In this document: in pieces, positions 1-64,000 of the stretch | How positions within the stretch are numbered: the first letter of the stretch is position 1 | How the letters are laid out: each line of letters begins with the position of its first letter | Assembly (NCBI RefSeq): GCF_000379765.1 | Contig: NZ_KB903430.1 | Span: 282,945-346,944, forward strand | Direction: 5' to 3' | Source of the DNA: Flexithrix dorotheae DSM 6795 | GTDB taxonomy: Bacteria; Bacteroidota; Bacteroidia; Cytophagales; Flammeovirgaceae | DNA length: 64,000 nt | The notes under the pieces: model-generated | What the model saw: the letters and a program-made list of their open reading frames with translations, nothing else | What the model was told of the DNA's origin: nothing | Database searches by the model: none | Made by a program: the position numbers and the translations under genes

Positions 1-223
1 TAAAAGCCGGATAAATTTTTATGGTTTTATTCGAAAAAATCCTGCTTAAAGCCGGGTCCTCTCTGGTATCCAGTTGTTCCGGTTCACCAATGGCAGCTAG
101 CATTCTTTCTGCCGGCTTGGCATATACACTAGGATCTTTTTTACACAATTCAAGGTATTCTGAAACTGAAATTTCATTTACATCGGTACTGTAATTGGTT
201 TTAATCTTATCTAATACACCCAT
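1..223 (-). CDS. prkA: PrkA family serine protein kinase, N-terminal part (cut by window edge)
   Basis: Only the first 74 codons lie in the window; the gene continues leftwards past position 1. The start is the ATG complementary to 221-223. The peptide begins MGVLDKIKTNYS and carries the characteristic PrkA N-terminus: an EYLELCKKDPSVYAKPAERML segment followed by AAIGEP, then LSRIFSNKTIKIYPAF. This matches, by recollection, the E. coli YeaG/PrkA start (LQEFLTTCRQDRSAYANAAERLL, then AIGEP, LSRLFSNR and YPAF). PrkA proteins are AAA+ domain serine kinases linked to stress and stationary-phase physiology, often encoded with yeaH- and spoVR-like genes; those partners would be outside this window. 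The AAA+ and kinase domains are not visible here, so the call rests on the N-terminus alone. Confidence 0.88.
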   Translation of the reverse strand, partial: MGVLDKIKTNYSTDVNEISVSEYLELCKKDPSVYAKPAERMLAAIGEPEQLDTREDPALSRIFSNKTIKIYPAF

Positions 224-992
224 AATTAATATTTTGATTTATAAAATTGACTTCAATAAAAACCTTTTTAATTGAATCGTAAATTCAAATATTGTTTGTC
301 AGTTTAATAGGGATTTAAATATTTACTTTAAAAAATCTACCAAAAGGTAGTTGTAATGACTAAAAGTAACTTTCTTGGTATTTTTACCCTGGTGTTGGGA
401 ATAGTTTATTAGTAAATTAAAAAATTAGAAAGTAGTTGTAATATAAATTTTGTAGAATTTACAATGAAAACATTTAACAATCTTTTTGATTATCGACTAT
501 TTAGTACACAAAAAAGTTTGATACAATTTTTCAAAGAACTTGGGCGAAGGAATACAGCCTGATTTATTTAGTAATCTTATTTTAAATTTCGCCCCTGATG
601 GTTTGTCTTGAAGGTTTTTAGCACAATTATTTTCAATACTTATGCTAAATTTAATCTAAAAATTCAAAATCATTTACCTAATTAAGGTAAATTATAGTGA
701 AAACATTGGCTATAACCTAAAATTTCACAGGAAATAAATATCCCGATATTACGACTATAGCATATAAAAAAAAGTTAATTCGATAAAAATTATTACATGG
801 TAATAACAACATTCCAAATAAAAATATTCAAACTTTTATTAAAAACAACAAAAAAAGCAAACAGTTTTAACTTTAAACCATTTGCTTCTTTCCCCTTTTT
901 GTAATCCTGATTCTATAATTAAACCGGCTCTGTGCTAACTTTTTCGTTATAAGTAGATCAAAATATTTTTAATTAATTGCACTCCCATTTTA
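224..992. other. Non-coding gap between prkA start and the SiaB-like gene
   Basis: AT-rich spacer of about 770 bases with no convincing reading frame on either strand. It contains the intrinsic terminator of the SiaB-like gene (850-887). A GC-rich 7-base inverted pair (GGGCGAA at 542-548 and TTCGCCC at 588-594) stands out in the AT background, and an 11-base direct repeat (GTAGTTGTAAT) occurs near 347 and 432. I see no tRNA or recognisable RNA. The prkA promoter should lie within about 150 bases of position 223, but I find no perfect TAnnTTTG box there. Confidence 0.5.
850..887 (-). terminator. Intrinsic terminator of the SiaB-like gene
   Basis: On the minus strand, about 105 bases after the stop of the gene at 993-1526, there is a hairpin with AAGCAAA pairing TTTGCTT, an inner GTTT/AAAC pairing, and a run of seven T directly after it. 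Confidence 0.6.
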
Positions 993-1526
993 TCATTGGT
1001 CTTCCACTATTTTTTCTACCTTAATATCCAGACTGTATCTTGAAAAATCCTCATTTTCAGGGACAATTGAAGCCTGCAAATTATTTTCCGATAAAATGGC
1101 TACCTGAATTAATCCTATCCCTGCTCCTTTACTTCTCTCTCCCTGAGGCTTTCCTCTTTGCTCTCTTTTATATTTTCTTAGGGCTTCTTTATCCATTCCC
1201 TTGATCGTAGCACAACTTTCTTCGAGTTCTCCAGCATATTGCTGTTCCACCAAATTGCTACATTGTATAGTATATTGCTCTTCTTCCTCGGTAATGGAAA
1301 CCGAACCTATTCTTTTTTCCGAATCAGAATCAGTTATTTTTTCGGCTGAATAGAAAAAAATATTCTGAGTTAGCTCCATAAAAATTGAAAAAAGTTTCCG
1401 ATTAGTTTTTGGAGCATCGGCAAACCTTTCCCTTATCTGATCTCCCAAATGGGAAATCACTAATTCATCAATTACACCTGAATGAAAAACAACCTTTGAG
1501 TTATTAGTTTGTACTTCAACTGACAT
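993..1526 (-). CDS. SiaB-like (DUF6272) protein kinase with a histidine-kinase-type ATPase fold
   Basis: A 177-residue cytoplasmic protein without signal peptide or membrane segment. It shows the compact GHKL ATPase pattern: an N-box-like ELTQN at residues 51-55 and a G-box GAGIGLIQVA near residue 134. Length and layout fit the SiaB/DUF6272 family. In Pseudomonas, SiaB is a kinase that phosphorylates the STAS-like SiaC and is opposed by the phosphatase SiaA, so controlling a diguanylate cyclase. No siaC- or siaA-like gene is adjacent, so the gene stands alone. Two other genes in the window carry STAS-like domains (8061-8459 and 57445-60207), but any link is only inference. The 610-base upstream gap should hold its promoter. 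Confidence 0.8.
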   Translation of the reverse strand: MSVEVQTNNSKVVFHSGVIDELVISHLGDQIRERFADAPKTNRKLFSIFMELTQNIFFYSAEKITDSDSEKRIGSVSITEEEEQYTIQCSNLVEQQYAGELEESCATIKGMDKEALRKYKREQRGKPQGERSKGAGIGLIQVAILSENNLQASIVPENEDFSRYSLDIKVEKIVEDQ

Positions 1527-2136
1527 TTTAGAAAATGATATTTTTTAAATGAATAGTTTGGTTTTGTTTCCACAAGCAAACTACCACTTGCTGGCAATTT
1601 GAATTTTTTTGAAAAATCGTAGGTATAACGCAAGAAATTAAAAAATGGGGTGTATAAGTTTTTGCCAGCTGGAGTTGAGTGAAGTATTTAGAAAATTAAG
1701 GTAATTTGTTCAAAAAATATTAGCTTATCATTCATTTATTACCCAGTGATTATTTTTAAAAAAACCAGAAATAAAATAGACTCTTCTGTATACATATGTT
1801 ACAAACCTAGAATTAAAGCGCACAAAATACTGATAATCAATAAATTAAGCTCAAAAAAGCAAATTTAAATCACCACCTTTTTTTTAATAATCAACAATTT
1901 TCTTACTTCCAATTAAAAAATTGCAAGCTCAAATTTTTATTCCAAAAAATTGTGTCTAATTCGAGAATGGCGTGAAGTTTTGATGGCCAACTCAAAAAAT
2001 CATTATAGTTTTTGAACCAAAAAGCAAAATTCCCTATTGAATTAGTATGCCAGGTTAATTATCAAAATTTTATAGGCAGATTTAAACCCCGGTTTTTTAG
2101 ATCGGGGTTTATTTTTTTTAAGTCACTATTTAAACT
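1527..2136. other. Non-coding gap with inverted repeats and a plus-strand terminator
   Basis: About 610 AT-rich bases without a supportable reading frame. Near the start of the SiaB-like gene an 8-base inverted pair, GCTGGCAA (1590-1597) and TTGCCAGC (1662-1669), could fold in its leader. A strong terminator-like hairpin at 2084-2119 has its T-run on the plus strand although no plus-strand gene is visible upstream. Confidence 0.5.
2084..2119 (+). terminator. Intrinsic terminator hairpin, orphan on the plus strand
   Basis: AAACCCCG (2084-2091) pairs perfectly with CGGGGTTT (2103-2110) around an 11-base loop and is followed by A and eight T. On the minus strand it lies about 25 bases after the rhomboid stop and is preceded by an A-run, so it may end that transcript too, but the T-run points to plus-strand termination. 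Confidence 0.7.
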
Positions 2137-2772
2137 CTAAAAAATCGACCAGGAAGATAGTTTTTCCACAAAAGAAGCAGGAACAGAGGGATCAATTGCT
2201 ACACTTGCTATTACGCCAAACAATGCTCCGAACAAATGTGCATCATGCCCAATTCCATCAAGACTCCCATTTTTTGACATGTTATAAGAGTACAATAGAT
2301 AAATAGTCGCGAAAATAAATCCGGGAATTCCTATCGGAATAAATATAAGATAAAGTTTATTTAAGGGGAAAAACATCACATAAGCCAAAACAATAGCCGA
2401 AGTACCACCTGAAGCACCAAGAGCATGGTATCCTGGATTTTCTTTGTGTTTTAAATAGGACGGGATTCCCGCAATAATTACTGCAATAATAAAAAATACC
2501 ACATAAAGGATTTTTCCCAGTTCTCCGAACCTATAATCGAAAACAGCCTCCAGGGTACTTCCGAAAAGATACATGGTGAACATGTTAAAAAATAAATGCA
2601 TGTAACCACTATGGATAAATCCGGAAGTTATAAATCTATAATATTCATTGTCATTCTTAATTTTATAGGGGGTAAACATGAATTTCATTTTCAACCCATA
2701 GTTTTTATCAGCATATAAACTCACCAAAACTATTATTATGACCAGAATCGTATTCGCACTAATATTTTCCAT
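2137..2772 (-). CDS. Rhomboid family intramembrane serine protease
   Basis: A 211-residue polytopic membrane protein. The rhomboid signature is present: HLFFNMFTMYLFG with H60 and N63 in the early helix, the nucleophile in GASGG (Ser121), and the second catalytic residue as His179 in AHLFGALFGV. Hydrophobic segments lie near residues 8-20, 58-72, 88-104, 120-136, 138-162 and 178-193, consistent with a six-helix core. It cleaves substrates inside the membrane; its substrate cannot be told. It is last in an apparent operon with radA (39 bases upstream) and a secreted unknown. A second rhomboid is encoded at 25043-25633. Confidence 0.93.
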   Translation of the reverse strand: MENISANTILVIIIVLVSLYADKNYGLKMKFMFTPYKIKNDNEYYRFITSGFIHSGYMHLFFNMFTMYLFGSTLEAVFDYRFGELGKILYVVFFIIAVIIAGIPSYLKHKENPGYHALGASGGTSAIVLAYVMFFPLNKLYLIFIPIGIPGFIFATIYLLYSYNMSKNGSLDGIGHDAHLFGALFGVIASVAIDPSVPASFVEKLSSWSIF

Positions 2773-2811
2773 TCGAAAAAGAAATCTTCTTTAATTTAAT
2801 TAATTGTCTGA

Positions 2812-4191
2812 TTATTTAAATAACTTGTTCATAAGGTCATCTAGTTTGCCCACCAGGTTGATCTTTATTTTATAGTTTTTCAAATCCATCCCTTTCATAT
2901 TATATTTCGATATATAAATCTCCTTAAATCCCAGTTTTTCAGCTTCTGAAATTCTGTTTTCAATTCGATTAACCGCCCTTATTTCCCCCCCCAGGCCTAC
3001 TTCCGCTGCAAAACAAATTTTGCTATCTACAGAATATTCCTCCAGGGAAGAAATAATAGAGGCACAAACGGCCAGATCAATTGCAGGATCTTCTATTTTT
3101 AAGCCTCCGGTAATGTTAAGGAAAACATCCTGAAGTCCCAATCGAAGCCCCCCTCTTTTTTCCAGAACAGCCAATATCATATTGAGTCGTTTGGCATCAA
3201 AACCGGTGCAGCTTCTTTGTGGGTTACCATATACTGATGTACTTACAAGCGATTGAATTTCAATCAATAAAGGTCTATTACCCTCCAGGGTAGCACCAAT
3301 TGTAATTCCACTTAAATCCTCATCTCTTTGAGAAATCAGGATTTCTGAAGGGTTACTCACCTGCCTTAAACCTACAGATTGCATTTCATAAATTCCAAGT
3401 TCTGAAGTGGAACCAAACCGATTTTTAGTAGTTCTCAAAATTCTGTAACTCATGTGCCGATCACCCTCAAACTGTAAAACGGTATCTACCATATGTTCTA
3501 AAACTTTAGGGCCGGCAATACTTCCTTCCTTATTGATATGCCCGATTAAAAAAACCGGAGTTTGCGTTTCTTTTGCAAATTGAATGAGTTCGGAAGTACA
3601 TTCCCTTACCTGCGAGACACTTCCTGCTGCAGATTCCACCAGATTAGATGCCAGAGTTTGGATGGAATCTATGACCAAAATATCTGGTTGTTCCTTCTTT
3701 ACATGCTGAAAAATATGCTGTGTATTGGTTTCTGTGAGGATAAAGCAATTATTGGATTTCAAGGCTAGCCGATCAGCACGCATTTTTATTTGCTGGGCAC
3801 TTTCTTCTCCCGATACATATAACACTTTCTGAAAAGGGAGGCTCAAGGCCACTTGTAACATTAGGGTTGACTTGCCAATTCCCGGTTCCCCACCTATTAA
3901 GACAACCGAACCTGGCATAATTCCCCCTCCCAATACCCTGTTCAGCTCACTGTCATTAGTATCCGTGCGGTCCTCTTCACTATACACAATTTCGGCAATG
4001 GGAAATGGTTTATTTACCTTTTTTTTCTGATCTGTTGAGGAAACCCAGGAGCCTTTTTGTTCTACAGGAGACTGAACAATCTCCTCTACCATGGCATTCC
4101 AGGTACCACAAGAAGGACATTTCCCCATAAATTTTGGAGAATTATAACCACATTCCTGACAAAAATATGCTGTTTTAGTTTTCTTGGCCAT
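2812..4191 (-). CDS. radA: DNA repair/recombination ATPase RadA (Sms)
   Basis: Start chosen at MAKKTKTAYFC (position 4191), giving 459 residues, the usual RadA length. The open frame runs a further 39 codons upstream, but that extension has no RadA similarity and overlaps the neighbouring gene. In order: a four-cysteine zinc finger (CQECG and CPSCGTW, about residues 11-30), a RecA-like domain with Walker A GGEPGIGKST, the RadA-specific KNRFG motif, and a C-terminal Lon-protease-like domain (GGLRLGLQDVFLNITGG onwards) that serves as a DNA-binding scaffold. RadA promotes branch migration and processing of recombination intermediates. It sits in a minus-strand operon, 91 bases after a secreted unknown and 39 bases before a rhomboid gene. 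Confidence 0.96.
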   Translation of the reverse strand: MAKKTKTAYFCQECGYNSPKFMGKCPSCGTWNAMVEEIVQSPVEQKGSWVSSTDQKKKVNKPFPIAEIVYSEEDRTDTNDSELNRVLGGGIMPGSVVLIGGEPGIGKSTLMLQVALSLPFQKVLYVSGEESAQQIKMRADRLALKSNNCFILTETNTQHIFQHVKKEQPDILVIDSIQTLASNLVESAAGSVSQVRECTSELIQFAKETQTPVFLIGHINKEGSIAGPKVLEHMVDTVLQFEGDRHMSYRILRTTKNRFGSTSELGIYEMQSVGLRQVSNPSEILISQRDEDLSGITIGATLEGNRPLLIEIQSLVSTSVYGNPQRSCTGFDAKRLNMILAVLEKRGGLRLGLQDVFLNITGGLKIEDPAIDLAVCASIISSLEEYSVDSKICFAAEVGLGGEIRAVNRIENRISEAEKLGFKEIYISKYNMKGMDLKNYKIKINLVGKLDDLMNKLFK

Positions 4192-4282
4192 CCTCCAAAA
4201 ATAGAGAAAATTAGAGAATATTTTATTTGAAAACTTAAGGGTAGATTGAATTTTTACAGAAGAATGACAACTAAAAAATAAT

Positions 4283-4915
4283 TCATTCCAAATCAGTTCC
4301 GCTCCCAATCCATTTGTATTCGGGATCTACAAGATGATTGAAATAATCAATCAGAAAAATCTGATGATTGGGTTTGGTTAAATTAATTCTCTGGTCGTGA
4401 ATAAAACTGTTTATTTTCGATTCATAAGCACTCATAAATGGCATTACATCCTTTTTAAAGTTATTAACCATGTAGGTTTTCTGGCCAACACTGATATAAT
4501 AAAAAGCCTTTAATGCGCCATCATGGTGGGAAGTTTGCCCGTTAAAACTCACGTATTCACCATCTCTCAACACTACAATGGGCCCGTCAATTAATAATTC
4601 AAGAAAAGTATTGTTTACAAAACCTATTTTTTCAATAAAATTTTGAGAGGTAAACACTCTTTCTTTCTCCCGCTCCTGATCAAAAAATGTGAAATAACTC
4701 ACTGAATAAGGGGTAAAAGCTTTTATTTTTGTCCCATTTTTTAACCTTACTACTTTTGTATTGATATTATAATTTATTTTTCCCTTTAATACATTCCCAT
4801 CAGTAAGAATAACTTCTCCCTTATACCAATTTTTTTCAATAGTATCTCCAAATACAAGGCAGAAAGAAAAATAGAAGAAGGTGAAAGTAAAAATACTCCT
4901 AATGATAATTCCCAT
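4283..4915 (-). CDS. Secreted protein of unknown function
   Basis: A 210-residue protein with a clear signal peptide (MGIIIRSIFTFTFFYFSFCLVFGD). After it comes a beta-rich segment, roughly residues 30-75 (WYKGEVILTDGNVLKGKINY, then VVRLKNGTKIKAFTPYSVSYFTFFD). This resembles the small SH3-like repeats in many Bacteroidota envelope proteins, where a 'note the level of gene X and its storage' type pattern (xGxVxLxDGxxLxGxI) is common. The rest is not recognised. It heads the radA-rhomboid operon. No lipobox is visible, so a periplasmic or outer-membrane-associated location is inferred. Reality of the gene is supported by the signal peptide, length and operon position. Confidence 0.7.
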   Translation of the reverse strand: MGIIIRSIFTFTFFYFSFCLVFGDTIEKNWYKGEVILTDGNVLKGKINYNINTKVVRLKNGTKIKAFTPYSVSYFTFFDQEREKERVFTSQNFIEKIGFVNNTFLELLIDGPIVVLRDGEYVSFNGQTSHHDGALKAFYYISVGQKTYMVNNFKKDVMPFMSAYESKINSFIHDQRINLTKPNHQIFLIDYFNHLVDPEYKWIGSGTDLE

Positions 4916-5088
4916 AATTGGATTGCAGTGTTAGTCTTGTTTGTGGTAAATTGAAAATTAACTCAAAAAAAACAGGCATATTTTAGACCATGACTAAAAA
5001 AATATTCTTTTAGTTAAAACAAGAATCATACACAAATCAGATATTCCAGAATAAAATTCCAAAATTCCTACCTTTACTACTAAGGAAG

Positions 5089-7731
5089 TTATAATAATTT
5101 AAAAGTAAGGGATAATTTTATGGCCAGGTTATCGGAAAAGGAATCAAATCCATATGGACCATACCTGTAAAAACCACCCACTCCAAGGCCGGCAAATGCA
5201 ATTCTGTAAATATCTTTTATGATTAGCCCGGATTCATAAAAACCCTTTTCCATTGTTTTGAATGGATAGTTAAGATGCTGTTCCTGATTGCTTAGTTCCC
5301 CAAATCCAGCAGCTGAAGTCAGGTAAAATTCTGGTTCCGATTTTCTTCTTTTAATGGTGGCTTTAAAAAGTTTATGGGTGTAGAATAAGGCAATGTATTT
5401 GTCAGACAAAAACTCATTCATTTGCATGGTCTGAAAACTATTTACAGCCTCCAGTTGAAACCAGTCACTACTGGTATAACTTCCCCTGATATTAAATAAA
5501 TCAGTGTATGGCAAATTTCCATCAATTACATACCCTCCCGAAACCTGGAAGGAGGGCTCGCCAAACCGATGGAAAGTAAAAGTCTTCTGAACTTTAAAAT
5601 CTAATTTGGTATAATCAAATTCTCCCTCCAATATACCATCGAATCCTTTATATAAATTCAGCCAGACCAAGGGATATTTTGTGCCAGTAGAAATTTTATT
5701 TCCAAGTAATTGCACATATTTCTCCCTAAATGAATATTTCAAACCTACTTTTAATTCTGTGAAATTAAATTCATTTTGAGGGGTAGAAGAAATCTCATTT
5801 CCTCCTTCTGTATTCAAAAACTGGTAGCTGGTAGTCACTTTTTTATTCACCTGGCTAAATCCCACCTGAACATCAAGATATTTGAGTGTATAAAAACTTA
5901 ACCTTGCCTCCTTTCGCTCTACTTTATCCATGTTTTCAATTAAAATACTCCTGTACGTTTCAGAAGAAAGTAAATTATTATCCAGGTAAAAACTGGTTCC
6001 TCCAGATTCAAAAACATCATTGGAATAAAGTAATGAGAAGGTCAGGTCATTTCTTTTGGTCAGAAAGAAATTAATATCCCCTCCGTATTTAAAGGCTTTG
6101 TCTTTGGTACCATAGGCGAAATAACCACCTAAATTAAAGGCATTCGATAATTTTTTACTGGTATGAAGTCCACCACCAAGCCGCAATCCCTCATACAGGT
6201 TAAAATTCACAATTCGATTTAAATCCAACTGTAAATAACCCAGCGGGAGCTTTCCAGAAGTCAGCATGCTTACACCAGCCATAAACCGGTCAAGCTTGGC
6301 TTCTTTCCCGATACTATCAATAAAAGTATATGTTTCTAAGTCTTTCGGCTGAAGTGGTTCTACCCTGTATTGTGCCCAATACTCATCCTTTCTTTTATTC
6401 GCATCCGGGGCAAATTCAATGGCATCCCTGTTAAAATCCCTCCCTCTTATTTCACGCTTTCCATTTTTTTCCGGCTCTATCCTGATATCCGACAAATAGG
6501 ACCTTCCTACGCCCTTCACTCCTTCATTTTCTTCCGCTTCAGGATCCTGAATTATCATATCGGTATTCAATTGCTGTGGAAACCAAAACTGACCATGAAG
6601 CAATTCATATTGCTGTTGAATTCGAATAACAAAAGTTTGTTCTTTATTGGCTGCTTCCGCTTTTACATTTTGGATGGCATAGCCGTTGGTATTGATGTAT
6701 AAAAAACCTTTGAGCCCTTCGAAATTCAGATTTTTCGGTTCAAAGCTAATTACATAAACAGTATCCTGATCCTTATAAATTGAGTCCTCAAGCGTAAAGT
6801 AATACTTTTTAAAACTTCCCTTACTTATTGGATTCAGGTAGGTTTTAAACATAATTTTAATCTGATCATCGTAAAAAGAAAAAGGCTGAAAAGAATTTGC
6901 CATAGTAGTAAACATGGGATTTTTCAGCCCTGAAACTCTATTGGCTAACACCATTTCTTTACTTCTATCGGGGAAAAGATACTTTCGTTCAGTAACCGAT
7001 TCCATTAAAAACAAATGTTTGTCCTCCAGAAACTCATCTAATTCCATTTCTTCCTCTTCATTATTTTCTTCCGGTTCTTCCTCTTCCTCATCATTTGCTC
7101 CTTTTTTCCCTTTTGAATTGTTATTTCTTTTCTTCTTACTTTCCTTTTCCTCATCCTCATCAAAGTTAATCCCAAATGATTCTTCGTTATCCTTTGTTTT
7201 TTCTGAGTCTGCCACAACAGTAGAATCTCTTTTTACTTTGGGAACACTATCACTTTCCTCCAGTCCGGTTACAAAAAATTTATTATAAGACTTGTAAGAA
7301 AATGATTTTATCTTTTCAGGATTGTTCTTCTTTTTGTTCTTTGCAGCCAGCCTTATAATTCTATGAGCCGGATTCTCACCAGCCAGAATGTCCACCTCCT
7401 TTAGTGCTTTAATCTGGCTATTTAACCTTATAGTGAGGTTTTTAAAATCAACATTGGGGTTTTGAACACTGTAATTATCTGGGATTATTTTCACAGGATC
7501 GTACCCCACATAACTAAATTGAATGGTTTCTATCGGCAGGGATGAGGTATAAGAAAAAGTCCCGTCAATTCTGGTGGTAGTTCCTTTTCGAGCTTCATTA
7601 ATTACAATATTTACAAAGGCTAATGGCTCTTTGGTTTTAGCATCAATTACTTTTCCTTTAATAAAATTGAGCTGAGCATTACAACAAAGAGATATAAAGA
7701 CAAAAAAATGAATTAGGATGGCAGCTTTCAT
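5089..7731 (-). CDS. DUF5686 / carboxypeptidase-regulatory-like outer-membrane protein
   Basis: An 880-residue exported protein. Residues 1-19 form a signal peptide ending in CNAQ. Residues 24-115 are a CarboxypepD_reg-like beta-sandwich (GKVIDAKTKEPLAFVNIVI, FSYVGYDP). A DUF5686 domain follows, and the C-terminal half is rich in alternating aromatic strands (for example GGYFAYGTKDKAFKYGG) and ends LSLTFKLL, typical of an outer-membrane beta-barrel with a terminal strand. Between about residues 160 and 232 is an unusual low-complexity insert, alternating acidic and Lys/Arg/Asn runs. Members are abundant in Bacteroidota, but their role in the envelope is not firmly known. It appears monocistronic, with 173 bases to the downstream operon and about 330 bases upstream. 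Confidence 0.88.
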   Translation of the reverse strand: MKAAILIHFFVFISLCCNAQLNFIKGKVIDAKTKEPLAFVNIVINEARKGTTTRIDGTFSYTSSLPIETIQFSYVGYDPVKIIPDNYSVQNPNVDFKNLTIRLNSQIKALKEVDILAGENPAHRIIRLAAKNKKKNNPEKIKSFSYKSYNKFFVTGLEESDSVPKVKRDSTVVADSEKTKDNEESFGINFDEDEEKESKKKRNNNSKGKKGANDEEEEEPEENNEEEEMELDEFLEDKHLFLMESVTERKYLFPDRSKEMVLANRVSGLKNPMFTTMANSFQPFSFYDDQIKIMFKTYLNPISKGSFKKYYFTLEDSIYKDQDTVYVISFEPKNLNFEGLKGFLYINTNGYAIQNVKAEAANKEQTFVIRIQQQYELLHGQFWFPQQLNTDMIIQDPEAEENEGVKGVGRSYLSDIRIEPEKNGKREIRGRDFNRDAIEFAPDANKRKDEYWAQYRVEPLQPKDLETYTFIDSIGKEAKLDRFMAGVSMLTSGKLPLGYLQLDLNRIVNFNLYEGLRLGGGLHTSKKLSNAFNLGGYFAYGTKDKAFKYGGDINFFLTKRNDLTFSLLYSNDVFESGGTSFYLDNNLLSSETYRSILIENMDKVERKEARLSFYTLKYLDVQVGFSQVNKKVTTSYQFLNTEGGNEISSTPQNEFNFTELKVGLKYSFREKYVQLLGNKISTGTKYPLVWLNLYKGFDGILEGEFDYTKLDFKVQKTFTFHRFGEPSFQVSGGYVIDGNLPYTDLFNIRGSYTSSDWFQLEAVNSFQTMQMNEFLSDKYIALFYTHKLFKATIKRRKSEPEFYLTSAAGFGELSNQEQHLNYPFKTMEKGFYESGLIIKDIYRIAFAGLGVGGFYRYGPYGFDSFSDNLAIKLSLTFKLL

Positions 7732-8060
7732 TCACAAAAAATTTATTGAACTCTCAAGACGATTTGGCTTTTAAAAAGTTACTAAAACCAATAAAAAGGT
7801 TAGAAAAAATTTATTTTAAATTAAGCGCTTTGTAACCAATCGTAAACCAAATTATTTCCCTTAACACCAAAATGTACAATGATCCACCGGGAAATAACCG
7901 AAATTTTAATATCTTATCTTGAAAAAATTCAATGATGTATAAAATAGGATTTAAATAAACGAAAAAGAAAAGTTGACTTATAAAATTAGCAATTTACAGT
8001 GGGAGTTGTAGTAAAAACATTGTAAACCAAATGAGAATTAACAGCTAAACAAAAAAACAT
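7732..8060. other. Divergent intergenic region
   Basis: About 330 bases between the DUF5686 gene (minus) and the STAS-like gene (plus). It must hold both promoters. I find no perfect TAnnTTTG -7 box for either gene and no open frame, hairpin or repeat worth naming. Confidence 0.4.
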
Positions 8061-8459
8061 ATGTCAACTAAATTTGCCAGCATTCATTTTAAGGAGAAGG
8101 ATATTATTTACGTAAAGTTTACCAGTATAAAACCAGAGATCAACCAATTTGAAGAATACCTCAAGGAGCTAACAAAAAACATGATTAGTGCCGATCAAAA
8201 GGTTTTTATTATTTTAGATGCCACTTACTCTTTTTTCCTGCCTTTTGAACTCAGGAAAAAACAGGCACAATGGATGAAAGAAAATAAGGAGTTGATTATA
8301 GAAAAAGTTTTATGCACAATTTCCGTTATTCCAAACGCTATTCAAAGGACGGTGCTTTACAGTATTTTTGCAATTCAAAAACCATATTCTCCCTATAAGA
8401 TTTTTAAGAGTGTAAAAGAGAGCATGGATTACATTTCTTATCACAAGGAATTAGTTTAA
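8061..8459 (+). CDS. STAS/SpoIIAA-like small protein
   Basis: A 132-residue soluble protein, start ATG, no signal peptide. It reads as an alpha/beta domain: two N-terminal strands (FASIHF, IIYVKF), a helix, then a buried strand VFIILDAT at about residues 48-55, helices rich in RKK, and a final strand-helix pattern. The segment ILDATYSFFLPFELRKKQAQWM resembles FILDVRLYEGVSRKGRNLFL in the histidine kinase encoded at 57445-60207, where the same kind of domain occurs in tandem. STAS/SEC14-type domains bind small ligands or partner kinases. Family assignment is by pattern only. The next gene (DCC oxidoreductase) starts 78 bases downstream and may have its own promoter. Confidence 0.6.
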   Translation: MSTKFASIHFKEKDIIYVKFTSIKPEINQFEEYLKELTKNMISADQKVFIILDATYSFFLPFELRKKQAQWMKENKELIIEKVLCTISVIPNAIQRTVLYSIFAIQKPYSPYKIFKSVKESMDYISYHKELV

Positions 8460-8493
8460 GCACTAAAAGGAACATTTTACTAATCAGATTAGT

Positions 8494-8501
8494 TATTTTT
8501 G
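8494..8501 (+). promoter_or_regulatory. Candidate Bacteroidota -7 box upstream of the DCC gene
   Basis: TATTTTTG matches TAnnTTTG and lies 37 bases before the ATG at 8538. No TTTG -33 box is seen at the usual spacing, so support is limited. Confidence 0.35.
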
Positions 8502-8537
8502 GAAACTAACAAGGCTGTCTAACCAGAAAAATTTGTA

Positions 8538-8957
8538 ATGGAAGGTTCTAAATCCGCTCAGATATACCAAAAAGTAATTTTGTTCGATGGAGTTTGCAAT
8601 TTGTGTAACTCCAGTGTTAATTTTATTATCGATCGGGACCCTCAAGCCAAATTCAAATTTACTTCTCTACAATCTGAGGAAGGCCAGGAAATCTTAAATG
8701 AATTCAATTTACCCACCAAAGATTTTGATACAATCATTTATGTAGAAAATGGCAAGTTATATAATAAATCTTCTGCAGCATTGAAAATAGCCAAAGGGCT
8801 CAACGGAGCATGGCCTCTACTTTATATTTTCTATTTCCTGCCTAAATTTTTCAGGGATTTCTTTTATAACATAATTGCCAAAAACCGGTACAAATGGTTT
8901 GGAAAAGAAGATGCCTGCCGAATTCCCACACCTGAACTCAAAAGCAGATTTATATAA
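8538..8957 (+). CDS. DCC family thiol-disulfide oxidoreductase (DUF393)
   Basis: A 139-residue protein with the family's redox signature FDGVCNLCNSSVNFI near residues 17-31, where the DGVCxLC motif gives the DCC family its name. The rest of the pattern is also present: FTSLQSEEGQEIL, DTIIYVENGKLYNKSSAALKI, and a C-terminal hydrophobic helical part (LLYIFYFLPKFFRDFFYNIIAKNRY). The family is predicted to be thioredoxin-like; substrates are mostly unknown. The stop lies two bases from the stop of the convergent RAYT-like gene, leaving no room for separate terminators. Confidence 0.88.
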   Translation: MEGSKSAQIYQKVILFDGVCNLCNSSVNFIIDRDPQAKFKFTSLQSEEGQEILNEFNLPTKDFDTIIYVENGKLYNKSSAALKIAKGLNGAWPLLYIFYFLPKFFRDFFYNIIAKNRYKWFGKEDACRIPTPELKSRFI

Positions 8958-8959
8958 AA

Positions 8960-9511
8960 CTATACCATCTCCTTTTCCAGCTCAAATTCAGTTTTATAAT
9001 CTGAAAGTATCCCCCACTCATCAAGTCCGGTTTGATAAAATCTTGACGAAGAATAAGTGTAATTCTCCGCTTCGGTTACTTCGATTCGTGTTTCCTGAAC
9101 TGGTTCCTGGTGGATAAAATTGAGTATATGCTCCAACTCTTCAGTTGAATTAATTTCCTGAGGAACACCGCTTTTTTGCCAAAACTGGATTTTTTGGAAA
9201 AACCTATCCACCCAAAACCTGTCTAATACAGAAGGATGGTTTTCTCTAAGGTGTACTAAAAACTTGTAGGAAGTCATTTTCATAAGGTTAACATGAGGCA
9301 TATCTTCCTTGCTTCCAGGGTGTTTTAATATTTTCCAAATAATGTTTACATGAGTAGGCATAATACAAAACCCATAAACTTTCACTACTCCGGTTTTTTC
9401 AAGCAGTTTTAAATGCTCTATTACATAGGATTTATAAATGTCATTGGAAAAGAGATTTTGATGTTTGTAAACTCCAAGAGTAAAAAAAGTGATGATATCG
9501 GAATTCATCAT
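8960..9511 (-). CDS. REP-associated tyrosine transposase (RAYT, Y1/HUH) relative, catalytic residues replaced
   Basis: An intact 183-residue frame with the whole RAYT layout: YGFCIMPTHVNIIW (the HUH region), an RFWVDRFFQKIQFW segment, then ILNFIHQEPVQ and YTYSSSRFY at the C-terminus. Active RAYTs use an HUH metal motif (MPxHxH) and a tyrosine in the (D/N)YIxxNPV segment, Tyr115 in E. coli TnpA-REP by my recollection. Here the second HUH histidine is Asn (codon AAC) and the nucleophile position is Phe (codon TTT), each one base from the functional codon. No frameshift or stop is seen, so this is either a recently inactivated copy or a protein kept for another role such as DNA binding. Palindromes lie just upstream at 9587-9599 and 9650-9673. 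Confidence 0.85.
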   Translation of the reverse strand: MMNSDIITFFTLGVYKHQNLFSNDIYKSYVIEHLKLLEKTGVVKVYGFCIMPTHVNIIWKILKHPGSKEDMPHVNLMKMTSYKFLVHLRENHPSVLDRFWVDRFFQKIQFWQKSGVPQEINSTEELEHILNFIHQEPVQETRIEVTEAENYTYSSSRFYQTGLDEWGILSDYKTEFELEKEMV

Positions 9512-9586
9512 GTTTATTTTTTTTAAAGTTTAAAAAATATGAATTGCACTATTACCGTAATTGAAATTTTTTATTAGGCGTATTTG

Positions 9587-9599
9587 GTTTGAATCAAAC
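9587..9599. repeat. 13-base palindrome upstream of the RAYT-like gene
   Basis: GTTTGA-A-TCAAAC is a perfect inverted repeat with a one-base centre, 76 bases upstream of the RAYT start. RAYT genes are often flanked by short palindromes that they act on, so it may be a REP-like relic; it could also be an operator for either divergent gene. Confidence 0.4.
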
Positions 9600-9649
9600 T
9601 GGACAAAAAATTTCAGTTTCTAAAAAATAACGTCTCCAAGAGGATATTG

Positions 9650-9673
9650 TTTAGGCAGGAAACGCCTATTAAA
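9650..9673. repeat. Imperfect hairpin upstream of the RAYT-like gene
   Basis: TTTAGGC and GCCTA(TT)AAA can pair around a seven-base loop with a two-base bulge. The same TAGGCG core recurs at about 9574-9579 in the opposite sense to CGCCTA at 9663-9668, making a wider 6-base inverted pair. REP-like origin is a guess. Confidence 0.3.
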
Positions 9674-9766
9674 CATCTTTGTTGTAGGAAATAATTAGAT
9701 CTTTATATAATTTTTCCCAAAACTTTTTAGCAACAATAGATTGTTCATTTCACTCCCACTATTTAA

Positions 9767-11389
9767 ATGAAAAATTATCTTATTTTTCTTCTTTTCATTC
9801 TTTTAACCTTTACTTTTCACGGTCTAAGCCAGGCAAAGGATATTTACCCAAAGAATCATAATATTGATATTCTCCATTACCTTTTTAAATTGGAGTTATC
9901 TGACGAGCATGACCAGATTAGAGGTGAGACTACCATTACCTTAAAATACCTATCTGATTCGATTACCACTTTCCAATTGGATTTAGTATCTCCGAAAAGC
10001 TGGGATCCTTCAGTGGGAATGAAAATCAGGAAAATTCTAAATGAAAAAAGGGAACCAGTCCTTTTTGAGCATTCTTCGGATAAAATCAGGCTAAAATTTG
10101 AACAAGACTCCAAACCTAACCTCATTACAATTATTTATGATGGAATTCCTGAAGATGGTTTAATCATTTCAAAAAATAAGTATGGCCACAGAACATTTTT
10201 TGGTGACAATTGGCCAAACAGAGCGCACCACTGGCTTCCCACCATCGATCATCCCTACGAAAAAGCCACCTGCGAGTTTATCATCACTGCTCCGCAGCAT
10301 TACCAGGTAGTAGCCACAGGACTCAAAAAAGAAGAAAGTATGCTGACCGGAAATAAAAAACTAACCCATTATGAAAACAAAGTTCCTCTTTCTACAAAAG
10401 TTATGGTAATAGGCGTAGCCAGGTTTGCCATCCAGTATTTGGGAGAAGTTAATTCAGTTCCCATTGAAAGTTGGGTGTATCCTCAAAATAGAGAAGAAGG
10501 GTTTTATGATTATGCCATTGTGGTTAAAATATTCCGTTTTTTTTATAGCCATATTGGTCCATATGCTTTTGCAAAGCTGGCCAATGTTCAATCAAAAACG
10601 AGATATGGAGGGATGGAAAATGCCGGAAATATATTCTATCATGAAGGATCTGTAACTGGGAACCGACAGTCTGAAGCATTAATAGCTCATGAAGTAGCCC
10701 ATCAATGGTTTGGGGATTCGGCTTCAGAAAAGGATTGGGAGCATATCTGGCTCAGTGAAGGTTTCGCCACCTATTTCACGCATTTGTATTTTGAATTTTC
10801 CTACGGAAGGGATAAGATGATCGAACGGATGCTGACAGATAAAGCAAAGATTTTGTCATATTACGATACTCACCCCCATCCAATTGTTTTTAGTGGGTAT
10901 ACTGACCTGATGGAAATTTTAAACACCAATTCCTACCAAAAAGCAAGCTGGGTTTTGCATATGCTTAGGTTTGTAGTGGGGGACGATATCTTTTGGGAAG
11001 GAATAAGGAAATACTATCAGACTTATAATTTAAATAATGCCCTAACTAAAGATTTTCAAAGCGTTATGGAAAATGTATCCGGGGAAGATTTGGACTGGTT
11101 TTTTAAGCAATGGTTTTTCCACCCAGGCCAACCGAAACTTCAATTAGACTGGAAATACCACAAAAAGGATAGAAAAGCGATTATCACTATTCATCAAACC
11201 CAGAAAGATCTTATTTATCAAATGCCGATAGAGATTGGGATAACTTCAAAAAATGAGGAGGGGAATCTGACTGAAACTATTCACAAAATTCAACTCAAAG
11301 AGGGGGTCCAAACTTTTGAAATAAGTACAGAACACCCTCCCAGGGACATCATAATGGATCCAAATCATTGGTTATTATTTACTGAATGA
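9767..11389 (+). CDS. M1 family zinc metallopeptidase (aminopeptidase), exported
   Basis: A 540-residue protein with a signal peptide (MKNYLIFLLFILLTFTFHGLSQA). The M1 hallmarks are all present: the substrate-binding RYGGMENAG around residue 283, the zinc motif HEVAHQWFGD (His308, His312) and the third ligand Glu331 in WLSEGFATYF, 18 residues later. An N-terminal beta-sandwich (YLFKLELSDEHDQIRGETTITL) and a C-terminal domain beginning after FHPGQPKLQ complete the family layout; the large ERAP-type helical C-terminus is absent, as in shorter bacterial M1 members. It probably trims peptides in the periplasm. It converges with pdxA, with only five bases between the two stop codons. Confidence 0.95.
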   Translation: MKNYLIFLLFILLTFTFHGLSQAKDIYPKNHNIDILHYLFKLELSDEHDQIRGETTITLKYLSDSITTFQLDLVSPKSWDPSVGMKIRKILNEKREPVLFEHSSDKIRLKFEQDSKPNLITIIYDGIPEDGLIISKNKYGHRTFFGDNWPNRAHHWLPTIDHPYEKATCEFIITAPQHYQVVATGLKKEESMLTGNKKLTHYENKVPLSTKVMVIGVARFAIQYLGEVNSVPIESWVYPQNREEGFYDYAIVVKIFRFFYSHIGPYAFAKLANVQSKTRYGGMENAGNIFYHEGSVTGNRQSEALIAHEVAHQWFGDSASEKDWEHIWLSEGFATYFTHLYFEFSYGRDKMIERMLTDKAKILSYYDTHPHPIVFSGYTDLMEILNTNSYQKASWVLHMLRFVVGDDIFWEGIRKYYQTYNLNNALTKDFQSVMENVSGEDLDWFFKQWFFHPGQPKLQLDWKYHKKDRKAIITIHQTQKDLIYQMPIEIGITSKNEEGNLTETIHKIQLKEGVQTFEISTEHPPRDIIMDPNHWLLFTE

Positions 11390-11394
11390 AACCC

Positions 11395-12477
11395 CTAATT
11401 CATTTTTTCCTTTTCTGCTTTAGAAACATTTACCCTTATTTGGTTGGTAATTACATTACTCCTGTTTCTTACAATATCACAAGCCAAATAAATGGACTCC
11501 CTTAATGAGGTTTCACTGGCTTTATTTAACCCGGCAATATTGAAGGCAGTCCCATGATCGGGGGATGTTCTTACGATTGGTAACCCGGCTGTAAAATTCA
11601 CTCCTGTATCAAAAGCTATTGTTTTAAAAGGAATTAAGCCCTGATCGTGATACATGGCTAAAACAGCATCATATTTTTGGAAAGAATAAGTCCCGAAAAA
11701 ACCATCTGCGGGAAAAGGACCGCCAATTAAATTTCCCCTGTTTTTTAAATCGGAGATTACCGGAGAAATAATTTCCTGTTCTTCCTTGCCCAAAAGCCCA
11801 CCCTCTCCGGCATGCGGATTGAGTCCTAAAACAGCAATTCTTGGTTTAAGGATTCCAAAATCAACCTTCAATGATTTTATCAACACCTTAAGCCTTTTGG
11901 TTAATAATTCTTTGGTAATCCTTTGTTTAACTTTTTCCAACGGAATATGTCCTGTAGCCACAGCCACCCTCAAATCCTGGCTACACAGCATCATTAAACT
12001 ATTTCTGCTTTCGAATGCGGAGGCATAATATTCCGTGTGTCCGGGAAACTTAAATTCTTCACTCTGAATATTTTCCTTGCTTATCGGGCAGGTTACCACC
12101 GCATCTATAAATCCATCCTTTAAATGTTTTGTGGATTCCTTAATGGCCAAAAATGCCGATTTCCCGGCTTCATCAGTCAACCGACCTGGGTCAATTTCAT
12201 AATTCTCATGCCAGCAATTAATTAGGTTGGGTTTCCGCTCATTGATATAGCTATTCTCATTGTATTGATGATAGCTGAATTTTTCAATATTGAGTGCCCT
12301 TTTATATTTTGTTAATATTTTTCCAGAACCATAAATAATTGGTGTACAAATATTCGAAATCCTGGAATCTCCCAAAGCCTTTATAATTACTTCCGGGCCA
12401 ACTCCATTGAAGTCACCTATAGTAATTCCTATTTTGGGTTTAGTTTTATTTTTAGTATTTGAATTGTCCATCTTCAT
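11395..12477 (-). CDS. pdxA: 4-hydroxythreonine-4-phosphate dehydrogenase PdxA
   Basis: A 360-residue cytoplasmic enzyme of the DXP-dependent pyridoxal-phosphate pathway that oxidises 4-phosphohydroxy-L-threonine. Family signatures: GITIGDFNGVGPEVI near residues 17-31 (usually GDPAGIGPE), the metal-binding FPGHTEYYA, NPHAGEGGLLGKEE, AMYHDQGLIPFK and TSPDHGTAFNIAG. Start at 12477; Met3 is an alternative. It follows pepA by 46 bases on the same strand, so the two are probably cotranscribed. Confidence 0.95.
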   Translation of the reverse strand: MKMDNSNTKNKTKPKIGITIGDFNGVGPEVIIKALGDSRISNICTPIIYGSGKILTKYKRALNIEKFSYHQYNENSYINERKPNLINCWHENYEIDPGRLTDEAGKSAFLAIKESTKHLKDGFIDAVVTCPISKENIQSEEFKFPGHTEYYASAFESRNSLMMLCSQDLRVAVATGHIPLEKVKQRITKELLTKRLKVLIKSLKVDFGILKPRIAVLGLNPHAGEGGLLGKEEQEIISPVISDLKNRGNLIGGPFPADGFFGTYSFQKYDAVLAMYHDQGLIPFKTIAFDTGVNFTAGLPIVRTSPDHGTAFNIAGLNKASETSLRESIYLACDIVRNRSNVITNQIRVNVSKAEKEKMN

Positions 12478-12523
12478 TTATATATACCTTAATTCATAAG
12501 GTGTATTCTTTTGGTAAAAAATT

Positions 12524-13972
12524 CTAATTGTTTTCTGCTCTGTGAACCAGTTTTTTAAAAAATTCCACTAATAGCCTAACTCCTGCTCCGGTTCCAAACT
12601 TTCCTCTGTAACTGTCTTCCTTTAAAAGATAAGCCGGCCCTGCAATATCAAAGTGAACCCAATTGTAATCTACAAAATGTTCCAAAAACTTCCCCGCTGT
12701 AATCGCTCCGGCAGCATTACTCCCTAAGTTCCTGATGTCGGCAATCCCAGATTTCAATTCATCTCCGTAATCTTCCCATAAGGGAAGCTCAACTAATCGT
12801 TCAAAAACTGCTTTTCCAGCTTCCTCCAGCTGGTTTTTCACGTCTTCACCTGCATTGCCCATATACACAATGCCATATTGCCCTATTGCCCGAATCGCTG
12901 CCCCTGTTAAGGTCGCTAAGTCAAAAACAAGTTCGGGGTTCAATTCCCTGGCATAATCCAAAGCATCAGCCATAACCAGTCTTCCTTCTGCATCGGTATT
13001 GGCCACTTCTATAGTGGAACCTTTTCTCGAACCAATCACATCACCAGGCGCATATGCATTTCCCCCTGGTCGATTATCTGTTGCGGGAATCAATCCAATT
13101 ACCTTTACCGGCAATTTACTTTTGGCAATAGCCACAAATGTACCCACAACAGCTCCAGCTCCGGCCATGTCACATTTCATGATGTCCATGGAATTCTCTG
13201 TGGGTTTCAGACTTAAACCTCCAGTATCGTAAACCACACCTTTACCTACCAAAACAATAGGCTTTTCATTCACCGAATTTTCCGGAGCATACTCTAAAAT
13301 TGAAAAAGTAGGCGGATCAATACTTCCTTTATTCACCGCAAGTAAAGCCTCCATTCTTTCCTCCTCAATTTCCTTTTTTTGGAGCACCTTCACCTCAAAT
13401 CCTGAAGCCTTGCCCAGTTCCTCAATGCTTTTGGCAAATTGCTGTGCGGTTAAATAACTGACCGGTTCATTTACCAGATCCCTTGTAGCAAATACGCCTT
13501 CTGCTATATTTACCACATCTTCAGCATGATGGGTATCAAATCCACCTTCCAGCAGTGTCAGGCTCTCCGGGAAAGTTTTTTTCTTTTCTTTCTTATATTT
13601 CCCAAACTGGTAATTGCTCAATAAAAGCCCTTCAAACAAATCAAGAAAGTAGGACTCTGTTTTCTGTTCATTCTTTAGCTGAAGAGATTCCAGTTTTTCC
13701 TTATCCGCCAATTTTTGGATTTCATTGCCCAGTTTTCTGCATTTTTCCCTCAGTTTGTACGCCTCCCCATCTGTATTAATAATTACCAAAAATAAAAAAG
13801 CAGCGTACCGATTGAGAACAATAAGTTCATTTCCCTGATCAAATTGCCTTTTTGCATACTGGAATTCAGCGGGAGTTTGGCAAAAAGATTCTGCTTTAGC
13901 CAGTTCATCACACAGGACAACCAGACTTTGCTCACTATCAATTTCTTTAGAAAAATTCACCGGAGGCACCAT
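12524..13972 (-). CDS. pepA: M17 family leucyl aminopeptidase
   Basis: Start chosen at MVPPVNFSKEI (13972), giving 482 residues. The frame extends 36 codons further, but that segment would run into rsmA on the other strand and looks unlike M17 proteins. The C-terminal catalytic domain carries the two-metal site: VGKGVVYDTGGLSLKP, MKCDMAGAGAVVG and the diagnostic NTDAEGRLVMADAL. The N-terminal third is the more variable regulatory part. M17 enzymes release N-terminal residues from peptides in the cytoplasm using Mn or Zn. It is divergent from rsmA with a 55-base gap and likely leads an operon with pdxA. Confidence 0.94.
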   Translation of the reverse strand: MVPPVNFSKEIDSEQSLVVLCDELAKAESFCQTPAEFQYAKRQFDQGNELIVLNRYAAFLFLVIINTDGEAYKLREKCRKLGNEIQKLADKEKLESLQLKNEQKTESYFLDLFEGLLLSNYQFGKYKKEKKKTFPESLTLLEGGFDTHHAEDVVNIAEGVFATRDLVNEPVSYLTAQQFAKSIEELGKASGFEVKVLQKKEIEEERMEALLAVNKGSIDPPTFSILEYAPENSVNEKPIVLVGKGVVYDTGGLSLKPTENSMDIMKCDMAGAGAVVGTFVAIAKSKLPVKVIGLIPATDNRPGGNAYAPGDVIGSRKGSTIEVANTDAEGRLVMADALDYARELNPELVFDLATLTGAAIRAIGQYGIVYMGNAGEDVKNQLEEAGKAVFERLVELPLWEDYGDELKSGIADIRNLGSNAAGAITAGKFLEHFVDYNWVHFDIAGPAYLLKEDSYRGKFGTGAGVRLLVEFFKKLVHRAENN

Positions 13973-13990
13973 ATTTCTTGCTTTATTTGC

Positions 13991-13998
13991 CAAATATA
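13991..13998 (-). promoter_or_regulatory. Candidate -7 box for pepA
   Basis: On the minus strand TATATTTG matches the Bacteroidota TAnnTTTG box and lies 19 bases before the chosen pepA start. This supports the short start, since the long frame would read through the promoter. No clear -33 TTTG at the usual distance. Confidence 0.4.
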
Positions 13999-14027
13999 TT
14001 AATAATCGCAAAACTCTACACAGGAAA

Positions 14028-14813
14028 ATGGGATATGTAAGGCCTAAGAAAAAACTCGGACAGCATTTTTTGAAAGACAATCATATTGCAGAGAGAATTG
14101 TAAAAAGCCTCACACTACATAATGGCTACACAAATGTTTTGGAAATAGGCCCGGGAACAGGAGTTCTAACCAGGATTTTATTGAAAGATTCTCAAATTAA
14201 AACCAAGGTAGTAGAAATTGACCGGGAATCAGTAACTTATCTTAAGGAAAACTTTGAATTAAAAGAAGAAGACATCATCTCAGGAGACTTCCTCAGAATG
14301 CAAATAGACACTATTTTCCCCGGAAAATATGGAATTATTGGGAACTTTCCCTATAATATATCCTCCCAAATATTTTTTAAAATTCTGGAATATCGAAATA
14401 CGGTAGAGGAGATAGTCTGTATGCTTCAGAAGGAAGTTGCGGAAAGAATAAATGCCGGGCCGGGAGGAAAAACCAGTGGAATTTTAAGTATTTTACTTCA
14501 GGCCTATTATGATATTGAGTATCTGTTTACAGTACCTCCGGAGGTTTTTAATCCACCTCCAAAAGTACAGTCCGGGGTTATTTCCTTAAAAAGAAATGAT
14601 AGAGAAAAGCTGGGTTGTGATGAAAAATTATTTGCCCGAATTGTAAAACAGGGATTTAACAATAGAAGAAAAACTTTAAGAAATGCTTTAAAAAGTCTGG
14701 GCATTCCAAAAGAAATCACACAGGACGAAATTTATGGAAAAAGAGCAGAAGCCCTTTCAGTAGATCAGTTTATTGATATTACCAAAAATATAGAGGAGGG
14801 GTTGAAGGAATAA
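14028..14813 (+). CDS. rsmA: 16S rRNA (adenine1518/1519-N6)-dimethyltransferase RsmA (KsgA)
   Basis: A 261-residue SAM-dependent methyltransferase. It begins MGYVRPKKKLGQHFL, the typical KsgA N-terminus. Motif I is VLEIGPGTGVLT, the acidic ribose-binding position is VVEIDRE, and the catalytic motif IV reads GNFPYNISSQI (commonly N-L/F-P-Y). The downstream EVFNPPPKVQSGVI and the RRKTLRNALK helix are also standard. It dimethylates two adenosines in the 3' hairpin of 16S rRNA during 30S maturation. Divergent from pepA. Confidence 0.97.
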   Translation: MGYVRPKKKLGQHFLKDNHIAERIVKSLTLHNGYTNVLEIGPGTGVLTRILLKDSQIKTKVVEIDRESVTYLKENFELKEEDIISGDFLRMQIDTIFPGKYGIIGNFPYNISSQIFFKILEYRNTVEEIVCMLQKEVAERINAGPGGKTSGILSILLQAYYDIEYLFTVPPEVFNPPPKVQSGVISLKRNDREKLGCDEKLFARIVKQGFNNRRKTLRNALKSLGIPKEITQDEIYGKRAEALSVDQFIDITKNIEEGLKE

Positions 14814-14911
14814 TTTTCCCAAAAATTAGATTATTTTTATAGAATTAGAGTTTTTCAGATAAACAACCACTTTTGGATTAAAATATCCACCTTCAAAACA
14901 CTTGCTGCTGT

Positions 14912-15406
14912 ATGGAATATTTAAACCTCTTCCGGAAATTGTTTGAAAACCGAATCAGGTACCTGGTTTGTGGTGGATTGGCAGTAAATATTTATGGAAT
15001 TCCTCGAATGACTGCCGATATTGACCTGCTGCTGGATTTTAATCAGGTAAATATTACCAATTTTAACAAATCGGTGAAGGAACTGGCTTACCAGCCCCAT
15101 GCGCCTATTTCGCTCGAAATGCTTCTGGATGAGGAAAAAAGGATGGACGTAGTCAAAAATAAAAACATGATTGCCTATTCTTTTTACAATACCCTTTCCG
15201 ACTATATGAATCTTGATGTATTAATTGATGCACCCTTTGATTTCGATCATCTCTGGAACAATAGGGAAACCAGAAAAATAGAGGAAGTTGAAGTGTATAT
15301 TGTGGCGCTGGAAGACTTAATCGCTATGAAAAAATATGCCAACCGAAACCAGGACAAGCAGGACATTATCATGTTGTCCAAACTCAAAAACATCAAACCA
15401 GAATAA
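14912..15406 (+). CDS. Nucleotidyltransferase-fold protein (DUF6036-like)
   Basis: A 164-residue protein with a pol-beta-type nucleotidyltransferase core: YLVCGGLAVNIYGIPRMTADIDLLLDF at about residues 18-44, where GG and the DID pair match the GG...(T)xDxD motif that binds nucleotide and metal. The C-terminal VALEDLIAMKKYANRNQDKQDIIML matches the helix conserved in this group (LxxLIxxKxxxxRxKDxxDI). Such proteins occur as toxins or as accessory genes; no HEPN or antitoxin partner is adjacent. It follows rsmA by 98 bases. Confidence 0.8.
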   Translation: MEYLNLFRKLFENRIRYLVCGGLAVNIYGIPRMTADIDLLLDFNQVNITNFNKSVKELAYQPHAPISLEMLLDEEKRMDVVKNKNMIAYSFYNTLSDYMNLDVLIDAPFDFDHLWNNRETRKIEEVEVYIVALEDLIAMKKYANRNQDKQDIIMLSKLKNIKPE

Positions 15407-15558
15407 AAATCTTATGCCCTCAAAGCATAAAACCCTTTTGGATGCCATCTAAATTTTCCCAATAAAATCCTGCAGCTACTTACCATTTTTTAAATTCTCC
15501 CGTTAGAACTCAGAATTTTCATATTTTTTTAATCCTGGTACCTACAAACATTTTTTTA

Positions 15559-15783
15559 ATGCACGACCCTATTTTTATTCGTCCTATTGCCGCAAATAAA
15601 GACAAAGGTTTTTATGCCGAAGTGACCGAATCAGAAATAAAAGCACACTTAAACAGAAGCCTGGGAGATATTTTCAATTGGCTGGAAAACACGAATAAGT
15701 TTATTTCTGCGCTACAAACAGATACTGAAAAAGAAAGAAGTAGAAAGGCCAAACTGGTTTATAATCCCATTGAATTTCCGTAA
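15559..15783 (+). CDS. Small protein of unknown function upstream of dprA
   Basis: A 74-residue frame, ATG start, no signal peptide or membrane segment. The sequence is charged and mostly helical in pattern (VTESEIKAHLNRSLGDIFNWLENTNKFISAL). I do not recognise a family. It points the same way as its neighbours, 65 bases before dprA, and its composition matches real coding sequence. It could be a small accessory protein or a remnant. Confidence 0.5.
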   Translation: MHDPIFIRPIAANKDKGFYAEVTESEIKAHLNRSLGDIFNWLENTNKFISALQTDTEKERSRKAKLVYNPIEFP

Positions 15784-15847
15784 ATCGGGATAGTTACTCT
15801 GAGATTAACTGCTTCCTCAAATCACCTTAACCACAAGCTCACTTTTC

Positions 15848-16939
15848 ATGGAAATCACCAATAATCTATATGAAGTCGCACTCAATTTCATTCCGGGAAT
15901 TGGAAATGTGATGGTGAAACAGATTGTAAGTTATTGTGGTTCAGCTGAGGCGGTTTTTAAAACGCCCAAGGGAAAACTGCTCAAAATTCCAGGTGTTGGA
16001 CCAAAAACCGTGGAATGCCTTCAGGATAAAAGTTGCTTTAATACAGCCGAAGAAGAACTAAAAAAGGCAGAGAAATTTGGGGCTTCCCTCCTATTCTATA
16101 CCAACAAAAACTATCCAGAAAGACTAAAAAACATCCCTACGGCTCCGGTACTACTTTACTACAAGGGAAATAGCAACCTAAATGCCACAAAGGTAATCAG
16201 TATCGTAGGCACCAGAAAAGCAACTCCCTATGGTCTTGGTTTTATAGAATCTCTAATGCAGGAATTGAAGCATTTCAAAGACATTATAATCGTCAGTGGA
16301 TTGGCCTATGGGATTGACATTTGTGCACATCGGGAAGCCTTGAAAAATAACATTCCCACCATAGGAGTTATGGCCAACGGACTGGATAAAATCTATCCGG
16401 CCGTACATAAAAATACGGCTTTGCAAATGCTGGAAAATGGTGGATTAATTTCGGAAAACAAATTTGGCACTTTACCTGATGCTCCAAAATTCCCGGAAAG
16501 AAACAGGATTATTGCCGGAATGTCGGATTTGGTCATTGTAGTGGAAGCTGCAGCCTCCGGAGGAGCTTTAATTACCGCAGAAATCGCCAATTCCTATGAT
16601 ATCGAGGTTTTTGCAGTTCCGGGAGATGTCAATAATCCATTTTCTGAGGGATGTAATCAACTCATTAAAAAACATAAAGCACATTTACTTACCTCGGTAG
16701 AGGATATTAAATACATGATGAATTGGGAAACTGGAGAAGCACCGCCCAAAAAAATCAATTTCCAACTCACCATGGAAGAGGCTAATATTGTCAATTGGCT
16801 GGCTAAAGAAAAAACACAAATTGATATGCTAAGCCTGAAAACCCAAATACCCATGAGTCGGTTATCCGCCCTGTTGCTGGAAATGGAATTTAAAGGACTG
16901 GTGAAAGCCTTGCCGGGTAAGAGGTTTACTTTGGCTTAA
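15848..16939 (+). CDS. dprA: DNA-processing protein DprA
   Basis: A 363-residue protein. Residues about 1-70 contain a helix-hairpin-helix region (FIPGIGNVMVKQIVSYCG and KIPGVGPKTVECL). The Rossmann-like DprA core follows: VISIVGTRKATPYG, IIVSGLAYGIDICAH, MANGLDKIYPAVHK, FPERNRIIAGMSDLVIVVEAA and GSGGALITA-type segments. The C-terminal winged-helix-like DprA_WH part is near residues 300-363. DprA loads RecA on incoming single-stranded DNA during natural transformation. Its stop is followed 26 bases later by a terminator hairpin. Confidence 0.96.
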   Translation: MEITNNLYEVALNFIPGIGNVMVKQIVSYCGSAEAVFKTPKGKLLKIPGVGPKTVECLQDKSCFNTAEEELKKAEKFGASLLFYTNKNYPERLKNIPTAPVLLYYKGNSNLNATKVISIVGTRKATPYGLGFIESLMQELKHFKDIIIVSGLAYGIDICAHREALKNNIPTIGVMANGLDKIYPAVHKNTALQMLENGGLISENKFGTLPDAPKFPERNRIIAGMSDLVIVVEAAASGGALITAEIANSYDIEVFAVPGDVNNPFSEGCNQLIKKHKAHLLTSVEDIKYMMNWETGEAPPKKINFQLTMEEANIVNWLAKEKTQIDMLSLKTQIPMSRLSALLLEMEFKGLVKALPGKRFTLA

Positions 16940-16964
16940 TGCTTCAACCCACCACACTAAAAAA

Positions 16965-16987
16965 GAAAAGGGATGATCTCCCTTTTC
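16965..16987. terminator. Terminator hairpin after dprA
   Basis: GAAAAGGGA and TCCCTTTTC form a perfect nine-base stem with a five-base loop. It lies between dprA (plus) and the convergent NTF2-like gene (minus) and may serve both; there is no long T-run beyond the stem. Confidence 0.6.
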
Positions 16988-17111
16988 AGTTTAACCCACC
17001 CTTTTCAAAGCAATTAAGCACCAGTGCTCCACACCGGGTAATATTATTCCCGAGAAACAGTAATCTCTTTATCAGTCTTTTAGGGCAAAATAATACGCGA
17101 TTAATTTTGAA

Positions 17112-17552
17112 TTACTGCTTAAATTTAGCTGTTACCAATTCATGGAGAATCTTCCATTCATCACCCTGCCGCACCAGCGTGTATACCGATTCGAAATCGG
17201 CTTTTGCCCCAGTCATAGTGACTCTTGCTAAAGCATTATTTCCATCAAAAACTTCCGTAATTTTGATGTCCACTTTTCTTTTATCACCACCCCACACTTT
17301 CTGCTCTATATTTCCAATAAAGGTAGCCTTATCGGCAATGAATAAATCTGGTTTGGTTTTATCATTCCAAACAAGACGATAATCATCATGTAAAACAGTC
17401 TGTAATAAACCTGTATCATGATTATCCCCTCCTTTCGCATAATTGGAAATAGTAGCTTCAATTTCCTTTTTCATATTCTGGGCATTTAGTTGAGTAAAAA
17501 AACAAAAGCTGGCAATAGCCATTACCAATAATTTCAATTTTACAGTTTTCAT
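17112..17552 (-). CDS. Exported NTF2-like (lumazine-binding/SnoaL-type) protein
   Basis: A 146-residue protein with a signal peptide (MKTVKLKLLVMAIASFCFFTQLNAQ) and an NTF2-like fold: an N-terminal helix EIEATISNYAKGGDNHDTGLLQTVLHDDYRLVW, then strands ending with SVYTLVRQGDEWKILHELV. This fits the DUF4440/'putative lumazine-binding' group, often small periplasmic proteins of unknown ligand. The upstream gap carries two palindromes that are good candidates for operators of the MarR-type regulator encoded just upstream on the same strand, so it is probably that regulator's target. Confidence 0.85.
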   Translation of the reverse strand: MKTVKLKLLVMAIASFCFFTQLNAQNMKKEIEATISNYAKGGDNHDTGLLQTVLHDDYRLVWNDKTKPDLFIADKATFIGNIEQKVWGGDKRKVDIKITEVFDGNNALARVTMTGAKADFESVYTLVRQGDEWKILHELVTAKFKQ

Positions 17553-17585
17553 AGAATTATAAATTTAAATTTGACTTTACAATAT

Positions 17586-17597
17586 TTGATATATCAA
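17586..17597. promoter_or_regulatory. Candidate MarR operator 1
   Basis: TTGATATATCAA is a perfect 12-base palindrome 34 bases before the start of the NTF2-like gene. The same 12-mer is the core of the palindrome at 17712-17727. Confidence 0.65.
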
Positions 17598-17711
17598 TTA
17601 AATAAGCAGAGAAATAGAAATTTTAATGAAACCACCTTCAAAACTCAGTGTATTTTGATTAATAGCAACTCAAGTCGTCCCTATGCCACACATTTTATTT
17701 GATTTATAAAA

Positions 17712-17727
17712 ATTTGATATATCAAAT
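17712..17727. promoter_or_regulatory. Candidate MarR operator 2
   Basis: ATTTGATATATCAAAT is a perfect 16-base palindrome, 15 bases past the marR stop. It contains the same TTGATATATCAA core as operator 1, whose start is 128 bases away. Length and symmetry suit a dimeric winged-helix repressor. Confidence 0.65.
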
Positions 17728-17742
17728 ATATTGGCAAATTTT

Positions 17743-18186
17743 TTATTTATCAAGGGAATGATAAATTTTATCCAGATTTATTTTTAATGCTTCTACTTCG
17801 TCTTCTTTTAAATCTTTAATTCCTTTCGCCCTAATAGCCTGAATTAATGGAGTCATTTCAATTACCAGATCTTTCCCTAGAGGTGTTAATACCAACCTGT
17901 GGGCCCTTCTATCATTTTCCACAGGAAGCCGCTCTACCAATTGTTTCTTACACAAATGATCAATAATTCGGGTGATGGCAGCCGGATCCTTAAAAGTTGA
18001 GTTGGACACATCCGTCTGGCTGATACCATTATCATCCTCACTTATCCTTTTCAAAATAATCCATTGGTCAATGGTAATTCCATATTTATTCTCCTTCAAA
18101 ACCTGTCTGGTATATTCCTTTAACCTCCGCATAGTTCGCTCTATTCTAAAATAAAGCACTTCGTGTAATTCCTTATCAATCTCCAT
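17743..18186 (-). CDS. MarR family transcriptional regulator
   Basis: A 147-residue winged-helix protein of standard MarR length. The core shows helix-turn-helix ISQTDVSNSTFKDPAAITRIIDHLCKK, the wing LVERLPVENDRRAHRLVLTPLGKDL with the conserved DxRxxxxxLT pattern, and flanking helices that form the dimer interface. Such regulators usually repress a neighbouring gene and respond to small ligands. The two shared palindromes lie downstream of its own gene and upstream of the NTF2-like gene, which it therefore probably controls; no copy is seen in its own promoter region. Confidence 0.93.
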   Translation of the reverse strand: MEIDKELHEVLYFRIERTMRRLKEYTRQVLKENKYGITIDQWIILKRISEDDNGISQTDVSNSTFKDPAAITRIIDHLCKKQLVERLPVENDRRAHRLVLTPLGKDLVIEMTPLIQAIRAKGIKDLKEDEVEALKINLDKIYHSLDK

Positions 18187-18493
18187 AAAATAGTTTTGTG
18201 AGTTCTAATAACTGTAAATATAAAGTCATTCTTCACTTCCAGAAAACTAAAGTGAACAAAAGAAAAAATTGATTTAGGTCGATTTCTTTCCCTTTCTGTT
18301 AAAAGGAATATAGTAGACCTCCTTCCATAAAACATACCCATTGAATTTGACCTTCCCAAACCTTACAATAAAAATGCATAGGATTTTATCTCTTACCAGG
18401 GGTAAATTTTGCATTATTTCTCCATTTCCCTATATTCAATAAAATTTTTACTTACCCTACTTTTTAAACTAAAAAACACTATCACCATCACCT
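18187..18493. other. Divergent intergenic region
   Basis: About 307 bases between marR (minus) and the DUF2235 gene (plus). No copy of the TTGATATATCAA palindrome, no perfect TAnnTTTG box and no credible frame are visible; both promoters must lie here. Confidence 0.4.
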
Positions 18494-19678
18494 ATGATCG
18501 ATCAAGACCTTAATTTAGAAACCATTCATTTAGAATACACCAAAGATTTTAATGCTCAGGAAAAGGAAAGAAAACATATTATATTAATAGATGGCACTTG
18601 GAATGATGAAACAGGGGTAGGCCTGGATGGACTGGTAACCAACATCGTACAACTTCAGCGGATATTAAAGAACGATGAGGAAAAGCAAATTGTAAGGTAT
18701 CATCGGGGTGTAGGGAATGATGATGACAATGGTTTTTTGGGAAATTTAATAGGTGGAGCCACTGGAAGAGGAGTGGAAGATATTGTAGAAAGGGCATATG
18801 TCCGTTTTGTGCAGGACTGGCAGAAGGGTGATAAAATTTGTGTATTTGGTTTTAGCCGGGGCGCTGCAGCTGCAAGAATGCTGGCTGCTAAAATTTGCAA
18901 AGAAGGAGTGCCAAAATCGATAAAAATCGACTATATGGCCAGAGAAAATAAAGCCACAAAAGTGGTAGAACAATTTATGTCAAAATTTGACCTGGATACC
19001 TCAAGAGCTCCTTTTCAGGTGGAAGTTGATTTTGTAGGGGTTTGGGATACAGTAAGTGCTTTTGGTCTGTTTAATAACCTCCAACGTTTTTTAGGCAAAA
19101 AGGAAAAGGATTTATTTACCGACAATTATATCGCAGATAATATAAAAAGGGCTGTTCATCTTTTAGCAATGGACGAAACAAGGCGGATTTTTGTACCTTC
19201 CTTAATGAACCAGATTGAGGATAAAAATCACAACTCAATCGAAAATAAAATACATGAAGTATGGTTTCCCGGAGTACATTCTGATATAGGCGGGAGTTAT
19301 AAAGAAGATGAAATTGCTAAAGTTTCCCTTTACTATATGCTCAAAAAATTTCATGAGTATGTAAATGACCAGGGTTATGCGCCCTTGCTTATTGATGAGG
19401 AAATGTATAAAAAACGTACACTAATCACTACACAAAGGGCTCATTTCCATTTTTTTGGTTTATCCCGTGGAGAAGGACTCAGGCATATAAAAACCCAGGT
19501 TCATGGAATGGCCGACCCGGTACGTAAGCCAAAAATTCACAGGCTTTACTATGACTTGTGCGGCTCCCACCAAACTTTTTCGGTGGTGCCTTTTGGAAAA
19601 GTAACACGTCCCATCAAATTTCAATATATGCCTTTTAATGTAAAAACATTAAGGGGAAATTTCGAAATAGTGGATTAA
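18494..19678 (+). CDS. DUF2235 alpha/beta-hydrolase (phospholipase-effector-like)
   Basis: A 394-residue protein. DUF2235 features: HIILIDGTWNDE near residues 28-38, YHRGVGND, GGATGRGVEDIVERAYVRF, and the nucleophile elbow CVFGFSRGAAAARM with Ser121. Later VGVWDTVSAFG and EVWFPGVHSDIGGSY give the probable catalytic acid and histidine. Some family members are type VI secretion lipases that attack phospholipids, but no Tss, VgrG or immunity gene lies nearby and there is no signal peptide. A housekeeping or defence lipase role is equally possible. It overlaps the convergent aminotransferase gene by four bases. Confidence 0.88.
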   Translation: MIDQDLNLETIHLEYTKDFNAQEKERKHIILIDGTWNDETGVGLDGLVTNIVQLQRILKNDEEKQIVRYHRGVGNDDDNGFLGNLIGGATGRGVEDIVERAYVRFVQDWQKGDKICVFGFSRGAAAARMLAAKICKEGVPKSIKIDYMARENKATKVVEQFMSKFDLDTSRAPFQVEVDFVGVWDTVSAFGLFNNLQRFLGKKEKDLFTDNYIADNIKRAVHLLAMDETRRIFVPSLMNQIEDKNHNSIENKIHEVWFPGVHSDIGGSYKEDEIAKVSLYYMLKKFHEYVNDQGYAPLLIDEEMYKKRTLITTQRAHFHFFGLSRGEGLRHIKTQVHGMADPVRKPKIHRLYYDLCGSHQTFSVVPFGKVTRPIKFQYMPFNVKTLRGNFEIVD

Positions 19679-20802
19679 TTAAAAAAGGTATTTATACACT
19701 TGCAAATTCTGGCCACATTTTCTTTGGTAAGCTCAAAAAACAGGGGCAACCTTACCAGGCAATCTGAAAACCTGACGGCATTTGGAAGCGTTTTTCCCTT
19801 ATATTTATCTTTGAAATAGGGCGACTGATGTAAAGGCAAATAATGAAATACCGCCATTATCCCCTTTGTCTTTAGAAAATTGATGAGTTTGTCCCTGGTC
19901 TCCTTGTTTTGGCAAACGAGATAAAACACATGCGCATTATTTGAAGAATAATCGGGGATAAAAGGCAAGCTGACAACACCTTTATCTTCCAATGGTTTTA
20001 AATTTTCCCGATACAAATTCCAAAGCATTTTTCGCTGTAGTTGTATGGCATCCAATTGCTCCAATTGGGAATACAAAAAGGCAGCCATCACATCGGAAGG
20101 TAAAAAGGAAGAGCCAATATCTACCCATTCGTATTGATTGACTTCTCCTTTGAAAAAAGCCGAACGATTGGTGCCTTTCTCCCGAATTATTTCTGCTCTT
20201 TCAGCGAACTGTCCATCATTTACCACCAGCATTCCCCCCTCCCCTGACATTACATTTTTCGTTTCATGGAAAGAAAATGCAGCCAATTGCCCTAAACTCC
20301 CCAGAGGCTTCTCCTTCCAAAAACCATTGATCGCCTGGGCAGCATCTTCAATTACACTTAAATCATGTTTTTCGGATAGCCACAAGATTTCTTCCATGTT
20401 ACATGAGGTTCCACCATAATGAACCGGAACAATTGCTCTGGTCTTTTCACCGATTAAACTTTCAATTTTTGAGGCATCGAGATGTGGTCTTTCAGGCTCG
20501 CTATCCACAAAGCGAATAGTAGCTCCTCTTAAGGCAAAGGCGTTGGCAGTGGAAACGAATGTAAAAGAAGGCACAATGACTTCATCCCCGGGCTTTATAT
20601 CCAAAAGTAATGCGGCCATTTCCAAAGCATTGGTGCAGGAATTAGTCAACAGCACTTTCTGAAAACCAAAAGTTTTTTCAAAAAAGGCATGGCACTTTTT
20701 AGTGAATTCTCCATCTCCGGAAATCCAACCTGACTGAACTGCCTTGTAAATATAATGGACCTCCTTCCCCGTAAGATAAGGTTTATTAAATGGGATATTC
20801 AA
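19675..20802 (-). CDS. rffA: dTDP-4-amino-4,6-dideoxygalactose transaminase (RffA/WecE type)
   Basis: A DegT/DnrJ family PLP aminotransferase that makes dTDP-4-amino-4,6-dideoxygalactose for surface glycans. Motifs: IPFNKPYLTGKE at the start, GDGEFTKKC, LTNSCTNALEMAALL, VPSFTFVSTANAFALRGA, VIEDAAQAINGF and AFSFHETKNVMSGEGG, with the PLP lysine in HETKN. No ATG exists in the N-terminal part of the frame. The first TTG (20832) falls inside a perfect -7 box, so I choose the TTG at 20802. That gives 375 residues, close to the E. coli enzyme. No other nucleotide-sugar gene is adjacent. Confidence 0.85.
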   Translation of the reverse strand: MNIPFNKPYLTGKEVHYIYKAVQSGWISGDGEFTKKCHAFFEKTFGFQKVLLTNSCTNALEMAALLLDIKPGDEVIVPSFTFVSTANAFALRGATIRFVDSEPERPHLDASKIESLIGEKTRAIVPVHYGGTSCNMEEILWLSEKHDLSVIEDAAQAINGFWKEKPLGSLGQLAAFSFHETKNVMSGEGGMLVVNDGQFAERAEIIREKGTNRSAFFKGEVNQYEWVDIGSSFLPSDVMAAFLYSQLEQLDAIQLQRKMLWNLYRENLKPLEDKGVVSLPFIPDYSSNNAHVFYLVCQNKETRDKLINFLKTKGIMAVFHYLPLHQSPYFKDKYKGKTLPNAVRFSDCLVRLPLFFELTKENVARICKCINTFFN

Positions 20803-20829
20803 AATAAAGCTATCAATTGGTTTTCTACC

Positions 20830-20837
20830 CAAAGTTA
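20830..20837 (-). promoter_or_regulatory. -7 box for rffA
   Basis: On the minus strand TAACTTTG fits TAnnTTTG exactly. It sits 27 bases before the TTG start at 20802 and just after the terminator of the upstream gene, which is where an independent promoter is needed. A TCTG lies near the -33 position, one mismatch from TTTG. Confidence 0.5.
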
Positions 20838-20876
20838 GAAGAATCAGGATGAAATGGAGCAGAAAAGTTCAGAAAG

Positions 20877-20913
20877 CAAAAAGCTGGAAATAGACCTTTG
20901 CTAAATCCAGCTT
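20877..20913 (-). terminator. Intrinsic terminator of the zinc metalloprotease gene
   Basis: On the minus strand AAGCTGGA and TCCAGCTT form an eight-base stem with a 17-base loop, followed by TTT. It starts 24 bases after the stop at 20938 and separates that gene from rffA. Confidence 0.6.
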
Positions 20914-20937
20914 CTTGATAAAATAAGGAGATTTTAA

Positions 20938-23454
20938 TTATTTTGGGTTTAATATACCATCAATTCTGGCCAACAATTCATCATAATGATATCTTGTCAA
21001 TTGATCATTGGTCAGGTTTCTTCCTCTTTTTATTAAATTTTCCACAGCTTTGAGTTCTCCTCTGGCAATTGGCCGGATGTCCGAAGAACTCACATCAATA
21101 GCCGTATAATCCAGAAAATCCACCATTCTCCCATTCACTTTTCGTTGTTCTTTTGTCATTAATTTTTCTAACTCTTCCACATACACCCTTTGCAGATTTC
21201 TTCGGTAGGTATCTACTTTTCTACCTCTGGTGGTTTCAGTAAATATGCCACCTCTCAGGTCATTCATCATTTCGAGTACGGTAAAGGCCTCTGTTCCATT
21301 GATACTTTCATTTTCGATCATTCGTGCCAGTCGACTGAAATCAAGGAGATTTCCCAACGCCCTCGCCTGATTGGCTCTGATCCTGTTCACAATTCCTGCT
21401 GCTTCAATTTTTCTCAGGATTTCCTCATTAATCATCCACTCGGGGGTTTTAAAAGCCTGATCAATAATAAAATTCAGTGATTCTTCCTGTCTGGCTTTTG
21501 GCACATGAATATACACATCTCCTTCCTGATCGTAGGTTTTATAATATTCATAAACTCCCCCAACATTTGCAGCAACATGCCCCATATACCTGTTCCACTG
21601 GCCTAAAACATTCATGTAAAGTTCATCCAAATTCTCATAATCTTTGCCATCTTCTTTAGTCCATTCTATCAGGTTGGGCAAAATAACTTTCAGATTTTTA
21701 ATACCATAATCGCTGGCTTTTACCGCATCATCCCCTAAATCTTCTGTTTGAGCCGATGGATCCAATGGACTAAACATTTGCTTACCAAACCGGTACATAG
21801 GATCGTCCTCATGTTCCCTTATCCATTCGTGCAAAATCTTATCTTCCTCATCCGAACTTTTGGCATCAGGAATAAATCTATATCCCCAGTTAATTGCATG
21901 CATATCATAAATACCAATATTTGGCATTAGTACCACTCCTTCATCTCCCGGCTGGGCCACATAATTAAACCTGGCATAATCCATAATAGATGGAGCAGTA
22001 CCCATTTTCTGGGTAAACTCGGCAGAACGCAGGGAATCTACAGGATAAGAGGAGCTGGCTCCCATATTATGCGGAAGACCAAGTGTATGGCCTACCTCAT
22101 GAGCTGAAACGAACCGAATACACCGTCCCATTATTTCCTCATCAAATTTCACTTTTCTAGCATCGGGGTTTATGGCAGCTGTCTGCACAAAATACCAGTT
22201 TCTCAACAAATTCATCACATTATGGTACCAGATAATATCACTTTCCAGGATTTCCCCGGTTCTTGGGTCATGTACATGTGGTCCCATCGCATTTTGAATC
22301 GGATTGGTCACATATCGAATCACCGAATAACGCACATCTTCAGGACTAAACTCAGGATCTTCTTCAGCAGTAGGAGGATCTTTAGCGATAATGGCATTTT
22401 TAAAACCAGCTCCCTCAAAAGCCACCTGCCAGTCTTCCACACCCTGTTTGATATATTTTCTCCACTTTTCAGGAGTTGCCGGATCGATATAATACACAAT
22501 TGGTTTCACCGGCTCTACCAATTCACCCCTCTCATAAGCTTCAGGGTCTTTGGGTTCCAGTCTCCATCGGGTGATAAACTGCCTTTTAGCCGCTTTTTGC
22601 TCATCCAATCCGTAGTCATATTGAGAAACGGAAAAATACCCTACTCTTTTATCAAAATTTCTGGGCATCATCGGCTCTTTTGGCAACAACACAAAAGATT
22701 GATTCATTTCCAAAGAAAGTGCATTGGTAAGTTGATTTGCAGGAAGTTTACTCCCATTATAAGTCATCACATGTCGAACTTCCACATTCTGCGGATAGCT
22801 TTTCATACTCATTATTAAGCTCCTGCTTTTATCCAGACTTTTTACTCCAAAGTTTTTCCTTTGATCAGGAGATAACGGTCCAAGCATTTCCACATCTGTG
22901 GTAAATAATTCAGAAACTTCCAGGATAGTACTGGTAGAGTCTTTTCCAAAAGCGGCAATATCAAAAGCCATAATGATTGGCTCAAAATTGTTATTCTTTA
23001 CAGATTTATAAATGGGAAGTTCCTCACTGGCTACATTGTTATAAGAAACAGACCTAAGTAATACTTTTTCCCCGTGCTTTTGCCATCTCACTACTTGTTG
23101 AGGCCTTGAGCGCATGCCAGCTCCACCAAAATTCAGGTTTTCTACAGTTCCGGAAATTCGGCTTACCACCAGGACTTCTCTTTCCATCAGGGAATCTGCT
23201 ATTTCAAAGTAATACTTATCCCCTATTTTATGTGTGGTAAAAAGCCCTTCATCAGTTATTGCTTTTTCAGTGATGATCTCATCATAGGGTTTAATTTTTG
23301 AATCATCTTTATCTTTTTTAGCTTTTTCTCCCTCCGCATTTTCTACCTTTCCTTTTTTACCTTTTTTCTTCTTTTTCTGCGCATAAAGCGCTGGAGTAGA
23401 TAAACTCCCTATAAGGACAGCAAATAAAAACACTGTCAATAACCTTCTGATCAT
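20938..23454 (-). CDS. Exported zinc-dependent metalloprotease (DUF5117/DUF5118 type)
   Basis: An 838-residue protein with a signal peptide (MIRRLLTVFLFAVLIGSLSTPALYA) followed by a lysine-rich stretch (KKKKKGKKGK, then EKAKKDKDD). An N-terminal domain includes HKIGDKYYFEIADSLMEREVLVVSRISGT and the GAGMRSRPQQVVRW segment of the DUF5118/DUF5117 pair. The catalytic domain carries HEVGHTLGLPHNMGAS (His452, Glu453, His456, His462), an extended metzincin-type zinc motif, with a later methionine-bearing SIMDYARFNYVAQ as the Met-turn. Length and order match the large Bacteroidota family of these proteases. Substrate unknown. It appears monocistronic. Confidence 0.92.
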   Translation of the reverse strand: MIRRLLTVFLFAVLIGSLSTPALYAQKKKKKGKKGKVENAEGEKAKKDKDDSKIKPYDEIITEKAITDEGLFTTHKIGDKYYFEIADSLMEREVLVVSRISGTVENLNFGGAGMRSRPQQVVRWQKHGEKVLLRSVSYNNVASEELPIYKSVKNNNFEPIIMAFDIAAFGKDSTSTILEVSELFTTDVEMLGPLSPDQRKNFGVKSLDKSRSLIMSMKSYPQNVEVRHVMTYNGSKLPANQLTNALSLEMNQSFVLLPKEPMMPRNFDKRVGYFSVSQYDYGLDEQKAAKRQFITRWRLEPKDPEAYERGELVEPVKPIVYYIDPATPEKWRKYIKQGVEDWQVAFEGAGFKNAIIAKDPPTAEEDPEFSPEDVRYSVIRYVTNPIQNAMGPHVHDPRTGEILESDIIWYHNVMNLLRNWYFVQTAAINPDARKVKFDEEIMGRCIRFVSAHEVGHTLGLPHNMGASSSYPVDSLRSAEFTQKMGTAPSIMDYARFNYVAQPGDEGVVLMPNIGIYDMHAINWGYRFIPDAKSSDEEDKILHEWIREHEDDPMYRFGKQMFSPLDPSAQTEDLGDDAVKASDYGIKNLKVILPNLIEWTKEDGKDYENLDELYMNVLGQWNRYMGHVAANVGGVYEYYKTYDQEGDVYIHVPKARQEESLNFIIDQAFKTPEWMINEEILRKIEAAGIVNRIRANQARALGNLLDFSRLARMIENESINGTEAFTVLEMMNDLRGGIFTETTRGRKVDTYRRNLQRVYVEELEKLMTKEQRKVNGRMVDFLDYTAIDVSSSDIRPIARGELKAVENLIKRGRNLTNDQLTRYHYDELLARIDGILNPK

Positions 23455-23787
23455 TGTAATTGTTGTTTAAAAATTGTTGTAATATTTAATTTCAATTGCA
23501 TTCTATTTTAAAGCTATCTTCCGAACAAAGACAACTGACAGGTCTACCAAAAATCATCCATTATGGTAATCAAAACCATTAACAATTTTCTGAAAATTCT
23601 GTTTGAAAAAACCTTCATGAAGCTATTGAATAGACATTCATGAAGGCATAAAAGATGAACAACGTTAAGGAGTCACTCCTAATATAAGATAATTTTTCAC
23701 TAAATAATAGCTCAAGTCTTTGTTACTCACCCAAATTTAAAAATTATTTGTATATACACGCAATTCACCCCTAAATGTGGCAAAATT
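23455..23787. other. Intergenic region with a terminator
   Basis: About 333 bases between the metalloprotease start and the ABC gene stop, both on the minus strand. It contains the ABC gene terminator at 23604-23646 and, between that and 23455, the protease promoter, for which I find no perfect -7 box. Nothing else seen. Confidence 0.5.
23604..23646 (-). terminator. Intrinsic terminator of the ABC ATPase gene
   Basis: CCTTCATGAA (23612-23621) pairs with TTCATGAAGG (23637-23646), with an additional inner CTAT/ATAG pairing; on the minus strand the stem is followed by six T. It lies about 140 bases after the ABC gene stop. Confidence 0.75.
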
Positions 23788-24477
23788 TCAGGCATTCACG
23801 GCATTTGGCTTTTCATCTTTCACAATTGCCCCATCTTCAATTGTTACCACTCTGCTGCCATAACTGGCATTTTTTTCTGAGTGTGTCACCTGTATAATGG
23901 TCATTCCTTCATCATTAAGACTTTTGAATAAATCCATTATCATTTCCCCCTGCTTGGAATGAAGATTACCGGTCGGTTCATCAGCCAAAAGTAATTTGGG
24001 TTTTCCAATAATGGCTCTGGCAACACCCACTACCTGCTGCTGTCCACCCGATAATTGGTGTGGAAATAAATCTTTTTTGGCCACAATATTAAATCTGTCC
24101 AGCATTTCCGCTACCATACTTTTCCGCTCACTTCCTTTTACCCCTTTATAAAGTAATGGCATTTCAATGTTTTCGTAAACAGTTAGTTCGTCTATCAGAT
24201 GGTAGGCCTGAAATACAAAACCAATATAATTTTTATGGATTTCCCCTCTTCTCTTTTCATTGAATTTATGGGCAGGCTGATCAAGGAAAAAATATTCCCC
24301 GGCATTTGGCTGATCCAACATACCAATGATATGCAACAGGGTAGATTTCCCAGCTCCACTTGGGCCCATAATCGTTAAAAACTCGCCTTCATTTACTTCT
24401 AAATCAATCCCTTTAAGAATAAAAGTCTTTTGGAATCTTGATTTAAAGTACTTATCAACATCAGATAGTTTTATCAT
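23788..24477 (-). CDS. ABC transporter ATP-binding protein (LolD/MacB-like), orphan
   Basis: A 229-residue ATPase subunit. Walker A GPSGAGKSTLLH near residue 39, Q-loop FVFQAYHLIDELTVYENIEMPL, signature LSGGQQQ followed by VVGVARAI, Walker B LLLADEPTGNLHS, and the switch histidine in IIQVTHSEKNA. The sequence fits the MacB/LolD branch that drives lipoprotein release, FtsX-like or efflux permeases. The family normally reads RVAIARA after LSGGQQQ; here it is VVGVARA. No permease gene is adjacent and the gene is flanked by its own terminator, so the partner must be elsewhere. Confidence 0.93.
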   Translation of the reverse strand: MIKLSDVDKYFKSRFQKTFILKGIDLEVNEGEFLTIMGPSGAGKSTLLHIIGMLDQPNAGEYFFLDQPAHKFNEKRRGEIHKNYIGFVFQAYHLIDELTVYENIEMPLLYKGVKGSERKSMVAEMLDRFNIVAKKDLFPHQLSGGQQQVVGVARAIIGKPKLLLADEPTGNLHSKQGEMIMDLFKSLNDEGMTIIQVTHSEKNASYGSRVVTIEDGAIVKDEKPNAVNA

Positions 24478-25042
24478 AATAAATTATTTACTAGAAAATA
24501 AAGCACATTTGTGTTCCCAAACAAAAGAACATAAATCAATGGTTAATTTAGATAAATAATTGGATTAACCCCAAGATAATTTTGATAAAGGGTAGAAGAT
24601 TAGTTTTAATCCTTTGAGTTTATATTTCTTATAATTTCCTGAGAGGTTTACCGTATAAAAATTATAGTGCTCAAAAATTTCCATTATCCCAGGATATTTA
24701 TTTTATTGATTTTTCTTGTTTGAAGAAATTGGTAAAGTTGGGAAAACAAAGTCCTATTTTTATGCAGTTATTTTTTTCCAGGATGACGCGTTTTTTGGAC
24801 ACATAGCAGCATTGTACAATGAAAAAACAAAGACGTACCGGGCAAAAAGAACAAGTAGAAAACGGGAAGTTATTGTTTTATCTTTATTTTAATTAGATTT
24901 TTGGGGAAATGATTTTTTTCACTACTGTGTTAATTTTTTCAACATTCAATCGACACACTCAATCATTTGATTACTAATTACCGAAGAAACTACACTTAAT
25001 TTTTTTGCTTTTTGTTAATTACTCGTAACCTGCTATTATCTC
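24478..25042. other. Divergent intergenic region
   Basis: About 565 AT-rich bases between the ABC gene (minus) and the second rhomboid gene (plus). A 7-base inverted pair GGATTAA/TTAATCC lies near 24563 and 24609. A 25-codon ATG frame at 24829-24906 is too short and unsupported. No RNA gene or repeat recognised. Confidence 0.45.
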
Positions 25043-25633
25043 ATGAAGCTTCACTATAATGCGCCAGTCACCCTTACATACACCATAATTTGTACTGGAG
25101 TACTGCTGATTAACAACCTTACGGGTGGTTTAATCATGAATCTTTTTACCGTTTATCCCATAATGAATTTTGCCAACCCTATAGATTATTTCAGGCTTTT
25201 CAGCCATGTAATTGGACATGGGAGCTGGGATCATTTGGCCGGAAATTTTACTTTCATATTATTATTAGGTCCTATTCTGGAAGAAAAATACAGTTCCAAA
25301 ACACTACTTAAAATGATCGTCCTCACCGCTTTTATCACGGGGGTGATTAATATCTTAATTTTCCCGAGCGGATTATTAGGGGCGAGCGGTATTGTATTTA
25401 TGATGATTCTTTTAAGCTCCTTTGTGAATTTCAGACAGGGCCATATTCCGCTCACTTTTGTATTGGTAGTTATCCTATTTTTGGGAAAAGAAATCACCAA
25501 CATCTTTGCCCAGGACAATGTTTCTCAATTTGCCCATATCCTGGGAGGAATTTGTGGAGGAGTTTTTGGATTTTACAAAGGATCTGCCAGTAAACTGAAA
25601 GCCAAAAATGAAAGGCACGAATATTTAGGCTAA
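25043..25633 (+). CDS. Rhomboid family intramembrane serine protease (second copy)
   Basis: A 196-residue membrane protein. His64 and Asn68 lie in WDHLAGNFTFILLLG; the nucleophile is Ser115 in LLGASGIVFM; the partner is His165 in FAHILGGICGG. Hydrophobic helices cover roughly residues 10-40, 64-80, 90-107, 112-130, 136-150 and 161-178. It shares family motifs with the product of 2137-2772 but is clearly a different subgroup and not a recent duplicate. It stands alone, with 272 bases to the next gene. Confidence 0.9.
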   Translation: MKLHYNAPVTLTYTIICTGVLLINNLTGGLIMNLFTVYPIMNFANPIDYFRLFSHVIGHGSWDHLAGNFTFILLLGPILEEKYSSKTLLKMIVLTAFITGVINILIFPSGLLGASGIVFMMILLSSFVNFRQGHIPLTFVLVVILFLGKEITNIFAQDNVSQFAHILGGICGGVFGFYKGSASKLKAKNERHEYLG

Positions 25634-25803
25634 GATTTAGGTCGAATTTGTTTTTTGAAAGATTTCTAAAACGGTTGGAATATACGAAGCCTCCTTTTAT
25701 TCAACTAACTGAAAATGAGGCTCAATTCCATAAATTAACCATTCACTTTTTTATTATCCATAATAAGTTAGTGTTGTACTAGATAAAATTTCCTTTTTTT
25801 ACC

Positions 25804-25811
25804 TACTTTTG
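25804..25811 (+). promoter_or_regulatory. Candidate -7 box for the PpiD-like gene
   Basis: TACTTTTG matches TAnnTTTG, about 95 bases before the ATG at 25906, within a pyrimidine-rich stretch typical of Bacteroidota promoters. No convincing -33 box. Confidence 0.4.
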
Positions 25812-25905
25812 CAAATCCAAAATTTTTTATCAGTTTTGTTTTCCGCTAAATATTTTGGTGAACTTTGATGTTGTTGAACAATTAAATTGCTGAAAACCAT
25901 TTATT

Positions 25906-28014
25906 ATGACAATTATTAATAAAATCCGGGATAAATCCGGGTTGCTTTTTCTGGTCATTGGTGTCGCTATGTTAGCCTTTATCCTTGGAGATTTATTTTC
26001 AAGAAACTACTTATCACAAGGTAATGATCGTATTGTTGGAACTATAGCCGGTGAGGAAATCACTTTCCAGCAATTCTCCAATGCATTTGAAACTTTCAAA
26101 AACAACTACGAATCGAATGTAGGACGACCTGCAAGAGATGTAGAATTGCCCGGACTGAGACAACAAGCCTGGCAACAATTGGTTTTTGAAATTGCTTATA
26201 CTAAGGAATTTGAAAAGCTTGGTATTCAGGTTACTTCGGATGAAATGACAGATATGATTCAGGGGAATAACATTAACCCTGCTTTTGGAAACCTTTTTGT
26301 AAATCAGGAAACCGGAGAAGTGGACAGAGGAGCTATTAAAAACTTCCTGGCTTCATTGCCTCCAGGCCCTCCAACTAACCCCGGACATGCTTTCTTCTTA
26401 AATTTTGAGGCGAATCTCAGACCTAACAGATTGAGAGAAAAATACGAAGGTTTAATTAACCAGACCTATTATGCCACTGAAGCCGAGGCAAAAAGAGAAT
26501 ATGAAAGCCAGAATACCAAAGCTGATATCAGGTATGTGTATGTACCTTATACCAATATTCCAGATTCGGCAGTGGATGTTTCTGAAGGTGAGTTGAAATC
26601 ATACTATGACGATCATAAAGATGATTTTGAGAGAGACGGAACAGTTTCCCTGGATTATGTAACTTTCCCAATCAGTCCTACAGCTGAGGATATTGAGGAA
26701 ATTAAAAAAGAATTGGACGTAATTGTAGATAGATTTGCCAGTACTCAAAATGATTCTATCTTTATCGATGCCAACTCGGAAACCAATAATAATTTCCAGA
26801 TTTTCACTCCAAAAAATCTTCCCAAAGCAATTGATATCAATGAGTTGGAATTAGGGAAAGTTGTAGGACCTGTTCAGGAAGGGGATTTTTACAGGCTTTA
26901 TAAAGTGATTGATATCACTGAGGATACTGTAAATACTTTTGCAAGAGCAAGTCATATTCTGATAAAAGCTGATGACAGCAACAAAGCTGAGGCGAGAAGT
27001 AAGGCTCAGGATATTCTAAATCAAATAAGAAACGGAGCTGATTTTGCCGAAATGGCTCAACAACATGGTGAAGATGGAACTAAAGCCGTGGGAGGTGATT
27101 TAGGATGGTTCGATGACAAAACCATGGTTACCGAGTTTAATGATGCTGTGATGAACGCCAGTTCTTTAGGTTTAATCCCAAGGTTGGTGGAAACTCAATT
27201 CGGATTCCATATCATTTCGGTTACAGGTTTGAAAAACAACAAGAACTTCCTGATGGGAGTAGTTGAAAAGGAAATTGTTCCAAGTGATGATACAAGGAAT
27301 GAAATTTATAGAAAAACAACTCCATTCGGAAGTGACAGGTCAAAAGAAAATTTCATGAAAGCCTCTGAATTGGATTCATCCATTATCAGATACCAGGCAC
27401 TTAACATCAACAAAGAGGCACAGTCCATTAATAATATCTATGATAGAAATATCAGAACGATTATAACCTGGGCCTTCAGAGAGGCTGAAGTTGGAGATGT
27501 TTCTGAAATTTTAGAATTAGAAGACCAATATATCATTGCTCTTGTAACAGGCAAAACTGAGGACGGTATTGCAGAATTTGAGGACGTAAAGGATGAGATA
27601 AAAAGGATTCTTGTAAAAGAGAAAAAGAAAGCACAACTTATGGCCAAAATGGAAGGTTTAAGTGGTACTGTTGACGAAATCAGATTGGCATATGGTCCGG
27701 GAGCTACTGTTTCTTCAGCAACTGACATTTCATTAAGCAGTACTTCATTGCCATCTGTAGGATTTGCTCCGGTTACTATAGGAACTGTATTCGGAATGGC
27801 TGCAGGAGAATCTTCAGCACCAATTGCTGACGAAAATGGAATTTTGGTAGTAGAAGTTGATAAAATTGATGAAGCTTCAGAACTTGCTGAGTATTCTATT
27901 TACAAGCAACAATTAGAAGCCGCTCAAAATAATGTAAATACAGTAGCCCAAAAAATATCCAGTGTAATCAGTGATTATGCGGAGGTTGAAAACGAACTGT
28001 ATAAATATTACTAA
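25906..28014 (+). CDS. PpiD/SurA-type peptidyl-prolyl isomerase, membrane-anchored foldase
   Basis: A 702-residue protein with one N-terminal membrane anchor (LLFLVIGVAMLAFILGDLF, residues about 13-31) preceded by positive charge, so the bulk is periplasmic. A SurA_N-like helical region follows (ITFQQFSNAFETF, QQAWQQLVFEIAYTKEFEKLGI). A parvulin domain lies near residues 345-445 (ASHILIKADDSNKAEA, GGDLGWFDDKTMVTEFNDAV, VETQFGFHIISV), followed by a second, degenerate parvulin-like region. This is the usual layout of Bacteroidota PpiD-type chaperones that help fold exported and outer-membrane proteins. It is monocistronic, ended by a strong terminator. Confidence 0.92.
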   Translation: MTIINKIRDKSGLLFLVIGVAMLAFILGDLFSRNYLSQGNDRIVGTIAGEEITFQQFSNAFETFKNNYESNVGRPARDVELPGLRQQAWQQLVFEIAYTKEFEKLGIQVTSDEMTDMIQGNNINPAFGNLFVNQETGEVDRGAIKNFLASLPPGPPTNPGHAFFLNFEANLRPNRLREKYEGLINQTYYATEAEAKREYESQNTKADIRYVYVPYTNIPDSAVDVSEGELKSYYDDHKDDFERDGTVSLDYVTFPISPTAEDIEEIKKELDVIVDRFASTQNDSIFIDANSETNNNFQIFTPKNLPKAIDINELELGKVVGPVQEGDFYRLYKVIDITEDTVNTFARASHILIKADDSNKAEARSKAQDILNQIRNGADFAEMAQQHGEDGTKAVGGDLGWFDDKTMVTEFNDAVMNASSLGLIPRLVETQFGFHIISVTGLKNNKNFLMGVVEKEIVPSDDTRNEIYRKTTPFGSDRSKENFMKASELDSSIIRYQALNINKEAQSINNIYDRNIRTIITWAFREAEVGDVSEILELEDQYIIALVTGKTEDGIAEFEDVKDEIKRILVKEKKKAQLMAKMEGLSGTVDEIRLAYGPGATVSSATDISLSSTSLPSVGFAPVTIGTVFGMAAGESSAPIADENGILVVEVDKIDEASELAEYSIYKQQLEAAQNNVNTVAQKISSVISDYAEVENELYKYY

Positions 28015-28038
28015 AAGTAAATTTTAGGAATATCTAAA

Positions 28039-28074
28039 AATCCCCTGGAAAATGAATTCCAGGGGATTTTTTTT
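28039..28074 (+). terminator. Intrinsic terminator of the PpiD-like gene
   Basis: AATCCCCTGGAA and TTCCAGGGGATT form a perfect 12-base stem with a six-base loop followed by T residues, 25 bases after the stop codon. Confidence 0.88.
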
Positions 28075-28250
28075 GTTAAAACAAGTTTGGGGCACAAGCA
28101 TGTCTCATTCGTACAAAGTTCACCACCACCAAGACCAATTCAGCCTCTTAAATAAGCTGTTTCCAAAAGGGACAATCAATAGAAATAGACAACTGGAATA
28201 AAAAAACCAGAGCGCACACCCAAAAAAGCCATTGTTAATTTCAACAGAAC

Positions 28251-30644
28251 TCATCTGCTCTCCACTATTTTAAAATTTCTCGTGATCATTTCCCCTTCCT
28301 CATCAATTAAAATTAGCGTATGATCACCTGGTTCGGGCTGAAGTCCCATTTCATGAATCCTTTTGGTCTCCCCCAAAAACTCATCATCAAGATGCCAGTA
28401 AATTGTAGATGAAGCCTTTCGATGTGCCAATTCAAAAACTGCCTTACCCATAGTTCCATCCAGTTCTCTGGGGATAATAATCTGGGCATTTTCCGGAGGA
28501 TAAATCACCTGCATAGCCGCAGTACTCATTTTCAATTGTTGGTTGCAATCTGCCCTGAATGGCGGAACGGTTTTATAAAAAGCATTCTTCGATTTAAAAT
28601 ACCATTCTTGTACAGGAGGAAGCACAAAATAGGCTTCATGACGCATATTCGTCACAGATTCACAATCGCTTGTGACCTGTAAATCTTCTGTTTTACTCAG
28701 GTGAATTAATTTTTCGTATGGACAAACACTTGTGCGAATTCCAACCGCAGGAATATCCATAGAATCCACCTTTTGGCAAAATTCTCCGGCTAAATGGCCA
28801 CTATTTCTGCAAATCCTTGTTGTAGTTAACTCATCGTAGGGAGGAGTAAACCATTCTGAATTGGGCAAAAGATTAAAAACATCAAACAATATGGGAGCAG
28901 CGGCTGAAAACCCTGTCATTCCCGGCCTCCCTTCCCCATCGGCATTCCCTACCCAAACACCCACCACATACTTTGGATTTAGCCCAATGGCCCAGGCATC
29001 TCTATGGCCAAAACTAGTCCCGGTTTTCCAGGCTACTTTTTTAGATGTTTCAAATAATTCCCAGGACGACTCAGAATCCGGTCTGTAAACTTCTAACATA
29101 GCCTGAAACGTAAACCAGATAGCCGAAGCACTTAATTTAGAGCTTTTCGTGGTTATAGGTTCATGCCCTTCCTGCTCATCCTCCTTTTTATACCAGACAT
29201 TTTTCCAGTCCTGTGAAGCATAATGATAGGGAGCATGCTCCTGAAAATTATTGAGTGTTCGGGCCATACTTCCATAGGCAGAAACTAAATCCCATAATTT
29301 AGCCTCCGCACCACCCAGGATAAGTGAAAGACCATAATGATTGGGGGAACTCGTAATCGTACTCAAACCTAAATCCTGCAGTTTCAAATGAAACTTCTCC
29401 ACACTGTAATCCTGTAAAAGTTTAACCGCAGGCACATTAAGTGATCTGGCTAAGGCAAGATTAGCTTTTACAGCACCTTCATATTGTTTGTTGAAATTTT
29501 TCGGGGAGAATCCATTCAAATAAGTCGGTACATCTTCAACTATTGTTTCGGGGAGGATCAAACCCTCATGGAGCATAGAAGCGTATAAAAAAGGCTTTAA
29601 AATGCTTCCTGTACTTCTTGGGGCCATAATTACATCTACATCATCGCCATATTCTGTACTGCCCTCAATTGACGTATTGCCCACATAAGCCAGGGTTTTC
29701 CCGGTGGCCACCTCTATTACAATAGCTGCAGCATTGTAAATGTCATTATTTTTCAAATGGTGATGATGTTTTTTAATCACACTGCTGGTTCGGCTTTGTA
29801 AAAACCCATCAATGGTAGTCTGAATTTGCTTACCAGCATCCCCTTCATTCAGGGTTCTTGTCAATAGATGTGGTGCATCCATAGGTAATTTTACCGGAGC
29901 TCCGGGCAATTCTTCACTTTTCGCCAACTCGTAAGAAAGAGAATCGAGAATTCCTTTATGATATAATTTTTTAAGTAAGCGATCTCTTTTATTTTTCAAA
30001 ATCTGCTGATTTCTTCCGGGAAAAATAAGCCCTGGCTGATTGGGTAAAACAGCCAAAGTAGCGGCTTCTCCCCACGAAAGTTGAAATGGCGAACGTCCGT
30101 AATATCTCCAGGCAGCCGCCTCTAATCCTACAATATTTCCCCCAAATGGGGCATGAGAGGCATACTTGGATAAAATTTCTTTTTTGCTAAGTTTTAATTC
30201 CAGGCGTGTAGCCAAAATGATTTCTACAATTTTTTCCAAAAAAGTCCGGGAATTTCCTTTACGAGAAAGTCTGATGGTTTGCATGGTGAGGGTACTTCCC
30301 CCGCTCACAATCCTTCCTGATTTTAGGTTCTGATAAGTTGCCCTAAGTAAAGAAAATGGATTAAATCCTATGTGCTGGTAAAAATATTCGTCTTCAAAAA
30401 AGCGTATGGAGGTTTCAAATTTGGGGGGCACTTCGGACAGTTCCGGGAATCTCCATTGGCCATCTTTTGCAATAGAAGCACTCATGAGGTTTCCATCCGA
30501 ATCCATTAAAATTGTAGCTGTAGGGTCATTAAATAACTGTTCAGGCAGGCAAAAATAATAGCCTGTGAGCCCGGTAAAAACCACTCCTAAGAAGAAATAC
30601 TTATATTTTATCCCTATTCTCAAAATGAGTTTCCTGTTTGCCAA
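28251..30644 (-). CDS. pbpC: Penicillin-binding protein 1C (bifunctional glycosyltransferase/transpeptidase)
   Basis: A 797-residue protein with a single N-terminal membrane anchor (YFFLGVVFTGLTGYYFCL). The GT51 glycosyltransferase domain shows FFEDEYFYQHIGFNP (catalytic Glu), SGGSTLTMQTIRL and the KKEILSKYASHAPFGGN helix. The transpeptidase domain has SILK in STGSILKPF, SLN in LARSLN and KTGTS. A C-terminal BiPBP_C domain follows (YPPENAQIIIPRELDG). These are the PBP1C features. The frame has no ATG near its beginning; the start is read as TTG at 30644, with another TTG 21 bases later. PBP1C is often encoded beside an alpha-2-macroglobulin-like gene, which is absent here. Confidence 0.93.
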   Translation of the reverse strand: MANRKLILRIGIKYKYFFLGVVFTGLTGYYFCLPEQLFNDPTATILMDSDGNLMSASIAKDGQWRFPELSEVPPKFETSIRFFEDEYFYQHIGFNPFSLLRATYQNLKSGRIVSGGSTLTMQTIRLSRKGNSRTFLEKIVEIILATRLELKLSKKEILSKYASHAPFGGNIVGLEAAAWRYYGRSPFQLSWGEAATLAVLPNQPGLIFPGRNQQILKNKRDRLLKKLYHKGILDSLSYELAKSEELPGAPVKLPMDAPHLLTRTLNEGDAGKQIQTTIDGFLQSRTSSVIKKHHHHLKNNDIYNAAAIVIEVATGKTLAYVGNTSIEGSTEYGDDVDVIMAPRSTGSILKPFLYASMLHEGLILPETIVEDVPTYLNGFSPKNFNKQYEGAVKANLALARSLNVPAVKLLQDYSVEKFHLKLQDLGLSTITSSPNHYGLSLILGGAEAKLWDLVSAYGSMARTLNNFQEHAPYHYASQDWKNVWYKKEDEQEGHEPITTKSSKLSASAIWFTFQAMLEVYRPDSESSWELFETSKKVAWKTGTSFGHRDAWAIGLNPKYVVGVWVGNADGEGRPGMTGFSAAAPILFDVFNLLPNSEWFTPPYDELTTTRICRNSGHLAGEFCQKVDSMDIPAVGIRTSVCPYEKLIHLSKTEDLQVTSDCESVTNMRHEAYFVLPPVQEWYFKSKNAFYKTVPPFRADCNQQLKMSTAAMQVIYPPENAQIIIPRELDGTMGKAVFELAHRKASSTIYWHLDDEFLGETKRIHEMGLQPEPGDHTLILIDEEGEMITRNFKIVESR

Positions 30645-30880
30645 AATTTCACGTTTTTCTCCACAAAAAACAATGATCGTTTATATGGTACAAAAATCCG
30701 CAAACTGTTTTGAAATTATTTGAACGGATACAACCAAAATTCTAAATTCATGGCTACTAAAAGTAATTTCAATATTAAAAATTCCCGGTATAATTAAAAT
30801 TTCACCTTAATATTTTATTTTTTTTACCATATTTGGGGGATTTTAAAAACTAGACGAATTCTGCGCAAAGAATCCACCAC

Positions 30881-32365
30881 ATGAAGAGATTGCTTTTTTT
30901 GTTGATTTTCATTGGATCACTGATAATTACACCTACCATAAATTTATTTGCATCTGAACTGACAAACGTTTCATCAGTCACAAATGAACTAAATATTTCA
31001 TCGGGAGGGGAAGGAGATGCACACCATTTACCTTCAGCTTTTTCAGTTATACCATTCGCCATACTTTTATTAATGATTGCCACAGGGCCATTATTTTATG
31101 AGCACTTCTGGCATAAAAACTACCCTAAAGTGGCAGTTTCACTGGCCGTAATTGTAGTAGGGTACTATTTATTTGTACTCCATAATACCCACGGACCGGT
31201 TCATGCCCTGTTTGAATATTTCCAGTTTATATCCCTTTTAACCGGATTGTATATTGCCTCTGGAGGTATCCTGATAGAAATTGATAAGGAAGGCAAACCA
31301 CTTTTAAATGTAATTATATTGTTTATTGGGGCCATTATATCCAACGTGATTGGAACTACTGGAGCTTCCATGTTATTAATTCGTCCGTTTATACGGCTTA
31401 ATAAACATAGAATTAAACCCTACCATGTTATTTTCTTCATATTTTTGGTAAGTAACATTGGAGGAAGCCTTACCCCTATTGGTGATCCACCATTGTTTTT
31501 AGGTTTTTTGAAAGGTGTTCCTTTTTCCTGGACATTTTTCCATAACTTCCCAGCCTGGATATTTGCAGTAATTATTTTCTGTATCCTATTCTTCTTTTTT
31601 GACAAGAGGAATAAAGATGAAAACCCGCTTTTTGCCGGGGATAATGGAGAGCGTTCCGGAAAAATCACCATTACGGGAGGAAAGAACTTCCTTTGGTTGG
31701 GAGTAGTAATTGCAGCCGTTTTTCTGGACCCGAATGTAGATGGATTTGAATGGGTTCCTAGTATACATTATGATGGCCAAAAATTCTCTTTTGTGCGGGA
31801 AATAATTATGCTTTCAGTGGCATTCATGTCCTATAAATTTGCTAACCCTGTTGCTCTAAAAGGAAATGAATTCAACTTCGAACCGATACGGGAAGTAGCT
31901 TTTATTTTTATTGGGATTTTTGGCACCATGATGCCTGCACTGGAACTAGTCGCAAGCTTTGCAGGCTCTGAAGCCGGTAGTGCCTTAATTAATCATAATA
32001 CACTTTATTGGGGAACGGGTTTAATCTCAGGAATTTTGGATAATGCTCCTACGTATCTCAACTTTTTCGCTGCGGCTCTTGCGGCCCAGGGAGGATCTAT
32101 AAATATCCCCTCAGAGGTAGTCAATTTTGCTTATGGTGATGGTTATGTAGATTCGGTGCTACAGCTCACTGCAATTTCAGTGGCTTCTGTATTCTTCGGA
32201 GCGATGACTTATATTGGAAACGGGCCAAATTTCATGGTAAAATCTATTGCAGAGCAGGTAGGAATTCAAATGCCCTCATTCTTTGGGTATATTATCAGGT
32301 TTTCAATACCTATTTTATTACCTATTCTTTTCATCGTCTGGCTGGTATTTTTTGCATTTATATAA
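30881..32365 (+). CDS. Sodium:proton antiporter-like / CitMHS-type transporter
   Basis: A 494-residue polytopic membrane protein. An N-terminal hydrophobic segment that may be a cleaved signal (MKRLLFLLIFIGSLIITPTINLFAS) precedes about a dozen membrane helices. Diagnostic stretches include GPLFYEHFWHKNYPKVAVSL, IGTTGASMLLIRPFI and, best of all, SNIGGSLTPIGDPPLFLGFL, and near the end GILDNAPTYLNFFAAAL and GNGPNFMVKSIAE. These match the NhaD/CitMHS_2 group annotated as Na+/H+ antiporters. Ion specificity is inferred from the family. The S41 peptidase gene starts 61 bases after its stop. Confidence 0.88.
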   Translation: MKRLLFLLIFIGSLIITPTINLFASELTNVSSVTNELNISSGGEGDAHHLPSAFSVIPFAILLLMIATGPLFYEHFWHKNYPKVAVSLAVIVVGYYLFVLHNTHGPVHALFEYFQFISLLTGLYIASGGILIEIDKEGKPLLNVIILFIGAIISNVIGTTGASMLLIRPFIRLNKHRIKPYHVIFFIFLVSNIGGSLTPIGDPPLFLGFLKGVPFSWTFFHNFPAWIFAVIIFCILFFFFDKRNKDENPLFAGDNGERSGKITITGGKNFLWLGVVIAAVFLDPNVDGFEWVPSIHYDGQKFSFVREIIMLSVAFMSYKFANPVALKGNEFNFEPIREVAFIFIGIFGTMMPALELVASFAGSEAGSALINHNTLYWGTGLISGILDNAPTYLNFFAAALAAQGGSINIPSEVVNFAYGDGYVDSVLQLTAISVASVFFGAMTYIGNGPNFMVKSIAEQVGIQMPSFFGYIIRFSIPILLPILFIVWLVFFAFI

Positions 32366-32415
32366 AAAATTTACAGTTCAGCTAAAAAATTGAAATCTTA
32401 CATTACCCTTTTTCG

Positions 32416-32423
32416 TAAATTTG
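32416..32423 (+). promoter_or_regulatory. -7-box-like sequence directly before the S41 gene
   Basis: TAAATTTG fits TAnnTTTG but ends only three bases before the ATG at 32427. If used, the transcript would be nearly leaderless. A TTG lies at 32390-32392, slightly farther than the usual -33 distance. Confidence 0.3.
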
Positions 32424-32426
32424 TTT

Positions 32427-33878
32427 ATGGGTAAAAGGGTAATTTTTTTAACTATACAAATTTTTCTGCTTTTTTCAGTTCAGGTTTTCGCACAGGATAC
32501 CTTAACTACAGCAGAAATGCGGAAAGATCTTGCCTATCTCAAAAATTTAATCCTTACCACTCATCCCCAACCATTTACCTACATTAGTAATCAGCAATTT
32601 GAACTTGCATTTCAGAAAGCTGAACTAGAGGTGGAACAAAAACTTACTCCCCTGGACTTTTCGGCTGTACTTTCCGAGCTCACCGGAAAATTAAAAGACA
32701 CTCATTTTAGAATAATTTTCAATGAAGCCTTTCAGGAATACCTGAAAAACGGAGGCTACTACCTTGATATTAATATAAAAATCCTTTCCGATAAAATGTT
32801 TCTGGTAAAGGGTGGTGAAAACCTGATCGAAAAAGGCAGTGAAATCCTGGAAATAAATGGGAATTCATCGAAGGAAATAATTGACAGGCTATCAAAATTA
32901 AGCCTTACGGAAGGAAATGTATCAGCAACCCGAACCAGGATTGTAGAATCATTTTTTAAAATGTTCTACCCAATGGTTTATCCAATAGATAGCCTGAATA
33001 ATGTCAAATTCAGGACCTTCCCTTCCGGAAGCGTAAAGGAAATTTTCTTACCTTCTCAAAAACTTGACGAAGCCACACAAAAAGAAACCCATAAAAAGCA
33101 AAACAAAAAATTCCCCTATGAACTAAAATTTTGGAATAATGGAGCCATTGCACAGCTCATCATCCGATCCTTTTCCGAAGGTAGAGACAAGGATTTCAAA
33201 AAATTTATCAAAAAATCGTTTGTCACCTTTCAGCTGAGAAATACACGGGCACTTATTATTGACCTCAGAAATAATGGCGGAGGATCGCAACAACGGATGA
33301 ACTGTTTATTTTCCTACATTGGTGGTGAAGAACAAATTCTGGCTAATACCATCCTCAAGCAAAGCGAACTTTCCAGAAGGTTGTTTCGAAAGCGGTTCTT
33401 GTATTGCGGAAGTCTGATTGCGCCAATTATTGAAAGGGGAACTGGGGAAGGACAACAAACCAGGGGGGCAATAAAAACTAAAATTGGAGAGTTGGATACT
33501 GCTTATTTTAACAATCCTGCCAGATATAAAAAGGACCTGATTTTTAAAGGCAAAACTTATGTGTTGGCCAATGGCCTGACAGGCTCGGCTAGTGCTCTTT
33601 TCTCAGCGGCAATACAGCAAAAAGGCCTGGGAAAAGTGATTGGAGAAGAATGCATGACTACTGTAGACGGAACTTTCGGGATGTCTTTAAAAGATGAACT
33701 ACCAGAATCTAAATTACCACTGGTTATTTCCATCATGCGGTTCAACCTGAACAATGATTTTAAATATTCTCCTGAACCTTTTCAGCCGCATTTTTTAGTG
33801 GAGGAAAAAATAGAAGATTTGGTGGTGGATAAGGATACCCAACTGGAATTTGCTCTGGATTTGATTAGAAAAAAGTAG
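32427..33878 (+). CDS. Exported S41 family peptidase
   Basis: Start taken at ATG 32427 (a TTG two codons upstream also keeps frame), giving 483 residues. A signal peptide is clear (MGKRVIFLTIQIFLLFSVQVFAQ). An N-terminal helical domain (LAYLKNLILTTHPQPFTYIS) and a PDZ-like middle precede the S41 core: TRALIIDLRNNGGGSQQRM, then YVLANGLTGSASALFSAAIQQ with probable nucleophile Ser387, then GEECMTTVDGTFG. The usual Glu after the Ser-Ala-Ser is replaced (SASALF). S41 peptidases cleave C-terminal or unfolded segments. Likely periplasmic; substrate unknown. Confidence 0.88.
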   Translation: MGKRVIFLTIQIFLLFSVQVFAQDTLTTAEMRKDLAYLKNLILTTHPQPFTYISNQQFELAFQKAELEVEQKLTPLDFSAVLSELTGKLKDTHFRIIFNEAFQEYLKNGGYYLDINIKILSDKMFLVKGGENLIEKGSEILEINGNSSKEIIDRLSKLSLTEGNVSATRTRIVESFFKMFYPMVYPIDSLNNVKFRTFPSGSVKEIFLPSQKLDEATQKETHKKQNKKFPYELKFWNNGAIAQLIIRSFSEGRDKDFKKFIKKSFVTFQLRNTRALIIDLRNNGGGSQQRMNCLFSYIGGEEQILANTILKQSELSRRLFRKRFLYCGSLIAPIIERGTGEGQQTRGAIKTKIGELDTAYFNNPARYKKDLIFKGKTYVLANGLTGSASALFSAAIQQKGLGKVIGEECMTTVDGTFGMSLKDELPESKLPLVISIMRFNLNNDFKYSPEPFQPHFLVEEKIEDLVVDKDTQLEFALDLIRKK

Positions 33879-33921
33879 ACCTGTCTGAAAGATGGTTTGG
33901 AAGGTTACGCTAATTGCATTC

Positions 33922-34140
33922 TCAGAATACAGGCCGCTTTCCTGCCATTAAATGAAATCCTAAAAATGAAATTACGGAGTATACCAGTAAATGAAATGGT
34001 TGTAGGCCTCTGTATAGATTGAGCTCTATATGATTAAAAAAACATATCTCGCAATTATCTTTTCCCAGGGCAACATTTATCCCTGCTAAAAACACCCCAA
34101 AAAACCCTATTAAGAATAAGATAAAGCCCAATTTTTTCAT
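33922..34140 (-). CDS. Small membrane protein of unknown function
   Basis: A 72-residue frame with two hydrophobic segments, LGFILFLIGFFGVFLAGINVAL near the N-terminus and FHLLVYSVISFLGFHLMAG near the C-terminus, separated by a short loop containing CEIC. Positive residues at both ends fit a two-helix membrane protein. I do not recognise a family; the CxxC may bind metal or form a disulfide. It converges with the S41 gene 43 bases away. Some 297 bases upstream without other genes could hold its promoter and the gldB 3' region. Confidence 0.5.
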   Translation of the reverse strand: MKKLGFILFLIGFFGVFLAGINVALGKDNCEICFFNHIELNLYRGLQPFHLLVYSVISFLGFHLMAGKRPVF

Positions 34141-34437
34141 TTAGTTTCAGTATTAGTTTTGTTGACTGGTTTAATTAATACTGTTTAAATAAAATTTAAT
34201 GCCAGGTAAGGCAGGCTCTAAAAAAATTATTGTTAAAATTTAGTTAAAAAAATCAAGTTAGCGGCAAAATCCTAATCTCAGTCAAATCCGGGTCATAACA
34301 ACCATTAAATAAAATTTCAAAAATAGATGCAGGTGGGAATAAAGAGGAATTCTTCCAAAAACAAAATATATTTTTAAGCCACCAAAATGTAGAAAGTTTC
34401 CTCAAAAATCCACATTTTGGCTGGCCCTGATTTCTGA

Positions 34438-35457
34438 TTACCGCTGAGGTTTATACCTGGACTTTTGAAAAATTTCCTGAGCATTATTCATATCCATAAG
34501 GGCTTTTAAATCCACTTCCGGATTTTTCTTTTGGAATTGTTTAATAATTTGCCATCCCAGCCATCTGCCAATTCTTGGCGGGCAATTATCGGCTACTTCC
34601 GGAGTAGAAGGCCTTTCCCCCACATATCGGTTTTTATCGTCATTACTGGTTTTATAAAACACATTATCTTCCACAAAAACCCCAAATATCCGGTCTTCAA
34701 ATTGTTGGCACCAATTCAATTGTGCGGTGGTATATCCCAATAAAACAGAATCACTTTTATAGGGCAACAATTTATTAGTAAATTCAATAGCCTTACCATA
34801 ATAAAGCATATCCGCCAGCAATGTCTTATCTTTAAAATCGTAATTGTTATATTTCTGGCTGATGTACATAAGGGTGTTGGGCACGATGTAATCTTTTTCC
34901 AGCCTTCTTATTATGTATTGAGGTGTATTTTGTGGAAAATATGTTCCCCCTACCCCAGTAAAATATTCAAGGCCAATCACGACCACACTATCAGTAATAA
35001 ACAAATCTTTACCAAAGCCAAAAGCTCCAAACCCGGAAACCGAAGTGTAAATTTTGGGAATTACAAAGTCCGGATAATAGTACTTGGCGAGCCGAAATGC
35101 CAGCTCAAACTCCTCCTCTAAATCTTCCATTTCCCCAAATATTTTTTCTGTATCCATCAGAAGAGTATCCGTATGGACATCTGTAGCTAATTCATAAATG
35201 GTATTAATCAGAATAGAATCGTGAGGATAGTTACTTCTTTTAAAATACAAGTCTGAAAACTCCGGATTTTGATTTATAAAACTGGCAATGCTTTCTCTGG
35301 ATTCCGGCATTAAAAGTTCTCTTTCGATTCTGGTAAATTCCACATCAATTTTCGGAATCTGTGAAAGGTCGGGAATTTCTTCTTCCTCTTCCGAACAGGC
35401 TAAAAACAAAATGGGAAATATGATAAAAGCGAAATAAAAAAATAACTTTTTGTGCAT
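34438..35457 (-). CDS. gldB: Gliding motility lipoprotein GldB
   Basis: Start taken at MHKKLFFYF (35457), giving 339 residues; the open frame extends 15 codons further but without ATG logic or signal-peptide sense. The signal peptide ends in a lipobox (LFLACSEEEEE), so the mature protein is a lipoprotein. The body matches GldB: DVEFTRIERELL, an SGFGAFGFGKDLFITDS segment, YIIRRLEKDYIVPNTL, LLADMLYYGKAIEFTNKLLP, TTAQLNWCQQFEDRIFGVFVE and PRIGRWLGWQIIKQFQKKNPEVDL. GldB is required for gliding in Flavobacterium and is also widespread in Bacteroidota that are not known to glide. It lies at the end of a minus-strand gene run. Confidence 0.9.
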   Translation of the reverse strand: MHKKLFFYFAFIIFPILFLACSEEEEEIPDLSQIPKIDVEFTRIERELLMPESRESIASFINQNPEFSDLYFKRSNYPHDSILINTIYELATDVHTDTLLMDTEKIFGEMEDLEEEFELAFRLAKYYYPDFVIPKIYTSVSGFGAFGFGKDLFITDSVVVIGLEYFTGVGGTYFPQNTPQYIIRRLEKDYIVPNTLMYISQKYNNYDFKDKTLLADMLYYGKAIEFTNKLLPYKSDSVLLGYTTAQLNWCQQFEDRIFGVFVEDNVFYKTSNDDKNRYVGERPSTPEVADNCPPRIGRWLGWQIIKQFQKKNPEVDLKALMDMNNAQEIFQKSRYKPQR

Positions 35458-35589
35458 TTTTAAAATAAGACAGTCAAAAAAATAAAGCACCTGGAATGGC
35501 ACCCTTTTACATTACGCAAATATCATGAAATATTGCTTTAATTTAAATGAGTATTTCCATTACATTACCCCCAATCAGCCAGGTATCTT

Positions 35590-37926
35590 TTAATGGCCAA
35601 ATCCCTCTTTTCCAAACCATTTTTTCATGACCAGTTCGGCTTCTTTTCCTGTAGGGATAAATCGCCTGTCATCCACATTTATCCGATCCAAAGTAGAGGG
35701 CCATTTCCACCAAAAAACACCTTTACACCAATCCTTTTTCTCAATCGCAGCCAATACAATTTCATAAGCTCTTGCCTGGTGTGCTGTATTGGATTTTTGT
35801 TGGCCTGCATCAGCATGAGGCGTTATCCAGGGAGCTTCGATACTTCTAAAACCTATTTCTGTCAAAATTACGGGCTTTTGGTAGGTATTGGAAACCTTTT
35901 CCAGTGTATTCAACACTTTGGCAAATCCTTTTTGCAGTTCTTTTTCAGACGCATTTTCCTTATCAGAAAGCGGATAATAGCAACTGATGCCTATGTAATC
36001 CAGTTCATCCCAAAATTTTATATTCTCAAATTCCTCCCCCCAGTTGGCAGAATACACCAATTTTCCGCTGTATAATTTTCTTACTTTCCCAATGATTTCT
36101 CTCCATTTCTTGTCATGAGACTGGGTGGTTTTGGCAAATTCCGTCCCGATACACAACATATCTATCCCGTGAATTTCAGCAAGTAATGCATAGTGCCTGA
36201 TCCAGCAATAATAATATCGGAAAAAGCTGTTCCAGTCCTCCTCATTTTTCATTTCCACATCTCCCGGCCAGCTTCCTCTTCCCAGCCAAACCTGAGGTTT
36301 AAGGATGGTGGCCAGACCCAGGTTTTTAGCCTGGTAGGCTGCATGGATTACGCTTTCATCATTTTCACTTCCAGCCCCATTGGTAACAGGGAAAAAGCTT
36401 GGAATTTCAGGATCCCGCATAAATGAATAGGGCACAATAGTTACTGCATTTCCTCCAATATTTTTAAATCTTTCTAAAGAAGCTCTGGCATGATTGGAGA
36501 TGTAGCCATTGTAAATCTGATAACCTTCATGGGTAAAATTGACACCTTTGTAAAAGGGATAATTACGATCTGTTAAATTATGCTGCCTGTCAGGCAAGAC
36601 ATAATGTTCTGACAGATATTCTCGCCAGCCTTCCTCTAAAGTAGTAAAATCATCCTCCTTCTGCCAATTCCAGTTTTCGTATTTGTTTAAAAAAGTCTGC
36701 TTTCCCCAACTTTCAATCAGGTAATCTACCAAAAGTGCAGCAGCACAACCAAACACAATATCCGACTCTTTTTCAAAAATTTCAGGGTTGGCCAATTCAG
36801 AAATAGCGGGTAAATTTCCAGAATAAAACAACTTACTCCCCCAATACCGAAAACCCTTCATTTGCCAGTTTTTGGTAAAATAAATTGCCAGCCCTTTTTC
36901 CATAAAATCGAGCTTAGGTTTGCCTAAAAGCCTCCTAAGTACTAATTCATTTTCCATTTGAAGGTAGTTCCCTTTGTACTCCCCATTCAAAACAGCATGA
37001 ATTTCCATTTCGGCATGATCAATATGAACCTGATCAGTATTTCCAGTCATTAAACCTTTTCTTTCGGTGGAGGGATAAATCACATAGTTGATTTTTAACT
37101 CATTATTTTTTTCTGAATGAATAAATTGAATTAATTGATCAAAATAAGCCTCAAATTGCAGACTAAGCGACTCTAATTCTTTTTCAGTGATGCTTTCATC
37201 ATATGATTGAAATCTGAAATGGCCAGACTCAAATTTGCTTATCTGCTCTGAATTTAATTCAAAGTGAACGGCTTTATCCACCTGCCACATGGTTTGGGGA
37301 CTTTGAGAAAAATCCCCAATTACGATTCTTTCCTGATTTTGGTAAATTTCATAGCCCCACGAATTCCAATATGATACAGCTGAATTATTTGAAATCACTT
37401 TTAAAATTTCTTCCTCATTTGTGCCAGTTGCCAGACTCATAGGCGATTGATTAAGATAAGGATTTGGGAAAAATGAAAAAAGGAAAACATGAGAAGAGTC
37501 AGTATAGGCTTTTCCAGCAAAATCAAAACCCTGAGGGATATTTTTCAGGGATAAGGTTTGAATTAACCGCTCGATCCAGGGATTGCCAGCTACCGTTCCA
37601 ACCAGATATACGGGAGCTTCCACCAGATCCTTTTGAGCAACCTGTTTTGCCTCTTTAACTTCAATGGAAATGTCTGAGTTTTCAGATTTTAAACTTTCTA
37701 TTTGCCCGATAAATTTTTCTGCATTTACTGCTTTTTCAAAACCATAAACCATAAGTACTTTTTTCTGATTTCGAAAAACCCGAAACAAATCCCGCTTACT
37801 TACCAACTTTGGATTTTCCTGTTCTTTTCCAGGCTCCTGACCTCTGGAGCTATTGCAACCCCAAAGCATTACGCAGGAGATAATCACAGCCAAATAGATA
37901 TTTTGCATCATGTTTATGTTAGTCAT
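35590..37926 (-). CDS. Lipoprotein: gluzincin-like (degenerate) module fused to a GH113-type glycoside hydrolase module
   Basis: Start chosen at the ATG of MTNINMMQ (37926), 778 residues; Met codons five and six residues later are alternatives. A lipobox LWGC follows a hydrophobic segment. Residues about 25-445 end with a stretch that looks like an M1/gluzincin region (HAVLNGEYKGNYLQMENEL, RRLLGKPKLDFMEKGLAIYFT), but the HExxH zinc motif is missing. Residues about 455-778 form a TIM-barrel glycoside hydrolase resembling GH113 beta-mannanases: KGVNFTHEGYQIYNG, TILKPQVWLGRGSWPG, acid/base candidate Glu596 in CIGTEFAKT and nucleophile candidate Glu690 in ILTEIGFRS. It would act at the cell surface or in the periplasm on mannose-type glycans. 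Confidence 0.8.
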   Translation of the reverse strand: MTNINMMQNIYLAVIISCVMLWGCNSSRGQEPGKEQENPKLVSKRDLFRVFRNQKKVLMVYGFEKAVNAEKFIGQIESLKSENSDISIEVKEAKQVAQKDLVEAPVYLVGTVAGNPWIERLIQTLSLKNIPQGFDFAGKAYTDSSHVFLFSFFPNPYLNQSPMSLATGTNEEEILKVISNNSAVSYWNSWGYEIYQNQERIVIGDFSQSPQTMWQVDKAVHFELNSEQISKFESGHFRFQSYDESITEKELESLSLQFEAYFDQLIQFIHSEKNNELKINYVIYPSTERKGLMTGNTDQVHIDHAEMEIHAVLNGEYKGNYLQMENELVLRRLLGKPKLDFMEKGLAIYFTKNWQMKGFRYWGSKLFYSGNLPAISELANPEIFEKESDIVFGCAAALLVDYLIESWGKQTFLNKYENWNWQKEDDFTTLEEGWREYLSEHYVLPDRQHNLTDRNYPFYKGVNFTHEGYQIYNGYISNHARASLERFKNIGGNAVTIVPYSFMRDPEIPSFFPVTNGAGSENDESVIHAAYQAKNLGLATILKPQVWLGRGSWPGDVEMKNEEDWNSFFRYYYCWIRHYALLAEIHGIDMLCIGTEFAKTTQSHDKKWREIIGKVRKLYSGKLVYSANWGEEFENIKFWDELDYIGISCYYPLSDKENASEKELQKGFAKVLNTLEKVSNTYQKPVILTEIGFRSIEAPWITPHADAGQQKSNTAHQARAYEIVLAAIEKKDWCKGVFWWKWPSTLDRINVDDRRFIPTGKEAELVMKKWFGKEGFGH

Positions 37927-38006
37927 TTTAGATTTTGCCAGCACTCAAACAACCTTTGAAATAGATGTGGCAGCTTCTTTCAGGTATAAACAGCATTAAA
38001 GCTCAA

Positions 38007-39680
38007 TCAGTTTTCCTTCCCACTTATTAGATTTTCCATTAAATCTACAAATAGTTCAGTATGTGGAAGAGGCGCATCATCATTAATAAGCAACTGCTTA
38101 TGGTAAATTAAAAACCTTGGAATTTTGTCCATTTCCAACTGCTCTAAAAATTCTGAATGGGGCCCAATTCTAATATGCTCTTCTTTATCCATCATAAAAT
38201 TAAGAATGGCATTTCTCCAAGAATCTACATCCTCATCTATTGAAACCATTAAAAATTTCACCCCTGAAGCGGAAAATTTTTCTCTATTGAATTTTGATTT
38301 ATGAAATTCCAACATACATGGTCTACACCAGGATGCCCATAAATCTATCACCAAGATGGAATCAATGTTAGCAATAAGGCTATCCAATTTGTTTTCCTGT
38401 TTTAAAATATCTTTAGCAATTCCTTCCTCAAGTGCACTCATTTTTTCAAACTGATCGGTTAAAGTAAGATCTGTTTTAAGATCCCAGGCTAAGGAATCAG
38501 AGATAGAAGCATCAAGCCTTGGAGCATATTGACTCCAAAAAGATTTATTATAAGGAATAGAAGCGAGATAGTTTCGGGTAATATTGGTCTGGTTAATATT
38601 CTTCTGCCTGCCAAATTCTATGTGATTGACCATTAGGTCAATATTTGTAGTGTGACCATTACAATCTTTATGAAAACTTGAAATCACGCACCTGGAATGA
38701 AAAAGTCCATATTTTCCATTGTATTTTCTATAAGTAACAACTTGATCAACCTTAGTGTACAAATCATTAGAACTCGCTGTACTTTCAAATTTTAATATGG
38801 CAAAATCTGTGGAATTAATATAGAAATAGCCAGAATACACAACATCTTCAATCTTATTGGATTTATGATCAGATGTAGAAAGCATTTGATAACCAATTTT
38901 ATACACCTCCGATCCATCCATTTCAATTAAACCTTCCCATTTGAAATCAAAGTATTTTTTTCTGGTATTCACAAAATTTTCAAAACCTTTTAAAAGACTG
39001 ATTATTTTTTTCTTACTTCCTGAGTGTTGTTTCAAAGCAGCAATATCACCTTTAAGAACTACATCTAAAGCCATAGGAGAATGCCACCCTTTCATCATAT
39101 TAGATTGATCAAAACTTCTCCGCAGTTCATTCACTTCAAATTTATCCTTATTATGCTCATACTGCTCAATTTTGCCATAGCCTTTTTTCTTATAAACATT
39201 TATTTGTGCATCTATCATTCTACAATACTTATCGTTATCCTTGCAGGTATGTCTGTAAAATGTTTTTAATAGGACAGGTTCCTTAATATAATTCTTTTTA
39301 ATGTTTTTGAACGCTTTTTTTACAATTGCTTCTGGTGCTAAAGTGTTGGCAACAATATCCATTTCCTTAAGCATAATTGCAGAAGGCTTTAACAAAAGGT
39401 CAATATTTTCGCCCTCAAAAAAAATAGTTTTTGACTGATAACCTATAGCACTTATTTGAAGTTGAATATCCTCCTGAATAGGAATATACATCAGAAAACG
39501 TCCTTCCTCATCAGCCACAGTTCCATAATTACTCCCTTCTAGGCTAATATGTGCAAATGAGACAGGACTTTTGGTTTCTTCACTTTTAATGCCTCCTGAA
39601 ATTTTAACCTTTTCCTGGGCGAATACCTGGGTACAGTTAAACAGGAAAACACAGTGAAAGAGCAGTATTTTCGAATACAT
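38007..39680 (-). CDS. CarboxypepD_reg-like protein with a C-terminal TlpA-type thioredoxin domain
   Basis: A 557-residue exported protein. Signal peptide MYSKILLFHCVFLFNCTQVFAQ, then a CarboxypepD_reg-like domain to about residue 105 (GGIKSEETKSPVSFAHISLEG, LQISAIGYQSK). A middle region of DUF5686-type appearance follows (AFKNIKKNYIKEPVLLKTFYRH). The C-terminal 130 residues form a thioredoxin/TlpA-like domain: SILVIDLWASWCRPCMLEF with Cys452 and Cys455, and MDKIPRFLIYHK carrying the expected cis-Pro. It lies 80 bases upstream of the GH113-type lipoprotein gene and 42 bases downstream of an HsdR_N-type gene. A disulfide role in the periplasm is inferred. Confidence 0.82.
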   Translation of the reverse strand: MYSKILLFHCVFLFNCTQVFAQEKVKISGGIKSEETKSPVSFAHISLEGSNYGTVADEEGRFLMYIPIQEDIQLQISAIGYQSKTIFFEGENIDLLLKPSAIMLKEMDIVANTLAPEAIVKKAFKNIKKNYIKEPVLLKTFYRHTCKDNDKYCRMIDAQINVYKKKGYGKIEQYEHNKDKFEVNELRRSFDQSNMMKGWHSPMALDVVLKGDIAALKQHSGSKKKIISLLKGFENFVNTRKKYFDFKWEGLIEMDGSEVYKIGYQMLSTSDHKSNKIEDVVYSGYFYINSTDFAILKFESTASSNDLYTKVDQVVTYRKYNGKYGLFHSRCVISSFHKDCNGHTTNIDLMVNHIEFGRQKNINQTNITRNYLASIPYNKSFWSQYAPRLDASISDSLAWDLKTDLTLTDQFEKMSALEEGIAKDILKQENKLDSLIANIDSILVIDLWASWCRPCMLEFHKSKFNREKFSASGVKFLMVSIDEDVDSWRNAILNFMMDKEEHIRIGPHSEFLEQLEMDKIPRFLIYHKQLLINDDAPLPHTELFVDLMENLISGKEN

Positions 39681-39722
39681 AATTCAGTTGAATTTAAGGA
39701 ATTATTTCCGTTAAAAATCAAT

Positions 39723-40169
39723 TCAAAGTACCTCAGCAAAAACTGGTAGTTGGTTAATCCTATGGTAGCTTTTTGTGGTGGTATTGTAGCTTAAGAAAAT
39801 ATGGTCAACTCCATTGGTAACACAAGTAAATGGAGCCTGGTAAGTCTGATTGTATGCCATAGTTTGTCTAAGCACTGCCTCATTTATTTTAATATGCGGA
39901 GCTTTACATTCTACCAAAAGAAATGGTTTTCCATTACGTCCATATACTACCAAATCAGTCCGCTTCTTTAAAGTATTGTATTGATGCCCTTTTTCAATCT
40001 GGATTAGACTTTTCGGATAATCTTCTTTCAATAAAAAATGAATAAAATGCTGCCTTACCCATTCTTCCGGAAAAAGTAGCACATATTTCTTCCGAATGAT
40101 ATCAAGGATGTAAATCTTTCCTTCTCTTTTTTGAAGTTTGTGGTCAAATGTGGGTAAATTAAGTTTCAA
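39723..40169 (-). CDS. HsdR N-terminal-type (PD-(D/E)xK) protein
   Basis: A 148-residue protein of the 'type I restriction enzyme HsdR N-terminal domain' group that is common in Bacteroidota as a stand-alone gene. Key parts: LLFPEEWVRQHFIHFLL, then the nuclease-like core RTDLVVYGRNGKPFLLVECKAP, with D in TDLVV and E-x-K in VECK forming a PD-(D/E)xK pattern, then QTMAYNQTYQAPFTCVTNG. No HsdM or HsdS is present, so it is not a restriction system; its cellular role is not known to me. The frame starts with TTG at 40169 (MKLNLP); no in-frame ATG is close. Confidence 0.85.
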   Translation of the reverse strand: MKLNLPTFDHKLQKREGKIYILDIIRKKYVLLFPEEWVRQHFIHFLLKEDYPKSLIQIEKGHQYNTLKKRTDLVVYGRNGKPFLLVECKAPHIKINEAVLRQTMAYNQTYQAPFTCVTNGVDHIFLSYNTTTKSYHRINQLPVFAEVL

Positions 40170-40439
40170 TTTTGGTAGCTGAATAAAAATGAAGCCATCA
40201 AATTGCGTAAAAATATTGGGTATTCCAAAAAATATCTATACCTATTATCCTAAAACCGCAAAGTAGTTTTTTCCCAAGAGCATAGTTAAATTTAAAATCA
40301 CTGAATTTACATTTTGGAAAAAATTTGATAACATTTAATTCTTAGATTTACAGCAAAAATATAAAGTACCAATAGTAATTTATTTTGAGTGATATCATCT
40401 CATTGTCAAACAATTAAATCTCAATTGAATCATCACATT

Positions 40440-41270
40440 ATGTCCAACCACTTTCCAATGCTCAAAGCACTCCTATTAATTGTTTTATACTTTTTTTCCG
40501 AGCTTCCTTTCCTCCAGGCACAAACTCACATAATTCCCCTGTCCAATGCCCATTCCCATAATGATTACCATCAAAAGGAACCCCTTTTCGGAGCCTTAAA
40601 AAATGGATTTTCCAGTGTAGAAGCTGATGTGTTACTAATAGATGGGGAGCTTTATGTAGCCCATGATAAACCTGTGGGTAAAAATAACCTGCCGACCCTG
40701 GAAGACCTTTACCTGAAACCTCTTTCTCAAAGAATTACCTCAAATAATGGAGAGGTTTACCCAAATGATAAAGGGGTATTTTATTTGATGATCGATTTTA
40801 AAACAGATGCTGAAAAAACCTATCAAAAACTGGAAGAAATCCTGGAAAATTATGCACCTATTTTAACAAAGTGGGAAAATGGAAAAAGAGTTAGTGGACC
40901 TGTAGAAATTTTCATATCCGGAAATCGCCCTATAGAAACTGTTTCCAGTCAAAAAAACAGGATGGTTAGTCTGGACGGGAGACCATCAGATCTGGGTAAA
41001 AATATTAGTCCGGAACTAATGCCGGTAATCAGTCAGAATTTCAACCAGATATTGAAATGGAATGGCAAAAAGGAAATTAAGGAAAAGGAACTAAATAAGC
41101 TGAAAACTTTGGTAAAACAGGTTCATGAAGAAGGAAAAAAACTAAGGCTTTGGGCCTCCCCCGATCATCAACAAGGATGGATGTTACTTTATTCTGCTGG
41201 GGTGGACCTCATCAATACAGATGATCTGGAAGGATTGAGCGAATATTTACGGACTCAAAAAAACGAATAA
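40440..41270 (+). CDS. Exported PI-PLC/GDPD-like phosphodiesterase
   Basis: Start taken at ATG 40440 (276 residues); a GTG at 40389 also keeps frame, and Met7 is an alternative. A signal peptide is clear (MLKALLLIVLYFFSELPFLQAQ). The TIM-barrel phosphodiesterase pattern follows: PLSNAHSHNDYHQKEPLFGAL, FSSVEADVLLIDGELYVAHD, and near the end LRLWASPDHQQGWMLLYSAGVDLINTDDLEGL. The HND/ExD/H layout resembles glycerophosphodiester phosphodiesterase and PI-specific phospholipase C-like proteins (AIM6-like). It is followed by a terminator that overlaps its stop codon. Confidence 0.85.
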   Translation: MSNHFPMLKALLLIVLYFFSELPFLQAQTHIIPLSNAHSHNDYHQKEPLFGALKNGFSSVEADVLLIDGELYVAHDKPVGKNNLPTLEDLYLKPLSQRITSNNGEVYPNDKGVFYLMIDFKTDAEKTYQKLEEILENYAPILTKWENGKRVSGPVEIFISGNRPIETVSSQKNRMVSLDGRPSDLGKNISPELMPVISQNFNQILKWNGKKEIKEKELNKLKTLVKQVHEEGKKLRLWASPDHQQGWMLLYSAGVDLINTDDLEGLSEYLRTQKNE

Positions 41271-41302
41271 GGGAAACCTCTAAAGGGGAATCCCTTATTT
41301 TT
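41266..41302 (+). terminator. Intrinsic terminator of the phosphodiesterase gene
   Basis: AATAAGGGA (41266-41274, including the stop codon) pairs perfectly with TCCCTTATT (41291-41299), with inner CCT/AGG pairing and T residues after. Confidence 0.75.
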
Positions 41303-41332
41303 AAAATTCAGGCCTATATCAGTGAAATAAAA

Positions 41333-41863
41333 TTACTCTTCCACTTCTACAACCATTTCAATTTCTACGGCAATATTTCCCGGAAGTGAACCCATTCCCA
41401 CAGCAGCCCTGGCATGTTTACCCTTTTCCCCAAAAATTTCCACCATCAAATCGGAATAGCCATTAATTACTTTGGGCTGGTCCACAAAATCAGGAGTAGC
41501 ATTTACCATTCCGGTAACTTTTACAATCCGTTTCACCTTACTCAAATCTCCCAAAGCCTCCTTCAAAACAGCAATCTGCTGAATGCCAGTAAACCTTGCC
41601 GCTTCATAACCCTGCTCTATAGTCAGGTCTTTTCCCAGTTTTCCGACTATATTTTTTCCATCAGGTTTTTTAGGGCCTTTTCCCGATAAAAAAATTAGAT
41701 TTCCGGTTTTTACATAATTCACATAATTAGCCACCGGCTTTCCGGGTACCGGCAAAGTAATACCGGCCTTTTCAAGTTTTGATTCTGGCGTCTCCGTTTG
41801 TGCAAACAGATTTACCATAAAAAGAGAAAGAACAACCGGGAGTAAGAAATACTTCATCATCAT
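41333..41863 (-). CDS. Exported RidA/YjgF family protein
   Basis: A 176-residue protein. Residues about 1-22 form a signal peptide (MMMKYFLLPVVLSLFMVNLFAQ), unlike cytoplasmic RidA. The RidA fold follows: VNYVKTGNLIFLSGKGPKKPDGKN, YEAARFTGIQQIAVLKEALGDLSKVKRIVKVTGMVNATPDF, GYSDLMVEIFGEKGKHARAAVGMGSLPGNIAVEIEMVVEV. The Arg of the catalytic R(S/A) position aligns with ARAAVG. RidA deaminates reactive enamines and imines; a periplasmic member has no established substrate, so its role is open. Confidence 0.9.
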   Translation of the reverse strand: MMMKYFLLPVVLSLFMVNLFAQTETPESKLEKAGITLPVPGKPVANYVNYVKTGNLIFLSGKGPKKPDGKNIVGKLGKDLTIEQGYEAARFTGIQQIAVLKEALGDLSKVKRIVKVTGMVNATPDFVDQPKVINGYSDLMVEIFGEKGKHARAAVGMGSLPGNIAVEIEMVVEVEE

Positions 41864-41993
41864 TAACAGGTTTTGTGCATGTGTTTTAAAATAAGGCTAA
41901 AGTTAGCCATCACAATTAATAATTGTAATAAGCCAAAAGTCTTAGATTTTAAATAATTGGTATTCTCCACAACTCTCCATTCCTGATAAAAGA

Positions 41994-42025
41994 CAAAAGG
42001 CTCTGGAAATAATATTCCAGAGCCT
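41994..42025 (-). terminator. Intrinsic terminator of the secreted unknown at 42059
   Basis: AGGCTCTGGAA (41998-42008) pairs perfectly with TTCCAGAGCCT (42015-42025); on the minus strand the stem is followed by TTTTGT. It sits 33 bases beyond the stop at 42059. Confidence 0.85.
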
Positions 42026-42058
42026 GAGCTCATCTCTCAACATACTGTATCTCCTACC

Positions 42059-42544
42059 CTACTCACTATAATTTACAGAATAAACTTCTGTAAACTTTTC
42101 CTTCGAAGGTTTGGCTTTATCTCCCCATTGCACCTTAATTTTCACAATATTATGCTCCTCCATTAATTTTCTTTCCTCCTCATTAAGCGCAAAAGTGAAC
42201 TGGTAAATCAGTTTGCCATTCTGCTCCTCCGGATAGGCATAAAAATCCTTCACAATCACCTTTCTATCCTCCAGCATAAGGGCAATTTTGTTCCCTTCAA
42301 TGGCTCTCCCATAATACTTATCCGATTGATTAGATGACATTTCAAAAGAAACAAATACCCACTCTCCCGATCGCTCCACTCCCCCTTTAATTACAGGGTT
42401 ATATTTTTCATCAATGTTGGTATAGTTCACCTTAAAATCCTGGGCCATTACCACGGGCTTACCCAACCCTAGTATAAGTAAAAACATCATTCCCAAAAGA
42501 CCTACTAATTTTCTTGTTTGCTGTTTATTTCTAATATTGAACAT
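42059..42544 (-). CDS. Secreted protein of unknown function
   Basis: A 161-residue protein with a basic N-terminus and a hydrophobic segment ending in a cleavable-looking site (LVGLLGMMFLLILGLGKPVVMAQ). The mature part is beta-rich (GEWVFVSFEMSSNQSDKYYGRAIEG, IALMLEDRKVIVKDFYAYPE, LIYQFTFALNEEERKLM). I do not recognise a family. It looks like a single immunoglobulin-like sandwich. It is monocistronic, with its own terminator and about 180 bases upstream. Confidence 0.65.
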   Translation of the reverse strand: MFNIRNKQQTRKLVGLLGMMFLLILGLGKPVVMAQDFKVNYTNIDEKYNPVIKGGVERSGEWVFVSFEMSSNQSDKYYGRAIEGNKIALMLEDRKVIVKDFYAYPEEQNGKLIYQFTFALNEEERKLMEEHNIVKIKVQWGDKAKPSKEKFTEVYSVNYSE

Positions 42545-42722
42545 AGCTGTGAAATTTTGTAAAACATTTGATTTTGACTTTTGCCAAATGTGGCACTAGT
42601 TGCTAATTGTTATTCAAAACAAGTGTGTAAGCGTTCAATAAAATATTTATTCGCAGTGAAGGGGAATATTTAGGAAGTGGGAGGAAATAAAGTAAGATTA
42701 TAATCGATTTATTTTCAGAATA

Positions 42723-43223
42723 TTAGCGAATACTCATCGCCTTAATAAGTTCGGTATGCTGAGGAAAAAGTTCTATTAATTCCTTTTCCTTTCCCAATTC
42801 AAAATCGGCAAAATCGAATCCTGGAGCCACAGTGCAACCTACAAGGGTAAAATTATCTGGCTCATTTACCCTTGCCCCAAACCATGCCCCTGCCGGAATA
42901 ATACCCTGAAAATATTCTCCTTTTTCAATATCTGGTCCTACTATTACATGCTTTAATTTTCCATCGGGCAAAATCATATGGATCGTCACTGAAGAGCCAG
43001 CATAAAAATGCCAAATTTCGTCAGAGGCAATTCGGTGAAAAGCTGAAAACTCATTCCCTTTCAATAAAAAATAGATAGCAGTTGAAAAGGACCTGTTCCC
43101 TGTATATCGCTCGGGCAGTGCTTCTTTTTCAATTTCACCATCACTCCTATAAGTCTCTTTAAAATATCCTCCTTCCGGGTGGGCAATTAGTCCTAATTTT
43201 TCTATCCAAAAAGCAGCATCCAT
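42723..43223 (-). CDS. Cupin_5 (DUF985) family protein
   Basis: A 166-residue cytoplasmic protein of the DUF985 cupin group: WIEKLGLIAHPEGGYFKETYRS at the start, then FSTAIYFLLKGNEFSAFHRIASDEIWHFYAGSSVTIHMI, then GIIPAGAWFGARVNEPDNFTLVGCTVAPGFDFADFEL. The two cupin motifs with conserved His and Glu positions are visible. Members are predicted RmlC-like sugar or metal-binding proteins without a settled function. Monocistronic. Confidence 0.92.
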   Translation of the reverse strand: MDAAFWIEKLGLIAHPEGGYFKETYRSDGEIEKEALPERYTGNRSFSTAIYFLLKGNEFSAFHRIASDEIWHFYAGSSVTIHMILPDGKLKHVIVGPDIEKGEYFQGIIPAGAWFGARVNEPDNFTLVGCTVAPGFDFADFELGKEKELIELFPQHTELIKAMSIR

Positions 43224-43778
43224 AATTTAAAATTCGAGTTTTCCTGAATGGGCAAATTAATTAACATTAGGTTTCTGACCTCAAGAATAAAACTTTTGGA
43301 AAGAAAGTCTATGTCTCAGCTATAAAAAATTAAAAATTTAGTTTTTAAAATTAAAAATCACTAAAGGAAAATAGGCATTTCTTAAATAATCTTTCAACAG
43401 ACATTACAAATACATGAAAATTTCATCAATTTTAACAAAAAGAATTTTATACAAACAAATTACCACAACATACTATTATTACAGCATAAAACCATAAATA
43501 CACAAAACTAAAACGCAGTTAAAAAAGTAATCACCAGACATACAACACTATTTTTAACAATAAATAATACATCACTTGGAACAATTAATCCCACTTAGAG
43601 ATTATTATTTTGACTATTATCTATTATATTGTAGTAATTTCTTAAAGATTTTTTGTACGAAATCCAATCACCAACCTGCTTTAAGAATTTTTTAAGTTAG
43701 CAATTACCAGCATTTTTTGATCAGCAAGGACAAACCAGTTACTTATAGATTTATGGATTTTTAACTTTACTTAATTCA
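43224..43778. other. Divergent intergenic region
   Basis: About 555 very AT-rich bases between the cupin gene (minus) and the DUF4136 gene (plus). No frame, hairpin or repeat that I can support. Both promoters lie here but no perfect -7 box is visible. Confidence 0.4.
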
Positions 43779-44354
43779 ATGAGAAGAATGAAGACTTCAA
43801 GTGTAATTTTGGCCCTTAGTGCCCTCCTATTTTTAGGTTGTTCCAGTTCCAAAGACTACTTAATCGAATCAGACTACAGCTATCATGGAAAATTCAGAAA
43901 GTACAAAACTTTTACTTTCGTAGATCAAACCAGTTCTGATGAAGACAAAGCTATTTACAACCCTTTTATCGAAGATGCGATAAAGTATCGAATGAAATTA
44001 CAGGGTTATAAATACACAGAAAAAAAGCCCAGCTTGCTAATTTCTTATAGAATGTTCTTTGATGATTTCGATTTTATGGGTTATAACCAGCCTGATATTG
44101 AATCATGGTCTAAAAGAGGCGATGAAGAAGAAGAATATGATCCAATAGAATATGGATTGAGAGAAGGAACCCTTTTAATATTATTGCATGACAGAAAGCA
44201 AAGGAGAGTCATTTGGCAGGGCTATGCAGCAGGTGTATTTGGAAACAAGGATTTTGATAATGAAAGGTATCTAAAAAGAGCTGTAAGATCGATTTTCGAT
44301 CAATACAGATTTTTTGCAGATGGTTACATGGTAAAAAATCAGGAGGTTGAATAA
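43779..44354 (+). CDS. DUF4136 family lipoprotein
   Basis: A 191-residue lipoprotein with lipobox LFLGCSSSKDY after a hydrophobic signal segment. The mature part matches DUF4136: YHGKFRKYKTFTFVDQ, IYNPFIEDAIKYRMKLQGYKYTEKKPSLLISYRMFFDD, REGTLLILLHDRKQRRVIWQGYAAGVF, RYLKRAVRSIFDQYRFFAD. The family resembles lipoproteins that associate with the outer membrane; function not established. It ends with its own terminator. Confidence 0.9.
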   Translation: MRRMKTSSVILALSALLFLGCSSSKDYLIESDYSYHGKFRKYKTFTFVDQTSSDEDKAIYNPFIEDAIKYRMKLQGYKYTEKKPSLLISYRMFFDDFDFMGYNQPDIESWSKRGDEEEEYDPIEYGLREGTLLILLHDRKQRRVIWQGYAAGVFGNKDFDNERYLKRAVRSIFDQYRFFADGYMVKNQEVE

Positions 44355-44388
44355 AAAATTTCCTCTTTCCAATAGAATTTAATTATCC

Positions 44389-44422
44389 AGGCAGTGAAGA
44401 AAACTACACTGCCTTATTTTTT
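44389..44422 (+). terminator. Intrinsic terminator of the DUF4136 gene
   Basis: AGGCAGTG (44389-44396) pairs perfectly with CACTGCCT (44407-44414) around a ten-base loop, followed by TATTTTTT. Confidence 0.85.
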
Positions 44423-44530
44423 GATTTGATTTCATTCAGCCAGTAGAGCTGTCTTGAATTGTGCTTATTATTCCTTTTTATTTTTATTTCAAATGGTGTA
44501 ATTTAGAAATAAACTTTCAGGAAATTATCA

Positions 44531-46198
44531 GTGCAAGAAAACAAAGAACTCCCACCAAAATATTATCTCACCTACTTCCAGGAGGTCATTTCATTCCTAC
44601 AGGAAAAAAGCGATCATCTTATTTCCGAACCTGAATTTGATTTTATTAGTCGCTTTGAGCAATTGCAGGAAAATGCGCAATGTTTGTATTTGAGGTTGAT
44701 GAACAGAAAAGGAATTTTCTTCCGTTTCGAAAAATTCAATTACCCTGAAATTAAAAATATACAAGAGGCACGCGATACCCTTTTCGCAAATGAATTTGCC
44801 AGCATTATTACCGAAGCACATGAGGATTACAAACTGGAAATCCTCAGGATTTTCAATAAAGGTGAGATAAACAAGATGCTTTCCATCACTGAAATTGAGC
44901 CAAAAAATTACAAATCATTAAGTAAAAATGAGCTACTGGAATTTGCTTTTAACGAACTTTCATTGTTGGATATCATAGAAGAGAGCCAACAGTTTGGACA
45001 GGTGATCAAACAAAATTTCATACAGGAAACCGAAATGCTGCTGTTTCTCTATTTTGGTTCGCTTCATGGAGAGATGACCAGTTTTGTAGTTAGAGATGTG
45101 GGAAACCTGAAATATGAATCTCTCAATCAGGATTTAATGACTTCTTATTTTAAGAACAGGAAGGAAGCTGAAGATAAATATGAAGTGAGTAAAACAGGAC
45201 AGTTTATTCGGTTGATGATGGAAGAAGCCCCACCGGAAGAAGTTTATGAATTTACCTTTAACTGGCTTTCTGATCATAAGGAAATCTCTGAACTGGCCAT
45301 GAACCGGTATAATAAGCTGGCAGCAAGGGTAGGAAGATGGCTGGAACAAAGAAAAATGTATAATGAGGCCATAAGTATTTATTCCTTCTCCCATGAACCA
45401 CCATGCAGGGAACGAAAAGTCCGCATTCTTTACAAACTGGAAAGGTTTGAAGAGGCACTGGATATCTGCCTGATCATTGATGAAAGCCCTTTTAATGCCG
45501 AGGAAAAATACTTCTCACTGGATTTCAAAAATAAAATTCTCAATAAAAAGTCGAAGAAAATTGCCACATTGGTTAAAAATGAAGCTGAAACCATTTTTGT
45601 TTCTGATATTTTTAAAAATAAAGTAGAACTTGGTGTATTGGATTATTTTGAAGAGCAAGGTAAAAATGGTTTCTTTTCAGAAAATCATTTGTGGAGAAAC
45701 TTATTTGGACTTATTCTTTGGGATGAGATTTTTGAAATGGACCAGGGACAACTTCACAATCCTTTTCAACGAGCTCCTTCCGATTTTTTCAAACCTACAT
45801 TTTTAAAAAATCGGAGACAAAAAATCAAAAAAAAACTAGCTATCCTTCAAAATCAGGATGAAGCTTTGGCCTTAATCACCCAAACCTTTAATGAAAAACT
45901 AGGAGTAGTTAACCCAATGGTTAGCTGGAATGATGACACCCTGGCGATCATCAAAGCCCTATTAAGCATAGTAAAAAAACAGGCCATTGAAGCTGTATTG
46001 TTAAAAATGGCTGAAAACTTAAAGGAAAATACAAGAGGATTTCCAGATCTTTTCATTTGGGACGATGCAGGTTATTCATTTATCGAAGTAAAATCTCCAA
46101 ATGATACACTTTCTTCCCAACAGCTTTACTGGCTGGAATTTTTTTCTGAGCAAAAAATAAAGGCAGGAGTATTAAATGTAAAATGGAAGAAATTCTAA
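44531..46198 (+). CDS. FAN1-like nuclease with VRR-NUC domain
   Basis: A 555-residue protein starting with GTG. The C-terminal VRR-NUC domain shows the PD-(D/E)xK site GFPDLFIW (Asp506) and SFIEVKSPNDTLSSQQLYWLEFF (Glu519, Lys521). The N-terminal part (YLTYFQEVISFLQEKSDHLISEPEFDFISRF, LYLRLMNRKGIFFRF) and the middle helical repeats match the bacterial FAN1 layout of about 550-560 residues. FAN1 is a structure-specific nuclease that acts on flap and interstrand-crosslink substrates. The gene appears isolated, with 176 bases upstream and about 790 bases downstream. Confidence 0.87.
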   Translation: MQENKELPPKYYLTYFQEVISFLQEKSDHLISEPEFDFISRFEQLQENAQCLYLRLMNRKGIFFRFEKFNYPEIKNIQEARDTLFANEFASIITEAHEDYKLEILRIFNKGEINKMLSITEIEPKNYKSLSKNELLEFAFNELSLLDIIEESQQFGQVIKQNFIQETEMLLFLYFGSLHGEMTSFVVRDVGNLKYESLNQDLMTSYFKNRKEAEDKYEVSKTGQFIRLMMEEAPPEEVYEFTFNWLSDHKEISELAMNRYNKLAARVGRWLEQRKMYNEAISIYSFSHEPPCRERKVRILYKLERFEEALDICLIIDESPFNAEEKYFSLDFKNKILNKKSKKIATLVKNEAETIFVSDIFKNKVELGVLDYFEEQGKNGFFSENHLWRNLFGLILWDEIFEMDQGQLHNPFQRAPSDFFKPTFLKNRRQKIKKKLAILQNQDEALALITQTFNEKLGVVNPMVSWNDDTLAIIKALLSIVKKQAIEAVLLKMAENLKENTRGFPDLFIWDDAGYSFIEVKSPNDTLSSQQLYWLEFFSEQKIKAGVLNVKWKKF

Positions 46199-46990
46199 CT
46201 TTTCCTCATTTTAAGGGTTACCTTTCTCTAATTCACGGATGAAAGAGTAAACCTAATAGCAAGGTTTTATCTACATGTTAACTAACAAAGCACATCAAAA
46301 CAACCAACTTTTTAATTTAAAATAGAAGATAAATTTAACTTATGAAACAAGTCCCAATCGAAAAAGCATTTTTTGGTTTATTCCAATTAGTTCAGCAGTA
46401 GAACCTGAACTCACCCATATTAAATTTTACAGATTTAATAGTGTAAGATTATGTTATAAAATGGTTGATCTTAAAAAGGTAAAAATTCAATAATCTGAAT
46501 TCTAAATATTTGTAAACACCAGGAATTACCTGAAACCTTCTCAAATTAAAAACTCGTAAACTGGAATAAGAATAACAGCAGCAAAGATCAAATCACTGAT
46601 ATTCAATATGTTATTCATATTTTGTTAAAAGTTCAAATTTAAACTATAAAATTAAAGAAGATAAATCAGGAAATGGGCTACATTTTTACAAGTTTCAAAA
46701 ACAATCAAATTCGCACCTTGGAAAGTATTAACAAAATAAGCCTTGGGAAACATTTGCAATGTAAGAATTAGATGATATTTTTACTTTTTTAATCAAATTA
46801 TTTGTAAATTCCCTATTCACAATTTAGAGAATTATCCTTACTTAATTTCTATTATCATTTAACAATTGTTCAGCCAGACAATAACTTGAATAACTATTAA
46901 TTTTAACTAATTTAATACTACTGATTGGTAATAAAACCTAAATAAATGTTGATTTTCGGTTAGGTAAAATTGCTTATTAATTTTTACATT
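46199..46990. other. Long non-coding gap before the surface-protein cluster
   Basis: About 790 AT-rich bases with no supportable frame on either strand, no hairpin with a T-run, and no recognised RNA. As the leader of a four-gene cluster it may contain regulatory sequence, but I cannot point to a specific site or a perfect TAnnTTTG box. Confidence 0.45.
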
Positions 46991-48112
46991 ATGAAAACAC
47001 TTATTTTGAAAAGGAACATTGTTATAAACTTAACTTTGGGTTGCATTTTAACGCTGGCATTCACACTGGAAACACTTGCTCAAAGTCCAATGCTTTTTCG
47101 CAATGACGGCAAAACTTTTGCGCTAAAGGAATTAGATTTCATGTCGCATGGAGTTGAATATATTAAGGAAAATGACCCTGTAGAAGCCAAAAACAGTTGT
47201 CTTAATTTTGATATATTATTGCTTATTTATCCATTAGGAACTTATCATTATTATTCCAAGCCTCAGGATAAATTGGTAAATGTTGAATATTCCAATAGTA
47301 GGAATAATAAGATAGATAAAATAATTACCCGTGATGAAAGGGTCATTCCTGCCAATATCCTGGGTACAAATGGTGGCTCATATCAATACACAGATTTGAA
47401 TACAGGGGAAGACGCTGTAATGAAACAAGATCAGGTATTAGCCATATTATTTAAGGATGGAAACTATAAATTCTTCTCTGACAAAGTTACAGTTGCTTCA
47501 GCACTCCAAAAAATCGCAGATCAAATAAATACATTTAATAATGCGATGGTGGGCACACAGGGAGGAAACCAGATTCCTACCATGCCAGAGGATAATCTGG
47601 AAGAAGAATTACCTGATTTTAACCGTCAACTTTTCAGAGATAAAGCGCTTTCAAAAACCAAGGAATTAGGCGACTATTTAAGCCTTATTTCCAATAAAAA
47701 CACAAAATTCCAAAAGGCAAACGAGGCTATAGATGCTGCTGTAAAGTTATTTTTGAATGAGGATGCCATTATGGAGGTATCTTCTGTAAACCGGAGTGAA
47801 GTACAGAAATATAAAATCAGAAAGTATTTTGAAAGACTCAAACTACTGAAATATTCTGAAATAAAAATTACCTGGTCAAATATTTCTTATGTGAGTAATA
47901 TAAAGAAGCATGAGGATGGTAACTATTATGGAATTGTAACTCTGGAACAAAAATTTGACGGATACAATTCCGATGGGCAGCTTGTCTATTCCGATGTAAC
48001 CAAAAAGAATATGACCGTAATCTTAAAAACCTATGATAAATATGTTGTGGGGAAAAAAGAAACACACTGGGATGTATATCTTGGTGACATCGGTGTAGTA
48101 GTAACAAAATAG
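46991..48112 (+). CDS. Exported protein of unknown function, first gene of the surface cluster
   Basis: Start taken at ATG 46991 (373 residues); the TTG seven codons earlier has no signal-peptide sense. Signal peptide through about residue 31 (NLTLGCILTLAFTLETLAQ). Two segments are recognisable. Around residues 88-150 (KIDKIITRDERVIPANILGTN, then KQDQVLAILFKDGNYKFF) is a small SH3-like motif common in Bacteroidota envelope proteins. The C-terminal 140 residues (ANEAIDAAVKLFLNEDAIMEV onwards to YGIVTLEQKFDGYNSDGQLVYSDVTKKNMTV) look NTF2-like. Function unknown. The next gene begins 18 bases after the stop. Confidence 0.7.
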   Translation: MKTLILKRNIVINLTLGCILTLAFTLETLAQSPMLFRNDGKTFALKELDFMSHGVEYIKENDPVEAKNSCLNFDILLLIYPLGTYHYYSKPQDKLVNVEYSNSRNNKIDKIITRDERVIPANILGTNGGSYQYTDLNTGEDAVMKQDQVLAILFKDGNYKFFSDKVTVASALQKIADQINTFNNAMVGTQGGNQIPTMPEDNLEEELPDFNRQLFRDKALSKTKELGDYLSLISNKNTKFQKANEAIDAAVKLFLNEDAIMEVSSVNRSEVQKYKIRKYFERLKLLKYSEIKITWSNISYVSNIKKHEDGNYYGIVTLEQKFDGYNSDGQLVYSDVTKKNMTVILKTYDKYVVGKKETHWDVYLGDIGVVVTK

Positions 48113-48130
48113 TTAACCAAACGACTTCTA

Positions 48131-48937
48131 ATGAAATTCCTTTTTGTAATATTTATTGGACTATTCGCAATTCCAGCTGTGGCCCAGATTGGCAATGGGC
48201 TGGATGAAGAAAGGTTTGCCTTTGAGGTAAAACAAATTGATGAATTTTTTGAAAGATTCAACAATTCTGATAAAACCTTAATTGCAACATATATAAAAGA
48301 AAATTTTAATGGGCATGAAGTTACCAGAGATGAATTGATAAACTCTCTTTTTAATATGCAGGATAATTCATGGAATAAGGATGAAAAAAATGAATTCATA
48401 GCTTTGGTTAATTCCAATCCTTATTTTCTTAGCTTTTATGATCCAAATTGGTTTGCGGAGCTTAATTGTACTGTCGATTATAAGGGGCAATCATATCCTC
48501 TGCAAATGATTATGAAGGTGGAATATTCACCTGAAACTGAATCAACCAAATGGGTTATTTCAGCTGTTAAGGGCGATTTCCTTGAACCTCCTTTTAGTAC
48601 AAATAAATCCAAATCACTAAACCCTGCAAGCCATGGTACAAACTTCATTTCACTTGACCGAGCGTTTATTGATACTTCGAACATCAGAAATTATGTCAGT
48701 AGCGATTTTCAGGCGGACCAACTATCTATATTCTTAAGCTTACTTCCATCAAAATCTCTTGTTTTCAAACAGGTAGACAAAATCACTTACCACTTTCTAC
48801 AAGTTAATGGATGGGTTTTTACCGTAGAAAATTTTGAGAGAAGAACTAAAAACTCAGGTTGGCTAATTAGTAAATTAAGAAAAATGGACGATTCGCAGAA
48901 AGAAAGCTACAAATTGAAAGCTTTAAATTTAAATTAA
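48131..48937 (+). CDS. Exported NTF2-like-pattern protein of unknown function
   Basis: A 268-residue protein with a signal peptide (MKFLFVIFIGLFAIPAVAQ). Residues about 28-145 begin with a long helix (FEVKQIDEFFERFNNSDKTLI) and end with strands (WFAELNCTVDYKGQSYPLQMIMKVEY, WVISAVKGDFL), an NTF2-like succession. The C-terminal half (GTNFISLDRAFIDTSNIRNYVSS, ITYHFLQVNGWVFTVENFERR) is a second domain I do not recognise. The next gene starts three bases after its stop, so the two are very probably cotranscribed and translationally linked. Confidence 0.65.
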   Translation: MKFLFVIFIGLFAIPAVAQIGNGLDEERFAFEVKQIDEFFERFNNSDKTLIATYIKENFNGHEVTRDELINSLFNMQDNSWNKDEKNEFIALVNSNPYFLSFYDPNWFAELNCTVDYKGQSYPLQMIMKVEYSPETESTKWVISAVKGDFLEPPFSTNKSKSLNPASHGTNFISLDRAFIDTSNIRNYVSSDFQADQLSIFLSLLPSKSLVFKQVDKITYHFLQVNGWVFTVENFERRTKNSGWLISKLRKMDDSQKESYKLKALNLN

Positions 48938-48940
48938 CCT

Positions 48941-50242
48941 GTGAAAAACTATATTTTTCTTTTCGCCATTGCCTTTTTTGCACCGTACTTTTCAGTTTTT
49001 AGTCAGGAACTTTCCGAAAGTGATCAGAAAGAAATAAAATTTCTGTCAGAGGGATTTGTAGGAGAGTTTGAATTACTATTAAATCTTCTGAACGACCCTG
49101 ATTTAGGAGAATACCAGAAGAAAGAGATTGCAGAAAACAGTTATAATCCTAAATCAGGAAACCGGATTTTCAAAGATGCTGATGTGATTATTGAGGACGA
49201 CATTGATCCCAATAATACAAGTTTTGAGAATGTAAAGGATTTAAAAGTAAAGAGGTATTTAAATGACTATGAACTCTTCTATGAAAAGAAAAGCGAAAAT
49301 TCAGTTGAATTCTCAGATATCACACTTTTCAGTGTAAAACAAGATGAATATGTTTATACTGAAGTTTATTTTAAAAGTAAATTTAACAGTAAACATAGGA
49401 TAAAAAACATTTCTTATACGCAAACTGAAAGGGTTGCTACGATAAAAGCAGAAAGAATCAATAATAAATGGGTTCCTTTAATTGTAAGTGTAGTCTTTTA
49501 TAATCCTGCCCTTCATATAAATGAGGAAATTAAAAAAATTCCTCTGGATATCCCCAAAAACATAATGGCTAATAAACAGGAAATCTATCAATTAGGGATT
49601 TCATGGACGCCTATTGCCAATAAAGTGGATTCAATTACTTATGAGGTTTATATGAACGATAAGTTAATTGGAGTAACAGGAAATGAATTTTTTGATATTT
49701 CTGATCTTGAAGCAGACTCTGAATACCGTTTTCACATTATAGCCAAGGAGGAAAAAACTGGTCGTGTATCTGAAAAAAGTGACATTACACCTATTAAAAC
49801 CCTACCTAAACCTCTGGTTCAGAGCTATTCTTTTACAGAAATAAAAGGGAAATATGTAAAAGGGAAAAGTTACAATATTACCTGGGCAAATAGCCTAAGT
49901 GGAATTGGAAGTAAATTAGAAATTTTACAAAACGGAAGGCTTGTCAATACCATTTCCAATAATGATCCGGATGGATCTTTCAGTTGGAGTCCGGATTTAT
50001 ATAATGCAGGCACCGGCTACCAGTTTAGAGTAAGTGATCCTCAGGATTCTAGAAACAAGGCTATCAGTAAGGAATTTAAAATATCCAGAAAAGTACCTTT
50101 ATGGTTAAAAGTTGCTCCTGTAATTGTGGCGGGTGCCGTTGTTGGAGTTTTGGTAGCTGGAGATTCCGGTGATGGTGATAAAAAGGATGAACCAGGAGGA
50201 AACACTGGAAATTCCATTTTGGCTGAGCCTGGGAAGCCTTAA
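48941..50242 (+). CDS. Exported protein with FN3 and Kre9-like domains and a C-terminal membrane segment
   Basis: Start GTG at 48941, 433 residues. A signal peptide (MKNYIFLFAIAFFAPYFSVFSQ) precedes an alpha/beta region to about residue 200 (LLNLLNDPDLGEYQKKEIAENS, VKRYLNDYELFYEKKSENSVEFSDITLF) that again looks NTF2-like. Residues about 213-290 read as a fibronectin type III domain (ISWTPIANKVDSITYEVYMND, FDISDLEADSEYRFHIIA). Residues about 295-385 resemble a Kre9/KNH-type sandwich (GKYVKGKSYNITWANSL, GSFSWSPDLYNAGTGYQFRVSD). A hydrophobic helix (LWLKVAPVIVAGAVVGVLVAG) and a short acidic, proline-ending tail follow. Function unknown. Confidence 0.65.
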   Translation: MKNYIFLFAIAFFAPYFSVFSQELSESDQKEIKFLSEGFVGEFELLLNLLNDPDLGEYQKKEIAENSYNPKSGNRIFKDADVIIEDDIDPNNTSFENVKDLKVKRYLNDYELFYEKKSENSVEFSDITLFSVKQDEYVYTEVYFKSKFNSKHRIKNISYTQTERVATIKAERINNKWVPLIVSVVFYNPALHINEEIKKIPLDIPKNIMANKQEIYQLGISWTPIANKVDSITYEVYMNDKLIGVTGNEFFDISDLEADSEYRFHIIAKEEKTGRVSEKSDITPIKTLPKPLVQSYSFTEIKGKYVKGKSYNITWANSLSGIGSKLEILQNGRLVNTISNNDPDGSFSWSPDLYNAGTGYQFRVSDPQDSRNKAISKEFKISRKVPLWLKVAPVIVAGAVVGVLVAGDSGDGDKKDEPGGNTGNSILAEPGKP

Positions 50243-50319
50243 TATATATCCATATCAATTCAGCAAATCTTTCGGCCAATTAAAGCCATACGAATAGCAT
50301 TTTACAAACAACTGAAACT

Positions 50320-53300
50320 ATGAAAAAGAGTTTACAAATAGTATTGATATTCTTCATTACTATTCCCACTGTTTATGGGCAATTAAAATTAGTGGATAAG
50401 GTCACAGATGGAGACCTTACTTTACCTCATTCAGCTGCTGTTAGCCCAGATAATAATTACATTTATGTAGCATCATTTGAAGGTTTTATTAATATTTATA
50501 AAAAAGAACCCTCAGGTGAATTAAGCTTTGTAGATGCATTTAAAGACAAAGATAAACTTAATGGCGCAAACTCATTAATTGTCTCTCCTGATGGTAATTT
50601 TTTATATGCCTGTGCTGTAAATACTGGTAATGTTGATGGAAAATTAGTCCTTTTTGATATCAATAAAACAGATGGAAAAATTACTTACAAGGACATCATT
50701 GAAAATATTCATGAACCAAACTCTCTCCACTTTAGCCAGGATAAGGATGGGAAATATTTGATTTTAGTAGAAGTAAAAGGCAATAATATTTTGATTTATG
50801 AAAGAGATCTAAGTTCTGGTAAACTATCCATTAAAAATACTATAGGTGGATTTAAATTTCCAAGAGAATTAATTATTTCCCCTGACGATAAACATTTATA
50901 CGTAACTGAAGCTGGAAATAAATCTGTTACCCTGGTTAACAAAAACGCAGATTGGTCTGCTGCTAGTTTTGTAAAACGTTATGATGCAGGAGGTAATGAT
51001 GCTTCCAGTGATCAGCTGGGCCCATTCGGAGTGGATATTTCTAAGGATGGAAAATTTGTATTTGTTGGTAATAGAAATGATTTTTCTCTTTTATCTTATA
51101 GTAGAAGCCCTTCATCTGGTGAATTAATTCAAAAGGATATAGTTGAACACAAAACAAACGATAATTTAGATAGGATTAGAAAAGTATTGGTCTCTCCGAT
51201 AAGCAATCAAAATTTTGTATATGTTTCAGCAGAATCAAGTAATCGGGTTTCAGTTTATACTTATGATGATAATGGAAATTTTTCCCTGGAACAAGTGGTA
51301 ATACAAACCATGAATCGACCAATTGACATGGCCATCTCCTCTGATAATAAATATTTATATACATGTGCATTTTCCGAAGGAGCTTTATTTGTTTTTGCCA
51401 TACCTGAACCCCTGGTAAATGACCCTTCCGTTTCATCCATTACTCCCAATCAGGGTACAATCGGGACAGAAGTTACCATTTCAGGAGAATATTTTGGGAC
51501 AGATAAGGGAAAAGTCAGTTTTGGGAATATAATTATCGAAGGAAATGCCATTACAGAATGGACCAGAACTTCAATAAAGACTTCTGTTCCTGCAGGAATA
51601 AGTGGAAGTGTGGAGGTGAAAATCATTACTTCTGATAGTAAAGAAGCAGTTGCTCCTGAGAAATTCAAAGTGATTTCTGCAATTAATGAAATAGTAAACC
51701 CCGCTGCCAAGATTGGAGATGAGGTTACCATTTCGGGTTCGGGGTTTGGTTCTGCCGGACAGGTAAACGTTGGTTCAGTCACAGTTTCCTCTGATCAGGA
51801 CGGTGTAGTGTGGAGCCAGACTTCTATTAAGCTAAAAGTGCCTGATGGATTAAGCAGTAATGTAAGTGTTACTGTGGAAGTTGACGGGAATAAAAGCGCT
51901 GGTAAAACATTAGCAATCATTCCGGAGATTACTAACCTTGATAAAACCAGTGGTTTACCAGGTAATGAGGTCACTTTAACCGGAAACGGTTTTGGAAGTA
52001 CTCAGGGAAGTAGTGTGGTAAAATTCGGTTCACGGACCGCCTTGATAAAATCTGGCAGTTGGTCACAAAAAGAAATTGTGGCCATTGTTCCAATCAATTT
52101 GGAAGGAGAAGTTGATGTTTCTGTAAAAGTAGGAAATCAGACTGGGGTTTTCCCCACTAAATTTAAAGTCACGTTATCCCCATCAATTTCGGATTTTGAC
52201 CCAAAATCGGGAAGCCCGGGATCAAAATTTACAGTAAGCGGTAATAATTTTGGTATTTTAAATGGAGAATTATTGTTTGGATCTTTAAATGCATCAATTG
52301 AAACCTGGACAAATACTTCAATTTCAGGAATTATTCCCAATGAAGCTTTTGGGGATCAGCCTATTACTGTAAAGACTACTAGTGGGCTCTCAGCAAATTC
52401 GGGAGCAGTTCTTTATTCAGTAATCCCGCTAATTGATGAAGGTAATTCCGAATTAGAAGATAAAATTGGGGATGATGTCACCATTGTAGGAAAAGGATTT
52501 GGAAATACCACAGGTATTGTATCATTTGGAAATTCTCCTGCCACCATTAATAATTGGAGTAATACTTCTATAAATGTAACTGTACCTACTGGCATTCACA
52601 ATGATGTGAGCTTAAAAGTAGAAGCCTCAAATGCAAAATCAGATGCGGTTACTTTTGGTGTAGTTCCCGAAATTACCGGTATTAAACCTGCTGAGGTCCA
52701 TGAGGGGCAACAAGTTTCTGTAGAGGGTAGTGGATTTGGACCGGTTGCAGAACAGGGACAGTTACAATTAGCCGGATCTAATATTACCCCAAACTCCTGG
52801 GCGGATAATAACATTTCATTTACTGTTCCGGAAGGGACCACACTAGGCAATATTGAGATAAAGGTTATTAGTAATAATGGTAAGGAAGATGCAAATGCTG
52901 ATTTAAAAATCATCGCGAAACCTGTTACAGGTCCTGAAATCACCGCTATCGATCCAGGAAAAGGCAAAAATGGTTCCCTTGTAAAAATTATGGGGAAACG
53001 ATTTGGAACTGATAAAGCTACTGTAAAAGTTTCTTTTGGGGAAACCGAGGCAAATATTGAAAATATAACTGATAATGAAATCCAGGTTAAAATACCCGAG
53101 AATATAAGTGGGAATATAGAAGTTACTGTAGAAAAAGGTGGAGAATCGAGTAAAGGGGCATTTTCAATTATTCCAACAATAAATAGTCTGAATTTATTGA
53201 AAGGGAAACCTGGAGATATGGTAATTGTTAGCGGAAAAGCTTTTGGACCAGCTGCAGGAAGCAATGGATTTGTTAAATTTGGAGATTCAAATGCCGAAAT

Positions 53301-55110
53301 CGCTGATGGAGGCTGGTGGGAAACTGAGGTTAAGGTTATCGTTCCTGATATACCTGAAGGTGTGGTAAATATTGTTGTTTCAGCCTTTAATGGAGAAACT
53401 GACACCCTTCCAAATGGCTTTACTGTAGAGGCCAAAGACACCATCATTATTCCACCTGGGGAGAATCCTATTATCAATTTTACTCCAAATGGACTCGTCA
53501 ACAATGGTTTGAATAGCCTTGCAGTTTCAGCCACATTTGAAGAAAACACGACAATTTCAGAATTAAAATTAATGTACTCAGGTATTCAATTCCCTGATAA
53601 ATCGGCTTCAAAAACTTTTACAGTAGCCCCCGCTAAAGGCTTGGTCAATGAAACATTTGAGGACCTTCCTTTTGATCAGGACGGGATTGGTATAAAAGTC
53701 CAGTTATCTTATTCTGCTAATGGGAAAAACTTCACTACAGACCCAATACCAGTATATAAAAATTTCCCGGACGGAATTACAAAAGATGCCACTGAATTTA
53801 TTTATGGGACTAAAGAAGATGATTACCAAATAATTGCCTTCCCTCTAAACAGACCCAATCATCAAAGTGTTACCGTTGCTTTGGAAGATGATTTAAAAGC
53901 TTATGATAATACGCTTTGGAGGTTATGGCATTACAATAATGGTAATAACATTGAATTTAAAACAGGTTTTACTACCCTGGAACAAGGCAAGGGGTATTGG
54001 CTTATTATGAGACATGCAGACTCTGTATTTAGATCAACCAAATCTATTGATACAGGAGAGGGAACAACAGAATTACCAAATGATGAACCTTTTACCATTT
54101 CTTTGAAGCAAGGATGGAACCTCATCGGCAACCCTTATACCTTCGATGTAAATTGGACTGACATTGTTAACTTTAATCCTGGATTTTCATCCTCAGAAAA
54201 CCTTAAAGTATTTAATAGAGGATTTAAGGATGGAGATGTGCTTAAGGCGTTCGAGGGAGGATTTGTTTTTAGTGATGGATCATTTGAATTGAAAATTCCA
54301 ATTGAGCAAAATATTCCATCAGGAGGAAGAATGGCTAAAGGCCTGGTGGAAAAAAATGCAATAGATCAGGAATCCTGGAAAGTAGATTTAAGTTTAACAG
54401 CCGGAGAAATAAAAAATAGTATTGGAGCTTTAGGTATGCATCCATATGCAGAATTAAGCAAGGATAGATATGATCAAATGGCGCTGCCCCGTTTCCTGTC
54501 TTATTTAGAAACTAATTTTTCCCATCCGGAATATTTTTTCCCAAGGTTTGCTCAGGACATAGTTTCTACATCTGAGGGACATACATGGGAATTTTCGGTG
54601 AATACCAATCATGAATTAAGCCCAACCATCGAAATGAACTGGGACAACTCTTATTTTGGGGATAATGATAAAAGCCTGATTTTGGTAGATTTAGCATCCG
54701 GAAAGGTGATTGACATGCGAAAAAATACTCAGCACACCTACCCAAATAGCCCGGAAAGGAAGTTTAAAATTTATTTCGGTGATCAGGACTACATTTCTGA
54801 TAACCTGAACATGGGCGAAGTCGCCCTTGGTAACGCTTACCCTAATCCTTTAGAGGTTTCTACCAACATTCCATTTGTACTTCCAGGTGCTCAGGAAGAA
54901 TTTCATGTCACCCTCACCATTTATGATCATTTGGGTAGAGAAGTGAATATGCTTATCGATCAAAAATTCAAATCTGGATTTTACGAAACTACATGGAGCG
55001 GAGATGGAACAAATGGAAGTAAAGTTAGCCATGGCCTTTACATTTACCAGCTAAAAGTTTCAGGACAAAATATTGAAAAAATCTACACAAGAAAAATGCT
55101 GGTAAAATAG
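50320..55110 (+). CDS. Giant T9SS-exported protein: beta-propeller, eight IPT/TIG repeats, sorting domain
   Basis: A 1596-residue protein with a signal peptide (MKKSLQIVLIFFITIPTVYGQ). Residues about 22-365 form a seven-bladed-type propeller of the YncE/lactonase kind (repeated motifs such as SPDNNYIYVASF, SPDGNFLYACAV, SPDDKHLYVTEA, SSDNKYLYTCAF). Eight IPT/TIG immunoglobulin-like repeats follow to about residue 1037. After a linker domain and a WNLIGNPYTFDVNW-type segment, the last 95 residues are a T9SS type A sorting domain (LGNAYPNPLEVSTNIPFVLP, TIYDHLGREV, SHGLYIYQLKVSG, KMLVK). It would be secreted by T9SS and attached at the cell surface. Adhesion or binding is inferred. A terminator follows. 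Confidence 0.9.
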   Translation: MKKSLQIVLIFFITIPTVYGQLKLVDKVTDGDLTLPHSAAVSPDNNYIYVASFEGFINIYKKEPSGELSFVDAFKDKDKLNGANSLIVSPDGNFLYACAVNTGNVDGKLVLFDINKTDGKITYKDIIENIHEPNSLHFSQDKDGKYLILVEVKGNNILIYERDLSSGKLSIKNTIGGFKFPRELIISPDDKHLYVTEAGNKSVTLVNKNADWSAASFVKRYDAGGNDASSDQLGPFGVDISKDGKFVFVGNRNDFSLLSYSRSPSSGELIQKDIVEHKTNDNLDRIRKVLVSPISNQNFVYVSAESSNRVSVYTYDDNGNFSLEQVVIQTMNRPIDMAISSDNKYLYTCAFSEGALFVFAIPEPLVNDPSVSSITPNQGTIGTEVTISGEYFGTDKGKVSFGNIIIEGNAITEWTRTSIKTSVPAGISGSVEVKIITSDSKEAVAPEKFKVISAINEIVNPAAKIGDEVTISGSGFGSAGQVNVGSVTVSSDQDGVVWSQTSIKLKVPDGLSSNVSVTVEVDGNKSAGKTLAIIPEITNLDKTSGLPGNEVTLTGNGFGSTQGSSVVKFGSRTALIKSGSWSQKEIVAIVPINLEGEVDVSVKVGNQTGVFPTKFKVTLSPSISDFDPKSGSPGSKFTVSGNNFGILNGELLFGSLNASIETWTNTSISGIIPNEAFGDQPITVKTTSGLSANSGAVLYSVIPLIDEGNSELEDKIGDDVTIVGKGFGNTTGIVSFGNSPATINNWSNTSINVTVPTGIHNDVSLKVEASNAKSDAVTFGVVPEITGIKPAEVHEGQQVSVEGSGFGPVAEQGQLQLAGSNITPNSWADNNISFTVPEGTTLGNIEIKVISNNGKEDANADLKIIAKPVTGPEITAIDPGKGKNGSLVKIMGKRFGTDKATVKVSFGETEANIENITDNEIQVKIPENISGNIEVTVEKGGESSKGAFSIIPTINSLNLLKGKPGDMVIVSGKAFGPAAGSNGFVKFGDSNAEIADGGWWETEVKVIVPDIPEGVVNIVVSAFNGETDTLPNGFTVEAKDTIIIPPGENPIINFTPNGLVNNGLNSLAVSATFEENTTISELKLMYSGIQFPDKSASKTFTVAPAKGLVNETFEDLPFDQDGIGIKVQLSYSANGKNFTTDPIPVYKNFPDGITKDATEFIYGTKEDDYQIIAFPLNRPNHQSVTVALEDDLKAYDNTLWRLWHYNNGNNIEFKTGFTTLEQGKGYWLIMRHADSVFRSTKSIDTGEGTTELPNDEPFTISLKQGWNLIGNPYTFDVNWTDIVNFNPGFSSSENLKVFNRGFKDGDVLKAFEGGFVFSDGSFELKIPIEQNIPSGGRMAKGLVEKNAIDQESWKVDLSLTAGEIKNSIGALGMHPYAELSKDRYDQMALPRFLSYLETNFSHPEYFFPRFAQDIVSTSEGHTWEFSVNTNHELSPTIEMNWDNSYFGDNDKSLILVDLASGKVIDMRKNTQHTYPNSPERKFKIYFGDQDYISDNLNMGEVALGNAYPNPLEVSTNIPFVLPGAQEEFHVTLTIYDHLGREVNMLIDQKFKSGFYETTWSGDGTNGSKVSHGLYIYQLKVSGQNIEKIYTRKMLVK
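51431..53435 (+). repeat. Eight tandem IPT/TIG-encoding repeats
   Basis: Each unit of roughly 80 codons follows the pattern I-x-x-(I/L/F)-x-P-x-x-G-x-x-G-x-x-V-x-(I/V)-x-G-x-x-F-G, e.g. SITPNQGTIGTEVTIS, NLDKTSGLPGNEVTLT, AIDPGKGKNGSLVKIM. The units are clearly related in protein but divergent in DNA, so the array is old rather than recently amplified. Unit 5 has an unusual start (DEGNSELEDKIGDDVTIVG). Confidence 0.85.
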
Positions 55111-55151
55111 GACGGATCCACTATCAAGTGTTTTCGTGAAAAGGAAAATAA

Positions 55152-55183
55152 AAAAGGCTGTTGGAGAAATCCAACAGCCTTTT
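55152..55183. terminator. Bidirectional terminator between the surface-protein gene and dnaK
   Basis: AAAAGGCTGTTGG (55152-55164) pairs with CCAACAGCCTTTT (55171-55183) around a six-base loop. A-run and T-run flanks let it work for both converging transcripts. Confidence 0.85.
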
Positions 55184-55213
55184 AATTTATTCTAGATCAA
55201 AGTAATCAGCTGA

Positions 55214-57163
55214 TTACTTATCCTTATTATCCACTTCCTCAAACTCCACATCAGTAACGTTATCATCTCCCCCTCCTTCTGCATTTGCCTGAGCTCCTGC
55301 ATCTGGTCCCGGTTCTGCACCTGGTTGTCCACCTGCAGCCGCATTTGGATCTGCACCAGAAGCCTGATACATTTCCTGAGAAGCAGCCTGCCACGCAGCA
55401 TTAAGGGCTTCCATTCCTTTATCAATTCCTGCAATATCCTTAGCAGTATGCGCAGTTTTCAGGTCAGTAAGTGCTGTTTCAATAGCAGTCTTATTACCTT
55501 CAGAAAGCTTATCACCATACTCACTAAGTTGCTTTTCAGTTTGGAAAATCAGAGAATCTGCAGCATTCACCTTTTCAATTTTTTCCTTCTCAGCCTTATC
55601 AGCCTCCTCATTGGCTTTAGCCTCATCTCTCATTTTTTGAATTTCTTCATCAGTCAAACCTGAAGAAGCTTCAATTCTAATTTTCTGCTCTCTGTTAGTT
55701 CCCTTATCTAAGGCTGAAACATGCAAGATACCATTAGCATCAATGTCGAATGCTACTTCAATTTGAGGAACTCCTCTTGGTGCTGGTGGAATACCATCAA
55801 GGTGGAATCTACCGATGGTTTTGTTATCCTTGGCCATTGGTCTTTCACCCTGTAACACATGAATTTCAACAGATGGCTGGTTATCAGCAGCAGTAGAGAA
55901 TACTTGTGATTTTTTAGTTGGAATTGTAGTATTTGCCTCAATTAATTTGGTAAATACACCACCCATTGTTTCAATACCTAATGAAAGCGGAGTAACATCA
56001 AGAAGTAATACATCTTTTACCTCTCCAGTTAAAACACCACCCTGGATTGCAGCACCAATTGCAACTACCTCATCAGGATTAACACCTTTCGATGGTTTTT
56101 TTCCAAAGAATTTTTCTACTTCCTCCTGGATTTTTGGAATACGAGTAGATCCACCTACAAGAATCACCTCATCAATATCTGATGCAGTTAAACCAGCATC
56201 TTTTAAAGCAAGTTTACAAGGTTCTAAGGTTCTTCTGATCAAATCATCACAAAGCTGCTCAAACTTCGCTCTTGATAGAGACCTTACCAGGTGTTTTGGA
56301 ATTCCGTCCACCGGCATGATGTACGGAAGATTTATCTCCGTGTTAGAAGAACTAGAAAGCTCTACTTTTGCCTTTTCAGCAGCTTCTTTTAATCTTTGAA
56401 GTGCCATAGGATCTTTCCTTAAATCAATTCCTTCGTCAGCTAAAAACTCTTCTGCTAACCAGTTAATAATCTTCTGGTCAAAATCATCACCACCAAGGTG
56501 AATATCTCCATTAGTTGATTTTACTTCAAAAACTCCATCTCCTAATTCAAGGATAGAGATATCGAAAGTACCACCACCAAGGTCAAACACCGCAATTTTT
56601 TCATCGTGATCTTTTTTATCAAGACCATATGCAAGAGCAGCCGCTGTTGGCTCATTTATAATTCTTTTTACTTCAAGACCGGCAATCTCACCAGCTTCTT
56701 TGGTCGCTTGTCTTTCAGCATCATTGAAATATGCAGGAACAGTAACTACAGCTTCAGTCACAGTTGTTCCAAGGTAATCTTCAGCAGTTTGCTTCATTTT
56801 TTGAAGTACCATTGCCGAAAGCTCCTGAGGAGTATATTGTCTATCTCCTATTTTTACTCTACTGGTATCGTTGCTTCCTTTTTCTATTTGGTAAGAAACA
56901 GTTTTCAATTCATTTCCTACTTCAGAATGCTTTTTACCCATAAACCTTTTTATGGACATAATTGTATTCTGTGGATTGGTGATGGCTTGCCTTTTTGCAG
57001 GATCACCTACTTTTCTTTCCCCTTTGCCATTATCCAGGAAAGCAACAATTGAAGGAGTGGTTCTCCTTCCTTCACTGTTAGGTATTACAACCGGCTCATT
57101 TCCTTCCATTACAGCCACACAAGAGTTGGTAGTACCTAAATCAATGCCTATTATTTTTCCCAT
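55214..57163 (-). CDS. dnaK: Chaperone protein DnaK (Hsp70)
   Basis: A 649-residue Hsp70. N-terminal ATPase domain: [20 protein letters not shown], the phosphate-binding [16 protein letters not shown], and [17 protein letters not shown]. The interdomain linker region [19 protein letters not shown] and the substrate-binding domain ([22 protein letters not shown]) follow, then a helical lid and a Gly/Ala/Gln-rich tail ending FEEVDNKDK. It folds and refolds client proteins with DnaJ and GrpE, which are not adjacent here. Upstream are a sigma54-like element and an inverted repeat that may drive stress induction. Confidence 0.98.
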
Positions 57164-57215
57164 AATCTAATTTTATATTTTACTGTTATAAATTTTCAAA
57201 CCTTACCTTTGATTT

Positions 57216-57231
57216 ATCAATGCTTATGCCA
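57216..57231 (-). promoter_or_regulatory. Sigma54-like -24/-12 element upstream of dnaK
   Basis: On the minus strand TGGCATAAGCATTGAT has the spacing of the sigma54 consensus TGGCACGN4TTGC(A/T), with GG and TTG in register; T replaces C at position 6 (tolerated) and A replaces the C of the -12 GC. It lies 53 bases before the dnaK ATG, a suitable leader length. Confidence 0.45.
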
Positions 57232-57243
57232 AGGGTATGATTA

Positions 57244-57256
57244 TGACAGAATGTCA
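57244..57256. promoter_or_regulatory. Inverted repeat upstream of the dnaK promoter element
   Basis: TGACA-GAA-TGTCA is a perfect 13-base inverted repeat with a three-base centre, about 12 bases upstream of the sigma54-like element. It may be an operator or a binding site for a stress regulator. Confidence 0.5.
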
Positions 57257-57444
57257 CAAAAAATAAAGAGTAAAGAATTTACACTATTTTCTTAAAAAGA
57301 TTTTCTGACAATCTAAATCAAAATTGAGCTGTAAACTGACAAAATGAGAATTAAAAAGTTTGAAAGGAAAATACCGGCAAAACAATAAGGCTGATGGATA
57401 GCTTATTTTTTTAAAATCAATTCTCCGCTTTGGAAAAATATCCC

Positions 57445-60207
57445 TCAGTTGAGGTTGGGGAGGCTAATAGTGAAAGTAGAACCTTCTCCTACCTGAGACT
57501 TAAGATCTATTTTACCGTTTAGCCTGGAAACTGATTCACTTACAATATAAAGGCCCAAACCACTACCCTTTATATCCTGACTTGCACGAAAAAACATTCC
57601 GAAAACTTTCTTTCGATGCCCCTCTTTTATCCCAATTCCGTTATCCTCTACCTTTAAAGTAGCTGCCGAGTTACCTACTTCTACGCTTACTTTTACATAA
57701 GAATCGGGTTTATGAGGCATGGCATACCGAAAGGCATTTGAAATTAAATTCCCCAGGATTACTTTTAATCGGTTTTTATCAGAAAAGAATAAATAATCCT
57801 GATTGACCTCTATGGATAAGGTTACCTGATCCGAGTTTTCTCCATATTCATACTTTTCGGCTAACTCCTCCAACAAAATATTAAAGTCAATATTCTCCTT
57901 TTGGATTTCAAGACGAGTGTCCCGGGACAGGTCAATCAGGTCCTGAATGAATTCATTTAATTTGATTACACTTTTTTCTTTGAGTCGAATATATTCCTGG
58001 ATTTTTTCCACATCAGTTTCCAGTTTTGAAAGCGTAATCAGGCCTAAAATTGAATTAAGAGGAGCCATTAAATCATGCGATACCGAGTATACAAATTGAT
58101 CAAGTTCTTTATTTACCTTTTCAAGCTCCTGATTTTTTTCCTTAAGGTCGTTTTCTGCTTTTTTCCTTTTTGAAATATCGTTAATCGTAACAATTTTATA
58201 GGGTTTGTTGGCTTCGCCCTTAAAAGGAGCACCTGTAATAAATATGTCAAGCTTGTTTCCATTTTTTTGAATGCCCTGGCTCTCAAAAGATAATTTTTCA
58301 TTTAAATCTTTAAGCTTTTCCATAGCCTTTGAAGCCAAAATTTCATCAAGTTTCCTATTGAGAATTTCCTGCTGGTCATAACCAAACCTCCCACAAAAAT
58401 ATTGATTAACCCGCTCAATTTGCTCATGCTCATTTACCAGTACCATCCCCACATTCATGGCATTAAAAATATTATCAAGCATTTCCTTATTTACCCTTAA
58501 GATCTCTGCAGCCTGCTCATTTACCGTAATATCATGAGATATCACGATCACACCGGTAATTTTTTTATTGAGCTTGATGGGAAACACTTTAAACAAAAGG
58601 ATATTTTCATTGCCTTTTTGATTAATCACCTTATCGATATACTCACAGGATTCTCCGGAAAGGGCCTTATCATATCTTTTTTTCCACAACTCATTCATTA
58701 AATTAGATGGGGTAGTCTTAAAAATGTTATCCCCAACATTTATTTTCACATTAAACCTTGCATAATAGACCCTTAGGAAATTTTGATTACAGTCAGTTAA
58801 CTCATACTTATCGTTGATCAGCCAGATTGTATTATCATTATTTTCCAAAAATGTTTTTAGGTTTAACTGATCCTGCTTTGCCTTCATTTCTCCTTCTTCC
58901 CATTGAAACATTTGTTCCCCAGGATTTTCAGTTCTAAGTACCTCATAAACATCCTGCTGAAGTAAATTTGAGGTATTGAACAGGTCAAAAAAAGGATCTT
59001 CCGAAGAAATATTTAAGATTTGAGGTTCGAATTCTTGTGACCAGGAAACCCTTCCCAATGTTCCGATTAATTCATTTATCCTTGTACGCTGGTTTTTTTC
59101 TATATCCGCTCTTTTCCTTCTTTCTGCTTCCACTAATGTGATTAGTTCCCGCTTGGATAAACGCTCTAAATCTTCCTTGGTCTGCAGCATTGATGCACTT
59201 TTGATATCAGTCCCCTGGGCAGCCCCCTTATTTTGAAGACAACAGGCAATTCCTTCATGAATAGATTTTACTGATACTATGGGAGGAGTGTTGTTTTGGG
59301 AAAACAACCTGGTAAAAAAAAATTTCACTTTATCAACATTTGAAGAAACTTTGTAAATTGCATTCCAGTGGTTAATAAAAGTTTTATTCGACTTATTAAG
59401 TATTTTTTTAAATCCCTTATCAAAAAGATAAAATTCAGAAATATCCGTAATCACATAAACCTGTTCCTTCCCCGCTACGAAAAATACCTTCTCAAAAATA
59501 TCAATCACTTTTGTGAATAAATTACCCGGAATCCTACCAAAATCTTTAATAAGCAAAATATCCGCACCCAAAAGGAATACATTAATAAAAAAGTTACCTG
59601 ATTCACTATAAAGATTCCATTCGGGGCGATTTAGCAGGGATATTTTTTTCCCATTCGAGTAAATATGTTTGCGATTGAGCCAACTACTGTCCCATTCCGT
59701 ATTTATAAATCCACTTCCTGAATCATCAATTAAACTTGCGGAATTTAATTTATATTTTTGAATTTCGGCAGTAGCACCCGCCAGGTCATCGTGAAAGCTA
59801 ATAGAAAAATTACGGAAAAAGTAAGTAGCCAACCGTATCATATTTAATACATATGAAACCCCTCCAACAACACTGACATGGTCTATCAGATTTTCTTTAT
59901 CAAGCTTTTTTTCAAATTCGAGAAATAAATTTCTGCCTTTACGGCTAACTCCTTCATATAGCCGTACATCCAGAATAAAATAAATACCGGAAACTTTAAG
60001 GTAGGGTTTTATTTCCTTAAGAATTTTTTCCGCAATTACCAAGTCACCCTGCACGGATTGTAAACTTGCAAATCCTTTTCGGGTAATAAGAATGGTATTG
60101 CCTCCCAAATCCTCATATTGTACACTATAAGAGCCATTTTCATCTTTGAAAAAAAGCTCTTCTTTGGAAAATGGTAATACAAATTCTTCTTTGGCTTGCA
60201 CATTCAT
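57445..60207 (-). CDS. Cytoplasmic PAS-domain histidine kinase with tandem STAS-like N-terminal domains
   Basis: Start taken at ATG 60207 (920 residues); a GTG six codons earlier also keeps frame. No membrane segment is seen. Residues about 1-160 and 165-325 look like two STAS/SpoIIAA-like domains (GIYFILDVRLYEGVSRKGRNLFLEF; QVYVITDISEFYLFDKGFKKIL). A coiled coil (EDLERLSKRELITLVEAERRKR) and two PAS domains (LENNDNTIWLINDKYELTDCN; NAMNVGMVLVNEHEQIERVN) follow. The HisKA domain has phosphoacceptor His711 in SVSHDLMAPLNSILG, and the HATPase domain has NLISNAFRYA, VEDNGIGIKEG and GSGLGLYIVSES. No receiver domain is fused and no response regulator is adjacent. It probably senses a cytoplasmic signal. 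Confidence 0.9.
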   Translation of the reverse strand: MNVQAKEEFVLPFSKEELFFKDENGSYSVQYEDLGGNTILITRKGFASLQSVQGDLVIAEKILKEIKPYLKVSGIYFILDVRLYEGVSRKGRNLFLEFEKKLDKENLIDHVSVVGGVSYVLNMIRLATYFFRNFSISFHDDLAGATAEIQKYKLNSASLIDDSGSGFINTEWDSSWLNRKHIYSNGKKISLLNRPEWNLYSESGNFFINVFLLGADILLIKDFGRIPGNLFTKVIDIFEKVFFVAGKEQVYVITDISEFYLFDKGFKKILNKSNKTFINHWNAIYKVSSNVDKVKFFFTRLFSQNNTPPIVSVKSIHEGIACCLQNKGAAQGTDIKSASMLQTKEDLERLSKRELITLVEAERRKRADIEKNQRTRINELIGTLGRVSWSQEFEPQILNISSEDPFFDLFNTSNLLQQDVYEVLRTENPGEQMFQWEEGEMKAKQDQLNLKTFLENNDNTIWLINDKYELTDCNQNFLRVYYARFNVKINVGDNIFKTTPSNLMNELWKKRYDKALSGESCEYIDKVINQKGNENILLFKVFPIKLNKKITGVIVISHDITVNEQAAEILRVNKEMLDNIFNAMNVGMVLVNEHEQIERVNQYFCGRFGYDQQEILNRKLDEILASKAMEKLKDLNEKLSFESQGIQKNGNKLDIFITGAPFKGEANKPYKIVTINDISKRKKAENDLKEKNQELEKVNKELDQFVYSVSHDLMAPLNSILGLITLSKLETDVEKIQEYIRLKEKSVIKLNEFIQDLIDLSRDTRLEIQKENIDFNILLEELAEKYEYGENSDQVTLSIEVNQDYLFFSDKNRLKVILGNLISNAFRYAMPHKPDSYVKVSVEVGNSAATLKVEDNGIGIKEGHRKKVFGMFFRASQDIKGSGLGLYIVSESVSRLNGKIDLKSQVGEGSTFTISLPNLN

Positions 60208-60375
60208 AATGAAATCATGGAACACCTGGATGGGATAAAACTTCTCATATATTTAGGCTGTAAAAGCCAGCCAAATATTCGAACCTACCCGAATTTAACA
60301 AATTGATTTAAGTTATGTACTTACCTCGTCAAATTAGAATTTAGGTATACCTAAAAACATGTCTTAAAAATAGAC

Positions 60376-60415
60376 ACAAAAAAGCCTCCATCCAAACCAT
60401 TGGAAAGAGGCTTTT
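60376..60415 (-). terminator. Intrinsic terminator of the lipoprotein gene at 60433
   Basis: AAAAGCCTC (60380-60388) pairs with GAGGCTTTT (60407-60415), with an inner TCCA/TGGA pairing. On the minus strand the stem ends in six T, 18 bases after the stop. Confidence 0.8.
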
Positions 60416-60432
60416 AAAAACAATGAATACAA

Positions 60433-61107
60433 CTACTCTTCCTTTCCTTCCTCCTTCATAGACTCTAGTTCATCTAAATCTATTTCATCTACCAGGTCCC
60501 TTAAATCATCCAGTTCGATTTGTCGCCCACTAATTTCCACTATAAATCTGTCTGCAACAAATAGAGATACTTTTCCGGATTTATCATCGAACCTATATTC
60601 TTCATACCCTTTGTAGCCTTTTATTTTGGTGGTCCTTTCCATTTCAGTATCCGATTCCCGGTCAATATCTGCCATCAGCCAGCCTGCTGTCATCATTGCA
60701 CCTAAACCACCCGATGCCATAAAACCCATGTCTGTAATAGAAATATCAATTTTTTTATCACCATCTTCATATTCCCCTTCGGCTTTTGATACTTTCATTC
60801 CCATTGCCCCGGCTTTTTCACCTTCAGCATTGGTTCTTGAGATTCCGGCCAATTCCTCAGGAAGCAATTCCTTCAATTTTCTGAAATCTACAGGTTCCAC
60901 TTTAGTAATGCCACTTTCTTCAAAAGCATTTTCCATTTCCTTCATGGCATTTTCCATTGCTTTAGCAGGATCTTCTGAATCCAAAGATTCATTTTCCTCC
61001 GTATAACTTTTTTCATTTTCGTTTCCATCATTCGATTTCTCACCAGAACATCCCCACATAATGGCAGAAAAAATAAATAGGGTAAAAATTAATCTGAACT
61101 GTGTCAT
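60433..61107 (-). CDS. Acidic lipoprotein of unknown function
   Basis: A 224-residue protein with lipobox MWGCSGEKSND. The mature N-terminus is a long Glu/Asn/Ser-rich linker (residues about 22-70) containing heptad-like EDPAKAMENAMKEMENAFEES. The folded part (VDFRKLKELLPEELAGISRTNAEGEKAGAMGMKVSKAEGEY, ISITDMGFM, KGYKGYEEYRFDDKSGKVSLFVADRFIVEISGRQ) belongs to a conserved but uncharacterised lipoprotein family I cannot name. It ends in an acidic coil (LVDEIDLDELESMKEEGKEE). It is monocistronic with its own terminator. Confidence 0.75.
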   Translation of the reverse strand: MTQFRLIFTLFIFSAIMWGCSGEKSNDGNENEKSYTEENESLDSEDPAKAMENAMKEMENAFEESGITKVEPVDFRKLKELLPEELAGISRTNAEGEKAGAMGMKVSKAEGEYEDGDKKIDISITDMGFMASGGLGAMMTAGWLMADIDRESDTEMERTTKIKGYKGYEEYRFDDKSGKVSLFVADRFIVEISGRQIELDDLRDLVDEIDLDELESMKEEGKEE

Positions 61108-61254
61108 AATTCAAGGTTTTAAAATTTAGTTTTCATTTATATTGATCTCAAAAAATAAATTCTACTTCCGTTTGCTCAATAATTTTCTGCTTTTGTTTAA
61201 AGTAAAAATATATCCTTTTACTTTGAAGGTAGATTTTTGTCCTGAATTAAGCAA

Positions 61255-62502
61255 ATGAACTACTTACAACTATTTAAAAGTAACCAGCGAATAATCATAT
61301 TTGGTTTTTTACTCAATTTCTTCTCTAGTTTTGGACAAACCTACGTTCATGCTCAATTTGTCCCCAGTTTTATCCGTGATTTCCAGCTGACCAATACACA
61401 ATTTGGATTAATATATGCCTTGGCTACCCTGGCAGGGGCATTCTCTTTAATGTATTTCGGGAAATTCATCGACCAGATGGACTTAAAAAAATACGTTTTA
61501 ATTGTAACAGGGGTTCTAATAATAGCCAGTTTATTTATTCTTTCGGCTCAAAATTTCTGGGTGCTTGGTTTTGGAATTTTTCTTAACCGGCTATCTGGCC
61601 AAGGGCTGCTTACCCATATTTCCCTCACTTCCATGGCAAGGTATTTTGAGAAAATGAGGGGCAAAGCACTTAGTTTCGCAGTATTAGGTCATTCCGGAGG
61701 CCAGGCTGTTTTCCCTATTCTAATGGCCTTTTTAGTTTCCTGGCTAGGTTGGAGAGAGGCTATAGGGATAGAAATAATATTAATTGTTTTAATTCTCATC
61801 CCCTTCATCTTTTTTGTTTTTAGGAAACCTATAGTAATTAAGGAAAGCCTAAATGGAAATAATGAGGAAATTGAATCCACTATAAAGGAAAATGAAGAAA
61901 TTTCATTTGAAAAATCATGGAAAAGAAGGGAAGTATTTAAAGATATCCGTTTTTTTTTATTTGTATTCAGTGCATTTTCTCTACACTTTTTAGTGACAGG
62001 GTTTCATTTTTTTCAGGTAGATATAGCATTATCAAAAGGATGGTCTGAAAACTGGATAGCAGTCTGTTTTATAGTTTATGCCTTTACCAGAGCATTTTCT
62101 TCCATTTTCACAGGAATTCTGATCGACAAATTTACAGGGATAAAAATCACTCCGTATTTCCTTATTCCTTTCATTATGGGTTTAATTACAATGATATTTT
62201 TCGATCATTTCCTCATTGCTTTTCCCTACCTCATTGGAATGGCTATTTCAACTGGTATGATGGCGAGTTTAAATTCCGCTGTGTTAGCCGAACTTTATGG
62301 GGTAAAAACTTTGGGTGCTATTAGGGGACTTTATGGCACATTTGTGATTGCCAGTACTTCCCTAGCCCCTTTTATTATGGGCTACTTAATTGATCAAGGC
62401 TTCAGTTTCAACTTTATAATGAAAATGGCATTGATTAGCCTCGGATTAGCCAGTTTATTTAATGTAAAATTATGGATGAGCAAAATGAAATCAACTCCAT
62501 AA
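61255..62502 (+). CDS. Major facilitator superfamily transporter
   Basis: A 415-residue polytopic membrane protein with about twelve hydrophobic segments. The N-half begins IIIFGFLLNFFSSFGQTYVHAQFVPSFIRDFQLTNTQFGLIYALATLAGAFSLMYFGKFID, with the MFS loop motif GKFIDQMDLKK after helix 2. A charged central loop (EESTIKENEEISFEKSWKRREVFKD-like) separates the halves, and the C-half has the second loop GILIDKFTGIK. Substrate cannot be told. It stands alone with 147 bases upstream. Confidence 0.88.
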   Translation: MNYLQLFKSNQRIIIFGFLLNFFSSFGQTYVHAQFVPSFIRDFQLTNTQFGLIYALATLAGAFSLMYFGKFIDQMDLKKYVLIVTGVLIIASLFILSAQNFWVLGFGIFLNRLSGQGLLTHISLTSMARYFEKMRGKALSFAVLGHSGGQAVFPILMAFLVSWLGWREAIGIEIILIVLILIPFIFFVFRKPIVIKESLNGNNEEIESTIKENEEISFEKSWKRREVFKDIRFFLFVFSAFSLHFLVTGFHFFQVDIALSKGWSENWIAVCFIVYAFTRAFSSIFTGILIDKFTGIKITPYFLIPFIMGLITMIFFDHFLIAFPYLIGMAISTGMMASLNSAVLAELYGVKTLGAIRGLYGTFVIASTSLAPFIMGYLIDQGFSFNFIMKMALISLGLASLFNVKLWMSKMKSTP

Positions 62503-62531
62503 TTTTTTCATCAAAACCAATTTTGATTTAA

Positions 62532-63590
62532 TTACCTTACCCTTAGGCTTCGTCCGATTCTTAATGTGGTTTTTCTGGAAATACCATTTAGCCGACAAAG
62601 TGTATTGATAGAGGTTCGGTATTTCCTACTGATGACCCAGAGAGAATCTCCACTTCTGATTCTATGGTACTTCGCTGAATTCATTTCAATTAAGCCTTTG
62701 TAATGATCAGGAGTAAGGGCAAATTGATTGGAAACAATAAGGGAATCTTTTTCAAAATCATACAAATAGCTTGGATTAAAAGCATAACCTTTATATCTGG
62801 TTTCAAAATGTAAATGGGGCCCTGTACTTCTTCCTGTATTTCCACCCAAACCAATTAAATCCCCTGCTTTTACTTCATCCCCAGGCTTCACCAGATATTT
62901 TTTCAAATGGCCATAAAGTGTTTCCAAACCATTTTCATGACGCAACATTACATAATATCCATAACCACCATAATTGTATTTTGCTATTCTTACCACACCA
63001 TCGAAAGCAGCAAATATGGAATCACCAACAGTTAAATCCAGATCGGTGCCATGGTGCCACCTCCACCTTCTCAATCCATATTTTGAATTGATTTCCGTAT
63101 TTTTTAAAGGAACAGACCAGTTAGTATCCTTAAATAAATTCAGTACAACTGTATCTTTAAAATCAGTCACCTTATAGCCATATGGATCTATATTTTTAGT
63201 ATCCCAAATCCCAAAATAGTCTGCAGAAGTCAGCCATTTGGTATTAATTACGCTCTGGCTATCCCTGAGCATCACAAATTCAGGTTCAAGACAAGTATCT
63301 TTTGGAAGGGCTTTGGGTTTTGGCAGGTCAATTTTAGTGAGCAACTGATATATGGAATCCGAATTTTCCAAAACCAGATTTTCAATCTTATCCTTGTATA
63401 AAAAATCTGAGCAATAAGGGTCTTCCTCCATAAACTGGGGAATGATCTCTTCTGCAAGTACTAAAGGAGCCACTTCAAGAGCTACCTTTGTCTGTTTGTT
63501 TTTTTTATTTCTTTTCCTTTTCTTCTGTGCCTCCGCATGATGCGATAAAGTTGCCAGAGAAAAAATCATTAGTATAAAAAAGTATCGCAT
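62532..63590 (-). CDS. M23 family metallopeptidase with C-terminal LysM domain
   Basis: A 352-residue exported protein. Signal peptide MRYFFILMIFSLATLSHHAEAQ is followed by a basic stretch (KKRKRNKKNKQTK). The peptidase M23 domain has HHGTDLDLTVGDSIFAAFDGVV and, later, GRSTGPHLHFETRYKG, with the expected zinc ligands (H and D of HxxxD, and the H of HLH). A LysM domain forms the C-terminus (YHRIRSGDSLWVISRKYRTSINTLCRLNGI). Such enzymes cut peptidoglycan cross-bridges or act as divisome regulators. Convergent with the MFS gene, 29 bases apart. Confidence 0.93.
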   Translation of the reverse strand: MRYFFILMIFSLATLSHHAEAQKKRKRNKKNKQTKVALEVAPLVLAEEIIPQFMEEDPYCSDFLYKDKIENLVLENSDSIYQLLTKIDLPKPKALPKDTCLEPEFVMLRDSQSVINTKWLTSADYFGIWDTKNIDPYGYKVTDFKDTVVLNLFKDTNWSVPLKNTEINSKYGLRRWRWHHGTDLDLTVGDSIFAAFDGVVRIAKYNYGGYGYYVMLRHENGLETLYGHLKKYLVKPGDEVKAGDLIGLGGNTGRSTGPHLHFETRYKGYAFNPSYLYDFEKDSLIVSNQFALTPDHYKGLIEMNSAKYHRIRSGDSLWVISRKYRTSINTLCRLNGISRKTTLRIGRSLRVR

Positions 63591-63770
63591 AAAGCCTGTT
63601 CTATAACCTTTAAGGTAAATTTACAAGATTTCTAACCTTACCTATATTCCTGAAAACCAAACCATTATCAGTAAGAAATATTGTATGTAATTTAGTTTAG
63701 AACTCCCAAATGGTATATTTAGTCGCTCAATTTTCACCCAAAAGTGCTCTATTTATACTTAAATTTCAAG

Positions 63771-63827
63771 AAAAATGACCAAATTATACTTTGTTAAAAA
63801 ATTTAACAAAATACAATCTGGTCATTT
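63771..63827 (-). terminator. Long terminator hairpin after trxB
   Basis: AAATGACCA (63773-63781) pairs with TGGTCATTT (63819-63827), and TTTGTTAAA (63790-63798) with TTTAACAAA (63802-63810), with partly paired sequence between. On the minus strand it is followed by TTTTTC, about 40 bases after the trxB stop. The stem of about 27 base pairs is longer than usual. Confidence 0.75.
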
Positions 63828-63867
63828 CCAGGTTCGTACATTTTGTACAGTTAAAAACAGTCAGGAA

Positions 63868-64000
<133 letters not shown>

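Follow-up and report, generated by a model that had tools for sequence, protein, structure and literature searches.

A four-gene cluster of Flexithrix dorotheae as a candidate set dedicated to anchoring or assembling a giant type A T9SS protein

Type A cargo of the T9SS is reported to share a single shuttle, with PorV alone serving this role, and dedicated partners are known for type B cargo (PMC12618676). In the type B systems with PorP/SprF/PorE, namely SprB-SprF and PG1035-PorP-PorE, a large cargo gene is clustered with the gene for its dedicated partner, as is the case at the locus described here. The partner has been proposed to keep the cargo on the surface (PMC9143113 and PMC12618676), and a similar role may apply to the present set. 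However, the partner gene described below is mostly upstream of the cargo gene, whereas sprB is immediately followed by sprF (PMC12618676). Another point of comparison is the Kre9/KNH-type Ig proteins (PF10342), whose Ig domain was matched at E <= 0.01 by 13 of the 14 members of our partner profile (A6); that domain model covers neither the partner's hydrophobic segment and tail nor its gene neighbourhood. The searches made of open-licence literature found no paper on such a gene set. With a confidence a little above even, we interpret the cluster as a set of genes dedicated to anchoring or assembling one giant type A T9SS cargo, which would be best read as analogous, and unrelated, to the PorP/SprF partners of type B cargo.

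The window analysed is a 64,000-nucleotide stretch of the F. dorotheae DSM 6795 genome (contig NZ_KB903430.1, positions 282,945 to 346,944). Its ORF list contains four collinear plus-strand ORFs with intergenic gaps of 18, 3 and 77 bases (Table 1). Each product has a signal-peptide-like start followed by Q (gene 1 LETLAQ/SPM, gene 2 PAVAQ/IGN, gene 3 SVFSQ/ELS, gene 4 TVYGQ/LKL), a reading made by eye, the narrower pattern used in the script having matched genes 2 and 4 only. Q after the signal peptide follows the prediction known as the Bacteroidetes 'Q-rule' (PMC5837995). The terminator scan listed no terminator-like site between genes 3 and 4 (50242-50320). Sigma-70-like promoter sites were at chance level (31 found, 34.6 expected), as was a Bacteroidota-type promoter pattern (6 found, 6.3 expected). 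The hairpin at 55152..55183 separates gene 4 from a convergent ORF which, by reading, is DnaK-like, and a histidine-kinase-like ORF lies beyond it on the other strand (57445-60225). The first-pass annotation had described four closely spaced plus-strand genes, all for exported proteins, the last with a beta-propeller, eight TIG repeats and a T9SS sorting domain, and each of these points was borne out. It overlooked the Fn3 and Ig domains, hydrophobic segment and proline tail of gene 3 as well as the F4C module of gene 4.

Table 1. Features of the cluster, in positions of the window
Feature	Position	Strand	Description or basis
Gene 1	46991..48112	+	373 aa; predicted exported; SH3/Sm-like barrel and C-terminal F1C domain
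SH3/Sm-like small barrel, gene 1 residues ~107-165	47309..47485	+	Model and weak Foldseek matches
F1C domain, gene 1 C-terminal	47630..48106	+	Profile-profile match to gene 3 N-terminal domain
Gene 2	48131..48937	+	268 aa; predicted exported F2 family protein
Gene 3	48941..50242	+	433 aa, GTG start; predicted exported; F3N, Fn3, Kre9-type Ig, hydrophobic segment, proline tail
F3N domain, gene 3	49010..49465	+	Profile searches; homologous to F1C
Fn3 domain, gene 3 residues 205-279	49553..49777	+	Pfam fn3, E 3e-5, 24.5 bits (cut-off 25)
Kre9/KNH-type Ig domain, gene 3	49853..50083	+	Pfam, E 1.5e-4, 22.8 bits (cut-off 24.6)
Hydrophobic (putative membrane) segment, gene 3	50099..50155	+	Kyte-Doolittle 2.29, 19 residues from residue 387
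Proline tail SILAEPGKP, gene 3 C-terminus	50213..50239	+	Tail comparison
Gene 4	50320..55110	+	1596 aa; giant predicted T9SS cargo
Lactonase-like propeller, gene 4	50428..51417 (approximate ends)	+	Pfam lactonase-type, E 1e-24
Eight TIG/IPT repeats, gene 4	51418..53440 (approximate ends)	+	Pfam, E 3e-65
F4C module, gene 4	53677..54807	+	~370 residues; conserved; precedes type A T9SS signal
Type A T9SS C-terminal sorting domain, gene 4	54808..55107	+	TIGR04183
Terminator-like hairpin, bidirectional	55152..55183	.	14 pairs, loop 4

The last 100 residues of gene 4, scanned alone, matched TIGR04183 at 26.8 bits (cut-off 23), the whole protein scoring 18.7 and thus below the cut-off. Matches were also obtained to PF18962 (26.6 bits, cut-off 27) and the type B model PF13585 (27.0, at its cut-off of 27), and the type B model TIGR04131 was absent from the matches of this protein. 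Among related F4C proteins, 34 of the 52 available sorting domains were scanned, of which 33 matched TIGR04183 at E <= 0.01, a feature shared with the type A/PorV group; PF18962 was matched by 32, PF13585 by 18 and TIGR04131 by three. The cargo signal scores as type A, in contrast to the type B systems, even if PF13585 also matches about half of these domains. On the basis of (i) this sorting domain, (ii) a Sec signal peptide (hydrophobic start, Q at residue 21, by inspection) and (iii) the presence of SprA in the genome (2332 bits, cut-off 200), by which the T9SS machinery was judged, gene 4 is predicted to be T9SS type A cargo. In searches of Pfam, NCBIfam and PDB sequences, the F4C module, which precedes the signal, found no credible match.

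A SprB-like complex for gliding or adhesion, in which gene 4 would be the mobile adhesin, would account for a giant, Ig-stalked, T9SS-exported protein with clustered partner genes in a genome which encodes SprA. We consider it quite improbable, however, as SprB has a type B signal and a SprF barrel (PMC12618676 and PMC9143113), whereas the signal of gene 4 is best classed as type A by NCBIfam. No PorP/SprF barrel was found beside gene 4: genes 1-3 match no PorP/SprF family, and the next ORF is the DnaK-like one. A secreted enzyme, in which the propeller is a lactonase and the remainder a mere carrier, is suggested by the Pfam lactonase match and by a match to the NCBIfam 6-phosphogluconolactonase equivalog. 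The latter reached 62.9 of 370 bits, far under its enzyme-level cut-off; moreover, the N-terminal parts vary among F4C cargo (Ig repeats and Fn3 occur in others), and within the genus no part of gene 4 is less conserved than the propeller (55% identity). The enzyme reading is thus highly improbable.

Unlike the PorP/SprF partners, the gene 3 product has no recognisable PorV-like barrel; it is an Ig protein that combines a single hydrophobic segment with a proline tail. The hydrophobic segment has basic residues ahead of it and acidic ones behind, a charge pattern which, as read from the sequence, does not fit a plain inner-membrane stop-transfer segment. Compared with one genome of the same genus, dN/dS was ~0.02 for gene 2, ~0.07 for gene 3 and ~0.11 for gene 4, with dS saturated; within the genus, conservation in gene 3 is lowest over the stretch of segment and tail (54% identity, dN/dS 0.39).

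F4C was found at 59 loci, 54 of them in genomes of the order (37 of 380 genomes) and five more among 395 genomes of the class. Among the matches listed, at least 45 of the 59 loci had an Ig/hydrophobic-segment partner within 8 kb and at least 43 had one on the same strand, often at a spacing of less than 100 bp (gene ends approximate). This differs from the type A/PorV arrangement, as these F4C genes have their own linked partner and an extra module ahead of the signal. The pair also reaches a family of another order, being present at four of five loci there, the gene at the fifth being cut at the contig start. Of the 14 F4C genes with no listed partner, 10 are truncated by contig ends; G081 C26 and G115 C8 have readable surroundings and no such partner among the matches listed. 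The count takes G094:C92, a broken gene with two rows, as one locus; it excludes weaker rows, as well as A6 matches that fall within F4C giants, where the Ig repeats are in tandem, or within other large ORFs; the partner in G082 is upstream by its ORFs, though the script classed it as downstream. The A6 profile was built from 14 sequences (L024, L062, L078 and L080 excluded), and since 13 of these seeds adjoin F4C the query is itself shaped by that association. Judged by these sequence comparisons, a conserved pair is formed by the F4C module of gene 4 and the half of gene 3 that carries the Ig domain, hydrophobic segment and tail. In family f4 the cargo stalk itself carries 9-10 copies of the partner's Ig domain.

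The partners usually end in a proline tail. From 56 partners, 52 distinct tails were obtained, of which 48 were counted (hydrophobic segment present, outside the four with no F4C neighbour), and 47 of these have at least two prolines among the last 12 residues, the single exception being the broken G094:C92 copy. In G008 and G011, two genomes of one genus, the family members with no F4C neighbour end 7-8 residues past the hydrophobic segment; the contrast between partners with and without a tail comes from this one genus. A tail-bearing protein was also observed on contig C114 of G144, which carries no F4C. Co-evolution by tree congruence was tried for the partner Ig and F4C (43 pairs) and found no support, with a Spearman coefficient of 0.136 and 423 of 2000 within-genome shuffles scoring as well; the distances look saturated.

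Profile searches place genes 1 and 2, along with the F3N domain of gene 3, in another conserved set of exported proteins. F2 was detected in 119 of 380 genomes of the order, to which the F2 search was confined, and F1C lies directly upstream in 38 of 45 F2 genes. By profile-profile comparison, F1C is homologous to F3N (hhalign 96.6%, E 5e-10, 128 columns); as the iterated F1C and F3N profiles had taken in each other's members, this rests on fresh alignments of members picked from the iterated searches, each placed in one family. F2 adjoins F4C at only six of the 54 loci of the order, which come from four families: F1C and F2 are both present in G000, G005, G119 and G368, and F2 in the contig-cut G001 and G094. 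The order F1C-F2-tail protein-F4C is found in the window and in G119. Because F2 is rarely found at F4C and the F1C-F2-F3N set is itself conserved, the cluster of the window can be regarded as a combination of two conserved units. The earlier proposal of a surface complex or its assembly set is supported mainly for genes 3 and 4, genes 1 and 2 forming a separate conserved set. The co-occurrence of homologues proposed as its check gave a divided answer, low in the share of F4C loci with F2 and favourable in the spread over four families and in the F1C-F2 linkage.

It may be that genes 3 and 4 alone cooperate, and that genes 1 and 2 form a periplasmic operon with no relation to them, which merely sits in front because F3N on a protein of the gene 3 type fused it into the F1C-F2-F3N set. 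That set occurs without F4C in many genomes (compare the counts for F2 and F4C), G008 and G011 hold genes 1-2-3 with no F4C gene alongside (split over two contigs in G011), and contig C11 of the same genome as the window pairs homologues of genes 3 and 4, with no F1C or F2 found there. However, the six loci from four families argue against this reading, no F3N fusion that would explain the presence of F2 having been detected in G005, G119 and G368, and we regard it as rather unlikely.

Improbable, in our view, is a periplasmic protease or signalling module in which exported kinases or caspase-like enzymes are under the control of F1C/F2 proteins, with the giant serving as sensor or target. Thirteen F1C-F2 loci were inspected, being hand-chosen second copies or F4C neighbours (second copies of G102 and G270 left out); at six of them there is a Peptidase_C14 gene whose product starts like a signal peptide, and one further locus has two protein kinase genes. 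Against this, no caspase-like or Ser/Thr kinase gene was recognised among the ORFs of the window (by reading, with Pfam on eight) or noticed by eye in the core loci.

In favour of an anchoring or assembly set we count the pairing, its extension to a family of another order, the tails, the shared F1C/F2 module, the Ig copies in the f4 cargo stalk, SprA, the constraint and the type A matches of the sorting domains, which together suggest an apparently undescribed, dedicated way to hold giant surface proteins. The gene 3 product would be made together with its gene 4 cargo and kept in the envelope by its hydrophobic segment. It may then bind the F4C module through the Ig domain or the tail, during or after passage of the cargo through SprA, so that the giant would be retained on the surface, where its propeller could bind an outside target. 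Genes 1 and 2 would, with the F3N domain of gene 3, form a periplasmic complex, either for handling the cargo or for linking it to the cell wall. More speculatively, this may be a third class of T9SS cargo-partner pairing, in which F4C-marked giant type A cargo is captured by its own Ig protein through a single outer-membrane helix, basic on the periplasmic side, and a proline tail outside which binds F4C; such an anchor would have its periplasmic footing in genes 1 and 2. We consider this specific form unlikely; if true, the anchor would be a helix instead of a barrel, and its specificity would lie outside the sorting domain. In the conserved pair, giant type A cargo is linked with a probable membrane partner of its own via an uncatalogued module and a short, deletable tail, which makes the retention of giant surface proteins in Bacteroidota directly testable by experiment. 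Neighbours and profiles are also now available for five protein families, namely F1C, F2, F3N, F4C and the Ig/tail partner.

Among the non-enzymatic patterns suggested in the first-pass annotation for the first three proteins, the NTF2-like one could not be confirmed: genes 1-3 gave no Pfam match to the NTF2 family, and the whole models, built from three sequences (window, L005 and L006), had a mean pLDDT of 42.4 for gene 1 and 43.6 for gene 2. Searches by sequence and profile gave no credible relative for gene 1 or gene 2, either in Pfam or among PDB sequences; NCBIfam likewise had no credible family for gene 1, and profiles A1, A2, A3, A6 and A7 found nothing credible among PDB sequences. 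Likewise, F1C, F2, F3N and F4C had no credible Pfam or NCBIfam model, F2 having been scanned by its window member only, and F1C and F3N by theirs only in NCBIfam. Gene 2 was considered as a further F1C/F3N copy and rejected at the sequence level (hhalign only 0.3% and 0.1%). The SH3-like pattern fared better, in gene 1: residues 111-150 were modelled at pLDDT 71-82 and residues 151-170 at 54-60, and Foldseek gave weak hits to small barrels, SHD1 and Hfq among them, with nothing at E <= 0.001. The model thus supports an SH3/Sm-like barrel in gene 1.

The four-gene cluster was found to be real, consisting of plus-strand ORFs with gaps of 18, 3 and 77 bases, each of which opens with a signal-peptide-like start followed by Q (by eye), in agreement with the four exported proteins of the first-pass annotation. 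Starts ending before Q are in line with the Q-rule of the Bacteroidetes phylum, as described in the available part of the source (PMC5837995). SprA is encoded in the same genome. Comparison with the same-genus genome G001, in which gene 1 lies beyond the contig, gave dN/dS values of ~0.02, ~0.07 and ~0.11 for genes 2, 3 and 4, respectively (dS saturated), which shows that these three genes are under constraint. A terminator scan listed no candidate site in the gap that separates gene 3 from gene 4, and promoter scans of the window returned sites at chance level only.

Coordinates of the cluster ORFs (window), a neighboring hairpin (window) and Peptidase_C14 genes at compared loci (L-numbers)
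Feature	Position	Strand	Basis or remark
Gene 1 ORF	46991-48112	+	ORF reading
Gene 2 ORF	48131-48937	+	ORF reading
Gene 3 ORF	48941-50242	+	ORF reading
Gene 4 ORF	50320-55110	+	ORF reading
Hairpin, 14 pairs	55152-55183		ahead of convergent DnaK-like ORF
Peptidase_C14 gene	L074:13785-14999		
Peptidase_C14 gene	L138:7331-8443		
Peptidase_C14 gene	L139:2365-3471		
Peptidase_C14 gene	L141:141-1301		
Peptidase_C14 gene	L103:2831-3907		
Peptidase_C14 gene	L110:16315-17436		

Gene 4 encodes, as had been claimed, a propeller (lactonase-type, and the part least conserved in G001, at 55% identity), eight TIG stretches and a T9SS sorting domain, the type A model scoring 26.8 bits vs. 23 when the last 100 residues were scanned alone. 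Between the TIG repeats and the sorting domain lies a module of ~370 residues (F4C), for which 24 scanned members gave no match in Pfam and one chance-level match in NCBIfam, with no match among PDB sequences. It is present at 54 loci in 37 of 380 genomes of the order and in 8 of 395 genomes of a class-wide sample, five of the latter being from one family of another order. Sorting domains of F4C members matched TIGR04183 (33/34) and TIGR04131 (3/34) in NCBIfam, and PF18962 (32/34) and the type B model PF13585 (18/34) in Pfam.

The conserved pairing of such F4C giants with a partner resembling gene 3, an Ig protein with a hydrophobic segment and a proline tail, is a stronger finding than the four-gene set, and no earlier description of it was found in the open-licence literature. 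Among the matches listed for A6, the profile family of partner proteins, a member lies within 8 kb of F4C at 45 of 59 loci, the expectation by chance being ~1% of loci (simple arithmetic, with 1–4 partner genes per several-Mb genome). The A6 query is not independent of this pairing, since 13 of its 14 seeds adjoin F4C; its scans did cover whole genomes. Forty-three pairs share a strand (38 upstream and 5 downstream by script, although G082, classed as downstream, is upstream by its ORFs) and two are on opposite strands. The gene is cut by a contig end at 10 of the 14 loci without a listed partner, including G022, where a downstream protein ends in ELPSPPSPSN. In G120 the F4C gene begins 390 bases from the contig end, and G119 C129 has a 348-residue protein, absent from the A6 listing, with a hydrophobic end and the tail DLPLPYATPPR. 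The real exceptions are G081 C26 and G115 C8. From the partner side, 41 of 53 separate order-level A6 genes among the matches listed adjoin F4C. For six of the remaining 12 the next ORF is cut by a contig end (G069, G107 C227, G107 C537, G120, G151 C23, and G330 C57); two are broken or incomplete (G094 C180 and G107 C124), G000 C28, in the window's own genome, lacks segment and tail, and two from a single genus (G008 C142 and G011 C5) retain the segment but stop 7–8 residues beyond. The last, G144 C114, bears a tail and adjoins caspase, F1C and F2 genes (relatives of genes 1 and 2). A broken copy of the pair, with several stops, was seen in G094 (C92, L131).

Gene 3 itself matched Fn3 (E 3e-5, slightly below the cut-off) and a Kre9/KNH-type Ig model (E 1.5e-4, below the cut-off); the latter matched 13 of 14 A6 members at E ≤ 0.01. 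Its hydrophobic segment (~residues 387–405) and C-terminal tail, SILAEPGKP, form its least conserved stretch relative to G001 (54% identity, dN/dS 0.39), the last residues being LAEPGKP and LAEPGTP, respectively. At least two prolines occur in the last 12 residues of 47/48 partner proteins with distinct tails (e.g., LPEPPLPDGQ, IPDPITPTGN, and LPVPPEPN). Mean charge is +2.9 before the segment and -1.3 after it, the side before being the more positive in 47/48, which is the opposite of the usual inner-membrane stop-transfer segment. This reversed pattern, taken with hydropathy, makes the outer membrane a possible home for the partner protein. In one family (f4), the Ig domain of the partner is itself repeated in tandem, 9–10 times, in the stalk of the giant cargo (L056, L057, L058, L062, L096, L097, and L101).

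The analysis shows export signals, domain content, the pairing of the genes, tails with prolines, and constraint. In the proposed mechanism, the gene 3 product would bind that of gene 4 by way of F4C and hold it on the cell, with the products of genes 1 and 2 perhaps assisting in the periplasm. Counted against this mechanism are a tree-congruence test of partner and F4C that gave no support (Spearman 0.136, reached by 423 of 2000 within-genome shuffles), the two clear pairing exceptions, and a contrast of tailed with tailless partners that comes from one genus. Also counted against it, PorV alone is described, in the portion of the source available, as serving type A cargo (PMC12618676).

The closest known system is PorP/SprF with type B cargo, whose genes are usually adjacent, with PorE in some operons, according to available portions of the reports (PMC10202324, PMC9143113, PMC12618676). 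SprF is described, in part of one report, as disulfide-bonded to GldK, with C-tail cysteines important for gliding (PMC12635249). The cluster would resemble this system in acting as a cargo–partner pair; however, its signal scores as type A and its partner is an Ig protein, and it is thus not a PorP/SprF member. No papers joining T9SS with NTF2-like proteins, giant adhesin accessories, TIG, Ser-Thr-rich proteins, cognate type A clusters or transmembrane-helix anchors were found in the open-licence literature.

Genes 1 and 2 gave no credible family in Pfam or NCBIfam. The SH3-like pattern proposed earlier was recovered in the middle of gene 1, where a SH3/Sm-like barrel is predicted (residues 111–150, pLDDT 71–82, the rest of the model being poor). 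The gene 1 C-terminal domain (F1C) and the gene 3 N-terminal domain (F3N) are homologous, judging from hhalign (96.6%, E 5e-10, 128 columns), which detected no kinship of the gene 2 family (F2) to either. With weak matches counted, F1C occurs in 42 and F2 in 41 of 97 relatives; at the level of the order, F2 is present in 119/380 genomes. For 38 of the 45 strong matches to F2, F1C is encoded on the same strand no more than 1.5 kb upstream (three of the seven exceptions are at contig edges), and an F3N protein directly follows F2 in 34 of 39 F2 ORFs (loci read; near-duplicates counted). On sequence evidence F1C-F2-F3N is a conserved unit, commonly comprising a KKK-rich lipoprotein-like gene, a 195-residue F1C protein, F2 and a longer F3N protein, which on own-genome contig C14 has leucine-rich-like repeats (by eye). 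Nine own-genome F3N proteins, the window's and those at L018 and L020–L026, differ in their C-termini, which carry TPRs, Ig domains, what looks by eye like a barrel, or little more.

F2 stands beside F4C at 6 of 54 order loci, from four families (G000, the window; G001, G005, G094, G119, and G368). F1C is visible in G000, G005, G119 and G368; the contigs of G001 and G094 end too early to show it. Both the window and G119 C129 have the full order F1C-F2-tail protein-F4C, and G001 and G094 show it from F2 on, with an additional ORF in G094; G005 and G368 have the same members in another order. The four-gene set is therefore real, but it joins two units that are each commoner than their combination. 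The suggested surface-assembly cluster was partly right: co-occurrence holds for each unit and the conserved Ig/tail partner–F4C pair stands, but the full set is uncommon.

In G119 two protein kinase genes directly precede the cluster (L098:1218-4656). Peptidase_C14 (caspase-like) genes with signal-peptide-like starts adjoin F1C-F2 in 6 of 13 loci, chosen by the author as second copies or F4C neighbors, and one is fused to F1C. Elsewhere in the window, the ORF at 18494-19678 resembles a DUF2235-type hydrolase.
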